64,000 bases of DNA from Microcoleus sp. AS-A8 (GTDB lineage: Bacteria > Cyanobacteriota > Cyanobacteriia > Cyanobacteriales > Coleofasciculaceae). Within the stretch, counting starts at the first letter, position 1. Each line of letters opens with the position of its first letter. Location of the stretch: NCBI GenBank assembly GCA_039962225.1, contig JAMPKV010000008.1:62001-126000 (forward strand). Reading direction: 5' to 3'. The translations under genes were made by a program, and so were the position numbers. Positions 1 to 64,000 of this stretch are shown piece by piece. The notes beneath the pieces are model-generated. The model had not been told where the DNA came from, searched no databases, and saw nothing but the letters and a program-made list of their open reading frames with translations.

Positions 1-77
1 AACGGATATAGTGGTTCTCATGTGGATGAGGTACAAATTTCTCGTTTTTCGGGGATTGGGAAGTAGTAATTTCTTGT

Positions 78-140
78 TCCCCCATCCCCCCATCTCCCCA
101 TCTCCCCATCTCCCCATCTCCCCGTCCCCCATCCCCCCAT
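78..140. repeat. C-rich short tandem repeat
   Basis: An array of the 8-base unit CCCCATCT, five or so copies flanked by imperfect copies, lies just beyond the 3' end of the Deg protease gene. The strand bias (almost no G on the plus strand) is striking. It is a simple-sequence tract; no gene is seen in it. Confidence 0.85.
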
Positions 141-142
141 CA

Positions 143-1390
143 TTACCTCTGAGCCTGCTCAATCGGAAAGGCTCCCGGCTTCACCGCTACATTCATCTCT
201 GTTTGATTGCGGCGCAACCCAAATTGTAAGTTGCTGCCAACCTGAGAATTCTCCACAGCTTTTTGGATATCCTCAGCGTTTTTCACACGTTGACCGTTGA
301 TTTTGTGGATAACATCCCCAGCACGTAGTCCAGCTTGGGCGGCGGGGGAATTGGGCATCACTTTGGCAATCAGTATGCCGTTATCTTCATTGACCGTAAG
401 ACCCGCCTGAGGATTGTTATTAATGTTTTGTTTTAACTCTGGCGTTAATGTCACCATCTGGATGCCGAGGTAAGGATGTTGAGCTTGACCCGTCGCGATT
501 AATTGCTGAGCAATCCGTTGAGCGGTATTGATAGGAATGGCAAAGCCTAAACCTTGGGCACCCTGGATAATGGCTGTATTCATGCCAATCACTTGACCAG
601 AGGCATTTAACAAAGGCCCGCCAGAATTGCCGGGATTAATCGCGGCATCCGTTTGGATAAAGTTAACCCGCTTATCGGGGACACCGACTTGAGAACTGGA
701 ACGCCCTGTGGCACTAATGATGCCTGTTGTGACAGTATTATCTAAACCGAGGGGATTACCGATCGCGATCGCCCATTCCCCTGGTTTGAGTTGTTCGGAA
801 TTGCCGAGGGTAACGGCGGGGAGATTGTTCGCTTGAATTTTCACGACGGCAACATCTGTCATCGGGTCGGTTCCGACCACTTTACCCACAAAGGTGCGAC
901 CATCTTTGAGAGTCACATTCACCGTATCGGCACCCTCTACAACGTGAGTATTCGTCAGAATCTCACCATTGCTGTTGATCATAAAGCCTGACCCTGTACC
1001 GCGTTCAACTCGCCTTTGTGGCTCTGCGGGAAGATCGGCTCCAAAAAAATCGCGAAACAGTGGGTTATTAAAAACTTGTGGCCTCCGGGACGTGACGGTT
1101 CGAGAGGAATCAATCCGCACCACAGCAGGCCCAACGTTTTCGACGACCTGGGTAATAAAATTTGTGTCTTGAATGGGTAACCGTGTGCTAGGGGGAATGG
1201 TTCCGGCGAAAGCTTTACTGGAATTTGGAGAATTCGGTGTAGCCGAAGAGAGCAAGTGACCCGATAAGAAATAATTTCCGGATAAAGTAACACCCACTCC
1301 CAGCAACACCAGTGATAAATAACTCGCAGCCTTTTTTAAAGGAAAAGAGGCAGAATCGTAAGCTTTAGAAGTTTGGTTATCGAGTACCAT
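143..1390 (-). CDS. Deg/HtrA-type serine protease with one PDZ domain
   Basis: A 415-residue trypsin-like protease of the HtrA/Deg family, expected to degrade or refold damaged proteins in the periplasm, lumen or at the membrane. A hydrophobic segment at about residues 24-42 is a signal anchor or uncleaved signal. The catalytic triad can be read as His149 (TNTHVVEG), Asp179 (PMTDVAVV) and Ser256 (GNSGGPL). A single PDZ domain fills about residues 305-405. This is the usual layout of cyanobacterial HhoA/HhoB/HtrA, and I cannot say which of the three paralogues it is. tyrA lies upstream on the same strand with a 242-base gap, so co-transcription is uncertain. No start-deciding ribosome site is obvious. 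Confidence 0.95.
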   Translation of the reverse strand: MVLDNQTSKAYDSASFPLKKAASYLSLVLLGVGVTLSGNYFLSGHLLSSATPNSPNSSKAFAGTIPPSTRLPIQDTNFITQVVENVGPAVVRIDSSRTVTSRRPQVFNNPLFRDFFGADLPAEPQRRVERGTGSGFMINSNGEILTNTHVVEGADTVNVTLKDGRTFVGKVVGTDPMTDVAVVKIQANNLPAVTLGNSEQLKPGEWAIAIGNPLGLDNTVTTGIISATGRSSSQVGVPDKRVNFIQTDAAINPGNSGGPLLNASGQVIGMNTAIIQGAQGLGFAIPINTAQRIAQQLIATGQAQHPYLGIQMVTLTPELKQNINNNPQAGLTVNEDNGILIAKVMPNSPAAQAGLRAGDVIHKINGQRVKNAEDIQKAVENSQVGSNLQFGLRRNQTEMNVAVKPGAFPIEQAQR

Positions 1391-1632
1391 GGGATTCTAT
1401 TCAAGAAATCGATTGCTGTGGATGACGCGATCCTAATTAATACCGAATCGTGGCTGTTTAGTGTCATGTCAAGAGAGCAAACAGAAGAGGTTCTACAAGA
1501 CGCTCTACAGATGACATTTACCACTTTAAAGAGTCTGTATGACGTTCTTGTGACAACCAGATGACGCCACCATGAAACGGTTCCAATTTCTTTTGGTTCC
1601 CTAATAATCAGCAATCAATCCCTATTTAAACT

Positions 1633-2469
1633 TTAAAGAAAGTGCGGACGCTGCCTATGATTTTCTTGGAGTTTTTCCTCTAAAGTTTGCCAATCTTCCT
1701 GCTCGATGAACTCAATAAATTGGTCGAGGCTGTGGCGATAGGAAGTGAGCGATCGCAACAATGACTCTCGATTATACCGCGCCATCATCATCCCCAGCTC
1801 TGGGTTGCCGCCTCCAACGCGGCTGGTATCCCGAAAGCCAGAACTGGCTAACTTTTGAGCTAACTCTAAAACGGTTGAGTCAGGTTCGCTCATACAGCTA
1901 TCGATCAAGCTGGCGCTAACCATCACGGGTAGGTGAGAAATCGACGCCACGGCGCGATCATGGTCTTCAGGACGGCAGAAATAGACTCGTGAAGTGAGCG
2001 ATCGCACAATCTCCTCTACCCGCTTCACCGCCGATGCTGGTGTCGTGTCAATCGGTGTTAGGACGTAAGGATTATCTGCAAATAGCCCTAAGACAGCCGC
2101 TTCTATGCCATTGTCTGTTGTGCCTGCCATGGGATGTCCACCGACGAAGTTGTGCCATAAAGCAGCAACTTGGTCAACCACTGCCGCCTTAACCGAACCG
2201 ACATCGGTGAGTACGGTATCGGGGGAGAGATGGGGAATTAACTGCTGTACAGTGGGTGCGATCGCAGCAATCGGTGTGCAAATAAACACAACATCGGCTG
2301 CCGCCAAAAGCGTTAGATTCTGACTAGCGTCATCCACAACACCCCGTTCAATCGCCCGTTGACACGTTTGCTCTTGGCGAGAAACGCCTAAGACTTGGTG
2401 ACCGAGTGTTCTCAAGTCTAATCCTAATGAGCCACCAATCAGCCCTAGCCCTACAATCCCAATGTTCAT
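1633..2469 (-). CDS. tyrA: Prephenate/arogenate dehydrogenase
   Basis: A 278-residue dehydrogenase of tyrosine biosynthesis. It begins with a Rossmann nucleotide-binding motif, GLGLIGGSLG, at residues 7-16, followed by a family-typical HPMAGT segment and the helix containing SHLPVMVSA. Length matches the compact, single-function TyrA enzymes without an ACT or chorismate mutase domain. Cyanobacterial members of this family generally use arogenate with NADP; that substrate choice is family knowledge and is not proven by the sequence. The ATG start sits a few bases from an AT-rich leader. The deg gene lies downstream on the same strand. Confidence 0.93.
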   Translation of the reverse strand: MNIGIVGLGLIGGSLGLDLRTLGHQVLGVSRQEQTCQRAIERGVVDDASQNLTLLAAADVVFICTPIAAIAPTVQQLIPHLSPDTVLTDVGSVKAAVVDQVAALWHNFVGGHPMAGTTDNGIEAAVLGLFADNPYVLTPIDTTPASAVKRVEEIVRSLTSRVYFCRPEDHDRAVASISHLPVMVSASLIDSCMSEPDSTVLELAQKLASSGFRDTSRVGGGNPELGMMMARYNRESLLRSLTSYRHSLDQFIEFIEQEDWQTLEEKLQENHRQRPHFL

Positions 2470-2623
2470 CGTCTTGTTTTATCAAAGTTCAGCATATGCA
2501 ACTATTAAACTAAGATTTGTGCAACGCTGAAGCTGAAGGCGACTAGACCTTCGCTGTTTTAGTCAATGCTAGGGTTGGTCGCTACCATTCGCCCCCTAAC
2601 TCAAGCTTGGGATTGACAAGGAA

Positions 2624-4192
2624 ATGAATGTCAGGGAAATTCTCAAAAAATATGCAGCGGGAGAGAGAGACTTTTCGGGTCTTAACCTTGCCGAAGTCAA
2701 CCTAAGTGGTGCTAATCTTAGCGGTGCTAATTTGAGTGAAGTGAATTTAAGTGTGGCTAACTTGAGTGGAGCTAATTTGAGTGGGGCTAACCTCAGCCGA
2801 GCTAAACTTAATGTCGCCAGACTCAGTGGCTCTAATATCTCGAAAGCCAACTTAATCCAGGCCAGCCTCAATGTTACCAATTTAATTAGGGCCGACTTGA
2901 GGGGAGTCAACCTGACTCAGGCCGCACTGATTCGTGCTGAACTAATTCGTGCTGAACTGTCTGGGGCAACGCTCAAAGAAGCGAACCTCAGTGGTGCGGA
3001 TCTGCGAGAGGCCGCCCTCAGACAAGCTATACTCAGCCGTGCTACTTTAAGTGAAGCGAACCTCCGGGGTGCCTTCCTGACCGCCAGCATTTTGGAAGGG
3101 GCGAATTTAAACAAAGCTGACCTGAACCGAGCCGACCTCAGCGATAGCAACATCAGAGAGGCTGACCTGAGGCAAGCGAATCTGAGTTTTGCCAATCTCA
3201 GTGGCGCTGACTTTAGCCGAGCCAATCTCCGCTGGGCCGACCTGAGTGGAGCCGATCTGCGCTGGGCTAATCTGAGCGATGCCAAATTAAGTGGAGCCAA
3301 CTTAATGGGGGCTGACTTAAGTAATGCTAATTTACATAATGCCAGCCTAGTTCACGCCGATTTAACTCAAGCTTCTCTGATTAAGGTGGATTGGATTGGG
3401 GCTGACTTGAGTGGTGCGACCCTGACCGGGGCGAAACTTCATGCTGTTTCTCGGTTTGGGTTGAAAACGACCGGGATAACTTGTGAGTGGGTTGACCTGA
3501 GTCCGGAAGGCGATCGCAGCGAGATTTTTTACCTCTCTAGCGAGGGGTTGCAAAAGTTTTTTAACGCAACTCAGCCGACTGTACAGATTACCATTGATGC
3601 GCCGTTAGATCTCAACGCCAATTTAGCGTTGGCCTCTAGTTACTATCAAATTGCTCATATTTACCCAGTTATTTGTAAAGCTCCCAGTCTTGAGATTGGT
3701 GCTCGAAAAACGACGATAACCTTCACGATTAGCTCTAATCTGGATCTATTCACCTTCGCTTACTTTGCCATTCTTCCCTTCAAAGATGCAGGGATAACTC
3801 ATCAAAATATTCTTGCGATCATCAATACTCTCGAAGCACCCGAACTAAATAGTTCAGGGAGCAAAGAACCAATGCAAATTAGACAATTAATTATCAACCT
3901 TCATCAAGCGATTGATAAGATTAACGCTACTGAACCCTCTAATATAGCCCCTAAAGTAATAGATTCTCTTGACTTTTTCCAAGCTCCCACTCATACCGTT
4001 ATTACTAACTCTAGCGCTCAGAAGTTGGATCTCTATTACCATCCTGCTTTTGGCAAATCGTGGATGAATCAATCTAACTTAGGCGGTCGTTCTAAAAACA
4101 ACTCCCTGCAAACACCGGAAGCGACTCTGCCGTCAGTGAGTGAGGTTATGGAATTTATTACAGGCTTTGATTATGTTAGGCAATCCCCGTAA
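2624..4192 (+). CDS. Pentapeptide-repeat protein with unknown C-terminal domain
   Basis: A 522-residue protein. Residues about 18-285 are an almost unbroken run of A(D/N)LXX pentapeptides (ANLSG, ADLSG, ANLRW and similar), predicted to form a right-handed quadrilateral beta-helix. The remaining 230 residues carry no repeats and look like a globular domain with mixed strands and helices; I do not recognise it. There is no signal peptide or membrane segment, so a cytosolic location is likely. An AAGGA-type ribosome site stands 5-9 bases before the ATG. Pentapeptide proteins are abundant in cyanobacteria and mostly of unknown role. The minus-strand open frames inside the repeat region are shadows caused by the repeats. 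Confidence 0.93.
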   Translation: MNVREILKKYAAGERDFSGLNLAEVNLSGANLSGANLSEVNLSVANLSGANLSGANLSRAKLNVARLSGSNISKANLIQASLNVTNLIRADLRGVNLTQAALIRAELIRAELSGATLKEANLSGADLREAALRQAILSRATLSEANLRGAFLTASILEGANLNKADLNRADLSDSNIREADLRQANLSFANLSGADFSRANLRWADLSGADLRWANLSDAKLSGANLMGADLSNANLHNASLVHADLTQASLIKVDWIGADLSGATLTGAKLHAVSRFGLKTTGITCEWVDLSPEGDRSEIFYLSSEGLQKFFNATQPTVQITIDAPLDLNANLALASSYYQIAHIYPVICKAPSLEIGARKTTITFTISSNLDLFTFAYFAILPFKDAGITHQNILAIINTLEAPELNSSGSKEPMQIRQLIINLHQAIDKINATEPSNIAPKVIDSLDFFQAPTHTVITNSSAQKLDLYYHPAFGKSWMNQSNLGGRSKNNSLQTPEATLPSVSEVMEFITGFDYVRQSP

Positions 4193-4243
4193 CATCCTCG
4201 CCCACTAAATCGAAGGACTATCCCTATATGGCAAGCTAACAGC

Positions 4244-6667
4244 TCAATCGGCTTCGCCAACTAATGTAAAAGCCGCCCAATTATAGGGGTTTGGTTGTTG
4301 TTTCATCGTTGTTAGCATAGCCTGACGCAACGCTTGGGCTTTGTCAGGATTTTGCTGGAGATTACGATACAATTCGGTCATCAATAGCGCAGTGGGTGCA
4401 TCGGGGACAGACCAGAGGGAGACAATAACACTGGGAGTTCCGGCACTAATCAGAGAACGAGATAACCCGATCACGCCATCGCCCGTGATTTTTCCTCGAC
4501 CCGTGTTGCAAGCACTTAGAACAACTAAGTCTGCATTCAGCTTTAAATTGAGGATTTCTCCCGATGTGAGGAATCCTTCATCACCTTGGGAAGGCGCGAG
4601 TGCGATCGCACCCGGTACGCCCAGTTTCTTGATATCATCCAGGATGCCGTGAGTCGCGAAATGCATCAGTCGCGCTTTAGACATCTGCTGGACAACACTC
4701 GTCTTAGTTGCCCGTTCACCGGTGATGGCTTGGGTATTTAAAAGCTTGGCAATTTCTATGGCTTCCTGTTCAGCAGCAGGTAATGGTTCGAGGTCGGCAG
4801 GCATTTTAGGATTGCCTACGATTAGGGCATTCTTTCCTTGCAGTTGTTCTGCATTTTGTGACGCTTGGTTTTTTCGTTGTTGGTGCGTTAGTTCGAGAAC
4901 TTGAATGGCTGGAGCGGTTAAGATGGTATGTTTTTCAATCAGGTACTGACCGGAGGCGTTTTGGAGTGCCGGAAAAGGTAATAAAAATAGGGTTTCGTGG
5001 GGGATAAAAACGACCCGTTCTGTAGGGTCTTTTGGTAAAAATTCGGCAATCGGTTGAATGAGAAGTTGATAAAGTTGCTTTCTCACCGATTCGCTACGTT
5101 GGGCGTAAGGACCCTCTAAATTCCGGCTGGCGCGAACGAGGTCTTCTAAGGACGTTGGGGCATTACTTTTTGCCTGCCCTGGCACGGGTTTAAGATTTTT
5201 CAGATCAACTTGGCGAAAGGCAACTTGACCAGTGGGTTGGACAACCCAGATGAAGAGTTTGGAGGATGGCCCACGCAGCTTGCCTTGAAATTTGAAATCA
5301 TCATCCGGGATGATGGCATACTCAACGACTGTGGCTTTTTGGGTTTTAGCTATTTGCTGAATTTGCTGAATAGTCGGTGGTTGTGCCTTGGTTTTATAGT
5401 TTTGGGCGGCTTGCGGAGATAACCGTTGACCGAGTAATTCGACAAAAGCACGCGCCCTCCCTCTCTCAGAAATTTCCAAAGCCGCTTCAGGCTTTTTCGC
5501 AGCAATCAGGATTTGTTGCAGCAGGTTGTAGGAGAATACTTGGGTGTCAAAAACGGACACATTATCCGCATCCGTCAAACCGGGTCGGAGCGATTCAAAC
5601 GCGGTTAAGGCTTGCCTGAGTTGTTTCTCCGCTTCTGGGAGATTATTCGCGCTAAACAGGGCATGACCCAAGTTATTAAAGGCCATTGCTTCGAGTTGGC
5701 GATCGCCCATTGTTTGGGCAATTTTCAGCGTCTGCTGTTGATGTGCGATCGCTTTGGGGAAGTCGCGTTGGTCTTCATAAGTTAGCCCTAAGCCTCCCAG
5801 TGTCCTGGCTTCGAGTTGGCGATCGCCGATTGCCCGTGCTAGGGTCAATCCTTGATTGTAGTAATCAATGGCTTTAGCGGTGTCACCCTTGACTTGGGAA
5901 GCAATTCCTAAATTGTTGAGAGTATTTGCTTGTCCTGCCTTGTCGTCAACAGCTTGTGCGATCGCTAAACTCTGTTGATATGTTTTAATTGCTTCGTCGT
6001 ACTTGCCTTGGTTGGCGTAAATTGCTCCAAGATTTCCTAACGCCGCCCCTTCTCCAATGCGGTCTTTGACTTCCTGGGCAATGGTTAAGCTTTGCTGATA
6101 GGATGCAATAGCTTTGTCATAATTCCCTAAGCCTTCATAAGCATTGCCTAAATTTCCCAGAATCTGTCCCTCGCCTTGGCGGTTTTTTAGCTGCTGCATC
6201 AGTGCCAATGCTTGCTGATGGGAAGCGATCGCTTTTTCGTAGTCACCCATGCCTTTGTACGCAATTCCCAGATTGCCTAGAGCTCGCGCTTCACCGTTGC
6301 GATCGCTTAATGCTTGGGTAATGGGTATCAAGGGTTGCAAGGATGCGATCGCTTGTTTGTAGTTTCCGGTTGCCAGGTAGGCTGCACCCAAGTTTCCGAG
6401 TGCTGTTGCTTCACCCTGACGTTCTTTGAGTTGCTGGTAAATTTTCAGCGCTTGTTGCCAAGATTGAATTGCTGCGTCCAGCTTACCTTGCTGATATTGG
6501 GTAATGCCTTGCTGTATGAGTTGGTCGGCTGATGTCTTACGAGTATCTTGAGCTTGAACAGAGGTCGATGGTGGTGAGAATACAGCAACAGAGGCAACTA
6601 TCAAGGGTGTTGAGACAGTGGCAAGGAAAGTAACTAGGGCAGTCAAACCAACTCTATAGGATTTCAT
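4244..6667 (-). CDS. TPR repeat protein with C-terminal CHAT protease domain
   Basis: A secreted or membrane-anchored protein of 807 residues when started at the ATG at 6667; an upstream in-frame TTG at 6709 would add 14 residues but would precede the signal peptide, so ATG is preferred. A hydrophobic signal (about residues 6-28, ending near VQAQD) is followed by about nine TPR repeats of the nucleotide-exchange/LGN-like type (residues 50-370). The CHAT domain, a caspase-like fold, fills the last 300 residues. The candidate catalytic dyad is intact: His in MHFATHG and Cys in LSACNTG. It begins 54 bases after the stop of the FHA exoprotein gene on the same strand, so the two may be one operon. 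Confidence 0.93.
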   Translation of the reverse strand: MKSYRVGLTALVTFLATVSTPLIVASVAVFSPPSTSVQAQDTRKTSADQLIQQGITQYQQGKLDAAIQSWQQALKIYQQLKERQGEATALGNLGAAYLATGNYKQAIASLQPLIPITQALSDRNGEARALGNLGIAYKGMGDYEKAIASHQQALALMQQLKNRQGEGQILGNLGNAYEGLGNYDKAIASYQQSLTIAQEVKDRIGEGAALGNLGAIYANQGKYDEAIKTYQQSLAIAQAVDDKAGQANTLNNLGIASQVKGDTAKAIDYYNQGLTLARAIGDRQLEARTLGGLGLTYEDQRDFPKAIAHQQQTLKIAQTMGDRQLEAMAFNNLGHALFSANNLPEAEKQLRQALTAFESLRPGLTDADNVSVFDTQVFSYNLLQQILIAAKKPEAALEISERGRARAFVELLGQRLSPQAAQNYKTKAQPPTIQQIQQIAKTQKATVVEYAIIPDDDFKFQGKLRGPSSKLFIWVVQPTGQVAFRQVDLKNLKPVPGQAKSNAPTSLEDLVRASRNLEGPYAQRSESVRKQLYQLLIQPIAEFLPKDPTERVVFIPHETLFLLPFPALQNASGQYLIEKHTILTAPAIQVLELTHQQRKNQASQNAEQLQGKNALIVGNPKMPADLEPLPAAEQEAIEIAKLLNTQAITGERATKTSVVQQMSKARLMHFATHGILDDIKKLGVPGAIALAPSQGDEGFLTSGEILNLKLNADLVVLSACNTGRGKITGDGVIGLSRSLISAGTPSVIVSLWSVPDAPTALLMTELYRNLQQNPDKAQALRQAMLTTMKQQPNPYNWAAFTLVGEAD

Positions 6668-6720
6668 CGCTTTTCCAGGGGCATTTACATGAATGATTCC
6701 AACCTTCAATCGCGTTGAAG

Positions 6721-9700
6721 CTAACGTTGTAAATCCAGGAGATATGACCTCAAGATGCTTGGGAAGTTTAGCTGGATTTGATTCTCTGTGGGCAGTGGAA
6801 ACTCCAGACGCAATAGTTCTGGCTGAGAGGTTGGCAGTTGAAAGAAGTCTATCTCCTCACAGTCTTCCTCCTCAGTGCGATCGCTTTTCTCTTCCTCCGT
6901 TGTCTTTTCAGACTGCTCTTGAGAGGTTCGACAGTGGCTCAAGCGATCCGCTTGCTTGTTCTGATACTCAAAGAGTTCGGTGCCAATCTGAACGCTGCCA
7001 CTACCAGAAGCATCGGTGCCGGTGTCGGTACTAGAACCCGTGTTAGTGCCAGTGTCGGTAGTAGAACCCGTATTAATGCCAGTGCTAGTATCAGTACCCG
7101 TGCTAGTACCAATCCCTCCACCACTGCCAGTGCCCCCACCCGTACCAACATTGCTATCTGTGCCACCATCGCTGGGGAGGAAAGAAGATGTTACGCTAAT
7201 GCGACCCCCACCCGCTACAACTGTCCCGTTGCCGATCAGGGGTCTATCTCGAAACGAAACAACAAGCCCTTCGTTTTCCTGGTTGGACGTGATAGCTCCT
7301 GCTGTAAAACTGACAGTTGGGTCATTGGCTGTAATCGGCGTGCTTACAGCAAATACTTCAAAATTGCTAAATGTATCTCCATTGGCATTGACAAATGTTC
7401 CATAGTTGATGAAGCCATCGTCATCTAGGCTAGGGAATATCTGCTCTCCCAGCACGATATTTCCATTGGCATCGCGTAGGATATTTCCATCCCCATCCCT
7501 TTCTATTAGTCGATAGAGCGTATTACCATTTGCATCCGTTTGAAATGTCGGCCCCACTACAAAAGAGCTGCCCCCATGCTGGATGCTGATGTTAGCACCT
7601 CCTTGAGAAACACCTGTGGCATAAATGCTAGTGGGGACAACCGCTCCTAAAACTGCCTGGCCTTGGATTTGATCGATATTGCTACCACCATCCACAAAAT
7701 CCCGAACCAGTAAGGTGTCCGTGGCGCGAAATGTACCACCTGATCTGATCGTTACATCCCCTCCATCACTACCACTGGTGTTAATCGTTTTAACTTCAAT
7801 ATTGCCCCCAGCAGACAACGATACAAAACCACCAAAGGTATCTTTGTTATCAAACTTGGACGTATCACCACCCGTTGTAATAGCTCCAGTTATGATGTTT
7901 CCAGGTGCTGAGAGGATGACAGAGCCTCCATTCGCAAAAGAAGGGGTGGTTGAGATGTTTCCCACTGTAATACTTGCAGGTGACGAGCTAACTCCAGTTG
8001 ATGTGAAGGTTGTTCCTCCTAAAGTGCGGTTGGGAGGAACAGTTGGGGAGTTTCGCAGTTCCATCAAACTAGGAAGAACATTTGGCGTATTTTTCAGTTC
8101 GGTTAAGCCTGCACGTAAAATTAGGGCTGGGTCATTTGACAGAATGAGAATATCTGAGTCTGTCCCTTGCAAAGCAGTATTCGGTCCTGTGATGGTGATA
8201 TTTCCACCCGTAATGCTTCCCCCCGCTTCTACTTTCAGGGATACTCCTTCGTAATTACCAAAACTGACATCTCCTGCTGAGCTAATAATGCCATTGGAGC
8301 TGATCGCGTTGTAACGGAAATTACCTAGTCCACCGGATACATTGAGAACTGAGAAATTTCCATCGTTGATAAAACGGCCATTTCCATTAACATTGCCATC
8401 ACTAATTAAGGTGAGATTGCCACCTGTTCGGAGTACCGATTGGGGACGGTTGAGTGCTTGAATATTAACAGCCTGATTTCCTTGAATGGTAAGATTTCCT
8501 CCCGTGCGAATGATGGAGGGATTTGCTCCATCACTCACCTGTACTGTATTTTGTGCAGCTAGCTGTATGTTGTTGGGCGATCGCAGTTGGCTTTCTTGCA
8601 CGGTTAGGTTCTGCTGTGCTGTTACGGTTAAGTTTCTCTTTGACTCCAAGCTGCTATTTTGTCCGATGGTGATGGATTGTCCCTCTAACTGTATATCCCG
8701 TCCATCGATAAATGACGTTATTAACAGTTGGCTGTTTTCTACCGTAATATTCCCCTGCGGTGCTTGCAAAATTAGGTTTTGCTCTGCCTCTAGCTGACTG
8801 TTTTCTATCCTAAGATTTCCTGGATTTCCCTGTGCTTGTAACCTCAAATCTCTCCTTGCCTGCAATTGGCTATTGGCTTGGACTACTACAGACTGTGCGT
8901 TCAAGGATAGGTCTCTGGTTGAGTTTAGCCTGGTATCTTCTAACGTTATGTTTCCTGCTGGAGCGTTTAGTCGGATGTCACCCCCGTCGTAAGATGTTTC
9001 TAGTTGACTGTTTTGTAACGTTAGGCTACCTTGCGCTGTTAGCTGTATTTCCCCTGTTCTGGAGGTGATAAAAGTATTTGATAGGAGGTTGCCGGTAGGA
9101 TTCAGATTGACATTTCTCACGGCTTGTATGCCGAGTTCATTGCCGGAGAAATCTGTTAGGGAAACATTATTGCCATTGATTTGCAAAATGTTCAAGGGAT
9201 TTGTGCCGCCAACAGCCCCCAAAATATTCACATTACCTGTGTTTCCCGCTCCCAAGGTCAGGCTTCTGGGGTTGGCATCTGAGCTATTAATGGTGTTAGT
9301 AAAGGTGATATTGGTAGCACTATTGTTGTTTAAGGTACCGAGGTAAGTATTCCCTATCAGGTTTACCGGGCCGTTGAGCGTGATACTTCCATTCGTCGCT
9401 GTAATCTGACCTCCAAGCTCAATGCTGGCTCCTGAAATTTCCAGATTTCCTCCGGTAGCGCTAATAAAAGCAAGAGGTTGCTCCATTCTAAAAGAGCCGC
9501 CACCGATACCATCAGCATTTGCCGTCAACCTAACCGACCGACCAATCGGAAAATCTAGGGACGTGACGGCTTCAACTACAATATCGTTGGTTGCTTCTAG
9601 AATGATGTCACCAGTCAGAGCTTCGAGTGTATTCTCGGATATTGTGAAGGTGCCAGTACCTTCGTTGGCCAGAATTACACCATCTGCTATTTCAGCGTCA

Positions 9701-11115
9701 TTTTCTCCATCCAAAAAATCTACAATTCTGATATTTTCTGGATCGAGCAGTAGAGTACCAAGCGTGCCATTTTGCGCCCGCAAGTCAACCGTGCCGTCAA
9801 AAACTAGGTTTTGTTTGCCGGATACCTCAACAAATCCACCATTCCCGAAGTTCATGCTGCCACGAGCACGAGCGCTGATATTACCGTAGAACTGGGTTAC
9901 CTCATCAGCCCAAACAATCACTTGACCGCCATTACCATTAACTAACCCATCTGCTGCGATCGCTGAATCTCGGCTGACATAAGTGCGCGACGCATTCGGA
10001 ACCGTTCCCTCACCCTTGTAGTCACCGCCAATTAGCACTGTTCCACCGCCATTTGCGCCAGAAGCATTGATGTTAGCGCCAATCAGGGCTACCCTATCCC
10101 CAAGTACGTGTAAAGTGCCTCCCATCTTGCCCTGTGCTGTGTCTGAAACATCCAGACTGCCAGAGGCAATCACCGTACCCGTGCTTGCATCGACCTTGAG
10201 ACCCGACCCCGTCAGCGATACCGTACCATCATCGTTAACCATTATGCCTGTGACATTACCACCACCCTCGCCTGTGAGCAATTCTGGTAGGGACTTGATT
10301 TGCAATGCCCAGTTTCCTGGCTGAGTATCTGCCGAAGCTAGAGGTTCTACCTCCAAACTTAGCAGCATCCCCTGTTGCTTAATCTGCACCAACTTTCCAC
10401 CCTCTACTGCCGCTACTGTAATTTGTCCTCCTGGTGCTGAAACGTTTCCAGTACTGACAACAGTGCCACCTAGCAGTGTTAAGTCTCCCCCACTTACACT
10501 TAAGTTGCCTGCATTAATAATTGCTCCTGGCTGATTGACATTGAAAGCAAAGCCACTGGGAGAACCGACGAGGGCAGCATAGTCATTAACACCACTAGCA
10601 TTAAACCAGTTATTGCCAAAACCGATACCTGTAGCGGTGGTAGCCGTGAACGAGGCAGGCACATTCAAGCTTGCGCCTGAACCAAACACAATCCCAGCAG
10701 GATTCATCAAAAACAGGTTAGACTGTCCGCCCGTAACTTGAATGAGTCCGTTAATAATTGAAGGTTCACCCCCCATCACTCGCCCCAAGATATTGCGGAT
10801 ATTGGGGTTAGATAAAAAGTTGGCGATTTGCCCAGAGTTCAGACCAAATTGCCCGAAGCTGTGGAACAGATTTTGATTGTCTCCTGATAGCTGCCCACCC
10901 GTGATGTTAAATTGGTTGGGGTTGCCTGCATCGGGGTTAACGTTCGTATTCGTGCCTGGTTCTTGAGTGATGGGTGGCACCTGTGCTTGGAGAGGGGGAC
11001 ACAGCGCAGCGATCGCCAAGGGAATTGCGATCGCACTCAGCATACCTCGTAAAGGAGCGATCGCACCTAAAACCTTTGTAATACACCCACTCATACCGAC
11101 TGTTGCTCGTTTCAT
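6721..11115 (-). CDS. Large filamentous-haemagglutinin-type exoprotein (two-partner secretion)
   Basis: About 1464 residues from the ATG at 11115; a TTG at 11130 is the alternative start. After an N-terminal signal (ending near PPLQAQ) comes the TPS secretion domain with its diagnostic NLF, NPNIRNI and NPAGI motifs (residues 75-170). The long middle is beta-helical, with many short repeats such as GNLTIQ and LTLQNSQLE. Near the C-terminus a Gly/Ser/Thr-rich linker (read from nt 6990-7170) is followed by an acidic/Lys-rich tail. Proteins like this are exported by a TpsB/FhaC outer-membrane pore, which is not encoded in the window. It is the third gene of a tandem array and is closely similar at its start to the copy upstream. 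Confidence 0.92.
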   Translation of the reverse strand: MKRATVGMSGCITKVLGAIAPLRGMLSAIAIPLAIAALCPPLQAQVPPITQEPGTNTNVNPDAGNPNQFNITGGQLSGDNQNLFHSFGQFGLNSGQIANFLSNPNIRNILGRVMGGEPSIINGLIQVTGGQSNLFLMNPAGIVFGSGASLNVPASFTATTATGIGFGNNWFNASGVNDYAALVGSPSGFAFNVNQPGAIINAGNLSVSGGDLTLLGGTVVSTGNVSAPGGQITVAAVEGGKLVQIKQQGMLLSLEVEPLASADTQPGNWALQIKSLPELLTGEGGGNVTGIMVNDDGTVSLTGSGLKVDASTGTVIASGSLDVSDTAQGKMGGTLHVLGDRVALIGANINASGANGGGTVLIGGDYKGEGTVPNASRTYVSRDSAIAADGLVNGNGGQVIVWADEVTQFYGNISARARGSMNFGNGGFVEVSGKQNLVFDGTVDLRAQNGTLGTLLLDPENIRIVDFLDGENDAEIADGVILANEGTGTFTISENTLEALTGDIILEATNDIVVEAVTSLDFPIGRSVRLTANADGIGGGSFRMEQPLAFISATGGNLEISGASIELGGQITATNGSITLNGPVNLIGNTYLGTLNNNSATNITFTNTINSSDANPRSLTLGAGNTGNVNILGAVGGTNPLNILQINGNNVSLTDFSGNELGIQAVRNVNLNPTGNLLSNTFITSRTGEIQLTAQGSLTLQNSQLETSYDGGDIRLNAPAGNITLEDTRLNSTRDLSLNAQSVVVQANSQLQARRDLRLQAQGNPGNLRIENSQLEAEQNLILQAPQGNITVENSQLLITSFIDGRDIQLEGQSITIGQNSSLESKRNLTVTAQQNLTVQESQLRSPNNIQLAAQNTVQVSDGANPSIIRTGGNLTIQGNQAVNIQALNRPQSVLRTGGNLTLISDGNVNGNGRFINDGNFSVLNVSGGLGNFRYNAISSNGIISSAGDVSFGNYEGVSLKVEAGGSITGGNITITGPNTALQGTDSDILILSNDPALILRAGLTELKNTPNVLPSLMELRNSPTVPPNRTLGGTTFTSTGVSSSPASITVGNISTTPSFANGGSVILSAPGNIITGAITTGGDTSKFDNKDTFGGFVSLSAGGNIEVKTINTSGSDGGDVTIRSGGTFRATDTLLVRDFVDGGSNIDQIQGQAVLGAVVPTSIYATGVSQGGANISIQHGGSSFVVGPTFQTDANGNTLYRLIERDGDGNILRDANGNIVLGEQIFPSLDDDGFINYGTFVNANGDTFSNFEVFAVSTPITANDPTVSFTAGAITSNQENEGLVVSFRDRPLIGNGTVVAGGGRISVTSSFLPSDGGTDSNVGTGGGTGSGGGIGTSTGTDTSTGINTGSTTDTGTNTGSSTDTGTDASGSGSVQIGTELFEYQNKQADRLSHCRTSQEQSEKTTEEEKSDRTEEEDCEEIDFFQLPTSQPELLRLEFPLPTENQIQLNFPSILRSYLLDLQR
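6990..7170. repeat. Gly/Ser/Thr-coding tandem repeat in the exoprotein gene
   Basis: Imperfect repeats built on units like GTACTAGAACCCGTG/TTAGTGCCAGTG (plus strand) encode the TDTGTNTGSSTDTGT-type linker of the exoprotein. They create spurious open frames in other frames. Such tracts are prone to copy-number change. Confidence 0.8.
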
Positions 11116-11213
11116 CGTCACCTTGCTCAAATATGTGGAATGTTGGCAACCCGGCTCAAGGCGAGAGAAACTGCCTTAACCCCTTTTATGTCGGTAATCA
11201 CCTGAATGTCTAA

Positions 11214-13592
11214 TTAAAACCTATGACTTTCGATAGCTGGCAATTTTTCATAATTCTTTTCCAAAGATTGTAGGGGCGTCAGTTGAACTTCAGGGAATAA
11301 AACGCCCATGAAACTCCCTTCAAATAAATTTACTTCCGACACCTTTTTATCCTCTTTCTTCTCTCTCCTTGGCAGACAAGAGCCTATAATTTCTAACTTG
11401 CCCTCGCTATTTGCTCTCAACTCGGTTCCATGACAGGGAGACGCAAAACTCTCTAAGCTCACATCAAGAATATTATCCGTATAGCTAACTACAGATGAAG
11501 AGGTAGTAGAGGTATCAGATTGCATCTTCGTCTCTAATTCTGTAGGGGGGTTATCCGTTTGAGTTGTTGTGCTGTTTGATGTATCAGAGGTTGAAGAATT
11601 AGTCGCAATAACTGGATTGTTTGGGGTTGTCTGGTCAGTAGCAATAACCGGATTGATTGGAGTTATCGGGTCAATTACAGGGTCGGTGACAATAACCGGA
11701 TTGGTGGGAGTTGTCGGATTGTTTGGAACCGTAGGATTGGTAGGATTAGGAGTAACTGGAACTGGATCAAAAGCTATATTTTGAGTCCCTCCATAAAAAC
11801 TACCATTGCTGCCAGCGCCTACAACAATTGCACCAACAGTACCGCTACCATCAGCAGGAAAAGCTTGTGAAGAAAATACTAAAGGTTCATAGATTTCATT
11901 TTTAACAATGTCACGGTTATAATTATTAGGAGTAATCGGTACATAAGAAGTACCATCCCTTAAGACAAATTCATCATTGCCAGGGACAACCCTACCGCTA
12001 ATTTTTGGCCCACTATAAAAACCAGCATTTCCACCTTGAACCAGGATGCGACTCGTCCCACTGCCAATAGGAAAGGTCTGATCGATGAGAGTTCTTGATG
12101 CATCACCATATCGAATCGTGATGGGGGCATTATTACTACCACCAGCAGGTCTGCCAATAATACTGATAGGAAGAGCGTCCGCGAATTTTATCCTTACTAA
12201 TTGGTTAGGATTAACTTGAATCCCCTTACTATCCAGGAATGAGCTTAAACTGGGATTGGCATTAGGAGATGTGATGTATCCATCAATAAAGCCACCGTTG
12301 TCAACAGAACCTATAGCCTGAAAAAGACCAGCGGCTCTAATATCAATTCCATTCGCTCCTGCATCAATTGTTTTAACGACTATATTGCCGTTTGTAGAAG
12401 TCAATTTTACAGAGCTATAGCCCGCATAACTGAGTCCCCCGGTGTGAATATTTCCTGTTGTGATGTTGCCCGTAGCAGACAAGTCTACAGAACCTGCCGT
12501 AGTTCTAATATCTCCTGTGATAATCTTGCCTGGGGCAGACATCGTTACGGAACCCCCATGCATAAAGGAATCTCTACCAATCTTGTTAACCACTACATCA
12601 CCGTTTCCCACCAGTACATTAGAGCCTGTCAGTTCTACCTGTCCCTGGCTATTCACCGTCAGTCCGGTAGCATTTCCCCCACTACCACCTGTGAGTAATT
12701 CTGGTAGAGACTGAATCGGTAACGTCCAGTTAGCTGGCATCGTACTCGCTGCTGTTAGGGGTTGGACTTCCAGACTGAGTAGCTGCCCGTTTTGGCTAAT
12801 ACGCACAAAACTTGTACCTGGTATTGCCGCAACCGTAATTTGACCCCCTACCGGTGGTGAATCGAATCCGTTCGTCGGTTTAGCATTGAGTTGATTAGTA
12901 CTGGCAACAGTGCCGCCCAACAACATTAAGTCTCCGTTCGGGTTATCCAGGTTAGCTGCATTGACAATTGCTCCTGGCTGTGAAGTTGAGAAAGCAAACT
13001 GGTTGGGGGTGCCCACTAATGCTGCATAATTATTAACACCACTGGCATTAAACCAGTTATTGTCAAAACCAATACTTGTAGCGGTGGTGGCAGTGAAGCT
13101 AGCAGGCACATTCAAGCTGGCATTTGCGCCAAAAATAATTCCGGCGGGATTCATTAGGTAAAGATTCGGAGTCCCGCTTCCTCCCTGCACCGTAACTTGA
13201 ATCAGGCCGTTAATCAAGGAGGGTTCGCCACTCACAACCCGACCTAAGATATTACGAATATTCGGGTTCGCTAGAAAATTGGAAATCTGGTTTTGATTCA
13301 AGCCAAACTGCTGGAAGCTATGAAAGAGATTCTGCTCAGTTCCAGCACCCGATACTTGTCCGCCAGTGATATCAAAGGTATTGCCGTTCAGGTTAACGGA
13401 GGTGTTAGAACCGGGTTCTGCACTAATTTGCCCTAAGGCTTGCTGTGGGACGTAAAGTATGAGCGAAGCAGCTAAGAAGGAACTCGCTATCTCGAAGGGG
13501 AGCGCACTTGCTGTAAGCCTACCAACTTTTGGGGCGATCGCATCTAGAACCTTTGTGATCAACCCACTCATACCGACTGTTGCTCGTTTCAT
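11214..13592 (-). CDS. Filamentous-haemagglutinin-type exoprotein (two-partner secretion), shorter paralogue
   Basis: About 792 residues from the ATG at 13592 (TTG at 13607 is an alternative, exactly paralleling its downstream neighbour). The N-terminal 30 residues are nearly the same as in the 1464-residue paralogue (KRATVGMSG), followed by a signal sequence and TPS domain with NLF, NPNIRNI and NPAGI motifs. A shorter beta-helical region is followed by a Pro/Asn/Thr-rich linker (NPTTPTNPV-type repeats) and a conserved tail ending in [14 protein letters not shown]. Its 98-base spacer to the next copy resembles the spacer upstream of itself, which points to tandem duplication. The matching TpsB transporter is not in the window. 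Confidence 0.92.
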
Positions 13593-13690
13593 CGTCGTCT
13601 TACTCAAATGTGTTGAATGTTGCCAACCCGGTTCAAGGCCAAATAAACTGCCTTAACGTCTCTATATCGGTAATCACCCTTACTTCTATT

Positions 13691-14440
13691 TAGAACCTTT
13701 GGCTGCCGATAGTTGGCAATTTTTCATAATTCTTTTCCAAGGATTGCAGCGGCGTCAGTTGCAGTTCAGGGAATGAAACGCTCATGAAATTCCCCTAAAT
13801 AAAATTTATTTTAGACAGATTTCTATCTTTTTCATTCTCTCTTATTGGCAGGCAAGAGCCTATAATTTCTAACTTGCCCTCGCGATTAACTCTCAACTCC
13901 GTTCCATGACAAGGAGTCGCACAACTATCTACGCTAACATCAAGAATATTTTCCGTATAGCCAATAAAAAATGAAGAGGCATTAGAGGTATCAGTTTGCG
14001 TCTTTGTCTCAAATTCTGTTGGGGAATTATCCGTTTGATTTGTCGTGTTGTTTGACGTATCAGATGTTGAAGAATTGGTCGCAATAACCGAATTGCTTGG
14101 GGTTGTTAAGTCGGTAACCCCTGGATTGGTTGGGTTTGTTGGATTGGTAACAACCGGATTTCTCAGTGCCTTGAATCTTGATGCTTCCTCCAGATTGAGC
14201 GATAAAAGGTTGCTCGACACTATCGCGCACTTGCACTGTATCTTGCGCCAACAACTGTATTTCTTCCGTCGCGTGGAGTTGGCTCTCTACTAATGTGATA
14301 TTTTGGTTAGCAGATAGTTTTAAAGTTTTGGCTGTCAGCTTATTTGCCACTACATCACCGTTTTCTACCCGGAATTCTGAACCCGTGAGTTCGACTTTTC
14401 CGCTATTGTTCACTGCAATTCCTGTGGCATTTTTTCAAGG
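13691..14440 (-). pseudogene. Decayed third copy of the FHA-type exoprotein gene
   Basis: Minus-strand remnant homologous to the paralogue at 11214-13592. It starts abruptly at about 14440 in the segment equivalent to NATGLTVN, so signal peptide and TPS domain are missing. One frame covers residues related to GKVELTG through GGSIKIQG (14413-14165); the frame then switches and continues with NPVVTNPTNP and the serine/threonine linker. A TAG stop at about 13795 interrupts the tail, and the same frame continues with [19 protein letters not shown] to a stop at 13691, matching the paralogue's end. Deletion, frameshift and nonsense together make it non-functional as a secreted protein. Confidence 0.85.
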
Positions 14441-14650
14441 GGATTATTAAGAAAATGTCGCTCTAAGATTCGAGCAATTCTGATTCCCGTCTCCAACCCC
14501 CTACTCCCCAGACGCAAGCCCCTCAGATTTCCCCCTGGCATAATGGGAAGTGGTGTCATTGCCACCCCAAGATTGCTCAGGTTTATAGCATAGGTAGAGC
14601 TAATTGAGGGTTGGTGTTCATTTCTAGGGGCGTTCAGACGCTAGGTCTGC

Positions 14651-16198
14651 GTGATTGAAGTAGAAGTCCATTCCTCTCTACGTGCCTTTCTGCGCGAGCA
14701 GGGTCAACCCAGTTGGCCTCATCATTTGACAATGGCACGGCTAGTCGCACGAGCTTTGCGGCGATCGCGTTCTGCCTTGATTCAGACAGGCAGCACTCAT
14801 GGCTCGTATCGTCTGAGTTATCTGGCACCTGCCTTACTCTGGCCAGGGCCCGTCGTTCTCGTGGCACCTGTATCCGTACAGCAGTGGTTGCTACGGGTGG
14901 AAATTCCTCGACTGCAACAGTGGATGGGGACAGATAAGCCAATTCACACAGGAGATGCTTTTCCGGATGAACGGTTCAAGGGGCTATTAATTACCTCCCC
15001 AGCGGCTTGGCTGGCAGACCGACTGGAAGGTCTCCAGCGGTTTCCTCCCGGTATCCCAACCCTGATTGATGGTGCCGATGACTTGGAAGGATGGGTTCGT
15101 GAGCAGCTTCGAGCCTGCATCCAGCCTGCGGATTGGGACGAACTAATGCTAGCCTGCCCCAAACAGGCTGACTTCATCCGGGACATGCGTGTGCGATTGA
15201 CCAAATCCATCTTTGTACACCCGCCTAATCCTTACGAGTGCTGTCTGCTGGAGGCAGCCGAGCAAGATACCTTGCGGCTACTGTTTCAAGCACTACAGTC
15301 GACTGTCGATGACAATCAATATTCTTATCTGCCAAAAGCCTGGAAACACTTTTGGCAGGGCTGGCAACGCTCAGGCCAGTTATTGTGGGCTACGATTGCG
15401 CGAGGCTCCGGTCAATTTTCGTTGTACTGTGGGCCTGTAGAGGTGGCGACAGCACTCGGTTCAGTTTGGTCGCAACAGCCCGTGGTACTCATTGCAGAAG
15501 CGCTGGATTTAGACACTTCAGCGTCTGTCTACCGTCAGCAGATGGGCTTAGGAGAATTGACGTGCTTGAAGTTTTCTCCCGACCGACAACGCGAACTGAT
15601 TCATCTGTATCTGCCAGATGGGCTACCGATGCCGAATACGCCGCGATTTCAAGACGCCCTGATTCAACAGGTTCGCACTCTACTCAGCTTCAATTCCCAG
15701 AGTCAGGGTTTAGCTGTTCTCTTGGTGGGCGATGTACCGCTTAAAGCGCAACTAGGAGCTATTTTGGCGGCTGAATGGGGAACACGCGTGCAGGTGGAAA
15801 AGACCTCTCTCGATGACCAAGGCATCCTCGTCACCGGCTGGGAATTCTGGCGCACTCATCAATCGGCTCTACCGCTTCCTCAACTGCTGGTCATTGCTAC
15901 CTTACCCATCCCTTCGCTGGAAAATCCTCTGGTTGCCGGTCAAGTGGCTTACTATAAGCAGCGGCGATTAGATTGGTTTCGTTTATATCTGTTGCCTGCC
16001 GCTTTGAGGGAATTACAACATGCGATCGCGCCCGTGCGAAACTCTCAAGGCGTCGTGGCTCTCCTCGACAACCGCGTGAACCACCGCAGTTACGGCTCTC
16101 AAGTTCTATCCGCCCTCAGCCCCTTTGCCCGGATTAACTATCTAGACGCCAGTTGGTTTAAATCAAACACCCCGATGGCACCCGAACGCTGGCTTTAA
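14651..16198 (+). CDS. Helicase-like protein (DinG-related, degenerate motifs)
   Basis: A 515-residue soluble protein with a GTG start. The arrangement resembles cyanobacterial proteins annotated as DinG-like DNA helicases: the N-terminal segment LVARALRRSRSALIQTGSTHGSYRLSYL sits where the Q motif and Walker A would lie, but the lysine-containing GKT/S is absent. Where a DEAH box is expected the sequence reads TLIDGADDLE. The C-terminal half keeps helicase-C-like elements, including a final arginine-rich DNRVNHRSYGS reminiscent of motif VI. The fold may therefore be retained without ATP hydrolysis. Function is uncertain. The gene follows the FHA remnant in the opposite orientation. Confidence 0.75.
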   Translation: MIEVEVHSSLRAFLREQGQPSWPHHLTMARLVARALRRSRSALIQTGSTHGSYRLSYLAPALLWPGPVVLVAPVSVQQWLLRVEIPRLQQWMGTDKPIHTGDAFPDERFKGLLITSPAAWLADRLEGLQRFPPGIPTLIDGADDLEGWVREQLRACIQPADWDELMLACPKQADFIRDMRVRLTKSIFVHPPNPYECCLLEAAEQDTLRLLFQALQSTVDDNQYSYLPKAWKHFWQGWQRSGQLLWATIARGSGQFSLYCGPVEVATALGSVWSQQPVVLIAEALDLDTSASVYRQQMGLGELTCLKFSPDRQRELIHLYLPDGLPMPNTPRFQDALIQQVRTLLSFNSQSQGLAVLLVGDVPLKAQLGAILAAEWGTRVQVEKTSLDDQGILVTGWEFWRTHQSALPLPQLLVIATLPIPSLENPLVAGQVAYYKQRRLDWFRLYLLPAALRELQHAIAPVRNSQGVVALLDNRVNHRSYGSQVLSALSPFARINYLDASWFKSNTPMAPERWL

Positions 16199-16394
16199 GG
16201 TCGTGTTGGGTCTTTTCAATTGATTTGGCTCAACCGACTCCTACCATCTCTTCTGGGATCGCCTCTAACCGCCAAGTAACATTAAATTATCTTAACTATC
16301 CTGGAGTGATCACTTTTCTTTTCGTAAACCATCTGCTAATAAAACTCATCTAGAGCGTTATGATCAATACTCAATTCATTAAAACAGAGTAATC

Positions 16395-16607
16395 ATGGGT
16401 GAAGCTAAACGGCGTAAAGCCACACTTGGAGAAAAGTACGGTCAAGAAGCGAATATCTTTACCTGGCTGCCAATTACCAAAAGCCAGGGTGAACAATTTG
16501 TCAAATGGACGACGAAGGGAGCTTGGGTGGGAATCGCCTTTCTGGTGGTCTACTGGCTGACTATTCGGTTGATTGGACCGACTTTGGGTTGGTGGCAAGT
16601 CAATTAG
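16395..16607 (+). CDS. DUF2839 family small membrane protein
   Basis: Seventy residues. It opens with MGEAKRRK, the hallmark of the cyanobacterial/plastid DUF2839 family, and carries one hydrophobic helix at about residues 43-61 (WVGIAFLVVYWLTI). The positive N-terminus suggests that end faces the cytoplasm. Function is not known. It stands alone, with intergenic DNA on both sides. Confidence 0.9.
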   Translation: MGEAKRRKATLGEKYGQEANIFTWLPITKSQGEQFVKWTTKGAWVGIAFLVVYWLTIRLIGPTLGWWQVN

Positions 16608-17002
16608 TATTAGCTCTCTAGCATCTGCTGGTGTGAAACTTGGCTTGTGAGAAAATTCAAGTTTCGGTTAACCCAAACCGATAACTAATCTCTATCAGTT
16701 GAGTTGAGCTGAAGAATTTTGCTCTATCGCTTCACCGGGCTTGACCAACAAGTCCTTCTTGAGATAGAACCGGATCGAGACCGCTAAGCTCTAGCATTCA
16801 AGAAACCGTCAGTGACTGTCGCTATTGATACTTTAACGCTACCACTGACCGACTAATCTGGTGCAAGGTTTACGGAAATCTACTCGATTGCTCGAAACTT
16901 TTTTAAATTTTCAACCGACCTCTCCCTAGAGGAGATGAAAAGTAAATTCTTAAGAAAGTATAAAAGATTTAAAATTTTAGGAGTGGTGTTTGGAGGACTA
17001 AC
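16608..17002. other. Intergenic region, 395 bases
   Basis: No gene is seen. The last 60 bases are AT-rich and contain a TATAAA-like -10 candidate near 16960, about 40 bases before the DUF1815 start. No strong terminator hairpin after the DUF2839 gene is evident. Confidence 0.5.
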
Positions 17003-17347
17003 GTGTTCATACGACTTGCAGAGCAACACCGTCAATTCGTTCAAGATTTGGTGATGAATCTCCAAGCCTTGGCGACTGTACTAGAAAACCGAGGCTATCT
17101 CGCTTCCTGCTATACCTGCGGAAGCCAAATGAACAGCGCATCGTTTATGGTCAGTCTGGGAGATAACCACCTGATCCGTTTTTTAGTGTCAGATTACGGT
17201 ATTACGTGGACGGAAATGCGGGATGACCGAGAGCTGATGAAGCTTGAAGGGGCTGAAGCCATCAGTCAATTACAGGATCTGGCTAATTTGGTCAAATACC
17301 AAATTCGGCCTTCTGGATCTGTTGCCCCGGTGCCTCATTTAGTCTAA
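17003..17347 (+). CDS. DUF1815 family protein
   Basis: A 114-residue soluble protein with a GTG start preceded by GGAGGA, a strong ribosome site at 16991-16996. An internal ATG at 17054 lacks such a site. The sequence (FVQDLVMNLQALATVLE, SCYTCGSQMNSASFMVSLGDNHLIRF) matches what I know of the cyanobacterial DUF1815 family, which is very conserved. It has a CxxC pair in SCYTCG. Function is unknown. It is single-standing. Confidence 0.9.
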   Translation: MFIRLAEQHRQFVQDLVMNLQALATVLENRGYLASCYTCGSQMNSASFMVSLGDNHLIRFLVSDYGITWTEMRDDRELMKLEGAEAISQLQDLANLVKYQIRPSGSVAPVPHLV

Positions 17348-17730
17348 ACCCAGTTCACACAAGAGGAAGTGGGCATTTGGAGAGTAGGGGACGCGGAGAA
17401 ATTTCTCTTTGTAGGGAAAGGTCTTAATGTTGCTAGGTTCACTTGTCGTTCAAGAGAGCAAGGCAACCTCAAGACCGGGAAGGAGGATTGTTTCTTTAAG
17501 ACGAGATATTCTCTTAGCTGTTAGCCTACGCTAAGGGGCTTCATCCCCTCCCCGTGTCCTCTCCTAGCGAACTAGCGGTAATACAAATCGATACAGGGTG
17601 TAATACAAAGAAAAGATTATGAATTTCTGGATTTCCGGGAGTTCGTGGCAAAGTAATTTAAGAATTTAATATGGGGTCAGCCGATATAAAGACCCTAAAC
17701 CTATAAAAATATAAAAAAATTAACATATTC
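17348..17730. other. Intergenic region between DUF1815 and pdhA
   Basis: No coding potential beyond short chance frames. It contains imperfect palindromes around 17515-17550 and an A/T-rich run at 17700-17722 just outside the pdhA terminator hairpin. Confidence 0.5.
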
Positions 17731-17771
17731 GGAGAGCGCTGTTTTCCTAGATCGGGAAACTGGCGCTCTCC
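17731..17771 (-). terminator. Terminator hairpin after pdhA
   Basis: GGAGAGCGC at 17731 pairs with GCGCTCTCC ending at 17771, and the stem extends imperfectly inward (TTTTCC with GGGAAA). Read on the minus strand it is followed by a run rich in T (TTAATTTTTTTATA). It sits 84 bases beyond the pdhA stop. Confidence 0.75.
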
Positions 17772-17854
17772 TTGTGATCGTTACTGGGATTGCAGGATTG
17801 GCTTCACTCCGTCCTGAACAGGTTAAGAAAAGCCGACATGATCAGCAACCCGTT

Positions 17855-18889
17855 TCAGCTATCCCCCGCAAAAATGTAGCGGTACAATTCGCTCGGATCG
17901 GGTTCTGGGCTAGTTTCGGCAAATTGAACCGCCTCATTAATCAATTCCTGAATGCGATGATCAATGCCCGAAAGTTCTTCCCCGTCGGCTAGATTGTGTT
18001 CTGTGAGGTAAGCCGCTAGCTTTTTAATCGGGTCTTTGGGGAACCAGAATTCCTTCTCTTCTTTGGAGCGAAGTTCATCGGGATCAGCCAGAGAGTGACC
18101 TCGGAAGCGGTAGGTGAGCGCTTCAATTAAAGTGGGGCCTTCTCCAGCACGAGCACGAGCGATCGCCTCTTGAGCCACCGCCCGCACCGCCAAGACATCC
18201 ATGCCATCCACTTCAACCCCAGCCATACCAAATGCACTGGCTTTTTTGTAAATCTCTGGCTCGGAAGTGGCTCGTTCGTGAGCCATGCCAATGGCCCACT
18301 TGTTGTTTTCCACCACATAGAGAATCGGCAGTTTCCACAGGGCTGCCATGTTCAAACACTCAAAGAACTGACCATTATTGCAGGCACCATCGCCAAAAAA
18401 GCAAGCGGATACGCGATCAGCACTAGCATCTCCCAACGCTTCTCGCCGGTACTTGGTGGTGAAAGCCGCCCCCGTCGCCACAGGAATCCCCTCCGCCACA
18501 AAGGCATAGCCCCCCAGCAGATGATGTTGAGCCGAGAACATGTGCATCGAGCCACCACGCCCCTTACTACAACCCGTTTCCTTACCAAACAACTCCGCCA
18601 TCACCTCCCGTGCCGGAACCCCCGCACTTAAGGCATGGACGTGGTCGCGATAGGTGCTACAGACATAATCTTCACCTTGGCGCATCGCCCGGATCACGCC
18701 AGTGGATACTGCTTCTTGACCGTTATAGAGGTGGACAAAGCCAAACATCTTGCCCCGGTAGTACATCTCAGCACACTTGTCCTCGAACAAGCGACCAAGT
18801 ACCATATCTTCGTACAGGAGCAAACCTTCTTCTCGGGTAATATTGGCCTGCTCAGCGTTGAATTCGGGTAAAGTTCGTTCCTGAACCAT
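17855..18889 (-). CDS. pdhA: Pyruvate dehydrogenase E1 component, alpha subunit
   Basis: A 344-residue thiamine-diphosphate enzyme subunit that, with E1 beta, decarboxylates pyruvate and passes the acetyl group to E2. The ThDP motif [15 protein letters not shown]...VVENN is clear at about residues 166-196, and the phosphorylation-loop region equivalent ([10 protein letters not shown]) is present. Length matches plastid/cyanobacterial PdhA. The beta subunit and E2 genes are not adjacent, which is common in cyanobacteria. The ATG start is preceded by an A-rich, AT-rich leader. A terminator-like hairpin follows. Confidence 0.96.
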
Positions 18890-19283
18890 TGGATTATAGT
18901 AACCTCACAGCAACAATAGGATAATTTTTCTCTCAACAAATGTTCAGCTTCTTCATAAAGCTGAAGTCAGGTTGAGTCAAACTGACCCAGAAAGGAATAC
19001 TTACATATTTCCGGGTCTAATCGAGTTCCAGTCCGGACACCCTTCCAGATTGAGTGACGTCAAAATTGCCTCATTAGTTTAAAATCAAACAGTCTCACTC
19101 GTGGGATAGGCCATGGGCATTGCTAGAATTACTAACATATCAAAAGCAACTCGTCCCAAGCGGCTGGGCGACTGGGCTGGTTTCCGAAAGGCAACCGTTC
19201 AGCAACCACAGCATGTTAAAGACAGAACGCTATTGGCTACTATAAGTTAATTCGATAAGCTCGCATCGCTGGGGAAGTGAACC
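18890..19283. other. Divergent intergenic region pdhA / ftn2
   Basis: It should carry the promoters of both flanking genes. An AATAGGATAATTTTT stretch near 18915-18930 is a candidate -10 for pdhA read on the minus strand. TACTATAAG at 19240-19248 is a candidate -10 for ftn2. Neither has a convincing -35. No gene is seen. Confidence 0.4.
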
Positions 19284-21743
19284 GTGCGAATTCCGCTCGA
19301 TTACTACCGAATTTTAGGATTGCCGATTCAGGCTACTGCTGAACAGCTAAGCCAAGCCTATCGCGATCGCGCCTTGCAATTGCCGCGCCGAGAGTATTCG
19401 GACGCGGCGATCAACTCTCGCAAACAACTCCTGGACGAAGCCTACGCGGTACTCTGCGATCTCGAACAGCGCTCAGCTTATGATGCGAGCTTTCTGACCA
19501 AAACTTACGAACAAGAACCCGGTCAATCTGTAACACTGGGCTTTACGGGCAGCGGCGAAGGCATAGAAGCCCCAATCGACCCCCATACTCCCAGTATTGA
19601 AATCAAGCATGAGCAATTCCTTGGAGCCTTGCTGATTCTGCAAGAACTTGGGGAATACGAACTCGTGCTGAAATTAGGGAACCCAATTCTTGGAACCCGC
19701 GACAGCATTAGTTTGGATAAGGGTCGTTTGGGAGACCCCCAACTCGTTCGACCGGACATTATTTTAACGATCGCATTGGCCTGTCTGGAACTCGGTCGCG
19801 AACAATGGCAGCAGGGCCAGTATGAAAATGCCGCCTCTTCCTTAGAAACGGGTCAAGAATTACTCTTGCGGGAGGGCTTGTTCCCTTCATTACGTGGGGA
19901 AATCAAATCAGATCTCTACAAACTGCGTCCCTACCGCATCCTAGAACTATTAGCCTTACCGGAAGAAACTGTTGTAGAACGGCGTAATGGCTTACGGCTG
20001 CTCCAAGAAATGCTACAGGAGCGGGGGGGCATTGATGGCACGGGTGACGACCAATCCGGATTAAGTGTTGATGATTTTCTCCGCTTTATCCAACAGTTGC
20101 GAACCTATCTCAGTGCCGCTGAACAACAAACCTTATTTGAAACCGAAGCACGACGTCCCTCCGCTGTTGCAACCTATCTGGCTGTTTATGCCCTACTGGC
20201 ACGAGGGTTTGCCCAAAGAAAACCTTCTTTAATCGCCCGTGCTAAACAGTTGCTGATGCGTTTGGGGAGACGGCAGGATGTTCATCTCGAACAATCGGTG
20301 TGCGCCCTGCTGTTGGGTCAAACCGAAGAAGCGAGTCGGGCTTTAGAACTTAGCCAAGAGTACGAACCGCTGGCTTTTATTCGGGAACATTCCCAGGGTG
20401 CCCCAGACTTGTTGCCGGGACTGTGCCTGTATGGGGAGCGTTGGCTGCAACAATCAGTATTTCCTCACTTTCGAGACTTGGCTGAGCAAAAAGCATCTTT
20501 GAAGGAATACTTTGCCGATGAACAGGTACAACGGTATCTAGAAACTCTGCCAGAGTCACCTGAGGAAAGCAACAGCGAGTGGAGTGTGGTTCCACCTCAG
20601 AATTCAGCCTATACCTCAACCAGAGCTTCCAAGAGTGTTAGTGAGCCACAGGTGCTTCGTCGGTCAGAGATCGGCTCTGTATCAGAATCGAGTCGGAGTT
20701 TATCGCGTGAGGCGCAAGCTTCTGGAAACTCAGGCTTACGCTACTCAGTTAATGAACCCACGGTTGTAGCTTCCCAGTGGACGGGTGGACGAGAAGCGGC
20801 CTCTGCTACAACCAGCCGCACGGCAACGTTGGGTACGGCGACGGAACACTCATCTAAACCAGGCTTGTCAACCCTGCCTGACGCCCAACCGCTTTCCTCC
20901 CGTTCGCGTAGCGCTGTCGGAGAGCAACTCTCAGTGGTGGGAGAGCCTACCATTACAGAAATACCTCGTGAGCCTTCTGGAAAGCCGCCGCGCCGACAAC
21001 GCCAAAAAGGCTTAGCTGAACCCCAAACAACTCGTTCTCGTCAAGCCGATGCTGGGGCAGGAGTACCATCGTCGGCTGGAGAAAGCTTCAAGCGTCTACC
21101 CCCCGGTCGTCTTCAAACTTCATCGGACAAGTCCAAGTCTTCCTCAAAAGTCAGACGCCTCGTTTTAATGACCATAGCGAGTGTTGTAGGAGCAGGAATT
21201 CTAATTTGGCTGTTGATTGCCACCCTGAGTTGGCTACAAAAAACTCTACAAGGTTTTTCTGCGCCCGACTTAAAAGGACCACAGCCAATGATAGAGCTAT
21301 CAAAACCTCCCATTCCTATTCCTGAACCAGGCAATCAAGGGAGGGCTCCATCGGGCCCTCTGACTCAGGAGACAGCTCTACAAGTGATTGAAACATGGCT
21401 GTCCACAAAGAAACTGGCTTTCGGCTCAGACTATCAAATCGAGCAATTAGATCAAATTCTCGCGGAGCCAGCTCTGTCGCGCTGGCGGCAACGAGTTCAA
21501 ACAGATAAACAAAATAATTCGTCCTGGCAGTACACGCATAATGTGGTAGTCAACTCGGTTGAGACCAGTGAGGCTAACCCTGAGCAGGCGAGGGTAGATG
21601 CGGCTGTGAAGGAAGCGGCTCAGTTCTATCAAGGGGGTCAGCCCAATCCAGATAAGTCCTACAATGATAATCTGCGAGTTCGGTACGACATGGTGCGAAG
21701 AGACGGTCGGTGGCTGATTCAAGATATGAGTGTTGTGAACTAG
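19284..21743 (+). CDS. ftn2: Cell division protein Ftn2/ARC6/ZipN
   Basis: An 819-residue protein with a GTG start, the cyanobacterial relative of plastid ARC6. It tethers and stabilises FtsZ at the inner membrane. Residues 5-70 form a J-like domain (DYYRILGLP...AYDASF) lacking the HPD tripeptide needed for Hsp70 stimulation, typical of the family. A helical region follows to about residue 400, then a Ser/Pro/Arg-rich low-complexity linker (about 430-620), a single transmembrane helix at about 626-648, and a C-terminal DUF4101/IMS domain (about 695-819) on the other side of the membrane. A short GAAG site precedes the start. It is monocistronic. Confidence 0.94.
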   Translation: MRIPLDYYRILGLPIQATAEQLSQAYRDRALQLPRREYSDAAINSRKQLLDEAYAVLCDLEQRSAYDASFLTKTYEQEPGQSVTLGFTGSGEGIEAPIDPHTPSIEIKHEQFLGALLILQELGEYELVLKLGNPILGTRDSISLDKGRLGDPQLVRPDIILTIALACLELGREQWQQGQYENAASSLETGQELLLREGLFPSLRGEIKSDLYKLRPYRILELLALPEETVVERRNGLRLLQEMLQERGGIDGTGDDQSGLSVDDFLRFIQQLRTYLSAAEQQTLFETEARRPSAVATYLAVYALLARGFAQRKPSLIARAKQLLMRLGRRQDVHLEQSVCALLLGQTEEASRALELSQEYEPLAFIREHSQGAPDLLPGLCLYGERWLQQSVFPHFRDLAEQKASLKEYFADEQVQRYLETLPESPEESNSEWSVVPPQNSAYTSTRASKSVSEPQVLRRSEIGSVSESSRSLSREAQASGNSGLRYSVNEPTVVASQWTGGREAASATTSRTATLGTATEHSSKPGLSTLPDAQPLSSRSRSAVGEQLSVVGEPTITEIPREPSGKPPRRQRQKGLAEPQTTRSRQADAGAGVPSSAGESFKRLPPGRLQTSSDKSKSSSKVRRLVLMTIASVVGAGILIWLLIATLSWLQKTLQGFSAPDLKGPQPMIELSKPPIPIPEPGNQGRAPSGPLTQETALQVIETWLSTKKLAFGSDYQIEQLDQILAEPALSRWRQRVQTDKQNNSSWQYTHNVVVNSVETSEANPEQARVDAAVKEAAQFYQGGQPNPDKSYNDNLRVRYDMVRRDGRWLIQDMSVVN

Positions 21744-21933
21744 CTCCTGAGATGCAATAGGTTGTCATCAACCTTGCATGAGCAGCGATTCAGAAGGCAT
21801 ACCCTACAGCTGGAAAAATTCCAGTATCAGCATTTCGCCTAAAGCCTTTTCGGTAGGAGTGGGGGGTACGCTCGCTGTAACAGGGGTGTAGGTACCGAAT
21901 AGAGGCTACAAATCCTGCAACGGAACCTGCGCT

Positions 21934-23820
21934 CTAGCGCTCCATCTCTTTGCGTGCCTGTTGGCGCAGTTTAAGGGCGTGTGGATGGTTCGGTTGAAGT
22001 TGGAGTGCCTTGTCTAGAGCAACAATCGCTTCGTCCCAACGTCCGAGTTCCCAGAGCGCTTTACCTTTAGTCGTCCAAGCATCAGCAGAATTGCGCTCCA
22101 AATCAATCGCTCTATCCACGGCCCAAAGCGCTTCATAGGAGCGACCGAGTGATTGGAGTACCATACCCCGACTCACCCAGGCTTCAGCAAATTTGGGTTT
22201 ATTGATAATGGCTTGCTCATAGAGTGCTAGGGCTTTGGTTAGGCGTCTTTGCTGCTGGTAGCCATTGCCTTTACCCCACATCGCTTCTGGGTATTTCGGC
22301 TTCAGGTCAAGAGCATCATTGCACGCCACCATGGCTTCGGAAAACTTTTCCAGCTTATTCAGACAATAACAGCGCCCACCATAAGCTTCAGCAAACTTAG
22401 GCTTAAGTGCGATCGCTTGGTCGTAAAATTTTAGCGCTTCCTGGTATTGTCCGGCTGTTTTCAAGCGTTCTCCCTGCTTTTGGAGTTCTTCAGCCGTCAG
22501 CTTGCGCGGTGGAGGTTTGGGCGTTGCCGATTGGGTTGGCGTCGGAGTTGAACGTTGATCAGCCAGCACACCGCTACGATTGACGGCTCGACCCGCAAAC
22601 TGGGGCGAAAGTACAGTTTTGGTGACCACGAAGGTTACACCTACAGCAGTTAAGACAGCCAGCCAAGGCCAGAGTTGAACCCACTGCCTTGGGATTAACT
22701 TGAGTGTAGTCTTTGGTGGCACTCTGGTTGGCGAAGCATCAGCGGACGGTTGTCGTTGAGACAGAGATACCGTTGGCTCGTTACTACCCTCTGAAGAATG
22801 AACCGGGAATTCTGTTGGCAGCCAAATGTAAGTTTCCTCTTGATTTGTCTCCAATTCCGTCGGTTCCTCCGCCAAGGCTAGCTGATTAGGACGAGGTTGT
22901 AGTTCCTGAATGGGTAGCGCTTCTCTTAGGCCAGACGGCGGAGTCATCAGCACAGACTCTTGACGCGAACCGAGTAGACTCTGGAGTGCTGCCAAGGCAT
23001 CAGCGGCGGCTGGGTAGCGATCGCGGAAATCATAGCACACCATCTTGTCCAAAATACCAGCCAGTTCTGGGCTGACATGGGGGGCATGTTCCCGCCAAAC
23101 CATTTCGCCTGTTTGGGGGTCTTCGGCCATGGATTTAGGGTGAACCCCAGTTAATGCCTGAATGCCCAGCATACCGGCGGCGTAGACATCGCTGCTAAAG
23201 CGAGGAGTTCCCGCCAATTGCTCGTTGGGCATGTAACCCTTCGTGCCGATGGAAATGGTTAAATTTGTCTCCCCTGTTTCGGGATTGACAACCTGAGTGC
23301 TGACTTGCTTCACGGCACCAAAATCAATCAGCACAATTTTGCCATCACCCTGGCGACGAATCAAATTGGGGGGCTTAATGTCGCGGTGGATCACCTGTTG
23401 CTCATGGACGAACGCCAACACCTGTAGAATATCTTGCAACAGCTCAATGACCTGAGATTCTGTCCACGGCTGACCCTTAGCGAACTCTTTGGTTAACGGC
23501 TCTCCTTCAATGAATTCCTGAGCCAGATAAAACTCTTCATTGTCCTCAAAGTGTGCTAGTAGACGAGGAATCTGGTCATGATTACCGAGTTGATAGAGAA
23601 CTTCTGCTTCCGTGTCAAACAGGCGTCTCGCCATAGCCAGTGTTTCAGGTTGACTCGTCTGGGGCTTGAGCTGTTTGACCACACATTGGGGATGACCCGG
23701 AAGGTGTAAATCTTCTGCCAGAAAGGTTCGACCAAACCCCCCTGCTCCTAGTTTGTTAATAATTTGGTAGCGTCCACCCAGGGGTTTCTCCGGATTTGTT
23801 GGTAGAATATCTTGGCTCAT
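21934..23820 (-). CDS. Ser/Thr protein kinase with C-terminal TPR repeats
   Basis: A 628-residue membrane kinase. The catalytic domain (about residues 17-285) has the glycine loop GAGGFGRTF, the catalytic HRDIKPPN and DFGAVK motifs and an activation segment with GTKGYMPNEQ, so it appears active. A Pro/Thr-rich stretch follows, then one transmembrane helix (about 378-400) and a C-terminal region with roughly five TPR repeats (about 445-615). By the family's usual topology the kinase is cytoplasmic and the TPRs periplasmic; that is inference. Cyanobacteria have many such Pkn2-type kinases, and the substrate cannot be read from sequence. Confidence 0.94.
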   Translation of the reverse strand: MSQDILPTNPEKPLGGRYQIINKLGAGGFGRTFLAEDLHLPGHPQCVVKQLKPQTSQPETLAMARRLFDTEAEVLYQLGNHDQIPRLLAHFEDNEEFYLAQEFIEGEPLTKEFAKGQPWTESQVIELLQDILQVLAFVHEQQVIHRDIKPPNLIRRQGDGKIVLIDFGAVKQVSTQVVNPETGETNLTISIGTKGYMPNEQLAGTPRFSSDVYAAGMLGIQALTGVHPKSMAEDPQTGEMVWREHAPHVSPELAGILDKMVCYDFRDRYPAAADALAALQSLLGSRQESVLMTPPSGLREALPIQELQPRPNQLALAEEPTELETNQEETYIWLPTEFPVHSSEGSNEPTVSLSQRQPSADASPTRVPPKTTLKLIPRQWVQLWPWLAVLTAVGVTFVVTKTVLSPQFAGRAVNRSGVLADQRSTPTPTQSATPKPPPRKLTAEELQKQGERLKTAGQYQEALKFYDQAIALKPKFAEAYGGRCYCLNKLEKFSEAMVACNDALDLKPKYPEAMWGKGNGYQQQRRLTKALALYEQAIINKPKFAEAWVSRGMVLQSLGRSYEALWAVDRAIDLERNSADAWTTKGKALWELGRWDEAIVALDKALQLQPNHPHALKLRQQARKEMER

Positions 23821-24332
23821 GTTAAATTGGCCTACTCGAATTCACTCGGAATCAAGCCAGTTAAGCGTTACAGGTTCTTGCTTTAGTGCAGAGGTATGTT
23901 TAGGCTTGGCTTTCCAGAAGCAGATGTGTTTCCGTCATTACGATGGGCGTTATGTCAGGTCATCTCTACTAGGAAGTAGCGACAACAACAGAAATTGATG
24001 TAGAGACATTGAAATGCAGCCGATGATTCTTCATAAGCTTTGCAGGCTCCTTAGAGAGGAAGAGGCAGAGACGGCTGGCAGAGGAATGCAAAAGCCAGCC
24101 AAGCGGATAATCTCCGTTTATTCCTTTGTGTCTGAAGACATGAGTTTGAGACCATTTGTGCCCTTACACGTCAGTGATGGTTAGGACTCTATGCACCCAA
24201 CTCCTAACGGAACCCTGAAATGATGCCTAATTATCCGCACGCTTTTAGCTACAAACTCAGTAGCATTATGGCAGGATTCACATCCCTTACTGCCATTCCC
24301 TAGAGCCAAGGGTTTTGTTTTTAAGTGTACTT
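23821..24332. other. Intergenic region, 512 bases
   Basis: No gene is supported. It separates the divergent kinase and the adhesin-E-like gene and should hold their promoters. No strong hairpin or repeat was noticed. Confidence 0.4.
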
Positions 24333-24713
24333 ATGCCCAGGATACTCCTTCTCGCGCTCTTTGCCACTTTGATGACGACCTTACCCGCCCTTGCGGAAAA
24401 CTGGGTTTTAGTCACTCGCGATGACCAGGGGACGGATTACTATATTGATACAGAATCCGTGCAGGGTAGCAATAATACTTATTTATTTTGGCGGATGGCT
24501 GTCCGTGCCAAACCGAATGAAGCTGGGATAGTCGCAGAAAAGACCTTTGTGTCGATGAGTTGTCCGCTACGGGCATGGCGACGCAAGGCAGTAGCGAGAT
24601 TCAATGCCCAAGCCGAACTTTTGAACCGTGAGGAGTTTAGCGAAAATGAACCCTTGCAATTCTTTATAGACGGCACGGTGGGAGAAAGATTGTGGAAGTT
24701 TGTGTGTAAGTGA
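24333..24713 (+). CDS. Secreted surface-adhesin-E-like small protein
   Basis: A protein of 126 residues from the ATG at 24333; a TTG at 24315 in the same frame would add six residues ahead of the signal and is less likely. The first 21 residues form a signal peptide ending in ALAEN. The mature part begins WVLVTRDDQGTDYYIDTESV and contains a Cys pair (SCPLRAW and the last but one residue), resembling the surface-adhesin E/lipoprotein-like family found widely in proteobacteria and cyanobacteria. Location would be periplasmic or exported. Function is not established; the adhesin name is a family label only. Confidence 0.8.
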   Translation: MPRILLLALFATLMTTLPALAENWVLVTRDDQGTDYYIDTESVQGSNNTYLFWRMAVRAKPNEAGIVAEKTFVSMSCPLRAWRRKAVARFNAQAELLNREEFSENEPLQFFIDGTVGERLWKFVCK

Positions 24714-24793
24714 AGTTTAAAAGCCTTGGCAAAGAATTGAAGGATGCGATCGCTAAAACTCTAGCCGTTCTCAGTAACATCCACCATACCGTC

Positions 24794-24814
24794 GGGCACG
24801 AGCAGATCGTGCCC
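24794..24814. terminator. Bidirectional hairpin between convergent genes
   Basis: GGGCACGA and TCGTGCCC form a perfect 8-bp stem around a 5-base loop. It lies between the convergent small secreted protein gene and tldE. There is no long T-run, so termination is likely but not certain. It may equally be one of the interspersed palindromes of this genome. Confidence 0.5.
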
Positions 24815-24892
24815 CTACCAGCAACTCTAATTTTTGCTGCTCAGTTATTTCTGCCGCACTGTACTGGATAAAACTTTCAGGAGGTGGGAATG

Positions 24893-26233
24893 TCAAACAC
24901 TATCCGTTACGCTACTGAAGTTAAATTCCTTCACCCTTACCCCGGGTACCACACTGCTACCAAAACGCTGCACGCTACTCACAGCATCCACATCCCGTAA
25001 CATATCCGGTAGACATTGGTTAAAACGTAAATTCTTAATCGGATAAGCAATCCGACCATCCTCAATCCAAAACGTACCATCCCGCGTCATCCCCGTCACC
25101 TCCAACGTCTTGGGATTGACATAGCGCACGTACCAGGCACGGTTAACCAAAATTCCTCGCTCTGTTTGAGCAATTAAGTCAGCGATTGTTTTGTTGGAAC
25201 CCGACATCACAACTGGATACATTGCCCCCGTCGGCTCTTTGTCCTGCTGCTGTGCCCAGTAGCGGCTATAGGATAAAGCTTGAGGAATACCGTCTTTAAT
25301 CACCTCCAGATAGCGATTACTCAACCCATCCCCAAAAAACGTACTGAACTGCAATAGAGGGTGAGCTGGATTACGTTGCACCTGTACTAAAGGACTAAAG
25401 ATTTGCTCACCCAAGCGGTTGCCTGCCTCATCAGGGTGGGACATAAACGATCGCCCCTCATCCGCCGCCCGTGCATCCAAATTCCACATCACCCAACCGA
25501 GTAACTCCTTAAAGGCTGCACCATCGAAAACTACGGGATACTTGCCAGGACTCACTTCACGGGGTTGGCGAGAACTCAGGGCACGCTGAATCAGTTGCTC
25601 TGTTACAGACTCTATGGGTAACTGGTTTACGCCAAAAGCAGTACGCTGACCCCAACTAGAGCCATCTTCAATCCGAGCCGTAAAGCTAAAATCTGCATTA
25701 GTGCCGCGATCGCAAGCTCTTAATCCCCGCGAATTCCCGACAGCCTGCAAGACAGCCGATGTACTCAGCGTACCAGAACCCTCAACTCCAGCCTGACGAC
25801 TCAACGCACACACTCGCTGCACGATTTCTCCGCGTGCCAAGGGTGAGAAAGTTGCTGTTTGTTCATCAAACGCCGGAGTCCGCTGCTCATAAGTTTGAGG
25901 TTCAAGTAAAGGCACCCATTCTGGGTCTTCTGGGGCAATACGAGCCAAATCTTCTGAACGTCGGATAGTCTCTGTAATCGCCTCTGGTTCTAGTTCCGTC
26001 GTTGAGGCAGAAGCACTGCGCTGACCGAAATAACTAGTGATATTCAGGCTGAATTTAGTTCGGCTGAGGTTCTGCGTCATCTGGTTTTCTGAGAAGCGCG
26101 AGAGAGCCGACTCGTTAGCGCTGAGACTGACGAAGACGCCTTCTGCTTCGGATTGTTGGATGACTGTTTCAATCAACTCTAGGGCTTGGTCTTCACCCAC
26201 AAGTGTGGGTGCGGTAGCTAAGGTCACGCTCAT
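24893..26233 (-). CDS. pmbA: TldE/PmbA family protein (TldD partner)
   Basis: About 446 residues from the ATG at 26233, chosen over an in-frame start at 26257 because MSVTLATAP... begins the conserved domain. It belongs to the TldD/PmbA family. It lacks the HExxxH zinc site seen in its neighbour, as expected of the non-catalytic TldE subunit. The TldD-TldE heterodimer is a metallopeptidase that trims unfolded peptides and, in some bacteria, modified peptide precursors such as microcin B17. The tldD gene lies upstream on the same strand, separated by 579 bases that carry a plus-strand small gene. Confidence 0.92.
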   Translation of the reverse strand: MSVTLATAPTLVGEDQALELIETVIQQSEAEGVFVSLSANESALSRFSENQMTQNLSRTKFSLNITSYFGQRSASASTTELEPEAITETIRRSEDLARIAPEDPEWVPLLEPQTYEQRTPAFDEQTATFSPLARGEIVQRVCALSRQAGVEGSGTLSTSAVLQAVGNSRGLRACDRGTNADFSFTARIEDGSSWGQRTAFGVNQLPIESVTEQLIQRALSSRQPREVSPGKYPVVFDGAAFKELLGWVMWNLDARAADEGRSFMSHPDEAGNRLGEQIFSPLVQVQRNPAHPLLQFSTFFGDGLSNRYLEVIKDGIPQALSYSRYWAQQQDKEPTGAMYPVVMSGSNKTIADLIAQTERGILVNRAWYVRYVNPKTLEVTGMTRDGTFWIEDGRIAYPIKNLRFNQCLPDMLRDVDAVSSVQRFGSSVVPGVRVKEFNFSSVTDSV

Positions 26234-26508
26234 CCTCCAATGGTTCAGGATTAACAATCGAACTTGAAATTCTATCTTTAACTAAAAAATCTGTACCTTT
26301 TGATCTCAAAAAACCGATGAACTAAAAAAATGGACTATTCCTTAAAATTTCTTAGGGGGTTGTACGATGAACAGCCAAGAGCCAATCTCAATAGTTAAAA
26401 CAAATTATCCAAGGCTCTAAATACCGTTTCCTCCGAAAGAATGACGATTCTGCGAGGTACAAACCCTATTAATGGGAGTGTACTGAGGAAATCCTGATAC
26501 AGGTAATC

Positions 26509-26706
26509 ATGACACAACAAAATATTCAGAATGAAAGTGAGTCGGATCGTGGCCTCCGCGATAGCGAAAATTCGGAATCAAACCAAGACGCTACAGATCG
26601 GGATCATCGGGTAGCGAATCCGTCCATCGAAGCACAAGACAGCTCTTTTAAAGAGTACTGCGCTGCTAATCCGAGTGCCTCTGAGTGTAAGGTTTATGAC
26701 CTTTGA
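26509..26706 (+). CDS. Small protein with a CP12-type C-terminal cysteine loop
   Basis: Sixty-five residues. The first 45 are highly polar and predicted disordered. The last 20, SFKEYCAANPSASECKVYDL, closely follow the C-terminal half of CP12: Tyr-Cys51, an Asn-Pro, Glu-Cys60 with eight residues between the cysteines, then a Tyr-Asp end. In CP12 this disulfide loop binds GAPDH when oxidised. The N-terminal CP12 core (AWD_VEEL) and the first cysteine pair are absent. It could be a redox-responsive GAPDH-binding peptide or a relic; function is inference. It sits on the plus strand between tldE and tldD. Confidence 0.75.
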   Translation: MTQQNIQNESESDRGLRDSENSESNQDATDRDHRVANPSIEAQDSSFKEYCAANPSASECKVYDL

Positions 26707-26811
26707 GCCATCTTGCACCTTACTTCCTATGACGGCCTGAAGTTGTAGGAGGCGGCACGAGTGCATTTTGCGGGGCATTCCTAATTGGGGATGCTTGCAT
26801 TCTCACTTCAA

Positions 26812-28299
26812 TTATGAGGCTCCGCCAATTTGAATATCGCGCACCCGCACCGGCACGCAGGCATGGGTCATCTGAGCTAGTTGCATGGGTTCACCCTTAC
26901 CACAAATATTGGTGCCACATTGCTTCCATTCGGAAGCTGGCCCGATCGCATCAACGCTATTCCAAAAGTCGGTTGTCATGGCCTGGTAAGTGACATCCTT
27001 TAACATGCCCACCACTTTGCCTTTCTCCACCTTCCAGAAAGCATCCCCGCCAAATTGGAAGTTACGCCGCTGCTGGTCAATAGAAAAGCTGCCAACGCCA
27101 TCAATTAAAATCCCGTCCTCAGTATCTGCAATCATCTCTTGGAGAGTGGCAGTGTGGCTACCCCCATCTAGCCCCGGTTCCAAGCCTAAATTCGGAATCC
27201 GTACCATTGGCAAACTCGACCAACTATCCGCATAGGCACTACCATTGCTGCTGGGGCGACCTAGTCGATAGGCGGTTTCCCGGTCAGTGAGGTAGTCAAC
27301 TAAAAGACCATCCTTGACAATAGGCCAACTTTGTGCAGGCACACCTTCGTCGTCATAGCCCATCGTACCGCGTCCCCCCGGTTGAGTGCGATCAGCCCGG
27401 AAATTCACGCAAGGTGCTGCATACTGGAGCTTGCCTAATTTATCGGTAGTGGCGAAGCTGGTTCCCGCAAAGTTAGATTCGTAGCCGTATACCCGATCCA
27501 GCTCTGTGGGGTGTCCGACAGATTCGTGGATGGTGAGCCACAGATTGGTGGGTTTGAGGATCAGGGTGGTGCGAATACCAGAGGGGCCTTTGGGCGCGTA
27601 TACTTTTTCAATCGCTTCTTCGGCAACTCGTTCAACCTGACTCAAAAGGTCTGCGGGATTGATATGCTCGTAACCAATGTTTAGGGGGGGACGTTCGTAG
27701 TTGCGCTCTTGAGCATCACCGTTTGCGATCGCCGTACACCCAAATCCTGGATAGCTGCGGTAGATGGTTTGCTGAATCAGGGAACCTTCTGTAGAGGCAA
27801 AGGTTTTATCCTCGCGGGTGAAACGCAAGAAAGAGTAAGCTTTTTTAATGCCGTGCTCGCTATAACGCAATAACTGTTCATTGAGGCGCAACAACAACTC
27901 AGCTTTTTCGGTAATCGGTACGCTAAACGGGTCAATCTCAATAGGAGTAATGTAAGTATCGCGGTAGGCTTTGACAGGAGCTAATTGCACCCGTGTTTGC
28001 TGAGAGAGGCGGCTACCTTTAGCAATTTCTACAGCTAAAGCGACAATTCGTTCTACTTCTGCTGGGGTTTTATAGGGACTAGCGGCGAATCCCCAAGCAC
28101 CATCTAACAGAACCCGCACCCCAAAGCCAGAACTGACATTATCGGAAAGTTGACTGAGGGAGCGATCGCGTGCGAAAAGATTCTGACTGCGGTAGGTGCA
28201 AAAACGGACATCCCCGTACTCGCATCCAGCACGAGCGATCGCATCAATGGCTAATGTAGCAAGGTCAGTCGTGGTAATCGGTGCGGGAGCTTGTACCAT
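26812..28299 (-). CDS. tldD: TldD family zinc metallopeptidase
   Basis: A 495-residue catalytic subunit of the TldD/TldE peptidase. The zinc motif HESVGH is visible in LTIHESVGHPTELDR at about residue 257, and the family's Gly-rich segment follows (QPGGRGTMGYDDEGVPAQ). It is the longer, catalytic member; pmbA lies downstream on the same strand. The first 20 residues (VQAPAPITTTDLATLA) and about 60 bases before the ATG are echoed by a decayed copy at 31440-31545, 3.2 kb away. A perfect palindrome at 28381 lies 82 bases upstream of the start. Confidence 0.94.
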   Translation of the reverse strand: MVQAPAPITTTDLATLAIDAIARAGCEYGDVRFCTYRSQNLFARDRSLSQLSDNVSSGFGVRVLLDGAWGFAASPYKTPAEVERIVALAVEIAKGSRLSQQTRVQLAPVKAYRDTYITPIEIDPFSVPITEKAELLLRLNEQLLRYSEHGIKKAYSFLRFTREDKTFASTEGSLIQQTIYRSYPGFGCTAIANGDAQERNYERPPLNIGYEHINPADLLSQVERVAEEAIEKVYAPKGPSGIRTTLILKPTNLWLTIHESVGHPTELDRVYGYESNFAGTSFATTDKLGKLQYAAPCVNFRADRTQPGGRGTMGYDDEGVPAQSWPIVKDGLLVDYLTDRETAYRLGRPSSNGSAYADSWSSLPMVRIPNLGLEPGLDGGSHTATLQEMIADTEDGILIDGVGSFSIDQQRRNFQFGGDAFWKVEKGKVVGMLKDVTYQAMTTDFWNSVDAIGPASEWKQCGTNICGKGEPMQLAQMTHACVPVRVRDIQIGGAS

Positions 28300-28380
28300 A
28301 GGAAGTCTTTGGCGGAGTAATAACGTATTGTAACGACTTCACGGCTAGCTTTGCATCGTACATCCTGCAATTAAACGCCA

Positions 28381-28413
28381 AGATCCCCGACTTCTTCAAG
28401 AAGTCGGGGATCT
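28381..28413. repeat. Perfect 16-bp-stem palindrome
   Basis: AGATCCCCGACTTCTT is followed after one base by its exact reverse complement. Hairpins of this GATCCCCGACTTCTT type are common interspersed elements in filamentous cyanobacteria. It lies between tldD and the NB-ARC remnant and could terminate transcripts coming from the right. Confidence 0.85.
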
Positions 28414-28433
28414 GAACAGCCAGTATTCGCACC

Positions 28434-28971
28434 TTATTCATTGCTATGGGAATATTGAGTTTTTACATATTGTTTCACCACAGGTACGAGACTAAAAACC
28501 ATTTGATTGTCCCCTATCTGTTTTTCAATCAATGAGCGTCGTTCTAGAGATTGAAGCGAACTGAATAACTCGGAGGGGGATAATGGTATTTCTTCTATCA
28601 ATTTGGTAGTGGAAACAGACTCTACTTGGTTACTAAGGCAGGACATCACCTCTTTTTCTACAGCCGACAACCGCTGAAACTGCTGATTTAATATAGCTTT
28701 TAAATCCTCGCACAATAACAGGTTTTTATATTTTAAATACTCAGATGCTCTACCATTAAATAAGTCTTGAATCAGTGTAGCAACTATCTTTAACCATAAA
28801 GGGTTGCCTCGGTAGGCATTAATCAAGTCTTGCCATGAATCCTCTTCAACTAAACCTTTGTCTCTGAGGATATTCCTAATAGTGTTACCAGGCGACAGCG
28901 TTCCTCTACAATATCCTACTTTTTCCGCCCTATTTAGATAATTAAAGATTTGAAGAAGTTTCAGTAAATCC
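28434..28971 (-). pseudogene. Remnant of an NB-ARC (STAND) ATPase gene
   Basis: The frame is open from 28971 down to the stop at 28434, but only a TTG at 28826 lies where a start is called, inside a conserved helix. Reading from about residue 1 of the open frame gives NYLNRAEKVG..., then SWQDLINAYRGNPLWLKIVA (the GxP-type motif of the NB-ARC domain), QQFQRLSAVEKEVMSCL and a winged-helix-like end (LERRSLIEKQIGDNQMVFSLVPVV). That is the C-terminal part of the ATPase of cyanobacterial NB-ARC/WD40 or TPR proteins. The Walker A and B region and all repeats are missing. It is very likely non-functional. Confidence 0.8.
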
Positions 28972-29065
28972 TACTTTTTCCGCCTAGAAAAAACAAAAAT
29001 TGTACCCGATCATATTTATATACACTGATTTCAGCTATTGCGGAAGTTTCTACGGATATAAAAAA

Positions 29066-29569
29066 ATGACAGGACAAATAGTATCGACAGCTCAAGCCAA
29101 TTTAAAGATGGCTCTCTGGCAAGTAGATGCTGATTCAATGAGCAGCAGTGAGCTGTATGCATGGTTAGTTGACAGTGGCTTACCCCATGAGGTAACTATC
29201 AGACTCCATGAGCTTGCTAGCTATACAAAAAAATCTGGCAACAAAGTTCTAGCTGTCGGAAAAATCATTCTGCTCAAAATCATTGAGTTTATCAAGGCAC
29301 ATCCTAATTTAGCTATGGGTGTTGCTCTAGGCGCTGCTGTAGGACTCTTGGTGAATTCTGTACCAGTTCTAGGGTCAGTGTTAGCACCATTGGCAACAGT
29401 ATTGGGGATAACTATTGGTGCGATCGCTGGACACAGACTGGATAAAGGCAAAGAAGTCAATGAAGGAATAATTGGAGTTGCCCAAGACATTATTGAAATT
29501 GCCAGGGATTTTTTCAAATTATTTATTGATATTTTCAATGCTATCTTCCGCAACGTTATTACTGCCTAA
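29066..29569 (+). CDS. Small membrane protein with Gly/Ala-rich hairpin, function unknown
   Basis: A 167-residue protein from the ATG at 29066 (a TTG at 29000 would add 22 residues). The N-terminal half is soluble and helical. A long hydrophobic stretch, about residues 78-120 (LAMGVALGAAVGLLV, then VLAPLATVLGITIGAIAG), forms a two-helix hairpin with small residues in the glycine-zipper style. A C-terminal amphipathic helix follows (ARDFFKLFIDIFNAIF). I do not recognise the family. It is followed after 36 bases by a second small Gly/Ala-rich membrane protein on the same strand, so the two are probably an operon. It lies in a patch that looks acquired. Confidence 0.75.
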   Translation: MTGQIVSTAQANLKMALWQVDADSMSSSELYAWLVDSGLPHEVTIRLHELASYTKKSGNKVLAVGKIILLKIIEFIKAHPNLAMGVALGAAVGLLVNSVPVLGSVLAPLATVLGITIGAIAGHRLDKGKEVNEGIIGVAQDIIEIARDFFKLFIDIFNAIFRNVITA

Positions 29570-29605
29570 AGAAAAATTAAATCAACTTAAATCAGGAATT
29601 CTGAT

Positions 29606-30136
29606 ATGTTTGGAAATAAAACCCTAACTAAAGAGCAACTTCTTAAAGCACTTGAGGAACTGGAAAAAAATCCCCAGGATAGGCTAGGAATTTTAGCTGA
29701 TATTGGAGTTGGTGTTGTAGGTGCTGCTGGTGCTGGCTATGCTGCTTCTGTTTTGGGAGCTAGTGCTATATTCTTTGGGCTGATTCCAGTTGCCGCTCCC
29801 GTAGCAGTAGTTGCTGGCGGTGCTGCCTTAGGTGGACTGGCTCTCGTAGGAATCAAGAAGATGCTGTTTGATGGCACTTATGACGAAGGAAAAAGAGATC
29901 AAATACGAATTCAAATAGAGGAAAACCTAAGGGATATTGAAGCTAAAGAAAAGGCATCTAATTTAGGGGAAAATGATAAGAACCAGTTTTACACTTTCTT
30001 GAAAGAACCAGTAAAGTTTGATCTAATCAGTCCAGAGGATGCTCAAGGTTTAATAAACGCTGTAGAAAGTGGCAAAATGTCATTAAAGGAAGCGTATCAT
30101 TTAGTAGAAGATGTAATTAATTCAGCAAAACCCTAA
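29606..30136 (+). CDS. Second small membrane protein with Gly/Ala-rich hairpin, function unknown
   Basis: A 176-residue protein. A charged N-terminus (KTLTKEQLLKALEELEK) is followed by a hydrophobic hairpin rich in glycine and alanine (about residues 32-83, GVGVVGAAGAGYAASVLGA and VAAPVAVVAGGAALGGLALV), then a soluble Lys/Glu-rich helical C-terminus ending in a segment that resembles a short EF-hand-like or helix-turn-helix pair (LISPEDAQGLINAVESGKMS). A GGA ribosome site lies 9-11 bases upstream of the ATG. The gene shares architecture with its upstream neighbour but not clear sequence identity. A perfect hairpin with a T-run at 30326 may end the operon. Function is unknown; pore formation or membrane anchoring are possibilities only. 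Confidence 0.75.
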   Translation: MFGNKTLTKEQLLKALEELEKNPQDRLGILADIGVGVVGAAGAGYAASVLGASAIFFGLIPVAAPVAVVAGGAALGGLALVGIKKMLFDGTYDEGKRDQIRIQIEENLRDIEAKEKASNLGENDKNQFYTFLKEPVKFDLISPEDAQGLINAVESGKMSLKEAYHLVEDVINSAKP

Positions 30137-30325
30137 CTTCCTTCTGACTTCACGACTTGAAATGCTAGATATTGGCTATGCCGTTTGCTCCTAGTGATGC
30201 TGATATCTACTTCAGATGAGGTGAAGAAATACCAACTCTTCAGAGTAAAGCCCGAATGCTTCAGAAAGAACCCCAAAATACTCCTTGGTGGCAAATGCGG
30301 GTATTTTAGTAATCTTTTAGGTTTG
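30137..30325. other. Intergenic region after the membrane-protein pair
   Basis: No gene is supported; frames on both strands lack family-like sequence. The region continues into a hairpin with T-run at 30326-30368. Confidence 0.4.
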
Positions 30326-30368
30326 AATGCGATCGCACTTCGTTTAGGTAGGTGCGATCGCATTTTTT
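30326..30368 (+). terminator. HIP1-containing terminator hairpin
   Basis: AATGCGATCGCAC and GTGCGATCGCATT form a perfect 13-bp stem with a 13-base loop, followed by TTTTTT. The stem includes a HIP1 core in each arm. It would stop transcription of the two membrane-protein genes on the plus strand. Confidence 0.75.
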
Positions 30369-30467
30369 GTGTCTGGATTAGTGCAGAGTGCTTCCTTCTG
30401 CGAATGCAGGTACGATTTGCGCCATTCAAATCTCAAATGAGAGAGGCATGAGGTGCGATTGCCTCTC

Positions 30468-31272
30468 CTACACCTCTGGCTCAACCCCTAACGCCCGTAA
30501 CTGCTCCGCCAACCGCTCAGCCCGTTGTTGAGCTAACTCCTTCTCCTGCCGCTCTTGTTCGAGACGTTCCTCCGCCGTCAGCAGCAGATTCCCCCCTATA
30601 TCCCACCAGCGCAGCCAAGGCCATTCCTGATTCTGATACTTACCCTGCCAAATGCCCAATTCTGTTCCTAGAGGTTCAATGGGATAATGACCTCGCTCAT
30701 TCGCTGGCATGAGCTGATAGCGCCCGTTTACTAACTGATAAACCTCCACTCGTGCCTTTTTGACTTCATAGATGCCATAGTAAGGGATACGAATTGCTCG
30801 TTCGTAAACCCAAAACTTACCTTTCTTGGGAGTTTTGTCTCGTTCTTCCACACCCTCCCCAGAAACGAATTCCAAAGCAATTAGCGGCGCGACAAATTCC
30901 TTCCACAAGACATAGGAACGGCGAATTTCTCCATGGAGGTTAGGTGGCACATCCGGTACATAGAACCAATCCGGTGCCTCTGCTCCTCTTTCCGCTGGCT
31001 CTGGCGGTTCTGTCATGCGCCAGTAAATGCCGCAATCTCGACCAATGCAATACTGCCCATCTGGGTGGAGTTGCTGCAAAATTGGTGTAATACAGTCCGT
31101 GAGGAGGTCGCCTTCTGGGGGTTCGGAGAAAATTTTTGCCTGTGGCACGCTCCGCGAACACAAACTTACCATCCGAGTCGGGAAGCTGGGTATGATCTGG
31201 CAGGGAAGCAGGCAAACCCGCTGTGGGAGACAAATCGGTTGACGGGTCTAAAGATTGGGTGGTCTGGCTCAT
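30468..31272 (-). pseudogene. Uma2/DUF820-type restriction-fold protein, frameshifted
   Basis: The C-terminal 225 residues (DGQYCIGRDCGIYWRM, APDWFYVPDVPP, LIALEFVSGEG, KFWVYE, YGIYEV) match the cyanobacterial Uma2 family with a PD-(D/E)XK-like fold. The N-terminus MSQTTQSLDPSTDLS... starts at 31272 in another frame. The break falls at 31138-31160, where GTGTTCGCGGAGCGTGCC, a sequence resembling the interspersed GTTCGC-GTAGCGTGCC repeats of cyanobacteria, separates DGKFV from KIFSEPPEG. An inserted short repeat could have shifted the frame. A C-terminal coiled coil (EERLEQERQEKELAQQRAE) is typical of these proteins. Translation from an internal GTG is possible but would lack the N-terminus. 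Confidence 0.8.
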
Positions 31273-31882
31273 ATCGCTTGAGGATGTCAGTATCCTGAAG
31301 GTTATACCCATGATTGCTCCAAAGCCGGAGCTGAGGTTATCTCAAGGTTAGCCCAAGGAGCGATCGCCCACTGTAGAGTACTTCGTCGTGCTTGCCGAAT
31401 AGACGCAGTCCTTGGGGCGATAGGCTCAAAGCGTCTTGCCCAAAGGGCGATCGCAAATGGGAACAAGTCAGTCGTAATAATCGGTGCGGAGGCTTCTACT
31501 CTGGTAAGTCTTTTCTTTGCAAGGTGGATATTGTATCTTAACTACTTCACCTGTTTTCCTGCGTTATTGACAACTTTAGCGTAGTGCGGCAGGTTTCAGG
31601 TCTCCAGCACAAGAGCTACTTTCCTATGCTCAAGAGCGTCCTCAACAAAGACCTAAGGCTCAGGCGTCGCAGTAGCCAATATCTTTTTGGGCAGAGAGCT
31701 TCACTTGAATTGGTAAAAACTGAGACAATTACCAAAGGGTTCTCCAGCAAGATTTGAAATGTATTAGCTGAGATTGCCTATGAGTAACTTTGACGTTCTA
31801 CAAGACTATCCACAGAAGCAAGATTTTGGCACAATTGATCCATTAACTTTCCTCTTATGACCTTTTCTAAAACTTGGGATTA
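31273..31882. other. Intergenic region with a decayed tldD 5' fragment
   Basis: This 610-base region has no intact gene. Positions 31440-31545 resemble the start and upstream leader of tldD at 28200-28355 (see the separate entry). The rest shows HIP1 sites but no coding potential I can support. Confidence 0.5.
31440..31545 (-). pseudogene. Decayed duplicate of the tldD 5' end
   Basis: Plus-strand blocks AAGTCAGTCGT, ATAATCGGTGCGG, AAGTCTTT, ATTGTA and ACTTCAC occur in the same order and spacing as at the tldD start (28260-28355). Read on the minus strand the fragment gives SAPIITTDL...FAIA against PAPITTTDLATLAIDA in TldD. The start codon is lost and homology fades on both sides. Confidence 0.75.
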
Positions 31883-32458
31883 ATGAAACCAACTAATCAA
31901 CCCATACGCTTGCAACTTAACCACTATCGCTCCTATATTGCGATATCCTATGATGACATAGAAGTGGGTTTTTGCACTCCTGAATTTGCCGACCGAATTG
32001 TTGAAACGTTTAATGAGTATGAGCGGCTACACGAAGATAATGAAACTTTAAACAAAGCCTTACAAATGGCTTGCAGGGACTTGGTCAAACAATCAGGTGG
32101 CAACGCTTATCATGTTACTCGGCGCATCAAACAATACATAGAAAAAGCTAAACGCCCTGAACATGGTACACGAGCCATTGCCTTCTTACTACGCGAAAGA
32201 CAACGGGAACTTGACCTCAGCAACAGGGAATTTGTGCGCTTCTGCTATTCTTACAAACTGGCTCCTCAAGAACTGAAAGATATTTTTAGTGGCAAAGACA
32301 TTACAGATAACCAACTCAAAGTTTTATCGCGAATTCTCGGAAAATCGGCTGAGGAGTTAACCGAAGTGCGAGATGGTTTTAGCGATAGTGAACTCAATCG
32401 CTTAGCCCGAATTCTGGGTACCTCGAATGAAGAATTATCGGATTTATTCAAAGGATAA
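31883..32458 (+). CDS. Small protein with two C-terminal helical repeats, function unknown
   Basis: A 191-residue soluble protein from the ATG at 31883 (a TTG at 31874 is also in frame). The N-terminus (IRLQLNHYRSYIAISYDD) looks like strands. The middle (LNKALQMACRDLVKQSG) is helical. The C-terminal half is Arg/Lys-rich and contains two units of the pattern L(S/A)RILG(K/T)S(A/N)EEL, at about residues 147-163 and 173-190, which look like helix-turn-helix halves. A DNA-binding role is possible but not shown. It converges on the four-GAF gene. Confidence 0.75.
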   Translation: MKPTNQPIRLQLNHYRSYIAISYDDIEVGFCTPEFADRIVETFNEYERLHEDNETLNKALQMACRDLVKQSGGNAYHVTRRIKQYIEKAKRPEHGTRAIAFLLRERQRELDLSNREFVRFCYSYKLAPQELKDIFSGKDITDNQLKVLSRILGKSAEELTEVRDGFSDSELNRLARILGTSNEELSDLFKG

Positions 32459-32504
32459 ACTATCCTAAACTCAATTAGGATATTTGACCCGATGAGGCTT
32501 TCAC

Positions 32505-35399
32505 TTATTTTTGTGTGCTTCTAGACCGATTAGTAATTCCTGGCAGAATCACACCCACTTGATTGTTAAAAATCTCCATATCCTTTTGATCCTTTTCCTC
32601 AAAACTCAATTTGAAGTAATCGGGTACGTTAGGCCAGTCAGACGAATCATATTCGGGAAAATCACCAGGCTTCCGTTTGTTAATGAGTTGAGTGACACCC
32701 AGTAACTCGCCATCCGAACCCACAACTGGCATACAGAGTAGGCTACAAGTACGATAATGGGTTCTCTCGTCCGTTTGTCGAGCCATGTAAGAGTCAGGAT
32801 GGTCATATAAGTCAAAGGCAATATTCACCGCCTGACCCGTTTGAGCAACCTTGCCCACAAAGCCTTCTCCCATCGGGACTCGTGTTTCCAGCCAAGAACC
32901 ATCGCCTTGGCGGATAGTTGTCCACAATTCATTAGTTTGGTGATCCAACAACCAAAGGGAACTGCGATCGGCATTCGTAAGTTTTTTCGCAGCTTGCATC
33001 ACTTTTTGAATCAAGTCTTCTGGATGGCCACTACTTTGGCTCACGAAGCTAATCGCTTGATAGAGCGGATCGATCGCTTGTCGTTGCTCCTGAATCGCTC
33101 TAATTTCTCGATGGAAAGATTGGAACGCTTGTAGGATTGGCAGTATCGAGGCCGTACACTGCTGTAGCTTCTCTGCATCCGCTTTTGTAAAGCCCCTAGT
33201 ATCAATTCGTTCGGCTAACGGAATACTGGGGTCAAGAGATAGGAATTTGTTAAATGACCGAACAATGGCGATCACCTTTCCTCGTTGATCCAAAACAGGA
33301 AATAGTAACAAATTATGCAAGCTACTTATACTTTTCGAGGTGATGCCTCTATGGATTAAGACATCGTTCAACTTGCTAGGTTTACTACTGGCTTGTACAG
33401 CTTTTGAGTCAACAATTTTATTGGCGATCCCTAGATTCGCCGAAATCCGAATCTCTGAGGCATTACTCGCTTCTTCCTCAAAAATTAACGACCAAAATCC
33501 AGTTTCTTCGGCATCCAACATGAAAATCGTTGTATGCTCAGCTTCCAATAACTTGTTAATCGTCAGACTAATAAAACTCAGCAAATAGTAAAGTGCATTG
33601 TAGAGAGCTTCATCACTCTGGTCTAGTATCGAATTACTCAGTACAGCTAGAGCATTATAAATCGCTTTTTGCGGTTCAACTTGCGCTAGCTGCTTCAGGG
33701 TTTCATGGGTTCTCACAAATTGGAGTACCACTCCAACGCGCTCATTAAAGACTTGCATCGACTGTTGGTCGTTTTTGTCAAAGCTAGTCTTAAAGAAATC
33801 GGGAACTGTCGGCCATTCTTCTTTGTTATATTCACCGAAGTCACCGGGTTTGCGTTTGTTGACCAGTTGGGTGACACCCAGCAACTCGCCATCAGGACTC
33901 ACAACGGGCATACACAGTAAGCTACAAGTGCGATAACGAGTTTGCTCGTCGATTTTTTTCGCATTCTCGGCGCTAGGGTGGTTGTATAAATCGAACGGAA
34001 TAATCATGGGTTCGCGAGCTTGAGCCACTTGACCGGCGAAACCCACCCCAACCGGACACCGGACTTCCCCTTTACCCGGAAGTTCGGTCCACAAGTCACC
34101 CCGGTCATGATCAATCAACCACAGCGTACTGCGATCAGCATTCAGCAGTTTTTTCGCTGTATTCATCACCCGTTGCAGGATGGCTTTGGTATCCAAATTA
34201 ATTTGGTCAAGAGAGCGGGTGGCTTCGATCAGGGCTGCCGTTGCCCGTAGCTTCTTGGTTACTCTATAACAAGACTGGCAGCTTTCTAAAATCCGGCGAA
34301 TCGGAACCACACATTTCGCCAATCGTTCTAGGTCTAATTTTGTAAAGCCCTGTGGCTTAGTGGGCTGCTCACTGCTCTCCTGCGACTTCTCCGGCTGCAA
34401 CTTGTTCAGCAGTTGAATAACAGCAACGACCTCTTTGTGTTCATCCAAGATCGGCAGGGCTAAAATATTTTGAGTTTTGTAATGGTATTTCTTGTCATAT
34501 TCTTTGACTAAAGCGGCGCGTGGGTCTTCATAGACATTGTTAGCAATATGAATAACTTTCCTAGTCTGGGCGACTTGACCTGCAATCCCTTCCCCGACTC
34601 GCACCTGAATATCGAGAAATTCTCCCTCTTCATTCTCCGCCACTAGCGACCACAATTCTGTCTTGTCGTCATTGAGTAAATAGATTGTGGCTCGGTCTGC
34701 ACCTAATAAACTTCCTACTTTTGCCGTAACTTCTCGTAATACTTGGTAGAGAGCCTGAGCTGAACCTTCATCCTCGGCTTCATTGTCGGCCTGAGACAAA
34801 ATTTCTACCTGAGAAACTAGCAGTTTTCTTTCTAATTCAGCCAGAGTTCTCAAAAATTCTGTGTCAGTTGGTTCAACCTCAGATTTTTGATTTTTCAAGG
34901 CATGTTCAATCCAAGCCTCGCTAAATATGGCCTCATAAACCCGATTGTGAGGCTTTAACTTGCCTTGTTGCTTGACGACTAAACCCAATAGTCGCAATTC
35001 ATTTTGTTCGGGTGTGTCATTGGCGACCACAACCTCTTGCCGCAAAATACGCTGATAGAGCTGCAAGAGCCTAACACTGCGCTGATTTCGTCTCAGGAGG
35101 CGATCGCGGATAGTTCGCAAATGATCGAGTTCCGGCAGGGTCTCCCATTTTTCAATGAGCTGTTGGCGCACCAAGCGGTCAAACCATTCCGCTTCCTCAC
35201 CGACCGGAGGTGAATCCTCCGCTTCGACAATCAGTTGACATAGCTTTTGGGTGAGTAAGGGCTGTCCCCCCGTCCATTTCAACACCTCTGTTAGTAATTT
35301 TTTGTAATTTTGGGATTTTTCTTTTAATCCCTGAGCAATGAGTAATCCGCTCTTGATAACTTCGCTATGACGTAAGGATTCAGATGTATTTGTGATCAT
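32505..35399 (-). CDS. Four-GAF sensor protein with STAND-type N-terminal module, no output domain
   Basis: A 964-residue protein. Residues about 30-170 (VLKWTGGQPLLTQKLC, HLRTIRDRLLRRNQRS, LRLLGLVVKQQGKLKPHNRVYEAIF) match the C-terminal helical/winged-helix part of cyanobacterial AAA-like STAND proteins; the nucleotide-binding part with Walker A is absent. Four GAF domains follow at about 210-350, 403-550, 600-745 and 793-950. GAF2 and GAF4 are close paralogues (ADRS(T/S)LWL, YRTCSLLCMPVV, LGVTQL(V/I)NKRKPGDF). No chromophore-binding cysteine in a phytochrome-like context, and no kinase or cyclase domain, is evident. A signalling scaffold is likely; ligand and partner are unknown. Confidence 0.9.
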   Translation of the reverse strand: MITNTSESLRHSEVIKSGLLIAQGLKEKSQNYKKLLTEVLKWTGGQPLLTQKLCQLIVEAEDSPPVGEEAEWFDRLVRQQLIEKWETLPELDHLRTIRDRLLRRNQRSVRLLQLYQRILRQEVVVANDTPEQNELRLLGLVVKQQGKLKPHNRVYEAIFSEAWIEHALKNQKSEVEPTDTEFLRTLAELERKLLVSQVEILSQADNEAEDEGSAQALYQVLREVTAKVGSLLGADRATIYLLNDDKTELWSLVAENEEGEFLDIQVRVGEGIAGQVAQTRKVIHIANNVYEDPRAALVKEYDKKYHYKTQNILALPILDEHKEVVAVIQLLNKLQPEKSQESSEQPTKPQGFTKLDLERLAKCVVPIRRILESCQSCYRVTKKLRATAALIEATRSLDQINLDTKAILQRVMNTAKKLLNADRSTLWLIDHDRGDLWTELPGKGEVRCPVGVGFAGQVAQAREPMIIPFDLYNHPSAENAKKIDEQTRYRTCSLLCMPVVSPDGELLGVTQLVNKRKPGDFGEYNKEEWPTVPDFFKTSFDKNDQQSMQVFNERVGVVLQFVRTHETLKQLAQVEPQKAIYNALAVLSNSILDQSDEALYNALYYLLSFISLTINKLLEAEHTTIFMLDAEETGFWSLIFEEEASNASEIRISANLGIANKIVDSKAVQASSKPSKLNDVLIHRGITSKSISSLHNLLLFPVLDQRGKVIAIVRSFNKFLSLDPSIPLAERIDTRGFTKADAEKLQQCTASILPILQAFQSFHREIRAIQEQRQAIDPLYQAISFVSQSSGHPEDLIQKVMQAAKKLTNADRSSLWLLDHQTNELWTTIRQGDGSWLETRVPMGEGFVGKVAQTGQAVNIAFDLYDHPDSYMARQTDERTHYRTCSLLCMPVVGSDGELLGVTQLINKRKPGDFPEYDSSDWPNVPDYFKLSFEEKDQKDMEIFNNQVGVILPGITNRSRSTQK

Positions 35400-36038
35400 G
35401 GTGCAGCCTGATGGGAGAGTATTAAGTCTTAAACTTTCTTAAAATTTAGGAATTGGGAGCAGGTCACTAGCAGCTACAGATGAGTTTTGAGTGTTTCATA
35501 GATTTAGCTGTATTTTACGAGGAGTTTTGCGTTCCCCACGAGTTAATCTTGGGCACAACTTATAACTCGAAAGCGACATAGCTGTTGAACCACCGACGCT
35601 TCAGCTCAAATTCCGAGATAAAGCCTAAAGGGATTGGGCAAGCGGATGCTTCATCCCAAGTTATATTGGTTTAAATCACTCCCCATCTCGGCGTTGGGAG
35701 CATTCGTGTATTAGATGCATCTCCCTAGTGAGCAAATAGTATATCTAAATCAGAACGACAGGATCAGCTAAGCCTTGTTCTCTATTATCTTGTCTCAACG
35801 ACAGTGATCGGTGAACAGTAACCTGTCTAATTTTGAATTTGCTCGACAAAGACAAATAAGGGCGTTAAGCCACGAGTTTATCGCCAATTGCCCAAAATTA
35901 GACGAACAGCGAACACTTTGCTCGGTCAGGTACTTCAATACCCAAAATTGGGTTGCTATGATTAGAGCTTATTTCAACTTACCAAATTGGCTCTCACCCA
36001 ACTTTGGCAAGTATTCGTGGATTCTACGGGGTGTCATC
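35400..36038. other. Leader region upstream of the URC cluster
   Basis: Divergent from the four-GAF gene. No other gene is seen. From 35811 an in-frame extension of the next gene starts with GTG but it contains no conserved sequence and probably is untranslated. Promoters for both sides should lie here. Confidence 0.4.
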
Positions 36039-37304
36039 ATGCAAAACTCGAAAACCGTATCCAAACAGAAACATATTGTTCTAACTTCTCATCCAGGTCG
36101 TTTAGCGTCAAAGCCGTTAAGCGTGCACTGGGGAGAAAGTGACCCCAGCAAACGAGGCGCAATTATTGGCACATTGACCAACCCAGCTCACCGAAATGTG
36201 ATCGGGACACACTCCGGTTCTTATTCGGTCTATCGGGCTTTAGCGGTCGCCAGTGGCGCTCTCCAAGCCAGCCACCGCGCCGATCTGACCAATACGTCTC
36301 CAGTGGTTGCGATCGGGCCTCATCCCAGTTGGGCTGATGCCAGCAAAATCGTCGCCCTCGATCCCTTTGGCGCGATGGTGGGTGAAGCTTACGCCGAGCT
36401 GTACCAGCAGGGATACGACATTCGACCGACGATCGCAATCACTCAGGCTCATATTAATATGCCAGAGTTACAGGATGCGATCGCCAAAGGCCGTTTGCTC
36501 ATCGATAATCGAATTGTCAAAAGTGGTGGCAGTTTAGTCGTAACGAAGATCGCCATTGACCCTGTATGGTATCTGCCGGGATTGGCTAAGCGCCTCAAAG
36601 TTGGGGAAAGTGACTTACGTCGTGCCCTGTTTCAACAAACCGGTGGGATGTATCCGGAATTAGTCACCCGCCCCGATTTACAAGTCTTCTTACCACCGAT
36701 TGGCGGCATCACGGTTTACCTGATTGGCGATGTAGCGGCGATTACCGACCCCAACCGTAAGCTAGCTGTGCGGGTACATGATGAATGCAACGGCTCAGAT
36801 GTGTTTGGTTCCGATATTTGCACCTGCCGCCCTTATCTGGTGCATGGTTTGGAGGTCTGTGTTCAGACAGCACAAGAGGGCGGTGCTGGTATCTTAGTTT
36901 ACTTCCGTAAGGAAGGTCGAGCCTTGGGTGAGGTCACGAAATTCCTAGTCTACAATGCCCGTAAGCGTCAAGAAGGAGGCGATCGCGCCGATGCCTACTT
37001 CAGTCGCACAGAGTGCGTTGCAGGCGTGCAGGATATGCGGTTTCAAGAACTGATGCCTGATGTGCTGCATTGGCTGGGCATCACGCAAATTGACCGCTTT
37101 GTCTCCATGAGCGATATGAAATACAACGCGATCGTCAATTCTGGCATTAAGATTATCAATCGCATTGCCATTCCAGACGAGTTGATTCCGGCTGATGCAC
37201 AGGTGGAAATCGCTGCCAAGCAAGCGGCGGGTTACTACACAGAGGGACTTGCACCCGATGCGGTCACTCTGACTCAAATTAAAGGACGCAACTTAGTCAG
37301 TTAG
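36039..37304 (+). CDS. GTP cyclohydrolase II-like protein of the URC1 type
   Basis: About 421 residues from the ATG at 36039; an upstream GTG at 35811 gives a 76-residue extension without recognisable sequence. The protein is related to GTP cyclohydrolase II (RibA): zinc-ligand cysteines occur as DECNGSDVFGSDICTC (about residues 248-264), with downstream VYFRKEGRALGEVTKF. It has a long N-terminal domain (HIVLTSHPGRLASKPLSVHWG) absent from RibA, which is the mark of the URC1-type group. Its neighbours, a DUF1688 gene and upp on the same strand, are the set described for the URC uracil-degradation pathway of fungi and some bacteria. RibA in riboflavin synthesis is the alternative but less likely. 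Confidence 0.85.
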   Translation: MQNSKTVSKQKHIVLTSHPGRLASKPLSVHWGESDPSKRGAIIGTLTNPAHRNVIGTHSGSYSVYRALAVASGALQASHRADLTNTSPVVAIGPHPSWADASKIVALDPFGAMVGEAYAELYQQGYDIRPTIAITQAHINMPELQDAIAKGRLLIDNRIVKSGGSLVVTKIAIDPVWYLPGLAKRLKVGESDLRRALFQQTGGMYPELVTRPDLQVFLPPIGGITVYLIGDVAAITDPNRKLAVRVHDECNGSDVFGSDICTCRPYLVHGLEVCVQTAQEGGAGILVYFRKEGRALGEVTKFLVYNARKRQEGGDRADAYFSRTECVAGVQDMRFQELMPDVLHWLGITQIDRFVSMSDMKYNAIVNSGIKIINRIAIPDELIPADAQVEIAAKQAAGYYTEGLAPDAVTLTQIKGRNLVS

Positions 37305-37336
37305 GAGCTTCCCAATCAAAAAATATCCAACTACCC

Positions 37337-37398
37337 CTTGTGGAGTGAGCATCCTGTCCGGCTTTGACCTGTTGCAGGCCAGACGCCTGCTCCACAAG
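37337..37398. repeat. Imperfect inverted repeat between URC-type genes
   Basis: CTTGTGGAG pairs with CTCCACAAG across 44 bases that include a further CAGGCC-type inner palindrome. It resembles the TGTGGAGCAGGCATCCTGCC-like interspersed repeats of cyanobacteria. It sits in the 165-base gap before the DUF1688 gene. Confidence 0.7.
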
Positions 37399-37469
37399 AT
37401 CGGGTAACTTAGTTTTTGGGAATTCCATTAAACGGCTGACTTCATCCTTCATACTTTCTTTTGTTGCTC

Positions 37470-38882
37470 ATGGGGTTCTATACCCCCTACCCAAAGGAAA
37501 CAGTTTTGATTCATTATCAAAAGCTACCGGACTGCTCTGAGGAGCAGCTTTTGGCGATCGCTTACTTGAGGACGCCTGCTGCCATTCGAGAACGCTGCGA
37601 TCGCCTCTTTCATTTGGCCTGTGCTGACCAGTTGCAATACTTTCGCTGTAATTTAACCCATCTCGACCGGGTAGCCCATTATGTCATTGAGGTCATGCGT
37701 AATGAGTACCCTGATTTAAATATTCCCTTTCATAGTCGTTGGCGACATTTTGAGGTTGGCAACGTCCTACGTCTGGCGGAATTAGAGCAACATTTAGCAG
37801 GACTCACCCCCCTGGAAAAGGCACAAACAAAATTTGACCTAGCTATTATCAGCGTCTTGCTGGATGCTGGAGCAGGTTCCGAGTGGCAATACGGCGAACA
37901 GGAAACAGGACAGGTGTTTCGTCGTTCTGAAGGCTTAGCCGTAGCCAGTTTCCGCATGTTCTGCCAAGGCGCATTTTCCAGTAACCCCAAATTTCCCCTG
38001 CAAGCGGATGCCCAAGGACTACAAAACTTCACGGCAACTCAACTCGCTCAGGGATTTCAGGTAAGTTCGACAAATCCCCTGCTGGGTTTAGAAGGTCGAG
38101 TTGAGCTGCTCCAGCGACTCGGTCAGTCGCTACACAGTTTACCTCAGTTGTTTGGCACAGAAAACCCACGTCCTGGAAATCTGGTCAATTACTTGCTTCA
38201 AGGGTTGAATGTTGGCAAGTTGAACGTTGAAGGTTCACAAAAACAGTTGAACGTCGGTGAGCTTAAAGTTGAAAATTCAACCCAAACAAACCTACCCTTC
38301 GGGAACGCCTTCGGCGAACAACCTTCAACCTCTTTACCTGCCAGTACCGTATTCAGTGCTGTATTAGAGGGATTGGGGAATATTTGGCCTGGACGACTGA
38401 CTATTGCAGGTGTCAATTTAGGCGATGTTTGGATTCATCCTGCCCTCAAAGGAGACAATCCTAGCGCTCAATATGTACCGTTTCACAAACTCTCCCAGTG
38501 GTTAACCTACTCCTTGTTAGAACCCTTACAGGAACTCGGTATAGAGATTACTGGGTTAGACGAGATGACTGGCTTACCCGAATATCGGAATGGGGGTTTG
38601 TGCTTAGATTTAGGGTTACTAGAAGCCAAACAAGCTTCTGTTGTCCAAGAGCGTCACTTCCCAGAATCTGAGGTGATTGTTGAGTGGCGATCACTGACGG
38701 TGAGTCTATTAGATAGAATTGCCGACACCATCCGGCAACAACTGAATCTAACTGCTGCCCAATTACCCTTAGTGAAAGTTTTACAAGGAGGAACTTGGAC
38801 GGCAGGACGGCGAATAGCTGCCCAGTTGAGGGAAGGCGGCGTTCCTCCTATTCAGATTGAGAGCGATGGCACAGTGTTTTAA
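37470..38882 (+). CDS. DUF1688 family protein (URC4-type)
   Basis: A protein of about 470 residues from the ATG at 37470 (in-frame TTGs at 37461 and 37464 are weaker). The start LRTPAAIRERCDRLFHLACADQLQYFRCNL, WRHFEVGN and the WQYGEQETGQVFRRSEGLAVAS segment match DUF1688, the family of the fungal URC4 protein. Its precise reaction is not settled; it acts in uracil degradation by the URC pathway together with uracil phosphoribosyltransferase. Residues about 245-290 are a low-complexity insertion (NVGKLNVEG, NVGELKVENS, NAFGEQPS) encoded by repetitive DNA that appears inserted in frame. Its neighbours are the URC1-type gene upstream and upp 59 bases downstream. Confidence 0.85.
   Translation: MGFYTPYPKETVLIHYQKLPDCSEEQLLAIAYLRTPAAIRERCDRLFHLACADQLQYFRCNLTHLDRVAHYVIEVMRNEYPDLNIPFHSRWRHFEVGNVLRLAELEQHLAGLTPLEKAQTKFDLAIISVLLDAGAGSEWQYGEQETGQVFRRSEGLAVASFRMFCQGAFSSNPKFPLQADAQGLQNFTATQLAQGFQVSSTNPLLGLEGRVELLQRLGQSLHSLPQLFGTENPRPGNLVNYLLQGLNVGKLNVEGSQKQLNVGELKVENSTQTNLPFGNAFGEQPSTSLPASTVFSAVLEGLGNIWPGRLTIAGVNLGDVWIHPALKGDNPSAQYVPFHKLSQWLTYSLLEPLQELGIEITGLDEMTGLPEYRNGGLCLDLGLLEAKQASVVQERHFPESEVIVEWRSLTVSLLDRIADTIRQQLNLTAAQLPLVKVLQGGTWTAGRRIAAQLREGGVPPIQIESDGTVF
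38205..38335. repeat. In-frame repetitive insertion in the DUF1688 gene
   Basis: The segment has repeated motifs TTGAATGTTGGCAAGTTGAACGTTGAAGG-like (GTTGAA, AACGTTG) followed by CTTCGGGAACGCCTTCGGCGAAC. These are typical interspersed cyanobacterial repeats of intergenic DNA, here kept in frame. Confidence 0.6.
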
Positions 38883-38941
38883 AGATTTTCCCTTGTGCGT
38901 TGTTATTGAACAAGTAACCCCTAATATTTAACCCCTAACAA

Positions 38942-39577
38942 ATGACCCCTCAAGTCACGGTAATTGACCACCCTTTTGTACAGCATAAATTGACGCTGAT
39001 GCGTCAATTTGATACCAGTACCACTAAATTTCGCCAACTGATGAAAGAGGTTGGGATGTTATTAGCCTATGAGGTAACACGGGACTTACCTCTCAAATAT
39101 GAACCCATCAAGACGCCCATTGCCCCGATGAATGCTCCCATGCTGGCGTCCGAAAAGAAAATGGTGGTTGTATCTATCATGCGGGCAGGGCAGGGGCTAT
39201 TGGACGGAATTCTGGAACTGATGCCCTCAGCTCGTGTGGGTCATATTGGCTTGTATCGTGACCCCAGTACCTATGTTGCTATTGAGTATTATTTAAAACT
39301 CCCCCATGATGTCGATCATCGAGATATCTTGGTGGTTGACCCGATGCTAGCGACTGGCAATTCAGCGATCGCTGCCGTTGACCGCATCAAGGAATTAGGT
39401 CCGGTGTCGATTAAGTTTTTGTGCTTATTGGCGGCACCGGAGGGAATGAAGCACTTCCATGAGCATCATCCAGATGTGCCGATTTATACAGCGGCGGTTG
39501 ATGAAAAGTTAGACGAGAATGGCTATATTGTGCCCGGTCTTGGGGATGCAGGCGATCGCTTGTATGGCACCAAATGA
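38942..39577 (+). CDS. upp: Uracil phosphoribosyltransferase
   Basis: A 211-residue enzyme converting uracil and PRPP to UMP. The PRPP-binding motif [12 protein letters not shown] is clear at about residues 130-141, with the uracil-binding C-terminus [19 protein letters not shown]. Length is usual. It follows the DUF1688 gene in the same direction by 59 bases, and in this setting probably feeds UMP to the degradative URC pathway as well as serving salvage. A strong terminator hairpin lies 89 bases downstream. Confidence 0.95.
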
Positions 39578-39665
39578 CTTGTTAAGGGAAAGGGTGAGGG
39601 GTGACAACCTCCCCTCTCCACAACTGCCTCTTGACTGTCGTAATTTGGTCTTATCGAATGAACGC

Positions 39666-39703
39666 AGACTCCCTCTTGGTAGATGACTGAGGGAGTCTTT
39701 ATT
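39666..39703 (+). terminator. Rho-independent terminator after upp
   Basis: AGACTCCCTC and GAGGGAGTCT form a perfect 10-bp stem with a 13-base loop, followed by TTATT. It would end the URC-type operon. Confidence 0.8.
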
Positions 39704-39920
39704 GACTTTTGGTGTAGTCGTAAGCTTCAGTACACCAAGGTGAACATGATTCTTATCCCATTGCTCCAAAAAAATTGGGTAAAAAAGATGAAACGGCAAT
39801 AGAACAATTACTATTATTGTCGGTATTGTCCCGTACAGAATTCCGTATTTCAACGGAGGAATGTATGTAGAACCTCTTGATAGGTTGAGGTAACCACACC
39901 CAACCACACCAGGGGGATTC
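39704..39920. other. Leader of the rep gene with hairpin CTTGAT loop
   Basis: No gene is seen. AACCT-CTTGAT-AGGTT at 39871-39886 is a small hairpin with the loop CTTGAT. CTTGATA is the core of the nick site of pC194-type rolling-circle origins. The hairpin lies 35 bases before the Rep start and is followed by an ACCACACCCAACCACACC repeat. It could be an origin, but similarity is short. Confidence 0.45.
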
Positions 39921-40907
39921 GTGTCAAATCAAGTCTCAGACGGCAGTTGCATTGCTTTTAAAACAGCGCTTGAACAGCAGTGCAAACAAAGTAGAGATTT
40001 ACTAGCCTTATCCGATATTTCCGCAAAAGACAAAGTTTGGGACAAGCATAGAGCCAATGCGGACATAGTTTCTAATTACTACGCTGGTGCTCTTACAGGT
40101 TGCTTCAATCGCTATGCTCAGCGCGTTAGTACCTGTGCCGAGTGGCTGGAGTTTCGATTGGTACCAGAGCCATCAGAAGGTCTTCTCAAGTTAAAGCTAT
40201 CAGATGCACGATTTTGTCGGGTTCGTCATTGTCCGGTTTGTCAGTGGCGGCGAAGTCTCATGTGGAAGGCAAAGGCTTATAAGATTCTCCCTCATGTGGT
40301 TGCCGACTATCCCAAGCACCGTTGGCTTTTTATCACATTAACTGTAAAAAATTGCCAAATTGAGGAGCTACGAGCAACGTTAGATGGGATAAACAGAGCT
40401 TTCAAGCGATTAACTGAGTTGAAGGCATGGCCTGCAAAAGGTTGGGTGAAGTCTGTGGAGGTGACTAAAGGTCGGGATGGGATATCGGCTCATCCTCATT
40501 TACATATTTTGGCAATGGTGGCACCTTCGTACTTCAGTCACGGCTATTTGTCCAAGGTGAAGTGGGTAGCTTTGTGGCAACAGTGCTTACGAATTGATTA
40601 CGAGCCAATTCTTGATATTAGGGCGATCGCAAAACAGCATGACCCCAAAGTGATTATCCCGGAAATTCTCAAGTATCAAGTGAAGGAGCCGGATTTGGTA
40701 GCTAATCAGGAATGGTTTCTGGAGTTAACCCGCCAACTGCACAATACCAGAGCTGTTGCGATCGGGGGTGTGCTGAGAAAGTATATGCAGGAGTTGGAAG
40801 AGGAACCAGAAGACCTGATTGGCAAGGATGAAGAGACTGATGAGGTTGATGAAGGGAGTTTGTCTTTCAGGTGGCAGCGAGAGTTAAGGAAGTATTTAAT
40901 CAAATAG
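39921..40907 (+). CDS. Rolling-circle replication initiator protein (Rep)
   Basis: A 328-residue protein with a GTG start. It shows the HUH signature SAHPHLHIL (about residue 193) and a candidate catalytic tyrosine with the YxxK motif (KYQVKEPDL, about residue 252), and a zinc-ribbon-like CRVRHCPVC before the first core motif. This is the Rep_1-type initiator found on small plasmids such as the pC194 group, which nicks an origin and rejoins the strand. In the window it is surrounded by chromosomal genes (upp, secA), so it marks an integrated plasmid or a chromosomal rolling-circle element. It is followed by a convergent small gene. Confidence 0.88.
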   Translation: MSNQVSDGSCIAFKTALEQQCKQSRDLLALSDISAKDKVWDKHRANADIVSNYYAGALTGCFNRYAQRVSTCAEWLEFRLVPEPSEGLLKLKLSDARFCRVRHCPVCQWRRSLMWKAKAYKILPHVVADYPKHRWLFITLTVKNCQIEELRATLDGINRAFKRLTELKAWPAKGWVKSVEVTKGRDGISAHPHLHILAMVAPSYFSHGYLSKVKWVALWQQCLRIDYEPILDIRAIAKQHDPKVIIPEILKYQVKEPDLVANQEWFLELTRQLHNTRAVAIGGVLRKYMQELEEEPEDLIGKDEETDEVDEGSLSFRWQRELRKYLIK

Positions 40908-40979
40908 GTCTATCGACGATTAGCAAAAGCCAGCGAGATACAGACTACAAAAAGATTAAAGGCCATTTTGCTCTGTAAA

Positions 40980-41258
40980 TCAAAGACGGAGCAGACGGTA
41001 AGTCGTTGCCCGCAAAGAGGACTGAGAATGAGGAAATTTCAGAGAAAGTCGGTAATACTCTTTACAAGGAGCTTCAAACCAAAGCAGTATATTGCCGTTC
41101 TGGTAAGGTCTGTGATGAATGATATGAACAGATTTGTACCAAGTCCGAAAGGCAGGTAATTCTGTCCAAGCAGAAGGAACATAAATACGACCAGTCAATA
41201 CACCGCGAACCAAATCGACGGAAAATTCGGGTTGATGGGAGTATGGATTAGAAAGCAT
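40980..41258 (-). CDS. Small protein convergent to rep, function unknown
   Basis: A 92-residue frame with a GAGG ribosome site 8-12 bases upstream of the ATG on the minus strand. The sequence (PEFSVDLVRGVLTGRIYVPSAWTELPAFRTWYKSV) reads like a folded protein, with Trp and Tyr spread out and no low complexity, unlike the shadow frames. I do not recognise a family. It may belong to the Rep element. The plus-strand frame over part of it is weaker. Confidence 0.55.
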   Translation of the reverse strand: MLSNPYSHQPEFSVDLVRGVLTGRIYVPSAWTELPAFRTWYKSVHIIHHRPYQNGNILLWFEAPCKEYYRLSLKFPHSQSSLRATTYRLLRL

Positions 41259-41865
41259 GTAAGAACCTCACAGCAATTGAAATATCATTTTTCATTCTTC
41301 TAAGGCGTTAGCCCTGTTTTTGATGCGTCACGAGAGACTGGAAAGCTAGGCAAAACAAACCCCAACCGCTTAGGGTCGGGGAATGAAGCTCGTGTCCAAA
41401 CTGGGAAATAACGAAGATGGTTAGTTGTAGAGAAAGACCTTGCTGTCAGGCTATTCCTTCAAAACAGCCAAGCTGATGACGATACCGTAGATCGATCGCC
41501 AACAGATACTTGTAAATTCAAAATGGGATAAATCAGAAACAGCAGGGGAACCCTCGGAGCGGGGAACGGGGGAAAAAGTCTGCTATCTTTGACTACAACT
41601 TGGTATCACAAACGAGAGTGCCACCCCCATAGGATAGAGTTTACCCCGACAACCCCCCAATTTTTGCCCAAATCCCCGTACCGCCTCAATCTTAGGGGAA
41701 GTGATAGGATAACAATGTACCCCCCAGGGGTGACAGTCGGTGGTCAGCAAATAGGAACTAAAGACTGTAAAAAGATTTCAAATCTAATAATTAACTCTGC
41801 CCTTTTGCCTAGAGTCTTGCCGCTCTAACCTCTACCCTGGAACTTAGTGAATAAACTCTCCTGAT
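41259..41865. other. Intergenic region upstream of secA
   Basis: 607 bases without a supported gene. It holds an imperfect hairpin at 41360-41381 (CCCCAACC paired with GGTCGGGG, one mismatch) of a kind seen at ends of IS200/IS605 elements, but no transposase remnant is readable. The secA promoter must lie toward the right; no clear box was identified. Confidence 0.4.
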
Positions 41866-44658
41866 ATGTTAAAAACCGTACTCGGCGACCCCAACGCCCG
41901 CAAACTAAAAAAATACCAGCCTTATGTTGTTGATGTTAACGTTCTGGAAGACGAGATCCAGGCGCTATCGGACGATCAACTCAAAGGCAAAACAGCAGAA
42001 TTTCAACAGAAGCTAGCGAAAGCCAGGAGCGATCGCGAACGAGCCGAGGTGTTGGATGAGTTGTTACCAGAAGCCTTTGCTGTGGTAAGGGAAGCAGGGC
42101 GTCGAGTCTTAGGAATGCGCCATTTTGATGTGCAGCTCTTAGGAGGTATTGTCCTGCATAAAGGACAAATCGCTGAGATGAAAACGGGTGAAGGGAAAAC
42201 CCTGGTTTCCACCTTACCGGCTTACCTGAATGCCCTGACTGGCAAGGGTGTCCACGTTGTTACGGTTAACGACTATCTAGCCCGTCGGGACGCGGAGTGG
42301 ATGGGTCAGGTACACCGCTACTTAGGCTTGAGTGTCGGGCTAATTCAATCCGGCATGGGGCCAGCCGAGCGTCAGCGTAATTACGCCTGTGATATTACGT
42401 ATGCCACAAACAGTGAGTTGGGCTTCGACTACCTGCGTGATAACATGGCAACGGTCATGGCAGATGTGGTACAACGCCCCTTCAACTACTGTGTCATCGA
42501 CGAGGTAGACTCGGTACTGATTGATGAGGCACGGACGCCCCTGATTATTTCCGGGCAGGTGGAGCGACCGACGGAAAAGTACCTGAAGGCGGCACAAATT
42601 GCGCGAGCGCTCAAAAAAGAAGAACATTACGAAGTGGATGAGAAGGCGCGTAACGTTCTGTTAACGGATGAGGGGTTCGCAGAAGCGGAGAAACTCCTAG
42701 AAGTTCAGGATTTGTATAACCCAGAAGATCCCTGGGCGCACTATATCTTCAACGCGATTAAGGCCAAAGAATTGTTTCTCGCCGATGTGAACTACATTGT
42801 CCGCAACGGAGAAGTGGTGATTGTAGACGAGTTTACCGGGCGGGTGCTAGCCGGACGCCGTTGGAGTGATGGTTTACACCAAGCCATTGAGGCGAAAGAG
42901 AATGTAGATATTCAAAATGAAACCCAAACCCTCGCCACTATTACCTATCAAAACTTCTTCTTGCTGTATCCCAAGCTAGGGGGAATGACGGGTACGGCGA
43001 AGACGGAAGAATCCGAATTTGAAAAAATCTACAACCTGCAAGTTACGATTATTCCCACCAACAGACCTTCGGGACGTGACGACTTGTCAGATGTGGTTTA
43101 CAAAACTGAGCCAGCCAAATGGCAGGCGATTGCTGAAGAATGTGCTCAGATGCATGAAGAGGGACGCCCAGTCTTGGTGGGAACCACCAGTGTCGAAAAA
43201 TCCGAGCTGCTTTCAGGTTTGTTGAAACAACGGGCCGTCCCTCATGAATTGCTCAACGCCCGCCCTGAGAATGTGGAACGGGAGTCAGAGATTATCGCTC
43301 AGGCTGGTCGCAAAGGCGCTGTGACGATCGCCACGAACATGGCGGGACGAGGGACAGACATCATTTTGGGGGGTAACTCCGACTACATGGCGCGACTCAA
43401 GTTGCGGGAGTACTTCATGCCCAAGATTGTCATGCCCGAACAAGAGGATGCTTTGACTCCAGTGTCGGTACCGGGAGCGAGTGAGAGAGCGCGTCCTCAA
43501 GGCTTTGCCCCAGGCAAAAAGGTAAAAACTTGGAAAGTGAGTCCGCAGATTTTCCCCACGGAACTGTCAAAGGGAACAGAACAACTGCTCAAAGATGCTG
43601 TGAATTTTGCGGTGAAGAGGTACGGAGAGCGCAGCCTGCCAGAGCTAGAAGCCGACGAAAAGATAGCTGTGGCGGCAGAAAAGGCACCGACGGATGACCC
43701 GGTAATTCAACAGTTGCGGGAGGTTTATAAAGCGATTCGCAAAGAATATGAACAGCTTACGTCCCGTGAGCATGATGAGGTGGTCAAACTCGGCGGTTTG
43801 CATGTGATTGGTACAGAACGTCACGAATCACGGCGGATTGATAACCAGTTACGAGGACGTGCGGGACGGCAAGGCGACCCCGGTTCGACCAAGTTTTTCC
43901 TGAGTTTGGAAGACAATTTATTGCGGATTTTCGGGGGCGATCGCGTGGCGGGATTGATGAATGCCTTCCGTGTTGAGGAAGATATGCCCATCGAATCCAA
44001 GATGCTCACTCGTTCCCTAGAAGGGGCGCAGAAAAAAGTTGAAACCTTCTACTACGACACCCGGAAACAGGTGTTTGAGTACGATGAGGTGATGAATAAC
44101 CAAAGACGAGCGATTTACGCTGAACGTCGCCGCGTGCTAGAAGGGCTAGACCTGAAAGAACAAGTGATTCAGTATGCTGAACGGACAATGGATGACATTG
44201 TCGAAGCCTACGTGAACCCCGACTTACCGCAAGAAGAGTGGCAACTTGATCAGTTGGTGTCGAAGGTGAAGGAATTTGTCTACTTACTACAAGACCTAGA
44301 GCCACAGCATCTAGAAGACATGACGGTCGCGGAAATCAAAACCTTCATGCACGAAGAAGTCCGTAAAGCTTATGACATCAAGGAATCCCAAGTGGATCAA
44401 ATTCAGCCGGGATTAATGCGACAAGCAGAACGCTTCTTCATCTTGCAGCAAATCGACACCCTATGGCGGGAGCATTTACAGTCGATGGATGCTCTGCGAG
44501 AGTCCGTAGGTTTGCGCGGTTATGGGCAAAAAGACCCCTTGATTGAGTACAAGCAGGAAGGATATGAAACCTTCTTGGAGATGATGATTGACATCCGTCG
44601 CAATGTAGTGTACTCATTGTTCCAGTTCCAGCCCCAAGGTCAACCACAAGCTGTTTAA
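41866..44658 (+). CDS. secA: Preprotein translocase ATPase SecA
   Basis: A 930-residue motor that drives Sec export and thylakoid/plasma-membrane insertion. Walker A reads [11 protein letters not shown] (near residue 105), the Walker B/DEAD element [14 protein letters not shown] follows, and the ATPase motif VI is [27 protein letters not shown] cyanobacteria/plastid-type insertion is present in the second nucleotide-binding region ([17 protein letters not shown]). The C-terminus ends [16 protein letters not shown] with no zinc-binding SecB tail, as usual for cyanobacteria. It stands alone, with a strong hairpin downstream at 44690. Confidence 0.98.
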
Positions 44659-44992
44659 AGTTCCTTCGTCCTGGGCAAAGGGCTTTGTTGACAATCCCCC
44701 GGCTTGAAGTCGGGGGATTGTTGTCAGGGAAAATGATACCCATTGCGGGCTAACTACTCTCTTGGTGAAAACCAACCACTCCACGCCTAAAATTCACAGA
44801 GCGGATCATCATAGCAAATCCGGGTTGACTACCCCCTATTAGGCAACAAACCACAAAGGTACAGAGTTCACAAAGAATAGAACTAGAGGAGATCAACAGA
44901 TAAAAGCGGATTGGGTATTAACCGTTTTCAGTGAGACTATTCAATCAGGGCTATTGAGTTGTCCACGCTCTACTCAAAGAGTCAGCGTCGGC
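44659..44992. other. Intergenic region after secA
   Basis: 334 bases between the convergent secA and DUF760 genes. It contains the hairpin at 44690-44723 and nothing else recognisable. Confidence 0.5.
44690..44723 (+). terminator. Terminator hairpin after secA
   Basis: ACAATCCCCCG and CGGGGGATTGT form a perfect 11-bp stem around a 9-base loop, 32 bases beyond the secA stop. A weak T/G-rich run follows. It resembles the interspersed CCCCGACTT palindromes of this genome. Confidence 0.7.
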
Positions 44993-45313
44993 TTATTGAC
45001 TGCTCTGTATGGATTGTTCAAAGGCTAAACGCTGTTCAGCATTGTGCAAAAAGTATCCACCGATCATCGCGGCGACTAAGAGTTGACCCAGGTGTTCGCG
45101 ACTCGTCGTAATCGTCACATCAAAGGCTTCTGAAGGTAAAGTTCCTAGCATTCCGATGATGTTGTTTTCTATTACTTTGGCGGCTTCTGAGGAAGGCTCT
45201 GAGAGTTGAGCGATCGCTTCAGGATGCAGCGATTGGATATATTGCCAAAGCCCAGCGCCACCCGTTGAGTCGCTATCGAAGAACTTTGGTATTTGATGTG
45301 GCAGATTGCTCAT
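44993..45313 (-). CDS. DUF760 family protein
   Basis: A protein of 106 residues from the ATG at 45313; a start at 45409 would add 32 residues of unlikely sequence. The sequence LWQYIQSLHPEAIAQLSEPSSEAAKVIENNIIGMLGTLPSEAFDVTITTSREHLGQLLVAAMIGGYFLHNAEQRLAFE matches DUF760, a cyanobacterial/plant family. It contains one conserved helix with hydrophobic face but no definite membrane segment. Function is poorly known; plastid members have been linked to growth and chlorophyll-related regulation. Confidence 0.85.
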   Translation of the reverse strand: MSNLPHQIPKFFDSDSTGGAGLWQYIQSLHPEAIAQLSEPSSEAAKVIENNIIGMLGTLPSEAFDVTITTSREHLGQLLVAAMIGGYFLHNAEQRLAFEQSIQSSQ

Positions 45314-45439
45314 GGTACTCACCAAAAAGAGTAGACGTGTTGAGATTTCTACACCATAGCGACCCCTTGACTGCTTCATCCTCATCCCAGAGCAAGTATT
45401 TACTTCCACGCCTTTTGGAGGATGAGCAGACGTTGGTTT

Positions 45440-45657
45440 TTAGAAAGTGCTATCTTCAGGAGGTGCAGCGACAGGCAGTACAGGCATATCGCTGTCTGCG
45501 GTGCGCGTAGGTACGCCCAAATGCTTACGAGCACCCTCCTCTGCTAGCTGCCGATCATGTGCGCTCTCAAACTGACTTTCATCTAGCAGATATTGGCTCC
45601 GTGCCGCTTGATCCCGGCTGGGTGGAGCGCCATTTTTCCATCTGTATTATAATCCAT
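45440..45657 (-). pseudogene. Small gene with a homopolymer frameshift
   Basis: An ATG at 45657 starts MDYNTDGK; at a run of five A (minus strand, 45633-45637) the frame must shift by one base to continue NGAPPSRDQAARSQYLLDESQFESAHDRQLAEEGARKHLGVP...PVAAPPEDSTF to a TAA at 45440. Both halves look like protein while other frames are closed. The 72-residue product is not recognised. One missing A, a sequencing error, or programmed slippage could explain it. Flanked by DUF760 and the SpoIIM-like gene. Confidence 0.6.
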
Positions 45658-45737
45658 GACTTCAAACGCAGGTAAAACTGCGCCTCTATTCCTGTGGTTT
45701 TAATCGTAGGTGTGCGGTGACGGTTATGCTTCTACTG

Positions 45738-46709
45738 TTAGGATGAGGTGTAATCAGCAGGTTTTTTGCGGCTGCAATAGATGACGAGTAACGTAAATAA
45801 TCCGACTCCCGCCAGATATTTGAGAGGGTTGGGCACTACTAAACTGGGTGAGTAAAAGCCCTCAATCGTACCGGCAATAATCAGCATCGGCACAATGCCA
45901 AAGACTAACTGAGCCGCTTTGTAACCATAAAATTTTAGCGCCTCGACGCGGGTGTATTGACCCGGAAACAGCATTCCTCTGGCGATGAGTAAACCAGCGC
46001 CACCTGCTAAAAAAATCGCGGGTAATTCCAGGGAACCGTGAGGAAACACGAACGCCCAGAAGGGATAAGCTAAGTTATTTTGTCCAACTAATGTGGCGAT
46101 CGCACCAATCAGCAGTCCGTTGAAAGCTAGGACAAAGACGGTAAAAGTTCCCGCCGTAATACCACCAGCAACAGCCTTAAAACTCACCGATATGTTGTTA
46201 ATCATAATATTGCTGGATTCCACAGGTTCTTTGCCCAAAATAGAACCCATCCATAATTCGTGGCGATCGCGCACCTTCTCAATCAACGCTTCAGGAACAA
46301 TGAGAGACATAAACATCGGATCTTGCCATGAAAACCACCAGGCAATGAGCGCTCCCAACAGAAAAATTGCTGTCGCCACAGCCGTATAGCCGAAGGTTTC
46401 TTGTACCATAGCAGGAAAGCCCCTGCGAACAAACTCCATCACCGCCTGCCATTCCTGACGGCGCGAACCTTGATAAATCTGGCTATAGCTGCGGGAAGTT
46501 AGTTGCTGCAAGTTTTGCACTAAAATATTGCCCACTTGATTAGTGCGCGCCCTAGCCAAATCCGCTGAAACCGAACGATATAAGCTAGCCAGTTCCCTAA
46601 TTTCCGATGCTTTCAAGGACTTCAGTCCTTTTTTCTCCACTTGTCTCAAGAGAGCATCTAATCTCTGCCAGTTTGGTTCCCGCCGCGCAATCCAGCGCTT
46701 AATATTCAT
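45738..46709 (-). CDS. SpoIIM-like (DUF95) membrane protein
   Basis: A 323-residue integral membrane protein with a soluble N-terminus (WIARREPNWQRLDALLRQVEKKG) and six or so transmembrane segments. The motif pattern (IKVSFKAVAGGIT, FPHGSLELPAIFLAGGAGLLIARG) matches the stage II sporulation protein M/DUF95 family. In non-sporulating bacteria, such genes sit next to RDD proteins, MoxR and DUF58 genes, in membrane-stress modules. Here it is divergent from two paralogous membrane proteins and an RDD protein, so it probably belongs to the same functional group. Confidence 0.87.
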   Translation of the reverse strand: MNIKRWIARREPNWQRLDALLRQVEKKGLKSLKASEIRELASLYRSVSADLARARTNQVGNILVQNLQQLTSRSYSQIYQGSRRQEWQAVMEFVRRGFPAMVQETFGYTAVATAIFLLGALIAWWFSWQDPMFMSLIVPEALIEKVRDRHELWMGSILGKEPVESSNIMINNISVSFKAVAGGITAGTFTVFVLAFNGLLIGAIATLVGQNNLAYPFWAFVFPHGSLELPAIFLAGGAGLLIARGMLFPGQYTRVEALKFYGYKAAQLVFGIVPMLIIAGTIEGFYSPSLVVPNPLKYLAGVGLFTLLVIYCSRKKPADYTSS

Positions 46710-46798
46710 AAAATTTACCCGGAGCGTTTGCTAGTCGTAGCGTAAGAGATATCGATAAGATTTGCGCTTGCGCCGCAAGCTACTGGAGAAATCGTCAC

Positions 46799-47656
46799 AT
46801 GTCCAAAAATCCGAGCCTTCGCCAACCCATAGGGCCGCTCAGTGTGGGGAATGTCGTCAGTGCTGGCTTACGTATGTACCGCGATCATTTCAAGTCCTAT
46901 TTTGGTCTATCGATTAAAGCTTTGTTGTGGGCTTTGATTCCAATTTATGGTTGGGCAAAAATTAATCAAATTCAGGCCATCATTTCACGGCAAGTCTACA
47001 AAGAGTTGGTGAATCAGCCAGAACCTATTAGTACAACCCGTAGTTATATCCAGCAGCGATTTTGGAGTTTTTGGGCTGCCCAAATCCTCATTGGGTTTAT
47101 GAGTTTTGGAATTTATTTTATTTCATCACTTCTGTTAAGAGTCCTTGTTTTTGTACCGCCTATACTCCTGGGCAATATTTCTAATCTGAATTCAGTCTTA
47201 AGCCCCATCAGTTCCTTTCTTAATTTAGGGGTGTGGTTTGTTGCCCTACTTATTTATGTTTGGTTATATTCTCATTTTTTTATCTCCGAGTTACCTTTAG
47301 CCATCGAACATAATATGAATTCTACTAACTCGATAGGTCGGAGTTGGGAGTTAACCAAGGCATTTTTACTGCGAATTCAAATTATTATTATAGTAGCTAG
47401 CTTAATTACATTACCCATCGTCTTACTCATGCTTGTTCCTGTATTTTTTATCATGCCGCTTTTTGCTACCTCTTCCTCACCCGAGATGGTTCTGGCTTCT
47501 GTGTTCTTGATCGGGTTTTTGGGAATGATTTTAGCCATCGTGGGAGCTACGTTAATGATGCCATTTTGGCAAGCGATCAAAGCTATTATTTACTATGATA
47601 TTCGCACTCGTCAGGAAGGTTTGGGTTTGCGGATACGCGATTTGGGTTTGCACTAG
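46799..47656 (+). CDS. Multi-pass membrane protein, paralogue 1
   Basis: A 285-residue membrane protein with about five or six hydrophobic segments. It begins PIGPLSVGNVVSAGLRMYRDHFKSYF and ends MPFWQAIKAIIYYDIRTRQEGLGLRIRDL; both ends are shared with the next gene, so the two are tandem duplicates. The central part is divergent. The layout resembles the glycerophosphodiester phosphodiesterase membrane-domain family (a guess; no enzyme motif is seen). Likely coupled to the neighbouring SpoIIM-like and RDD genes in membrane or envelope homeostasis. Confidence 0.85.
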   Translation: MSKNPSLRQPIGPLSVGNVVSAGLRMYRDHFKSYFGLSIKALLWALIPIYGWAKINQIQAIISRQVYKELVNQPEPISTTRSYIQQRFWSFWAAQILIGFMSFGIYFISSLLLRVLVFVPPILLGNISNLNSVLSPISSFLNLGVWFVALLIYVWLYSHFFISELPLAIEHNMNSTNSIGRSWELTKAFLLRIQIIIIVASLITLPIVLLMLVPVFFIMPLFATSSSPEMVLASVFLIGFLGMILAIVGATLMMPFWQAIKAIIYYDIRTRQEGLGLRIRDLGLH

Positions 47657-47918
47657 AGCCGCTTCACTCCAAGCCAAACATCCTTTCCTTTCCTTTGAAT
47701 ATCAGGCGTTCCTGCATACTTCAGGCTCAGAGTGGCTCTGCCATTCTTACATCCCATGAACCTTGCTCTATCTAGCGATAGCCCAAAGCCGTAGCTTGTG
47801 CCAGTTTGGTAAGCTTCGTGCTATCGAAGATTGAATATTCATAAATTTTCCTCAGAGATTCTTCCAGACATGGTTAAGATAGCCTTATTTCGCCTCACAC
47901 AATCGGGGAAGTCTGGTC

Positions 47919-48839
47919 ATGTCTATGAATCCGAGTTCTCGCCAACCGATTCAACCGCTCAGTGTTGGCAATGCAGTCAGTACAGGTTTACGTCTCTACC
48001 GTTCTCACTTAAAATCCTATTTCAGCGTCGCTGTGTTTGCCACGTTGTGGATAGTACTTCCCTTTTTGCTAATTATTCCCTTCGTCTTTTTGTTTGTTAC
48101 TAAAACATTGGGTTTATCGGCCTTGTGGTTGATTATTCCCCTGTGGTTGGTCATTTTCCTGTATTGCTTGTCCCAGTATTTGACAAACTCTGCCTTGATT
48201 TCCCGCTTAGGGTTCGGTGAATTGATCGATAAACCAGAAACCGTTAATACGGGTCGTGGTCAACTCAATCGAAGAAACTGGTCTTTTTTATTTCAGGGGA
48301 TTGTGGTAGGTATTCTATTATTGGCGTTCTATATAATTTGTGGAATTATTTCTGTAATTGTCGCGGGCATATTAGGGGTTGTATTAGGCTTGATAAATCC
48401 AGCATTTGGTACAATCGTGTCTGTGATTATTAGCGTTTTTATCGTACTACTTGGTCTGAGTTGGTTCTACTCCCGCGTATGGTTAGCGGAGGTAATATTA
48501 GCTGTTGAAGAGGGAAGTCAAGTTATTCCCAGCATTGGCAGAAGTTGGGAATTAACACAAACATCAGCCTTTCGCATTCAAGGCGTATTTTTAGTGACTT
48601 TTTTGGTGACACTCCCCATGGTGTTAATCACGGGCTATCTGCCTCAAATACCACTTTTCTATATGGAACAGGGTTCTGCAACTTACCGGACTTTGTATAT
48701 CATTTCCCTAGTACTCAGTTTTGCCGGTGGGGCTGTGACCATGCCATTCTGGCAAGCCATCAAAGCTGTTGTTTACTATGACGTTCGCAGCCGTCGGGAA
48801 GGATTGGGGTTGCAGTTACGGGATTGGCAATCACCTTAG
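47919..48839 (+). CDS. Multi-pass membrane protein, paralogue 2
   Basis: A 306-residue membrane protein, about six hydrophobic segments, with the same N-terminal (PLSVGNAVSTGLRLYRSHLKSYF) and C-terminal (MPFWQAIKAVVYYDVRSRREGLGLQLRDW) signatures as the gene 262 bases upstream. Soluble loops contain NIGRSWELT-like motifs shared by both. Predicted in the plasma membrane. The following RDD gene starts 190 bases downstream on the same strand. Confidence 0.87.
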   Translation: MSMNPSSRQPIQPLSVGNAVSTGLRLYRSHLKSYFSVAVFATLWIVLPFLLIIPFVFLFVTKTLGLSALWLIIPLWLVIFLYCLSQYLTNSALISRLGFGELIDKPETVNTGRGQLNRRNWSFLFQGIVVGILLLAFYIICGIISVIVAGILGVVLGLINPAFGTIVSVIISVFIVLLGLSWFYSRVWLAEVILAVEEGSQVIPSIGRSWELTQTSAFRIQGVFLVTFLVTLPMVLITGYLPQIPLFYMEQGSATYRTLYIISLVLSFAGGAVTMPFWQAIKAVVYYDVRSRREGLGLQLRDWQSP

Positions 48840-49029
48840 AGCAACTCAGCCAGAGCCTTTTGACGCTAGCATTGTCCTACTGCTAGCATACAAACCGTTT
48901 GCTTAGCGTTTTAAGTCGCATCGGGATAAGGCAGCTCTAGTTAACTATTTTTATTAGCTGACACACTCGGTGTGAAATGCGAAGCTTAAAGAATAATCAA
49001 CTACCTTCCTCAAGCTTTGCTTAACTGTC

Positions 49030-49821
49030 ATGCGATTTTTCAACCGAGTCACGCTCCAAACTCCAGAAAGCGTTGAACTAGAATTCACCCTAGCAGGAAT
49101 CGGAAATCGAGCTTATGCCCTGTTAATCGATTATTTGGTTTGGGGCTTACTCTTATTGGGATTTTTCATTACTTGGGCAATATTTTCTAATCAAGTCTTA
49201 GAGGTTATCGGCAATTTAGTCGGAACGAACAGGCAACTAGAACTGTGGCTTTTGGCTATTCAATTATTAATTACTTTCTTTATTTATGTCGGTTACTTTG
49301 TTGTTTTTGAAACCCTATGGCAGGGACAAACACCCGGTAAACGCTTTGCCAAAATTCGTGTCATTGGCGATGATGGAAAACCAGTGAGGCTACAACAAGC
49401 TACACTGCGTTCATTGCTACGACCTGTTGATGATATCTTTTTTCTTGGTGTATTCTTCATCGTGTTAGGCAAGCGAGAAAAACGATTGGGAGATTTGGTT
49501 GCGGGAACTCTTGTGATTCAAGAAGAACAACCAGTTGCCTCTTCCAGCTTTCCCGTCTCTAAAGAGGCTGAAACCTTGGCAACCCAGCTCCTAATTGACG
49601 CTGATTTTTCCGGTATGTTACCCGAAGACTTTGCTGTGATTCGAGAATATTTACAGCGGCGAGCGGCGATGATTCCTGAGGCGAGAGCCGAATTGAGCCG
49701 ACAACTCGCTCATCAAAGCAAAGATGTAATTGCCTTAGAAAAGGTGCCGAAAGGAGTCACGGCCAACCAATTTCTAGAGGCTGTTTATCTAGCTTATCAG
49801 CGACAATCTTCTAATTTGTAA
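49030..49821 (+). CDS. RDD family membrane protein
   Basis: A 263-residue protein. Three transmembrane helices lie in the first 150 residues, and the RDD signature is present around RKRFAKIRVIGDDG, with LRSLLRPVDDIFFLGVF and KREKRLGDLVAGTLVI. A soluble C-terminal tail (about 165-263) is longer than in small RDD proteins. RDD proteins are linked to ion/sodium transport in some bacteria and to SpoIIM/MoxR modules in others. Context here is with the SpoIIM-like gene and two paralogous membrane proteins. Confidence 0.9.
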   Translation: MRFFNRVTLQTPESVELEFTLAGIGNRAYALLIDYLVWGLLLLGFFITWAIFSNQVLEVIGNLVGTNRQLELWLLAIQLLITFFIYVGYFVVFETLWQGQTPGKRFAKIRVIGDDGKPVRLQQATLRSLLRPVDDIFFLGVFFIVLGKREKRLGDLVAGTLVIQEEQPVASSSFPVSKEAETLATQLLIDADFSGMLPEDFAVIREYLQRRAAMIPEARAELSRQLAHQSKDVIALEKVPKGVTANQFLEAVYLAYQRQSSNL

Positions 49822-49881
49822 GCGGTTTTACGGATGAAAGTAGCCGTCTAAGTGGGCGCATCTCTTGTTCCACCCTACAGC

Positions 49882-50181
49882 CTACCCTAGTAACTGATAA
49901 ATGCGGATATCGGGTTCAGCCGCAATTAAACCCTGTAGTTGTGAAGCTGCTTGTGTAAGGTGTGGTGTAGCCAGATGAGTATTCAGCAATTCCTGACTTT
50001 CCCACTCCTCCACAAAGGTAAAATCGCTTGGGTCTTTTTGATTTTGCAAAAGCTCATAAACAATGCAACCGTCCTCCTGGCGTGTTGGCTCAATGAGTCC
50101 TAGCAAAATGGATTTAACTTCTTCTACTTTGTCGGGAAAGGCCACAACACGAGCTACTACTCTAACCCTAGTTTTAGACAT
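49882..50181 (-). CDS. Antibiotic biosynthesis monooxygenase-like (ABM/YgiN) protein
   Basis: A 99-residue single-domain ferredoxin-fold protein. The motifs VRVVARVVAFPDKVEEVKSIL, EDGCIVYELLQNQKDPSDFTFVEEWES and HLATPHL match the ABM family, which includes YgiN quinol monooxygenases and haem-degrading enzymes. The actual substrate is unknown. A DUF6176 gene lies 44 bases upstream on the same strand, so the two may be cotranscribed. Confidence 0.9.
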   Translation of the reverse strand: MSKTRVRVVARVVAFPDKVEEVKSILLGLIEPTRQEDGCIVYELLQNQKDPSDFTFVEEWESQELLNTHLATPHLTQAASQLQGLIAAEPDIRIYQLLG

Positions 50182-50225
50182 AATTTCTCTACGTTATTTC
50201 ATCAGAGTTTTATAGGGAAAGTTGA

Positions 50226-50552
50226 TTAAGGACGTTCAAAATCCACCACTAGTTCAAGGCTTTGACCATCCTCCCACATTTCATCGATAAAATTTCGAGT
50301 TTCTTCGCTGATGGAGATTTGTGATTTCATAAACGCTTCATAGGCTTGCTCTAAACTATTAGCTCGAACATATTGATATAAATATACGTCTTGACCAGAG
50401 CGTTCGAGAAACAACGATTCGACCCGAATCCCTTCAGCATCGAGTAATTCTGCAACTTCTTCTTGACGCTCTTTCAGGGAGTGTACCCAGCGCACGGCTT
50501 CCTCAGCTTTATCCCTACGAAATTTAATTTTCAGACACTGAATCTCTGTCAC
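50226..50552 (-). CDS. DUF6176 family protein
   Basis: A 108-residue protein. LKIKFRRDKAEEAVRWVHSLKERQEEVAELL, with ERSGQDVYLYQYVRA, matches my recollection of the DUF6176 family. Its fold is likely a ferredoxin-like dimer, as in the ABM protein that follows it. Function is unknown. Confidence 0.8.
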   Translation of the reverse strand: MTEIQCLKIKFRRDKAEEAVRWVHSLKERQEEVAELLDAEGIRVESLFLERSGQDVYLYQYVRANSLEQAYEAFMKSQISISEETRNFIDEMWEDGQSLELVVDFERP

Positions 50553-51179
50553 TTTATATGGCTCCTATAACAGGCTTGAACGGAGGCTTGGAGGCGGGTT
50601 TTGATGTGGAAGCTCGTCCAGCCCAATTAACCTAGGTAAGGAAATTCAAGTGGACGTTCTGTAGCAGGTGTTTGGGAGAGACACGCCCAGACATAGCCAT
50701 CTTGCTCTAAACAATGAAAACTTTTGATTCACAGATTCTCAGAAATTGCACAGTTTGCTGGTAGGGTAGGAACGTGACTCACCCTCTCATCAGCCCCATA
50801 GCGCTAGCTGTGATACGCACACTCTAGCTGATCTTGACAAATATTTCCTTTTGAAAGGGGGTGTATTACATTGAGAAGAGCGAGCTTCCAGTGTTGCCAC
50901 TTTACCCGATTTTGTGCGAAATACAATGAGATGCATTTCCCTGAGGTGATGCCAAGTGGCTTTTTTCTGAGCTTTTGGGAATGGCAGGCCATGTACCTAT
51001 CAGACAAATCTGAGATTTTTATGGGTTTATGAGTAAGATTTACGGACTTTCACCAAGATATTTAATGAAGATTTAAGAATTTTGACATCTCGGTCGGAAA
51101 TGGAGGATCGCCCCTATTGTGGAAAGTGACCAAGCTAAATTCCGTACTTGAGATCCATTTTCTGCAATCTGGTTGATTT
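50553..51179. other. Intergenic region, 627 bases
   Basis: No gene is supported; a minus frame at 50804-51007 has no family-like features. A GAGATGCATTTC-type segment and AT-rich runs near 51045-51080 could hold a promoter of the next small gene. Confidence 0.4.
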
Positions 51180-51473
51180 ATGAGTATCCTCCCCAACTAT
51201 CTCCGTTCCCTCGTGCTGACCGTCCTTCTGTGTTTTGTGGCTCCAATAGTAGTGGTGACTCTTTTATTCACCTCATTGGGGGTTATTAGCTGCGTTCCCG
51301 GCTTAGAAACTATCGGTCAAGCAGGCACCACCCAGTTATTGCAGTTTCTCGCCACCTTTGGCAGTGGGTGTCCCGTCCAAGGTGTCATGACGATTAGCTC
51401 CGCCTGTAGCGTTGTGGGAGCCTTATTTGATACTTATGCTTTCTATCGTTATCAGAGCCTAAACGACCATTAA
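51180..51473 (+). CDS. Small two-helix membrane protein
   Basis: A 97-residue protein with an N-terminal transmembrane segment (VLTVLLCFVAPIVVVTLLF), a Cys in ISCVPG, a Cys in GSGCPV and a second short hydrophobic part (SACSVVGALFDTYAFY). It is probably a membrane protein of unknown function. The sequence reads like a small conserved cyanobacterial protein but I do not know the family. An upstream AAATTCCGTACTTGAGATCC run does not give a clear ribosome site. Confidence 0.7.
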   Translation: MSILPNYLRSLVLTVLLCFVAPIVVVTLLFTSLGVISCVPGLETIGQAGTTQLLQFLATFGSGCPVQGVMTISSACSVVGALFDTYAFYRYQSLNDH

Positions 51474-51784
51474 GTGGATAGAACGATTAAAGGTACGGGA
51501 ATTAAGGATTTATCTATCAAAATAGGAACATAGGATTTGGAGTTGGAATTTCAATAATTTAAAAGCCAAATCTCCCAATCCTAAATCATGGCAATGGGAT
51601 TGCGTTCTACGCACGCTTTGCGAACGCACACCCAGTTAATTTAACCCTAGAGTGCCAGTATTGAAGATTTCGACGCTTTATATTGTGCTAAACATTACAA
51701 TTCGGGTATTTTATCGCTGTTCCGCGCTAATTTTATCGATTACAGGATGTATTTTTAACTAACCTTTTAATAAAAGCGATCACG
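51474..51784. other. Intergenic region with palindromic repeats
   Basis: No gene is seen. GCGTTCTACGCACGCTTTGCGAACGC at about 51602-51627 is an interspersed palindromic repeat; the same GTTCGC/GCGAAC theme is seen at 31138. Confidence 0.5.
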
Positions 51785-51821
51785 CAAATTTAGGGCACGA
51801 TATTATCGTGCCCTAAATTTG
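51785..51821 (-). terminator. Perfect 18-bp-stem hairpin
   Basis: CAAATTTAGGGCACGATA and its exact reverse complement are separated by one base. It stands 32 bases beyond the stop of the minus-strand 61-residue gene and may terminate it. The perfect and long stem also resembles an interspersed repeat. Confidence 0.7.
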
Positions 51822-51852
51822 TGGTCTAAGTTTGTGATTAATGGGTTAACGT

Positions 51853-52038
51853 TCAAACAAGTGCGGCCTTACCCTTGGCAGCAATGCCACTCTCATCTAA
51901 AACATTCAGTTCAATCAGCCGACGCTTGGAACTCTGTTTTAATTGCGGGGCAATCATACTATTGGTGAAAATAGCCATATGCTTGACTATTTCTTGCTGT
52001 CTTGCTTCCTCAATCTGCTGCTTTCTAGCCTTAGACAT
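51853..52038 (-). CDS. Small helical protein, function unknown
   Basis: Sixty-one residues: MSKARKQQIEEARQQEIVKHM, then MIAPQLKQSSKRRLIELNVLDESG. Predicted helical, basic, soluble. A GGAGAG ribosome site lies 8-12 bases upstream on the minus strand, and a perfect hairpin follows, so it looks like a genuine small gene. I do not recognise a family; a small regulator or antitoxin is possible but not shown. Confidence 0.65.
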   Translation of the reverse strand: MSKARKQQIEEARQQEIVKHMAIFTNSMIAPQLKQSSKRRLIELNVLDESGIAAKGKAALV

Positions 52039-52162
52039 GGATATACTCTCCGGTTTGAGTGTTGGATATCTCCTGTTGTATTTGTTCCACCCTCATCTTT
52101 AAGTTATCAGGACGTTTGAACAAATTTCTGTACACAGAGAGATATGTATTGGTTCTGTATCG

Positions 52163-52408
52163 GTGGGACTGTATCCGTCTCGCATCCAATTCCGAGGTGA
52201 AGGGTTCCCTCCAGAAGACGTGGAAAAGCCAAGAAGAGATTTAATTAAACTACATTTGCTCAAAACAGATAAGAAAACCTACAGCCTGCATCAGTTGATT
52301 CGGCAAGTTTTCCAAAAGAAGCTGGATGAGTCAACCGAGACAGAGGAAGCGAAAACTGCTTTTGCAGCGATGCTGCAACACCAGAGTCAGAAGATTGAAT
52401 TGTCTTAA
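52163..52408 (+). pseudogene. Remnant of an NB-ARC/TPR STAND gene
   Basis: The 81-residue frame (FRGEGFPPEDVEKPRRDLIKLHLLKTDKKTYSLHQLIRQVFQKKLDE) matches a linker that joins NB-ARC domains to TPR repeats in cyanobacterial STAND proteins: the pattern (V/L)EKxRRDL(I/V)KxxLL...LHxLIRxFFxxKL. Only this linker remains, with a GTG as the only start. The ATPase part and the repeats are absent. It is almost certainly a relic. Confidence 0.75.
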
Positions 52409-52463
52409 AGTGAAATGAATAGCGCGATCGCACATTTTGCCGCACTCTCGAATTCGCTACCAA

Positions 52464-52600
52464 ACCCACCCAGAACTTAAGTTCTGGGCTAATAGCTTAA
52501 GTCCACTTAAGTGGACTGAATAATTCATTTACACTAAGCATTTAGTCCTCTTTCAGAGGACTTTCGCTATGAACCAAGGACTTAAGTCCTTGGTGGGTGA
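52464..52600. repeat. Palindromic repeat element with inverted ends
   Basis: The element begins ACCCACCCAGAACTTAAGTTCTGG and ends CCAAGGACTTAAGTCCTTGGTGGGT, so its outer bases (CCCACC and GGTGGG) are inverted copies. Inside lie further palindromes: AGTCCACTTAAGTGGACT and AGTCCTCTTTCAGAGGACT. In total four palindromes are stacked. It resembles a MITE-like non-coding element. Confidence 0.8.
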
Positions 52601-52709
52601 GCAAGGTAGATGCAAGATGTCAGGCGATCGCACACCTCACCCCCTCTAGGGGATTGAGATCGCAGCTCGTTAAGATATTAAAGATACCACCAGCGACTGA
52701 AGACAAACT

Positions 52710-53861
52710 GTGGCTCAATCCGAAGCATCCAAACCAGAAACATCGCCCACCCTTTTACGCACCCCCCTCTATCCACTCGCTGTAGAACAAAAAGCCCGAC
52801 TCACGGCCTTCTCCGGTTGGGAAATGCCTGTGCAGTTTAGCGGTATTACTGCCGAACATGAGGCGGTACGCACTTCGGCGGGGATGTTCGATATCTCGCA
52901 TATGGGGAAATTTGCCTTTAAGGGTAGGCAAGTGCTGGAATATTTGCAGCCTTTCGTCCCTTCCGACCTAAAACGGTTGCAAGCCGGTGAAGCTCAGTAT
53001 ACGGCTTTGTTGAATCCCCAAGCTGGCATCATTGATGACATCATCGTTTATTACCAAGGTGAAAATGAAGCGGGTGAGCAACGAGGCATCATCATTGTTA
53101 ACGCCGCAACCCGGACAAGAGACAAAGCATGGTTAGTCGCCAATCTTGAAGAGACTCCCGTGAGTTTAGAAGACCTCTCCAAACAAAAAGTCTTGATTGC
53201 TGTGCAGGGGCCGCAAGCTAATTCACATCTTCAGAAATTTGTCAAGGAAGACTTAACCCCCATCAAAGCCTTTGGACATATCGAAGGAACAGTCTTGGGT
53301 CAGCCTGCTTTTCTCGCTAGAACAGGCTACACCGGCGAGGATGGCTTTGAAGTGATGGTAGACCCAGAAGTTGGGGTAGAACTGTGGCGCAGCCTCCTGA
53401 GTGCCGGTGTCACGCCGTGTGGTTTAGGGGCGAGAGATACTCTACGCTTGGAAGCGGCGATGGCACTCTACGGGCAAGATATTACCGAAACCACTACTCC
53501 CTTAGAAGCTGGCTTAGGTTGGGTTGTTCACCTGGATACAAAAGGCGATTTTATCGGACGTTCGGTACTAGAGCAACAAAAAACAAATGGAGTCGAAAAA
53601 CGCTTAGTCGGGATCGAGATGCAAGGGCGTCACATTGCGCGTCATGGTTACCCGGTCAAGCATGAAGGGCAAGTGGTGGGGGAAGTGACGAGTGGGACGC
53701 TATCACCCACAATAGGAAAAGCGATCGCACTGGCTTATGTTCCCACTTCCTTATCGAAGATGGGTCAACCACTCGAAGTCGAAATTCGGGGTAAAACCTA
53801 TCCCGCCTTAGTCGTCAAAAAACCCTTCTATCGCTCCCAAAATCGTCCCTCCAGCAAATAG
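52710..53861 (+). CDS. gcvT: Aminomethyltransferase (glycine cleavage T protein)
   Basis: A 383-residue enzyme transferring the methylene group from H-protein-bound aminomethyl to tetrahydrofolate. GTG start. The folate-domain motifs DISHMGKFAFKGRQVLEYL, GIIDDIIVYYQGE and ARTGYTGEDGFEVM are all present, and the C-terminal barrel closes with GKTYPALVVKKPFYR. Length is usual. gcvH lies 7.6 kb downstream, so the system is split. No glycine riboswitch was recognised upstream. Confidence 0.96.
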   Translation: MAQSEASKPETSPTLLRTPLYPLAVEQKARLTAFSGWEMPVQFSGITAEHEAVRTSAGMFDISHMGKFAFKGRQVLEYLQPFVPSDLKRLQAGEAQYTALLNPQAGIIDDIIVYYQGENEAGEQRGIIIVNAATRTRDKAWLVANLEETPVSLEDLSKQKVLIAVQGPQANSHLQKFVKEDLTPIKAFGHIEGTVLGQPAFLARTGYTGEDGFEVMVDPEVGVELWRSLLSAGVTPCGLGARDTLRLEAAMALYGQDITETTTPLEAGLGWVVHLDTKGDFIGRSVLEQQKTNGVEKRLVGIEMQGRHIARHGYPVKHEGQVVGEVTSGTLSPTIGKAIALAYVPTSLSKMGQPLEVEIRGKTYPALVVKKPFYRSQNRPSSK

Positions 53862-53950
53862 AGAAAACCCGTCTTAGTCGCTTCTCCAGTATTGCTCAAT
53901 ACAGTTCGCCAGGGTGAATCTGCTAATGGTTAGTTATGCATCAAAGGTGA

Positions 53951-54304
53951 GTGATGAATGAAAGAATTTTTGCTCTTGAAGCCTACGCCTGTTTCTCCGA
54001 TGAAAAAGCAGTCGTCACTGAAGTGGTGATTACCGAAAACTCTAGTATTGCCGTTTGGGCTGTGCGTCCGGGACAAGAGGTTGAAGCTCATTATCATCCC
54101 AATGGGCAAGATACATGGTTTATGCTGCGAGGCACACTCACTTACTACTTAGGCAGCAGTCAACGCAAAACGTTGAGTGCGGGTCAATTTGCGATTGCAG
54201 ACCAAAATCAAGTTCACGGTGCGGTTAATGAAGGGACACAAGACTCTGTCTTTGTTTCTATTTACTCTGCACCTAAGATTGGTTATGCCAAAGCTTCAGC
54301 TTAA
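53951..54304 (+). CDS. Cupin-fold protein
   Basis: A 117-residue single-domain cupin. The metal-binding cupin motif reads AHYHPNGQDTWFMLRG with two histidines, and the second motif is FAIADQNQVHGAVNEG with one His. The fold is a small beta-barrel, probably metal-binding and dimeric. Function not known. An ATGAATG start overlap leaves 53951 or 53954 equally possible. Confidence 0.85.
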   Translation: MMNERIFALEAYACFSDEKAVVTEVVITENSSIAVWAVRPGQEVEAHYHPNGQDTWFMLRGTLTYYLGSSQRKTLSAGQFAIADQNQVHGAVNEGTQDSVFVSIYSAPKIGYAKASA

Positions 54305-54356
54305 ATGACTCTCTTTTAACTAAGCCAGGTTACCCCTAACCCGACTTAGTTCTACT

Positions 54357-54500
54357 TTAAATCAGCCGATGGAATTTGCCATTGAGACTTAGCTGCTTCG
54401 ACCCTTGTTGAGCCTCAGTGTTAGAAGTAGTCTTGAGTTGACGAGCCTCTTGTTTGGCAGCCGTTTCCGCGATCGAGATAAAGCTTTGAACTAATTGCAT
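54357..54500 (-). CDS. Possible 47-residue small protein
   Basis: A short frame on the minus strand with a GAGG ribosome site 9-12 bases upstream of the ATG. The product MQLVQSFISIAETAAKQEAR... is Gln-rich and helical, with a basic end (GKFHRLI). It lies opposite to the Mut7-C gene with divergent orientation. Coding is plausible from the ribosome site and residue mix but unproven. Confidence 0.45.
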   Translation of the reverse strand: MQLVQSFISIAETAAKQEARQLKTTSNTEAQQGSKQLSLNGKFHRLI

Positions 54501-54819
54501 ATCTTTCAACCTCAACTCTTTATACTCCGACGATAGAAAATTCTCATCCGGAAAAAAACGCCACTATGCAACTCCCTCAAGTGACAGTCACTCTTGAGCC
54601 GATCTGAGTCAATTTTTAGGGGTTGCCGCCGTCTGAGGATGGACAGTTGCTCAACTGGCTTCCATCATGACCCCAAGAATAATCCTGAAAAAGCTTTCTC
54701 TAAATTCTGGAGTGTCGGGAGTGCCTGTTTTTGTAGTTGACGGCTACGGGGGGATAGAAGTTCCTGATGAGTCGCCCAGTCACGTTAAAGTTGATGCAGA
54801 GTTTGGTTTAACACTCCCT

Positions 54820-55572
54820 ATGGCTAAAGTAGTGTTTCGCTTTAACGCAGAACTCAACGACTTTTTGCCACCTAGCCAGCGACAGGTCAGCTTTACCCAT
54901 GTTTTTAAAGAGCGATGCTCGATTAAGGACATAATCGAAGCCTTGGGTGTTCCCCATACGGAAGTGGACTGTATCTTGGTCAACACCGAAGCGGTGGACT
55001 TCTCCTATATTGTTCAAGATAGCGATTGCATTGATGTCCACCCGATTTCTACTGCCAAGAACATCACGCCTGTCGTCTCCCTCCGACCTCCACTGCCCAG
55101 TATCCTGCGCTTCGTTCTAGATGTCCATTTAGGGAAATTAGCCTCCTCCCTGCGCTTACTGGGCTTCGACACGTTATACCGCAACGACTACGATGACGAA
55201 GAATTAGCTGAAATTTCTGCCTCCCAACAACGGGTGCTGTTCACTCGTGACAAAGGTTTATTGATGCGAAGTCGAGTAACCTATGGATACTATGTTAGGG
55301 CGACTAACCCAGAGCAACAGATCATCGAGGTAGTACGACGCTTCGACTTGTTTGGGAAAATCCTACCGTTTCAAAGATGTATACGCTGCAATGGGTTGTT
55401 AGAACCTGTATCAAAAGAATCGATCCTCGACCAACTCCCCCACCAAACCCGCTTAGAGATTGATGAATTTCATCGCTGCGGAGCATGTAGCCAAATTTAT
55501 TGGAGAGGTTCGCACTACGAACGGATGCAACAATTTATTGAGGGAGTGCTTGACGCACAAGAGTCTGCTTAA
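54820..55572 (+). CDS. Mut7-C RNase domain protein with ubiquitin-like N-terminus
   Basis: About 250 residues from the ATG at 54820; an ATG at 54667 in frame gives a 51-residue extension without recognisable sequence. The start resembles the Mut7-C ubiquitin-like/ThiS fold (VVFRFNAELNDFLP). A PIN-like Mut7-C nuclease domain follows: DVHLGKLASSLRLLGFDTLYRNDYDDEELAEIS, VLFTRDKGLL. Two CxxC zinc pairs (CIRCNG, CGACSQ) close the protein. The family is predicted to cut RNA and is thought to be toxin-like or RNA-processing, but no substrate is known. The start choice is inference. Confidence 0.87.
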   Translation: MAKVVFRFNAELNDFLPPSQRQVSFTHVFKERCSIKDIIEALGVPHTEVDCILVNTEAVDFSYIVQDSDCIDVHPISTAKNITPVVSLRPPLPSILRFVLDVHLGKLASSLRLLGFDTLYRNDYDDEELAEISASQQRVLFTRDKGLLMRSRVTYGYYVRATNPEQQIIEVVRRFDLFGKILPFQRCIRCNGLLEPVSKESILDQLPHQTRLEIDEFHRCGACSQIYWRGSHYERMQQFIEGVLDAQESA

Positions 55573-56178
55573 TTAAGAAGGCTGGAGCGGATAAAATAAG
55601 CCATCGTTGGGATCGTACTCCCACGGTATACCCTGCGGGTCACGCGCCTCTGACCAAAACGGAAAATTCACGCGATCCTTCTGACGACTGATAGCACTTG
55701 GGGAGTAAGGATATCCGGTTTTGGGATTAATCAAGCGTTGAGCTAAATCCGAGGGATGGAGTGGCTCAATCAGCAGTTCGGATGACCTCTTTTTCGGGGC
55801 AGGTAATCGACCGGATGCCCGGAGAATCTGAAAATACTTGTCTAAGCGCTGCTCAAATTTATCGAAACGCCCACGCGCTTGGAGCAGTTCTGCTTGCATC
55901 TGTTGGTGAACGGCCTCGTCAACGAGTCTGTCTACGGCTTCCAGGCGTTCGTTAATCGTTTCATCGATAAAGATTTTGACAGACTTGACTTGTTCTCTTA
56001 ACTCATTGACTTGAGTTAAGAGACTTGTGAGTTTGTCCGATGGAATGTCTTGGGTTCCTAATAGCTGCCGGATGACTCGTTGAGCAGTCAGACTCGCGTT
56101 CTCCTCGGAGCTAGCATACTGCATCAGCAGAGCGACCTCTTCATCTTTGAGACGGAATGAGATTAACTGAGTGCCCAT
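55573..56178 (-). CDS. Coiled-coil protein with ribbon-helix-helix-like N-terminus
   Basis: A 201-residue soluble protein. The start MGTQLISFRLKDEEVALLMQYAS is typical of ribbon-helix-helix DNA-binding proteins, and a coiled coil follows (about residues 52-115, LLTQVNELREQVKSVKIFI). The C-terminal part (PSDLAQRLINPKTGYPYSPSAISRQKD) is unusual and ends with an aromatic, Pro-rich segment. I do not recognise the family. It converges with the Mut7-C gene and has no operon partner visible. A DNA-binding role is inference. Confidence 0.75.
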   Translation of the reverse strand: MGTQLISFRLKDEEVALLMQYASSEENASLTAQRVIRQLLGTQDIPSDKLTSLLTQVNELREQVKSVKIFIDETINERLEAVDRLVDEAVHQQMQAELLQARGRFDKFEQRLDKYFQILRASGRLPAPKKRSSELLIEPLHPSDLAQRLINPKTGYPYSPSAISRQKDRVNFPFWSEARDPQGIPWEYDPNDGLFYPLQPS

Positions 56179-56298
56179 CTGTGTGCGACCACTTGTAGAT
56201 TGCTGTAGTTTTTTCTTAGTCTAAACTCCAGTTCTGAGCACTCACCTGAAATTTTAGTTACAACAACGGCATAGAGCGCTGGTTTCAATTCTAACCAC

Positions 56299-56322
56299 GC
56301 ACAAGAGCGATCGCTCTTGTGC
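56299..56322. repeat. Perfect 24-base HIP1 palindrome
   Basis: GCACAAGAGCGATCGCTCTTGTGC reads the same on both strands, centred on a HIP1 core. It may act as a bidirectional stop or be an interspersed palindrome. It lies in the 340-base gap before the pilT-like gene. Confidence 0.8.
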
Positions 56323-56518
56323 TGCCCCAAAGGGGAAATCGCGTAAGAGCATTGCCCAAAAGGCAATTGTCGAGAATGAGTGCGATAGGATATCTCGCCA
56401 GACAGATGAGGATGTTAGCAGAAAGTGCATATCCTCCTCAGTCTCCAGAGATACATCACTGTATGTGCCTTCACAAGCAGGTTTCAAAACCCATGATTAA
56501 AGTTACTCAAGCTCCAAC

Positions 56519-57268
56519 ATGACAATGGAGGATTTGAAATTACCGAAAGTATTCAAAACAATATGCAAATACCACAACGGCTTAATCTTAGTCACAGGGC
56601 CAACGGGTTCTGGAAAATCGACAACGTTGGCAGCAATGGTTGATTACCTTAATGAGATGCCAAAGCATATTATTACCATTGAAGACCCCATTGAGTTTGT
56701 GCATGAAAGTCGCAAGGCAGTGATTGATCAGCGGGAAGTGGGTCTTCACACGCTGAAATTTGATACAGCGCTTAAAGCATCTTTACGGGAAGACCCGGAT
56801 GTGATATTAATTGGGGAAATGCGCGACAAGGAAACGGTTAATACCGCCCTGAAAGCAGCGCAAACTGGGCACTTAGTTTTTGGTACGTTGCATACCAATA
56901 GTGCCGTCAAAACAATAGAACGAATTCTCAATCTTTATAACCCAGATGAGCAGGCTCCGATGCGAATCCAGGTAGCTGAATCTTTAGTTGGTGTCATTGC
57001 TCAAACTTTGGTGCGAACCACGGATGAGAAACGTGCTGCTGCTCATGAAATTATGATCAATACTGAGGCGCTCAAAGACTACATTAAACGCGGTGAAGTC
57101 GATGAAATTGAGGCGCTCATTCCCAAATGTGCGATCGATGGTATGTGTACCATGAATCAGTCACTCTATCAGCTTTACAGACATGGTCGCATTACTGAGC
57201 AGACAGCGCTTGACGCATCACCGAACCGTGCTGAAATGACTAAAATGCTTAAACAGGTAACAACGTGA
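56519..57268 (+). CDS. PilT-like ATPase lacking the N-terminal domain
   Basis: A 249-residue protein from the ATG at 56519. It carries the secretion-ATPase core: Walker A GPTGSGKSTTLA, Asp box DPIEFVHES, Walker B DPDVILIGEMRD and His box HLVFGTLHTN. It is closest to PilT, the type IV pilus retraction motor, but complete PilT is about 360 residues and this copy lacks the N-terminal PAS-like domain needed for ring assembly. I see no remnant of that domain upstream in any frame. The gene could be a relic or a shortened working paralogue. PilB/PilC neighbours are absent. Confidence 0.85.
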   Translation: MTMEDLKLPKVFKTICKYHNGLILVTGPTGSGKSTTLAAMVDYLNEMPKHIITIEDPIEFVHESRKAVIDQREVGLHTLKFDTALKASLREDPDVILIGEMRDKETVNTALKAAQTGHLVFGTLHTNSAVKTIERILNLYNPDEQAPMRIQVAESLVGVIAQTLVRTTDEKRAAAHEIMINTEALKDYIKRGEVDEIEALIPKCAIDGMCTMNQSLYQLYRHGRITEQTALDASPNRAEMTKMLKQVTT

Positions 57269-57340
57269 AGAAGGCACAGGGCAGGAAGCAAATGGCTCCA
57301 GAAAACTCATGCAAATGGCACATCCTTACCCCATCCGTTG

Positions 57341-60211
57341 TTAAAGTTTCCTGCCCTTAAGCAAATACGTGAGCATATCTCCCTTACCTTTGACAGGAAC
57401 GACTCCCCGTTCCTCAAAGATAAACTTTTCCTTGCATCGATGGTAAGTGGTAGCTGTAACCTGAATACAACCAGGCAATCCGTGGGATTCCATGCGGCTG
57501 GCTGTATTTACCGTGTCTCCCCACAAGTCATAAATAAACTTTTTAATCCCAATCACTCCCGCAACAACGGGACCGGTATTGATGCCAATGCGAAGCTGAA
57601 CGGGTACACTCAACTGGATGGCTTGGTGAGCAATTTCCCGTTGCATATCGAGCGCCATCTGAGCCACTGCCTCGGCGTGATCCAGGCGAATCATGGGTAA
57701 ACCCCCGGCTAACATGTAAGCATCCCCGATCGTTTTAATCTTCTCTAAACCGTGTTGCTCTGCTAGCTGGTCAAAAGTAGAAAAGATTTCATTGAGCAAA
57801 TTGACCAATTTTTCTGGCGAAGTGTGAGCCGATATAGGGGTAAAGCCAACAATGTCGGCAAACAGAACGGTTGCCTCATCGAAGCGTTCAGCTAAAGAAC
57901 CCGGATTTTGCTTAAGCTGGTCTGCGATCGCCTTGGGTAAAATATTGAGCAATAACTGCTCTGACTTTTCTTGTTCTATCCTGAGTGCCTCTTCTGTAAG
58001 CTTGCGCTTTGTAATATCTTCAACAATCCCTTCGTAGTAAAGCAGCTTCCCTTTTTCATCGCGCACCACACGAGCGTTTTCACTAATCCAGATGATGCTG
58101 CCATCGGAGCGATACACCTGAGATTCAAAATCAGAAACCTCTTTATGGTGATCTAAAGCCGCAAGAAACTCGGCTCTCCGGTTGGGGTTGACATAAAGTT
58201 GTCGTCCAATATTCGTAAGTCGGGCGATGAGTTCTTCCGGGGATTTGTAGCCATACATTCGGGCCAGTGCTGGATTAGCACTCAGGTAGCAGCCATCGGC
58301 TGTCGTCTGGAAAATGCCCTCAATCGCGTTCTCAAAGATACTGCGATATTTCTCTTCAGCTTCTCGCAAGGCTGACTCGGCTCGTTTGCGTTCCGTAATA
58401 TTCCGCGCTACAAAAATTACCTGATCCGTCATGAAGGGTGAAGCCGTCGCAAACAACCATTCTCGTTTGCCGTTAATGGGCAGACTATACTCGACTCGGA
58501 TTGTAGCTTGAGTAAATAAAGCCCGTTGGATGCCATCGAAAACCAAATCCGCCGCTTGCCTGGGCAGCACCTCATGGACAGTTTTACCAATCCGTTGAGC
58601 CGTTGGTTTGTAAACCAAGGCTGGATTCCATTGAATGAACTTTAAATAGCGCCCTTGGGCATCGAAGACCATCACTGTATCACTCATGGCTTCTAAGAGG
58701 GCACGGAGTTCAGCCTCTGAGGCTTGGATTTGGCTGTAGAGTTGGGATTGGGTCATGGCGATCGCCAAGGAATCGGTGACACACTGTAACAGTTCCCGCT
58801 CTGCGTCATTCCAAAACGAACGGGTAGCCGGGGTGCAAATCAGATAGCCTAGGGTGACACTATCTTGTCGGACGGGTTGAACTAAATAGCTGTGTGGTTC
58901 TAATTGTAAGGGTGAGGTATTGAGGCAAGGCGTTGCTCGCTTGCAGAACATCAGTTCACCCTGTTGTAGGCGAGATTCAAACTCCGTCAATGTTGACCCA
59001 TCAAATGGTGTCAGTTGCGCTATTGTGCCTGGTTTGCAGTATTCCCGCCGAATCTTCAAAGTTTGCTGTTGGGAGTCCACCGTAACGTAAATGACTCGTT
59101 CTAGTTGCAACAGAGTGCCTAATTCCTCCACCGTGGTTTGCAAAATTTGGTCGAGGTCGAGAGACGCACGAATCCGCTCAGTCAGTCGATTTAGGAGGGC
59201 TTCTCGTTCAGCCAGAGCACGAGTTTGCTCTAAAGAGAAGACTTGCCATAACGCTGTAATAGTAGCAATGGCTAAGAGTCCCCCCAAGACTGACGCTAAT
59301 AGATTGAGTGCCCGTAACTTGGATTCTATAATCTCGTGCGGAATCACCAATGCGATCGACCAGTCAGCTTGGTGTAGGGGGAAGTAGGCAACATAGACCC
59401 ATTTTCCCTCCATTTTTACCCGCGAAATCCCGCTATGCTTATATACCATCTGGCGGGCGACTTTTGCCAAGTCAGGGTCTTTTGCCTGTAGAAAACTGGG
59501 TGTTGGTTGATCGAGATTGCCCTCTAAACTCTTATTAGGATGGACAATTGGCATTCCTTCAGAACTAAGAGCAAAGGCATAACTCCCAGAGCCATATTTC
59601 AGATTCTCCACCACGCGAGTCACTCGCTCTAAACGAATATTGGCATTGATTAGCCCAATGGGCTGTTTGGCAGTGGCATTTGACCGGATGGGGGCAACAA
59701 TCGGAATGACAACGTGCCTAAGGCTGCGAGAAATGACGGGATCGCCCACATATACTTGCCCAGCCATTCCCTTTTGAAAGTATTTGCGGTCTTTTACATT
59801 CACTGTTGCTCGACCCACTTTGGTGGTGTAAAACGAACCATCAGGGTTGACGAGGGAAAAATTGTAGAAGTCCAAGGCATGTTCTACTTCGGATTTTAAA
59901 TAGGGTTGTACCACCGACCAATTTTTTGTCTGTGCCGTGGGAGTATTGGCGATCGCTTCTACCCTAACCTTCTGGATGGCTAGCCATTCATCGATTTCAT
60001 CACTCCTTCGCTGAACCTTCAACAGAGCATTTTGCTTTAAATTGTCTAGAATCAGTCCACGCACAACAGAGTAGCTGATTAGGGCAGTTGCGCTCACCAC
60101 AACAGTTGTTGTGCTGATCACGAGCAGCATAACGAATTTGCGAGGTTGCCATTGTTGCCGAACGCCAAGCCTTCCTAAACGAGTCAACTCCTGCCACTTT
60201 GACATCGTCAA
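57341..60211 (-). CDS. Cache-GAF-PAS-PAS class III adenylate cyclase
   Basis: A 956-residue transmembrane cyclase. The N-terminus has one transmembrane helix (about 28-48), a double-Cache-type extracellular sensor to about 300, and a second transmembrane helix (about 303-325). The cytoplasmic part has a GAF domain (about 345-495), two PAS domains (about 505-620 and 625-745) and the class III cyclase domain (about 775-956; LFADIVGFT, GDAYMLAGG, GINTGPVVAG). The substrate-selecting lysine in EKIKTIGDAY and aspartate in YDLWGDTVN are those of adenylate rather than guanylate cyclase. It should make cAMP in response to an unknown external ligand. Confidence 0.95.
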   Translation of the reverse strand: MTMSKWQELTRLGRLGVRQQWQPRKFVMLLVISTTTVVVSATALISYSVVRGLILDNLKQNALLKVQRRSDEIDEWLAIQKVRVEAIANTPTAQTKNWSVVQPYLKSEVEHALDFYNFSLVNPDGSFYTTKVGRATVNVKDRKYFQKGMAGQVYVGDPVISRSLRHVVIPIVAPIRSNATAKQPIGLINANIRLERVTRVVENLKYGSGSYAFALSSEGMPIVHPNKSLEGNLDQPTPSFLQAKDPDLAKVARQMVYKHSGISRVKMEGKWVYVAYFPLHQADWSIALVIPHEIIESKLRALNLLASVLGGLLAIATITALWQVFSLEQTRALAEREALLNRLTERIRASLDLDQILQTTVEELGTLLQLERVIYVTVDSQQQTLKIRREYCKPGTIAQLTPFDGSTLTEFESRLQQGELMFCKRATPCLNTSPLQLEPHSYLVQPVRQDSVTLGYLICTPATRSFWNDAERELLQCVTDSLAIAMTQSQLYSQIQASEAELRALLEAMSDTVMVFDAQGRYLKFIQWNPALVYKPTAQRIGKTVHEVLPRQAADLVFDGIQRALFTQATIRVEYSLPINGKREWLFATASPFMTDQVIFVARNITERKRAESALREAEEKYRSIFENAIEGIFQTTADGCYLSANPALARMYGYKSPEELIARLTNIGRQLYVNPNRRAEFLAALDHHKEVSDFESQVYRSDGSIIWISENARVVRDEKGKLLYYEGIVEDITKRKLTEEALRIEQEKSEQLLLNILPKAIADQLKQNPGSLAERFDEATVLFADIVGFTPISAHTSPEKLVNLLNEIFSTFDQLAEQHGLEKIKTIGDAYMLAGGLPMIRLDHAEAVAQMALDMQREIAHQAIQLSVPVQLRIGINTGPVVAGVIGIKKFIYDLWGDTVNTASRMESHGLPGCIQVTATTYHRCKEKFIFEERGVVPVKGKGDMLTYLLKGRKL

Positions 60212-60402
60212 GCTCCTTCTGGGCTAAGATTTTGTTGAGCATCAAAGATGTCACACCCGACTTATTTCCTGCACCTATTTGACGGCAATTCTGATATGTG
60301 TTAAACCTTTCAACACTCATGCCGTAGCTAAAAGCAAGCCGGACTATATAAAGTCTCTTCTTACTAAAGTAATCGGTTTAAGCGATATAGGGTGAGCAGG
60401 GG

Positions 60403-61236
60403 TTAGGGCTGAGGATGCGACTGTCCAACCAATTGAGCAAATTTCCGCAAGGCTGCTGCATATTGATCACCCGCCACCCACATCAAATCATTGTGACTGG
60501 CTTCATCGACCCACAATGAGAATTTAGGTTCATTCGCCGCCGCCAACAGTTTTTGTCCATGCTGGAAGGGAATAATTTCGTCGGCTTTTCCATGCATAAT
60601 CAGTACCGGACATTTCACTTTTTTGATTTTGTTGAGGTTAGAGAATTTATCAAAAGGCAGGAGGGGAAACGGGATCACCACTCGAAACGCTGAGGTAAAG
60701 CTGCTTTCCATAATTAACCCTGCCAATGGTTGGCGTGACGCTAAATCAACCGCTGAGCCACCTCCGACGGAACGTCCAAATGCAATAATCTTTTGTGCGG
60801 GTACGCCCAGTTGCTGAATCAAATAATTGTAGACGGTTTCAATATCTCGATAGGCATGGCGTTCTGAGGGCTTACCCTCGCTGGTACCATACCCCCGATA
60901 ATCGTAAGCAAACACACTAAACCCTATTTTTTGCAGGGATTGCAACACAGGCTGGATATCTCCTAAGTCTTCAGCATTCCCGTGAATATACACAATGGTG
61001 TATTGAGATGCCGGATTCGGAAGATAAACTGCTGAAAGCTGGATCTGATCGTGAGTCGTCACCTTGAGAATGTCGCTGGTGTCGGAATAGCTGGAGGGTT
61101 GAGGCAAAAAGATCTTGCCGTCGGCAAAGAAAAAGACATAAAGGCAAAAAAACGTGTAAATGAAGATGAGGGAGCGTATCAGTCGTTTGAAGGTAAATTC
61201 ACCCCATAGCAATCGTTGGAGGGTTTGTTTATCCAT
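60403..61236 (-). CDS. Alpha/beta hydrolase (membrane-anchored)
   Basis: A 277-residue hydrolase with an N-terminal transmembrane segment (about residues 19-40). The nucleophile elbow GRSVGG, an acid in LIMHGKADEIIPF and the final histidine in DEASHNDLMW complete the triad, and YIHGNAEDLGDI supplies the oxyanion part. It belongs to the S33/esterase-like group (BEM46-type). Substrate unknown. Single gene, convergent-divergent context. Confidence 0.93.
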   Translation of the reverse strand: MDKQTLQRLLWGEFTFKRLIRSLIFIYTFFCLYVFFFADGKIFLPQPSSYSDTSDILKVTTHDQIQLSAVYLPNPASQYTIVYIHGNAEDLGDIQPVLQSLQKIGFSVFAYDYRGYGTSEGKPSERHAYRDIETVYNYLIQQLGVPAQKIIAFGRSVGGGSAVDLASRQPLAGLIMESSFTSAFRVVIPFPLLPFDKFSNLNKIKKVKCPVLIMHGKADEIIPFQHGQKLLAAANEPKFSLWVDEASHNDLMWVAGDQYAAALRKFAQLVGQSHPQP

Positions 61237-61468
61237 AGGTAGGCAGGACGATAGATCACAAGTAAGCGGTCAGTATAACCGGAAGCTTAACCAGGGGGTT
61301 GGGGTACTTGCCTCTCGACGGACTAGTTTATGGGGGAAATCTGCAAGCTTTAGCGTATTGCCAATAACGGCTTGGGTTTGTCACAATCCGTTAGCTTAGT
61401 TTTGAACTCCCACGGGTGAGAAGTTGTAAACTTAGCTCTGCTGTTCTGCTGTGTAGTGAGGATGTGAG

Positions 61469-61861
61469 ATGACATTGGAATATCCTGAAGATTTGAAATA
61501 TTTAGAGACTCACGAGTATGTCAGGCTCGATGGGGAAATTGCCACCCTTGGCATTAGTGCTTTTGCCGTTGACCAGTTGGGGGATATCGTGTTTCTGGAA
61601 CTTCCAGAAATCGGTGATGCGTTAGAAAAAGGCGAAAGCTTTGGCAGTATTGAATCAGTGAAGGCGGTTGAGGATTTGAATGCTCCGATCTCCGGAACGG
61701 TGATTGAGCGCAACGAAGCGATGATTGAGTCTCCTGAATTGATCGCAGAAGACCCTTATGGTGAAGGTTGGTTAGTCAAGCTACGCATCAATGATGCGGA
61801 TGAATTAATCGATTCGTTGTCCGTGAATGAGTATCGCGAACAGGTAGAAGGAGAAGAATAG
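61469..61861 (+). CDS. gcvH: Glycine cleavage system H protein
   Basis: A 130-residue lipoyl carrier that shuttles the aminomethyl group between P, T and L proteins. The lipoyl-lysine is Lys65 in [12 protein letters not shown]. The rest of the biotinyl/lipoyl-like fold is complete. A GAGGA ribosome site precedes the ATG. gcvT is at 52710; the P protein gene (gcvP) is not in the window. Confidence 0.97.
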
Positions 61862-62461
61862 GACGCTCTATCTGCCAATTCAGCGTATAGGTTCAGGCAA
61901 CAGGGAAGGAGGAGAGGTTCCCGACTTGGAGTGAGCCACCAAGGCCGATGGGACAAACATCAGTACCGACTATCCCTGCCGCCTTAAGGCTTGGATACCA
62001 TGTGTTTAACCATAAGCTGTCCCGTAGATCAACTTATGGGTAAAGTCGCAGAATATCCAAGTTTTGCAGAACTAGTTATTATGCGGATGGCGAGACTCGA
62101 ACTCGCAAGGCAAAGCCACACGCCCCTCAAACGTGCGCGTATACCAATTCCGCCACATCCGCGTATTGCTGATTATAGCAAAAAGAAAGAAATTTTACTG
62201 AAAATATTTTTTTCCTGATTAGTACACCACTAAAGGAGTTAAAGAACATCAATGTAGGCGTTCGGCTGACCTCCCGCTTGGGGATGGATGAATGCTTCGT
62301 GAAAAAAAGTGAATATCCCAGCGTCAGGGTCTACGGGTAAACGACCTGACTCACTCATGAGGCTTCGCAACCCTAGCCACAACACAACTTTTCACAAAAA
62401 GTACAAATAGGGTGCGCGATCGCCTCTATCCTATCTGATACGGGTATAGCAGCGCTGTTCT
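61862..62461. other. Intergenic region gcvH to accC
   Basis: It contains the tRNA-Leu gene at 62083-62162 (minus). Outside it, nothing coding is seen. The last 60 bases before accC hold TACAAAT-like sequence that could be a promoter -10. Confidence 0.5.
62083..62162 (-). tRNA. tRNA-Leu (anticodon GAG)
   Basis: On the minus strand the sequence folds as a class II tRNA. The acceptor arms are GCGGATG and CATCCGC, the anticodon stem CACGT/GCGTG holds the loop TTGAGGG (anticodon GAG), a short variable arm (GGC/GCC) follows, and the T stem GCGAG/CTCGC encloses TTCGAGT. No CCA is encoded. It decodes CUC/CUU leucine codons. Confidence 0.95.
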
Positions 62462-63817
62462 ATGCATTTTTCAAAAATTTTGATTGCCAATCGTGGGGAG
62501 ATTGCCCTGCGGATTCTCCGAACCTGTGAAGAAATGGGGATTGCCACTGTTGCCGTCCACTCCACCATTGACCGACACGCCCTTCATGTCCAACTCGCCG
62601 ATGAAGCCGTTTGCATTGGTGATTCCCCCAGTAGCAAAAGTTATCTCAATATTCCCAACATTATTGCCGCCGCCCTGACACGTAACGCCACGGCGATTCA
62701 TCCCGGTTATGGCTTTTTGGCAGAAAATGCTCGCTTTGCCGAAATTTGTGCCGATCATCAAATTTCCTTCATTGGCCCCACCCCAGACGCCATTCGAGCC
62801 ATGGGCGATAAATCCACCGCCAAAGAAACGATGATTCGTGCGGGTGTTCCCACCGTGCCAGGAAGTGAGGGACTTCTGATGAGCGAACGAGAAGCCCATG
62901 CGATCGCCCAGAAAATTGGCCTGCCCGTGATGATCAAAGCCACGGCGGGAGGAGGGGGACGGGGAATGCGCCTCGTTAGGGAAGAGTGCGACTTAACCAA
63001 ACTCTTCCTTGCCGCCCAGGGAGAAGCTGAAGCCGCCTTTGGCAATCCCGGCGTCTATCTCGAAAAATTTGTCGAACGTCCCCGCCACATCGAATTTCAA
63101 ATCTTAGCTGACAGCTACGGTAACGTAATCCATCTCGGTGAGCGCGACTGCTCCATCCAACGGCGACATCAAAAACTCTTAGAAGAAGCGCCCAGTCCAG
63201 CCCTCACCCCGGAACTGCGGGAAAAGATGGGGATGGCAGCCGTCATGGCGGCAAAGTCGATCAACTATGTGGGTGCGGGTACCGTCGAGTTTCTCTTAGA
63301 TGCCTCAGGTGCCTTCTACTTCATGGAAATGAACACCCGCATCCAAGTTGAGCATCCCGTTACCGAGATGATCACTGGTTTAGACTTGATTGCCGAACAA
63401 ATTCGCATCGCCCAAGGCGAGAGATTACAACTGACCCAAGACCAAGTTGTTCTCAAAGGTCATGCCATTGAATGTCGGATTAATGCCGAAGACCCCGATC
63501 ATAACTTCCGTCCCCAACCCGGACGCATTAGCGGTTACCTGCCACCGGGAGGCCCTGGCGTTCGCATGGATTCCCACGTTTACACCGATTACGAAATCCC
63601 GCCCTACTACGACTCGTTAATTGGCAAGTTAATTGTTTGGGGACCCAACCGTGAGGCAGCCATTCGACGGATGAAACGAGCGCTGCGGGAGTGTGCGGTT
63701 ACGGGAGTGCCAACCACGATTGGTTTCCATCAAAAAATCTTAGAAACACCCGCATTTCTTAAAGGGGAAGTTTATACCAATTTTGTCGAGCAAATGATGA
63801 ACGCTGCCAAGGGTTAA
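62462..63817 (+). CDS. accC: Biotin carboxylase, acetyl-CoA carboxylase subunit
   Basis: A 451-residue ATP-grasp enzyme that carboxylates the biotin on AccB to start fatty acid synthesis. Visible motifs: the N-terminal domain [22 protein letters not shown], glycine-rich loop [11 protein letters not shown], the bicarbonate/biotin-binding [20 protein letters not shown] and active-site [14 protein letters not shown]. Length is typical. accB is not in the window, which is common in cyanobacteria. It is followed by a gap and a minus-strand gene at the window edge. Confidence 0.98.
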
Positions 63818-63958
63818 GGGTTAGGGGTAGCCACGGGGAAAGAATGAAGGACGAAGTATAAAGTATTGCCACTGCATCTGGGGCGACGCCTTGCTGTGCG
63901 GGGAATGGGCATGGTGCGCTCACGCTAACATCCTTTATACTTCTATACTTCAAACTTT

Positions 63959-64000
63959 TTAATGCATCATCAGTAGTCCTTGCTGACCCAGCAGAATTTC
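63959..64000 (-). CDS. C-terminal end of a minus-strand gene (partial)
   Basis: Reading the minus strand from the window edge, one frame gives EILLGQQGLLMMH and a TAA at 63959. Only 13 residues are inside the window, so the protein cannot be identified. An intact downstream gene is likely but this is a short segment and could be chance. Confidence 0.35.
   Translation of the reverse strand, partial: EILLGQQGLLMMH

Follow-up and report, generated by a model that had tools for sequence, protein, structure and literature searches.

A decayed second tldD 5′ end beside an accessory gene patch in Microcoleus sp. AS-A8 and its possible origin by homology-anchored insertion

In the window analyzed here, a stretch of 64,000 nucleotides from contig JAMPKV010000008.1 of Microcoleus sp. 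AS-A8, a patch of accessory genes lies between the start of tldD and a second, decayed version of that start, which raises the question of how the patch entered the chromosome and which of the two 5′ ends is the original one. The host is a filamentous cyanobacterium and tldD is a housekeeping gene. Intact tldD (26812–28299, minus strand) encodes 495 amino acids with PmbA/TldD domains (PF01523, PF19290 and PF19289) and shares 96% amino acid identity with its counterpart in G001, a genome of the same genus. Its first approximately 60 codons and the leader (28121–28346, minus strand) recur as a colinear copy at 31319–31553, which we call the scar. Since tldD lies on the minus strand with its start codon at 28299, both copies represent 5′ ends with a leader. 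The scar, also on the minus strand, consists of a coding part (31319–31502), at whose end at 31319 the similarity to tldD stops, and a leader part (31503–31553); the start codon is absent. Five short blocks that a sequence-only reading had named as shared by the two ends were all found with their order kept, and alignment confirmed a real repeat that is longer than first noted. It comprises segments D2 (28121–28169 vs. 31319–31367, 76% identity) and D1 (28247–28310 vs. 31450–31513, 73% identity), which are colinear with offsets of 3198 and 3203 between the copies and are separated by a stretch that shows no evident similarity (29 of 79 aligned columns). A multi-copy repeat was rejected as origin of this middle stretch in the scar, for which just a 32-bp match exists elsewhere in the genome. 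The differences in the scar at codon positions 1, 2 and 3 (10, 5 and 12 at 33, 32 and 32 sites, respectively) were not decisive as a decay clock. The AS-A8 genome showed no third copy of the tldD start among the 40 of 55 candidates scored.

Chance resemblance or convergence of the leaders has a negligible probability as explanation of this repeat. Frequent GCGATCGC octamers lift the background similarity in the window, but the local alignment score of 54 lies above the maximum of 31 obtained from 300 dinucleotide shuffles (mean 21.1, standard deviation 2.6), so that the similarity is indeed better than chance. The colinearity over 230 bp, the occurrence of the same feature in G001 and the alignment of the scar, in context, with the tldD start of G004, a genome of the same family, argue in the same direction. 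Among pairs of random 700-bp stretches from the window, 3 of 1892 reached the score of the repeat; going by their coordinates, we read two of them as lying at 10–14 kb and one as lying in or beside the gene for a multi-GAF protein (32505–35399, minus strand), which has repeated GAF domains.

The genes that had been called in the patch from the sequence hold. Its left edge is formed by an interspersed palindromic repeat (28371–28420) with at least 22 other sites in the genome among 40 of 55 candidates scored. The remnant of an NB-ARC STAND NTPase (28434–28826, minus strand) retains the C-terminal part only and corresponds to residues 321–471 (69.5%) of a 471-amino-acid G001 protein with an NB-ARC domain (E 7.4e-13). 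It is followed by the genes for two small predicted membrane proteins, TM168 (29066–29569, plus strand) and TM176 (29606–30136, plus strand), the first and second members of a conserved pair, and by a Uma2-family gene (30468–31272, minus strand; PF05685, 1.9e-19), the frame of which is broken here and forms a single open frame of 267 amino acids in G001. No second DNA copy of the Uma2 part exists elsewhere in the genome, which rules out that it was copied from there. The palindrome at the patch edge would fit a transposon-like insertion, with the repeat as a target-site duplication or with the patch as a mobile element that encodes its recombinase. We consider this very improbable, because the repeat comprises approximately 230 bp of a gene 5′ end instead of a short target duplication, the patch ends are not joined by an inverted repeat, and transposase or integrase domains were absent from the scanned patch ORFs, five here (Pfam, E 0.01) and seven in G001 (E 0.1 or better, passing the family's own cut-off). 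A sub-threshold match to a TniB-type AAA domain (E 0.076) falls on the NB-ARC ATPase. The nearest tRNA (62082–62162) is the only Rfam hit in the window, and no structured RNA was found at the scar.

The history of the locus became accessible by comparison with 18 tldD regions of relatives. Patch and scar are both present in one of them, that of G001, which aligns with AS-A8 across the scar breakpoint, indicating that the event is older than the split of the two species; both patch junctions are old and diverged. In G004, again as the only one of the 18 regions, a single tldD start is joined straight to the side represented by 31464–32436, with no patch in between. The alignment runs unbroken from the start of tldD across the intergenic sequence and on into a gene for 190 amino acids without family match (31883–32458, plus strand), the first gene of this side, and according to the printed positions the distance to its start codon is 376 bp from the G004 tldD start and 381 bp from the scar. 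The G004 assembly is 67% complete, and the contig with the locus, 3034 bp long, cuts off part of tldD. A relative in which tldD adjoins the sequence beyond 31546 without the patch is what the sequence-only reading had asked for, and the empty site in G004 thus supports an insertion. In place of this side, 8 of the 18 relatives' regions have a gene of the GTP cyclohydrolase II family next to tldD (here at 36054–37304, plus strand, in a frame open from 35811), and no tldD match was found near the 190-aa gene in 23 other loci that carry it or were searched for it, many with only about 1.5 kb of flank. Together, these results indicate that the side beyond 31546 is itself a newcomer. The multi-GAF gene adjoins the 190-aa gene in several relatives, and in a tree of the 190-aa gene, support for grouping this genus with G004 and G006 was weak (83/91). 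A species tree from the cyclohydrolase gene, meant to place G004, was unusable because in G004 and G009 just a distant match of 30–31% was found instead of a real ortholog.

Which of the two 5′ ends is native was addressed through the leaders. The leader of the working tldD (28300–28346, minus strand) loses its similarity to the tldD leaders of relatives at about 28346–28355 (G006 matches to 28346, G005 to 28355). The scar leader most resembles that of G004 (49/64), compared to 33/60 between scar and working leader and 32/60 between working leader and G004. In a three-way comparison, scar and G004 agreed at 19 sites, scar and working leader at 6, and working leader and G004 at 5 (sign test for 19 vs. 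6, p = 0.015), with a leader of approximately 60 bp being a short basis for this grouping. In AU tests on trees of 12 of the 18 tldD sequences and the two scars (G015, G018, G007, G020, G027 and G036 were dropped), a clade of scar and working leader was rejected with the leader only (p = 0.011), whereas the result was not significant with all 175 leader and coding columns (p = 0.116) and the coding columns alone were uninformative (p = 0.264 and 0.307). Identities to the outgroups G006 and G012 were 35/60 and 35/60 for the working leader, 31/60 and 32/61 for the scar leader, and 27/60 and 29/61 for the G004 leader. The working leader is thus no further from the outgroups than the others and not simply fast-evolving. 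Since the scar leader groups with the leader of G004 and not with that of the working gene, the scar is more likely to be the native 5′ end of tldD that stayed where it was, and the working leader the newcomer, than the scar is to be a copy of the working end. A different origin of the two leaders is in this way supported but not settled. Of the earlier proposal that an event duplicated one tldD end and left a scar, the insertion and the scar stand, whereas the evidence is weaker for the scar being a copy of the working tldD end.

The same anatomy would also arise if, once the lineage of G004 had split off, the patch had simply been inserted and part of the resident tldD 5′ end newly duplicated along with it, the working leader then diverging beside the patch. 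The coding part of the scar is slightly nearer to the working tldD (70/97) than to G004 tldD (66/97), and a sister relation is not rejected when all columns are used. A AAAGACTT stretch is common to the working leader and the scar, and in our reading a slippage deletion in a scar-like leader could have produced the working leader. We regard this course of events as possible, though not probable, because the leader sites and the leader-only AU test favor the grouping of scar and G004, and the outgroup identities do not single out the working leader as diverged. In a tree built without G020 and G027, the working tldD grouped weakly with G004 over its first 357 nt (86/88); together with the coding identities of the scar, this gives no sign of a foreign origin for the coding part. 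An ancient tandem pair of tldD genes around the patch, of which G004 lost one copy and the patch, and this genus the body of the other copy, would account for the grouping of the leaders with no need for import. It requires, however, that the ancestor of G004 carried the patch, and TM176 is unmatched in G004, at its 67% completeness, as well as in the listed family members other than G000, G001 and G002. Furthermore, no second full-length tldD at this similarity was found in 37 genomes, further matches being distant paralogs with at most 40% identity, so that we consider a tandem pair distinctly unlikely.

Homology-anchored insertion of a donor segment that left the native tldD start as a scar is, with moderate confidence, the best explanation. 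In the ancestor of the genus, tldD would have adjoined the 190-aa gene, the arrangement seen in G004. The incoming segment would have carried the accessory patch beside a tldD start with the leader of another lineage, and homologous pairing in tldD may have anchored it, while the far end of the patch, on the Uma2 side, would have become connected to the interior of the old tldD, near codon 60. The route might have been homologous joining on one side combined with illegitimate joining, or a single crossover of a circularized segment and subsequent loss of most of one copy. Either route would yield a working tldD with the incoming leader beside the patch, and the old 5′ end with its native leader would decay beside the 190-aa gene. 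The present layout has intact tldD on the left and the tldD 5′ fragment on the right in direct orientation. Whereas the repeat, the scar shared with G001 and the empty site in G004 are observations, the route of the crossover, the donor and the sequence of steps are inferred; no donor genome with patch and tldD was found.

We regard the event as an ordinary, already published kind of recombination scar. As far as the description in PMC3240628 goes, homology at one end anchors incoming DNA in homology-facilitated illegitimate recombination (HFIR) of Streptococcus, Acinetobacter and Pseudomonas stutzeri, and the other end joins illegitimately. At the tldD locus, similarly, one side is a homologous gene and the other an arbitrary breakpoint near codon 60. 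However, HFIR is expected to delete recipient DNA, whereas the tldD locus, which is known from its end product alone, holds part of the gene twice. For single crossover of circularized fragments at E. coli lacZ, the same account gives the duplication product in 56 of 60 clones, and in 14 sequenced clones the insert was flanked by a duplication of the anchor gene that spanned 109 to 950 bp (PMC3240628). The tldD scar of about 230 bp is likewise a partial anchor-gene duplication, but the lacZ products came from laboratory conjugation with non-replicative plasmids, while the tldD event is natural, old and decayed. For the displacement of T6SS effector-immunity genes in Vibrio cholerae, a process akin to HFIR is proposed in PMC5361080: a conserved stretch anchors the incoming cassette and remnants of older genes are kept alongside. 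There, the kept immunity genes are under selection, whereas the tldD scar is a housekeeping 5′ fragment without visible use. Variable genome segments of bacteria have also been attributed to illegitimate recombination (PMC2884548); these are small, non-mobile and situated between conserved genes as well, but they vary at strain level in E. coli and other species, and the tldD interval varies between genera of one cyanobacterial family. A limited literature search found nothing on this tldD locus, and we do not claim its absence from print.

A similar case occurs in the same interval of G018, where a copy of the gene in native position with a native-type leader is followed by a patch of four ORFs and a second whole copy. 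The leader of the native-position copy matches G007 (98/100), while that of the second copy is more like G019 and G015 (86 and 84 of 100), and the two leaders agree at 60/100. The two copies were rejected as sisters (AU p = 0.00013), mainly through the leaders. In contrast to the scar, the left copy in G018 is an internally deleted whole gene and not a 5′ fragment. In 7 of 14 full bins the bodies match at 100/100 positions, and the signal is therefore confined to the ends, mainly the leader. The tldD locus offers a natural, dated record of accessory genes entering the chromosome of a cyanobacterium with no mobile element involved, and the scar, the empty site and a second, similar case all fall within one interval. 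If the leaders truly differ in origin, gene capture would also swap the promoter region of a conserved neighbor.

In a wider reading, which we find doubtful and put forward only tentatively, the stretch that separates tldD from the GTP cyclohydrolase II gene would be a recurrent capture site in the family and the cargo in the window an undescribed conflict module. Cassettes would enter this site coupled to a donor copy of the neighboring gene with its own leader, whereby a housekeeping gene would be re-promotered and its native start left as a scar, the window and G018 being two independent cases. The conflict module would consist of an NB-ARC sensor divergent from the membrane-protein pair, which could be membrane-active effectors. 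What the cargo suggests is a conserved pair of genes for membrane proteins, accompanied or not by an NB-ARC gene: the pair forms the patch core in all 30 loci, with a divergent NB-ARC gene beside it in 12 of the 30, and matched no Pfam or NCBIfam family at the thresholds applied. PADLOC gave partial matches of G001 TM176 to LeoBC (E 1.2e-6 over 97 residues) and of the NB-ARC protein to Avs4 (1.6e-5).

The 5' end of tldD (26812-28299, minus strand, TldD domains) is present a second time in the window: its first approximately 60 codons and about 47 bp of leader (28121-28346) are found again, with their order kept, at 31319-31553. The match is made up of two colinear repeat families (one at 76% across 49 bp, the other at 73% across 64 bp, with spacings of 3198 and 3203) and reaches a local score of 54, compared to a mean of 21.1 and a maximum of 31 in 300 dinucleotide shuffles, which bears out the repeat claimed in the sequence-only reading. 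When 1892 pairs of 700-bp stretches were drawn at random from the window, 3 scored at least 54; by their coordinates, two of these lie at 10-14 kb and the third at the GAF gene. The second copy, here called the scar, has no start codon, and its likeness to tldD ends at 31319, which leaves 47 bp to the probable start of the Uma2 gene. Between the two blocks, tldD is not recognisable (29 of 79 aligned columns match), and no strong second copy of this middle part was found elsewhere in the genome.

We compared 18 regions around tldD from relatives with the window. G001, from the same genus, contains both the scar and the patch of accessory genes between scar and tldD; the two genomes align at 92% over 30460-34359, and the bin-by-bin match spans scar and breakpoint. 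G004, a member of the same family (assembly 67% complete, contig of 3034 bp), has one tldD start, upstream of which the DNA continues straight into the 31464-32436 side. From the positions, the distance between the tldD start codon and the following 190-aa gene is 376 bp in G004 vs. 381 bp from the scar in the window. A junction of tldD directly to the 31546 side without the patch, proposed from the sequence as the sign of an insertion, thus exists in one of the 18 regions, and supports the patch as an insertion beside tldD.

The sequence-only reading further suggested that the insertion had duplicated one tldD end, which would make the leader of the working tldD the original and the scar its copy. 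The scar leader is nearer to that of G004 (49/64 identical) than to today's leader (33/60; Fisher's test, p = 0.014), while today's leader matches G004 in 32/60 and G006, another relative, in 35/60 positions. At three-way sites, the scar agrees with G004 at 19, the scar with today's leader at 6 and today's leader with G004 at 5 (p = 0.015 for 19 against 6). In a leader-only tree, the scars group with G004 (87/94), and a clade of scar and today's leader is rejected on the leader alone (AU test, p = 0.011). With more columns, the corresponding values for scar and today's tldD are p = 0.12 (leader and first coding block) and p = 0.116 (all 175 columns), and p = 0.264 for coding columns alone, whose identities tilt slightly the opposite way (scar with today's tldD 70/97, with G004 66/97). 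The tree of the first 357 nt of tldD places G004 weakly with this genus (86/88). Between the window and G001, the scar leader is identical in 64/65 and today's leader in 53/60 positions. The reading as a duplication is partly supported; for the origin of the scar we lean, short of proof, towards a native tldD 5' end that has stayed in its original surroundings, with today's leader having arrived with the patch.

Homology-anchored recombination gives this layout. The sections of PMC3240628 on one-sided integration in E. coli describe that 56 of 60 clones instead had part of the anchor gene duplicated, the duplicated part measuring 109-950 bp in the 14 clones that were sequenced; a single crossover of circular DNA is the explanation given there. 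PMC5361080 proposes a process akin to homology-facilitated illegitimate recombination for cassette displacement with older genes kept beside the insert. Neither a transposase or integrase among the patch ORFs nor an inverted repeat joining the patch ends was found. The class of event is already known, and the tldD locus is a clean natural example.

A similar case occurs in the same interval, between tldD and a cyclohydrolase gene, of the relative G018 (L044, tldD start to +8.9 kb), where a 686-aa epimerase/gluconolactonase-type gene is present twice and brackets four ORFs on the minus strand (a methyltransferase, a TerB-like, a haem-oxygenase-like and an unknown one). The copy adjoining tldD has lost about 0.8 kb internally, and its leader is 98/100 identical to that of G007, whereas the complete copy, further from tldD, has a leader that is nearer to those of G019 and G015 (86 and 84 of 100) and matches the first copy's in 60/100 positions. 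The two copies as sisters are rejected by the tree (AU test, p = 0.00013); their bodies do not differ in 7 of the 14 full bins of 100 columns, and the signal therefore comes mainly from leader and ends. Conversion between the copies or duplication with a swapped leader would explain the pattern as well. Unlike the window's scar, which is a 5' stub, the broken copy in G018 is an internally deleted gene.

The patch of G001 is larger, with an intact 471-aa NB-ARC gene, a membrane-protein pair, an LRAT-domain gene, a TPR gene, a 139-aa gene and an intact Uma2 gene; parts of this gene set have been lost from the window. The NB-ARC and membrane-protein unit is intact at L034:10116-12826 of G001, with window counterparts at 29066-30136, together with 28434-28826. 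Of 388 genomes of the order, 48 have the small predicted membrane protein TM176. Among its matches, 30 loci were read, with about 1.5 kb of flank and with this genome and G001 included; TM168 directly precedes TM176 on the same strand in all 30, and an NB-ARC relative lies within the locus in 12, divergent in every one. No accepted family for the pair was found in Pfam and NCBIfam, and PADLOC matches were partial and weak (LeoBC to TM176, Avs4 to NB-ARC). From established knowledge of STAND proteins, a putative NB-ARC sensor with membrane-protein effectors is a reasonable guess, and the pair, with or without the divergent NB-ARC gene, is a conserved unit and a candidate for an uncharacterised conflict module. 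Where the NB-ARC remnant breaks off, there is an exact 17-bp direct repeat (28913-28929 and 28968-28984), perhaps a deletion footprint, alongside which G001 has about 0.5 kb more. The G001 segment L034:12928-15950, lost or reduced in the window, holds the LRAT-domain gene, which is similar to TM176 in its C-terminal part, the TPR gene, whose N-terminal end is rich in glycine, and the 139-aa gene, which matches PADLOC PD-Lambda-2_B (E 1.6e-19). At the left edge of the patch lies an interspersed palindrome (28371-28420) that occurs in at least 22 other places in the genome.

Besides the junction seen in G004, the neighbour that tldD faces in 8 of the 18 regions is a gene of the GTP cyclohydrolase II family, at about 0.1 kb (G008), 0.4 kb (G016, G011), 1.0 kb (G012), 4.5 kb (G007, G019), 7.0 kb (G015) and 8.9 kb (G018), compared to 7.5-7.8 kb in the window; neither arrangement was seen in the remaining 8 of 18, in some owing to a contig end. 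The 190-aa gene is found elsewhere in other genomes, in several with the GAF gene adjoining, and a tldD match was present at 1 of 24 loci compared (G004), many of which have only 1.5 kb of flank. The varied distances and the 190-aa gene sited elsewhere therefore indicate that the interval gains genes repeatedly; the most economical, though not proven, order places the arrival of the patch later than that of the 190-aa and GAF genes. Between these two genes, G004 has a Uma2-family gene (L051:922-1471; 65.9% over 551 columns), which is not where Uma2 lies in the window, and Uma2 genes therefore appear to have moved here more than once. In 50-bp bins, the scar leader and the next intergenic stretch (31503-31760) share 94-98% identity with G001, above today's tldD leader, and may contain a promoter of the 190-aa gene.
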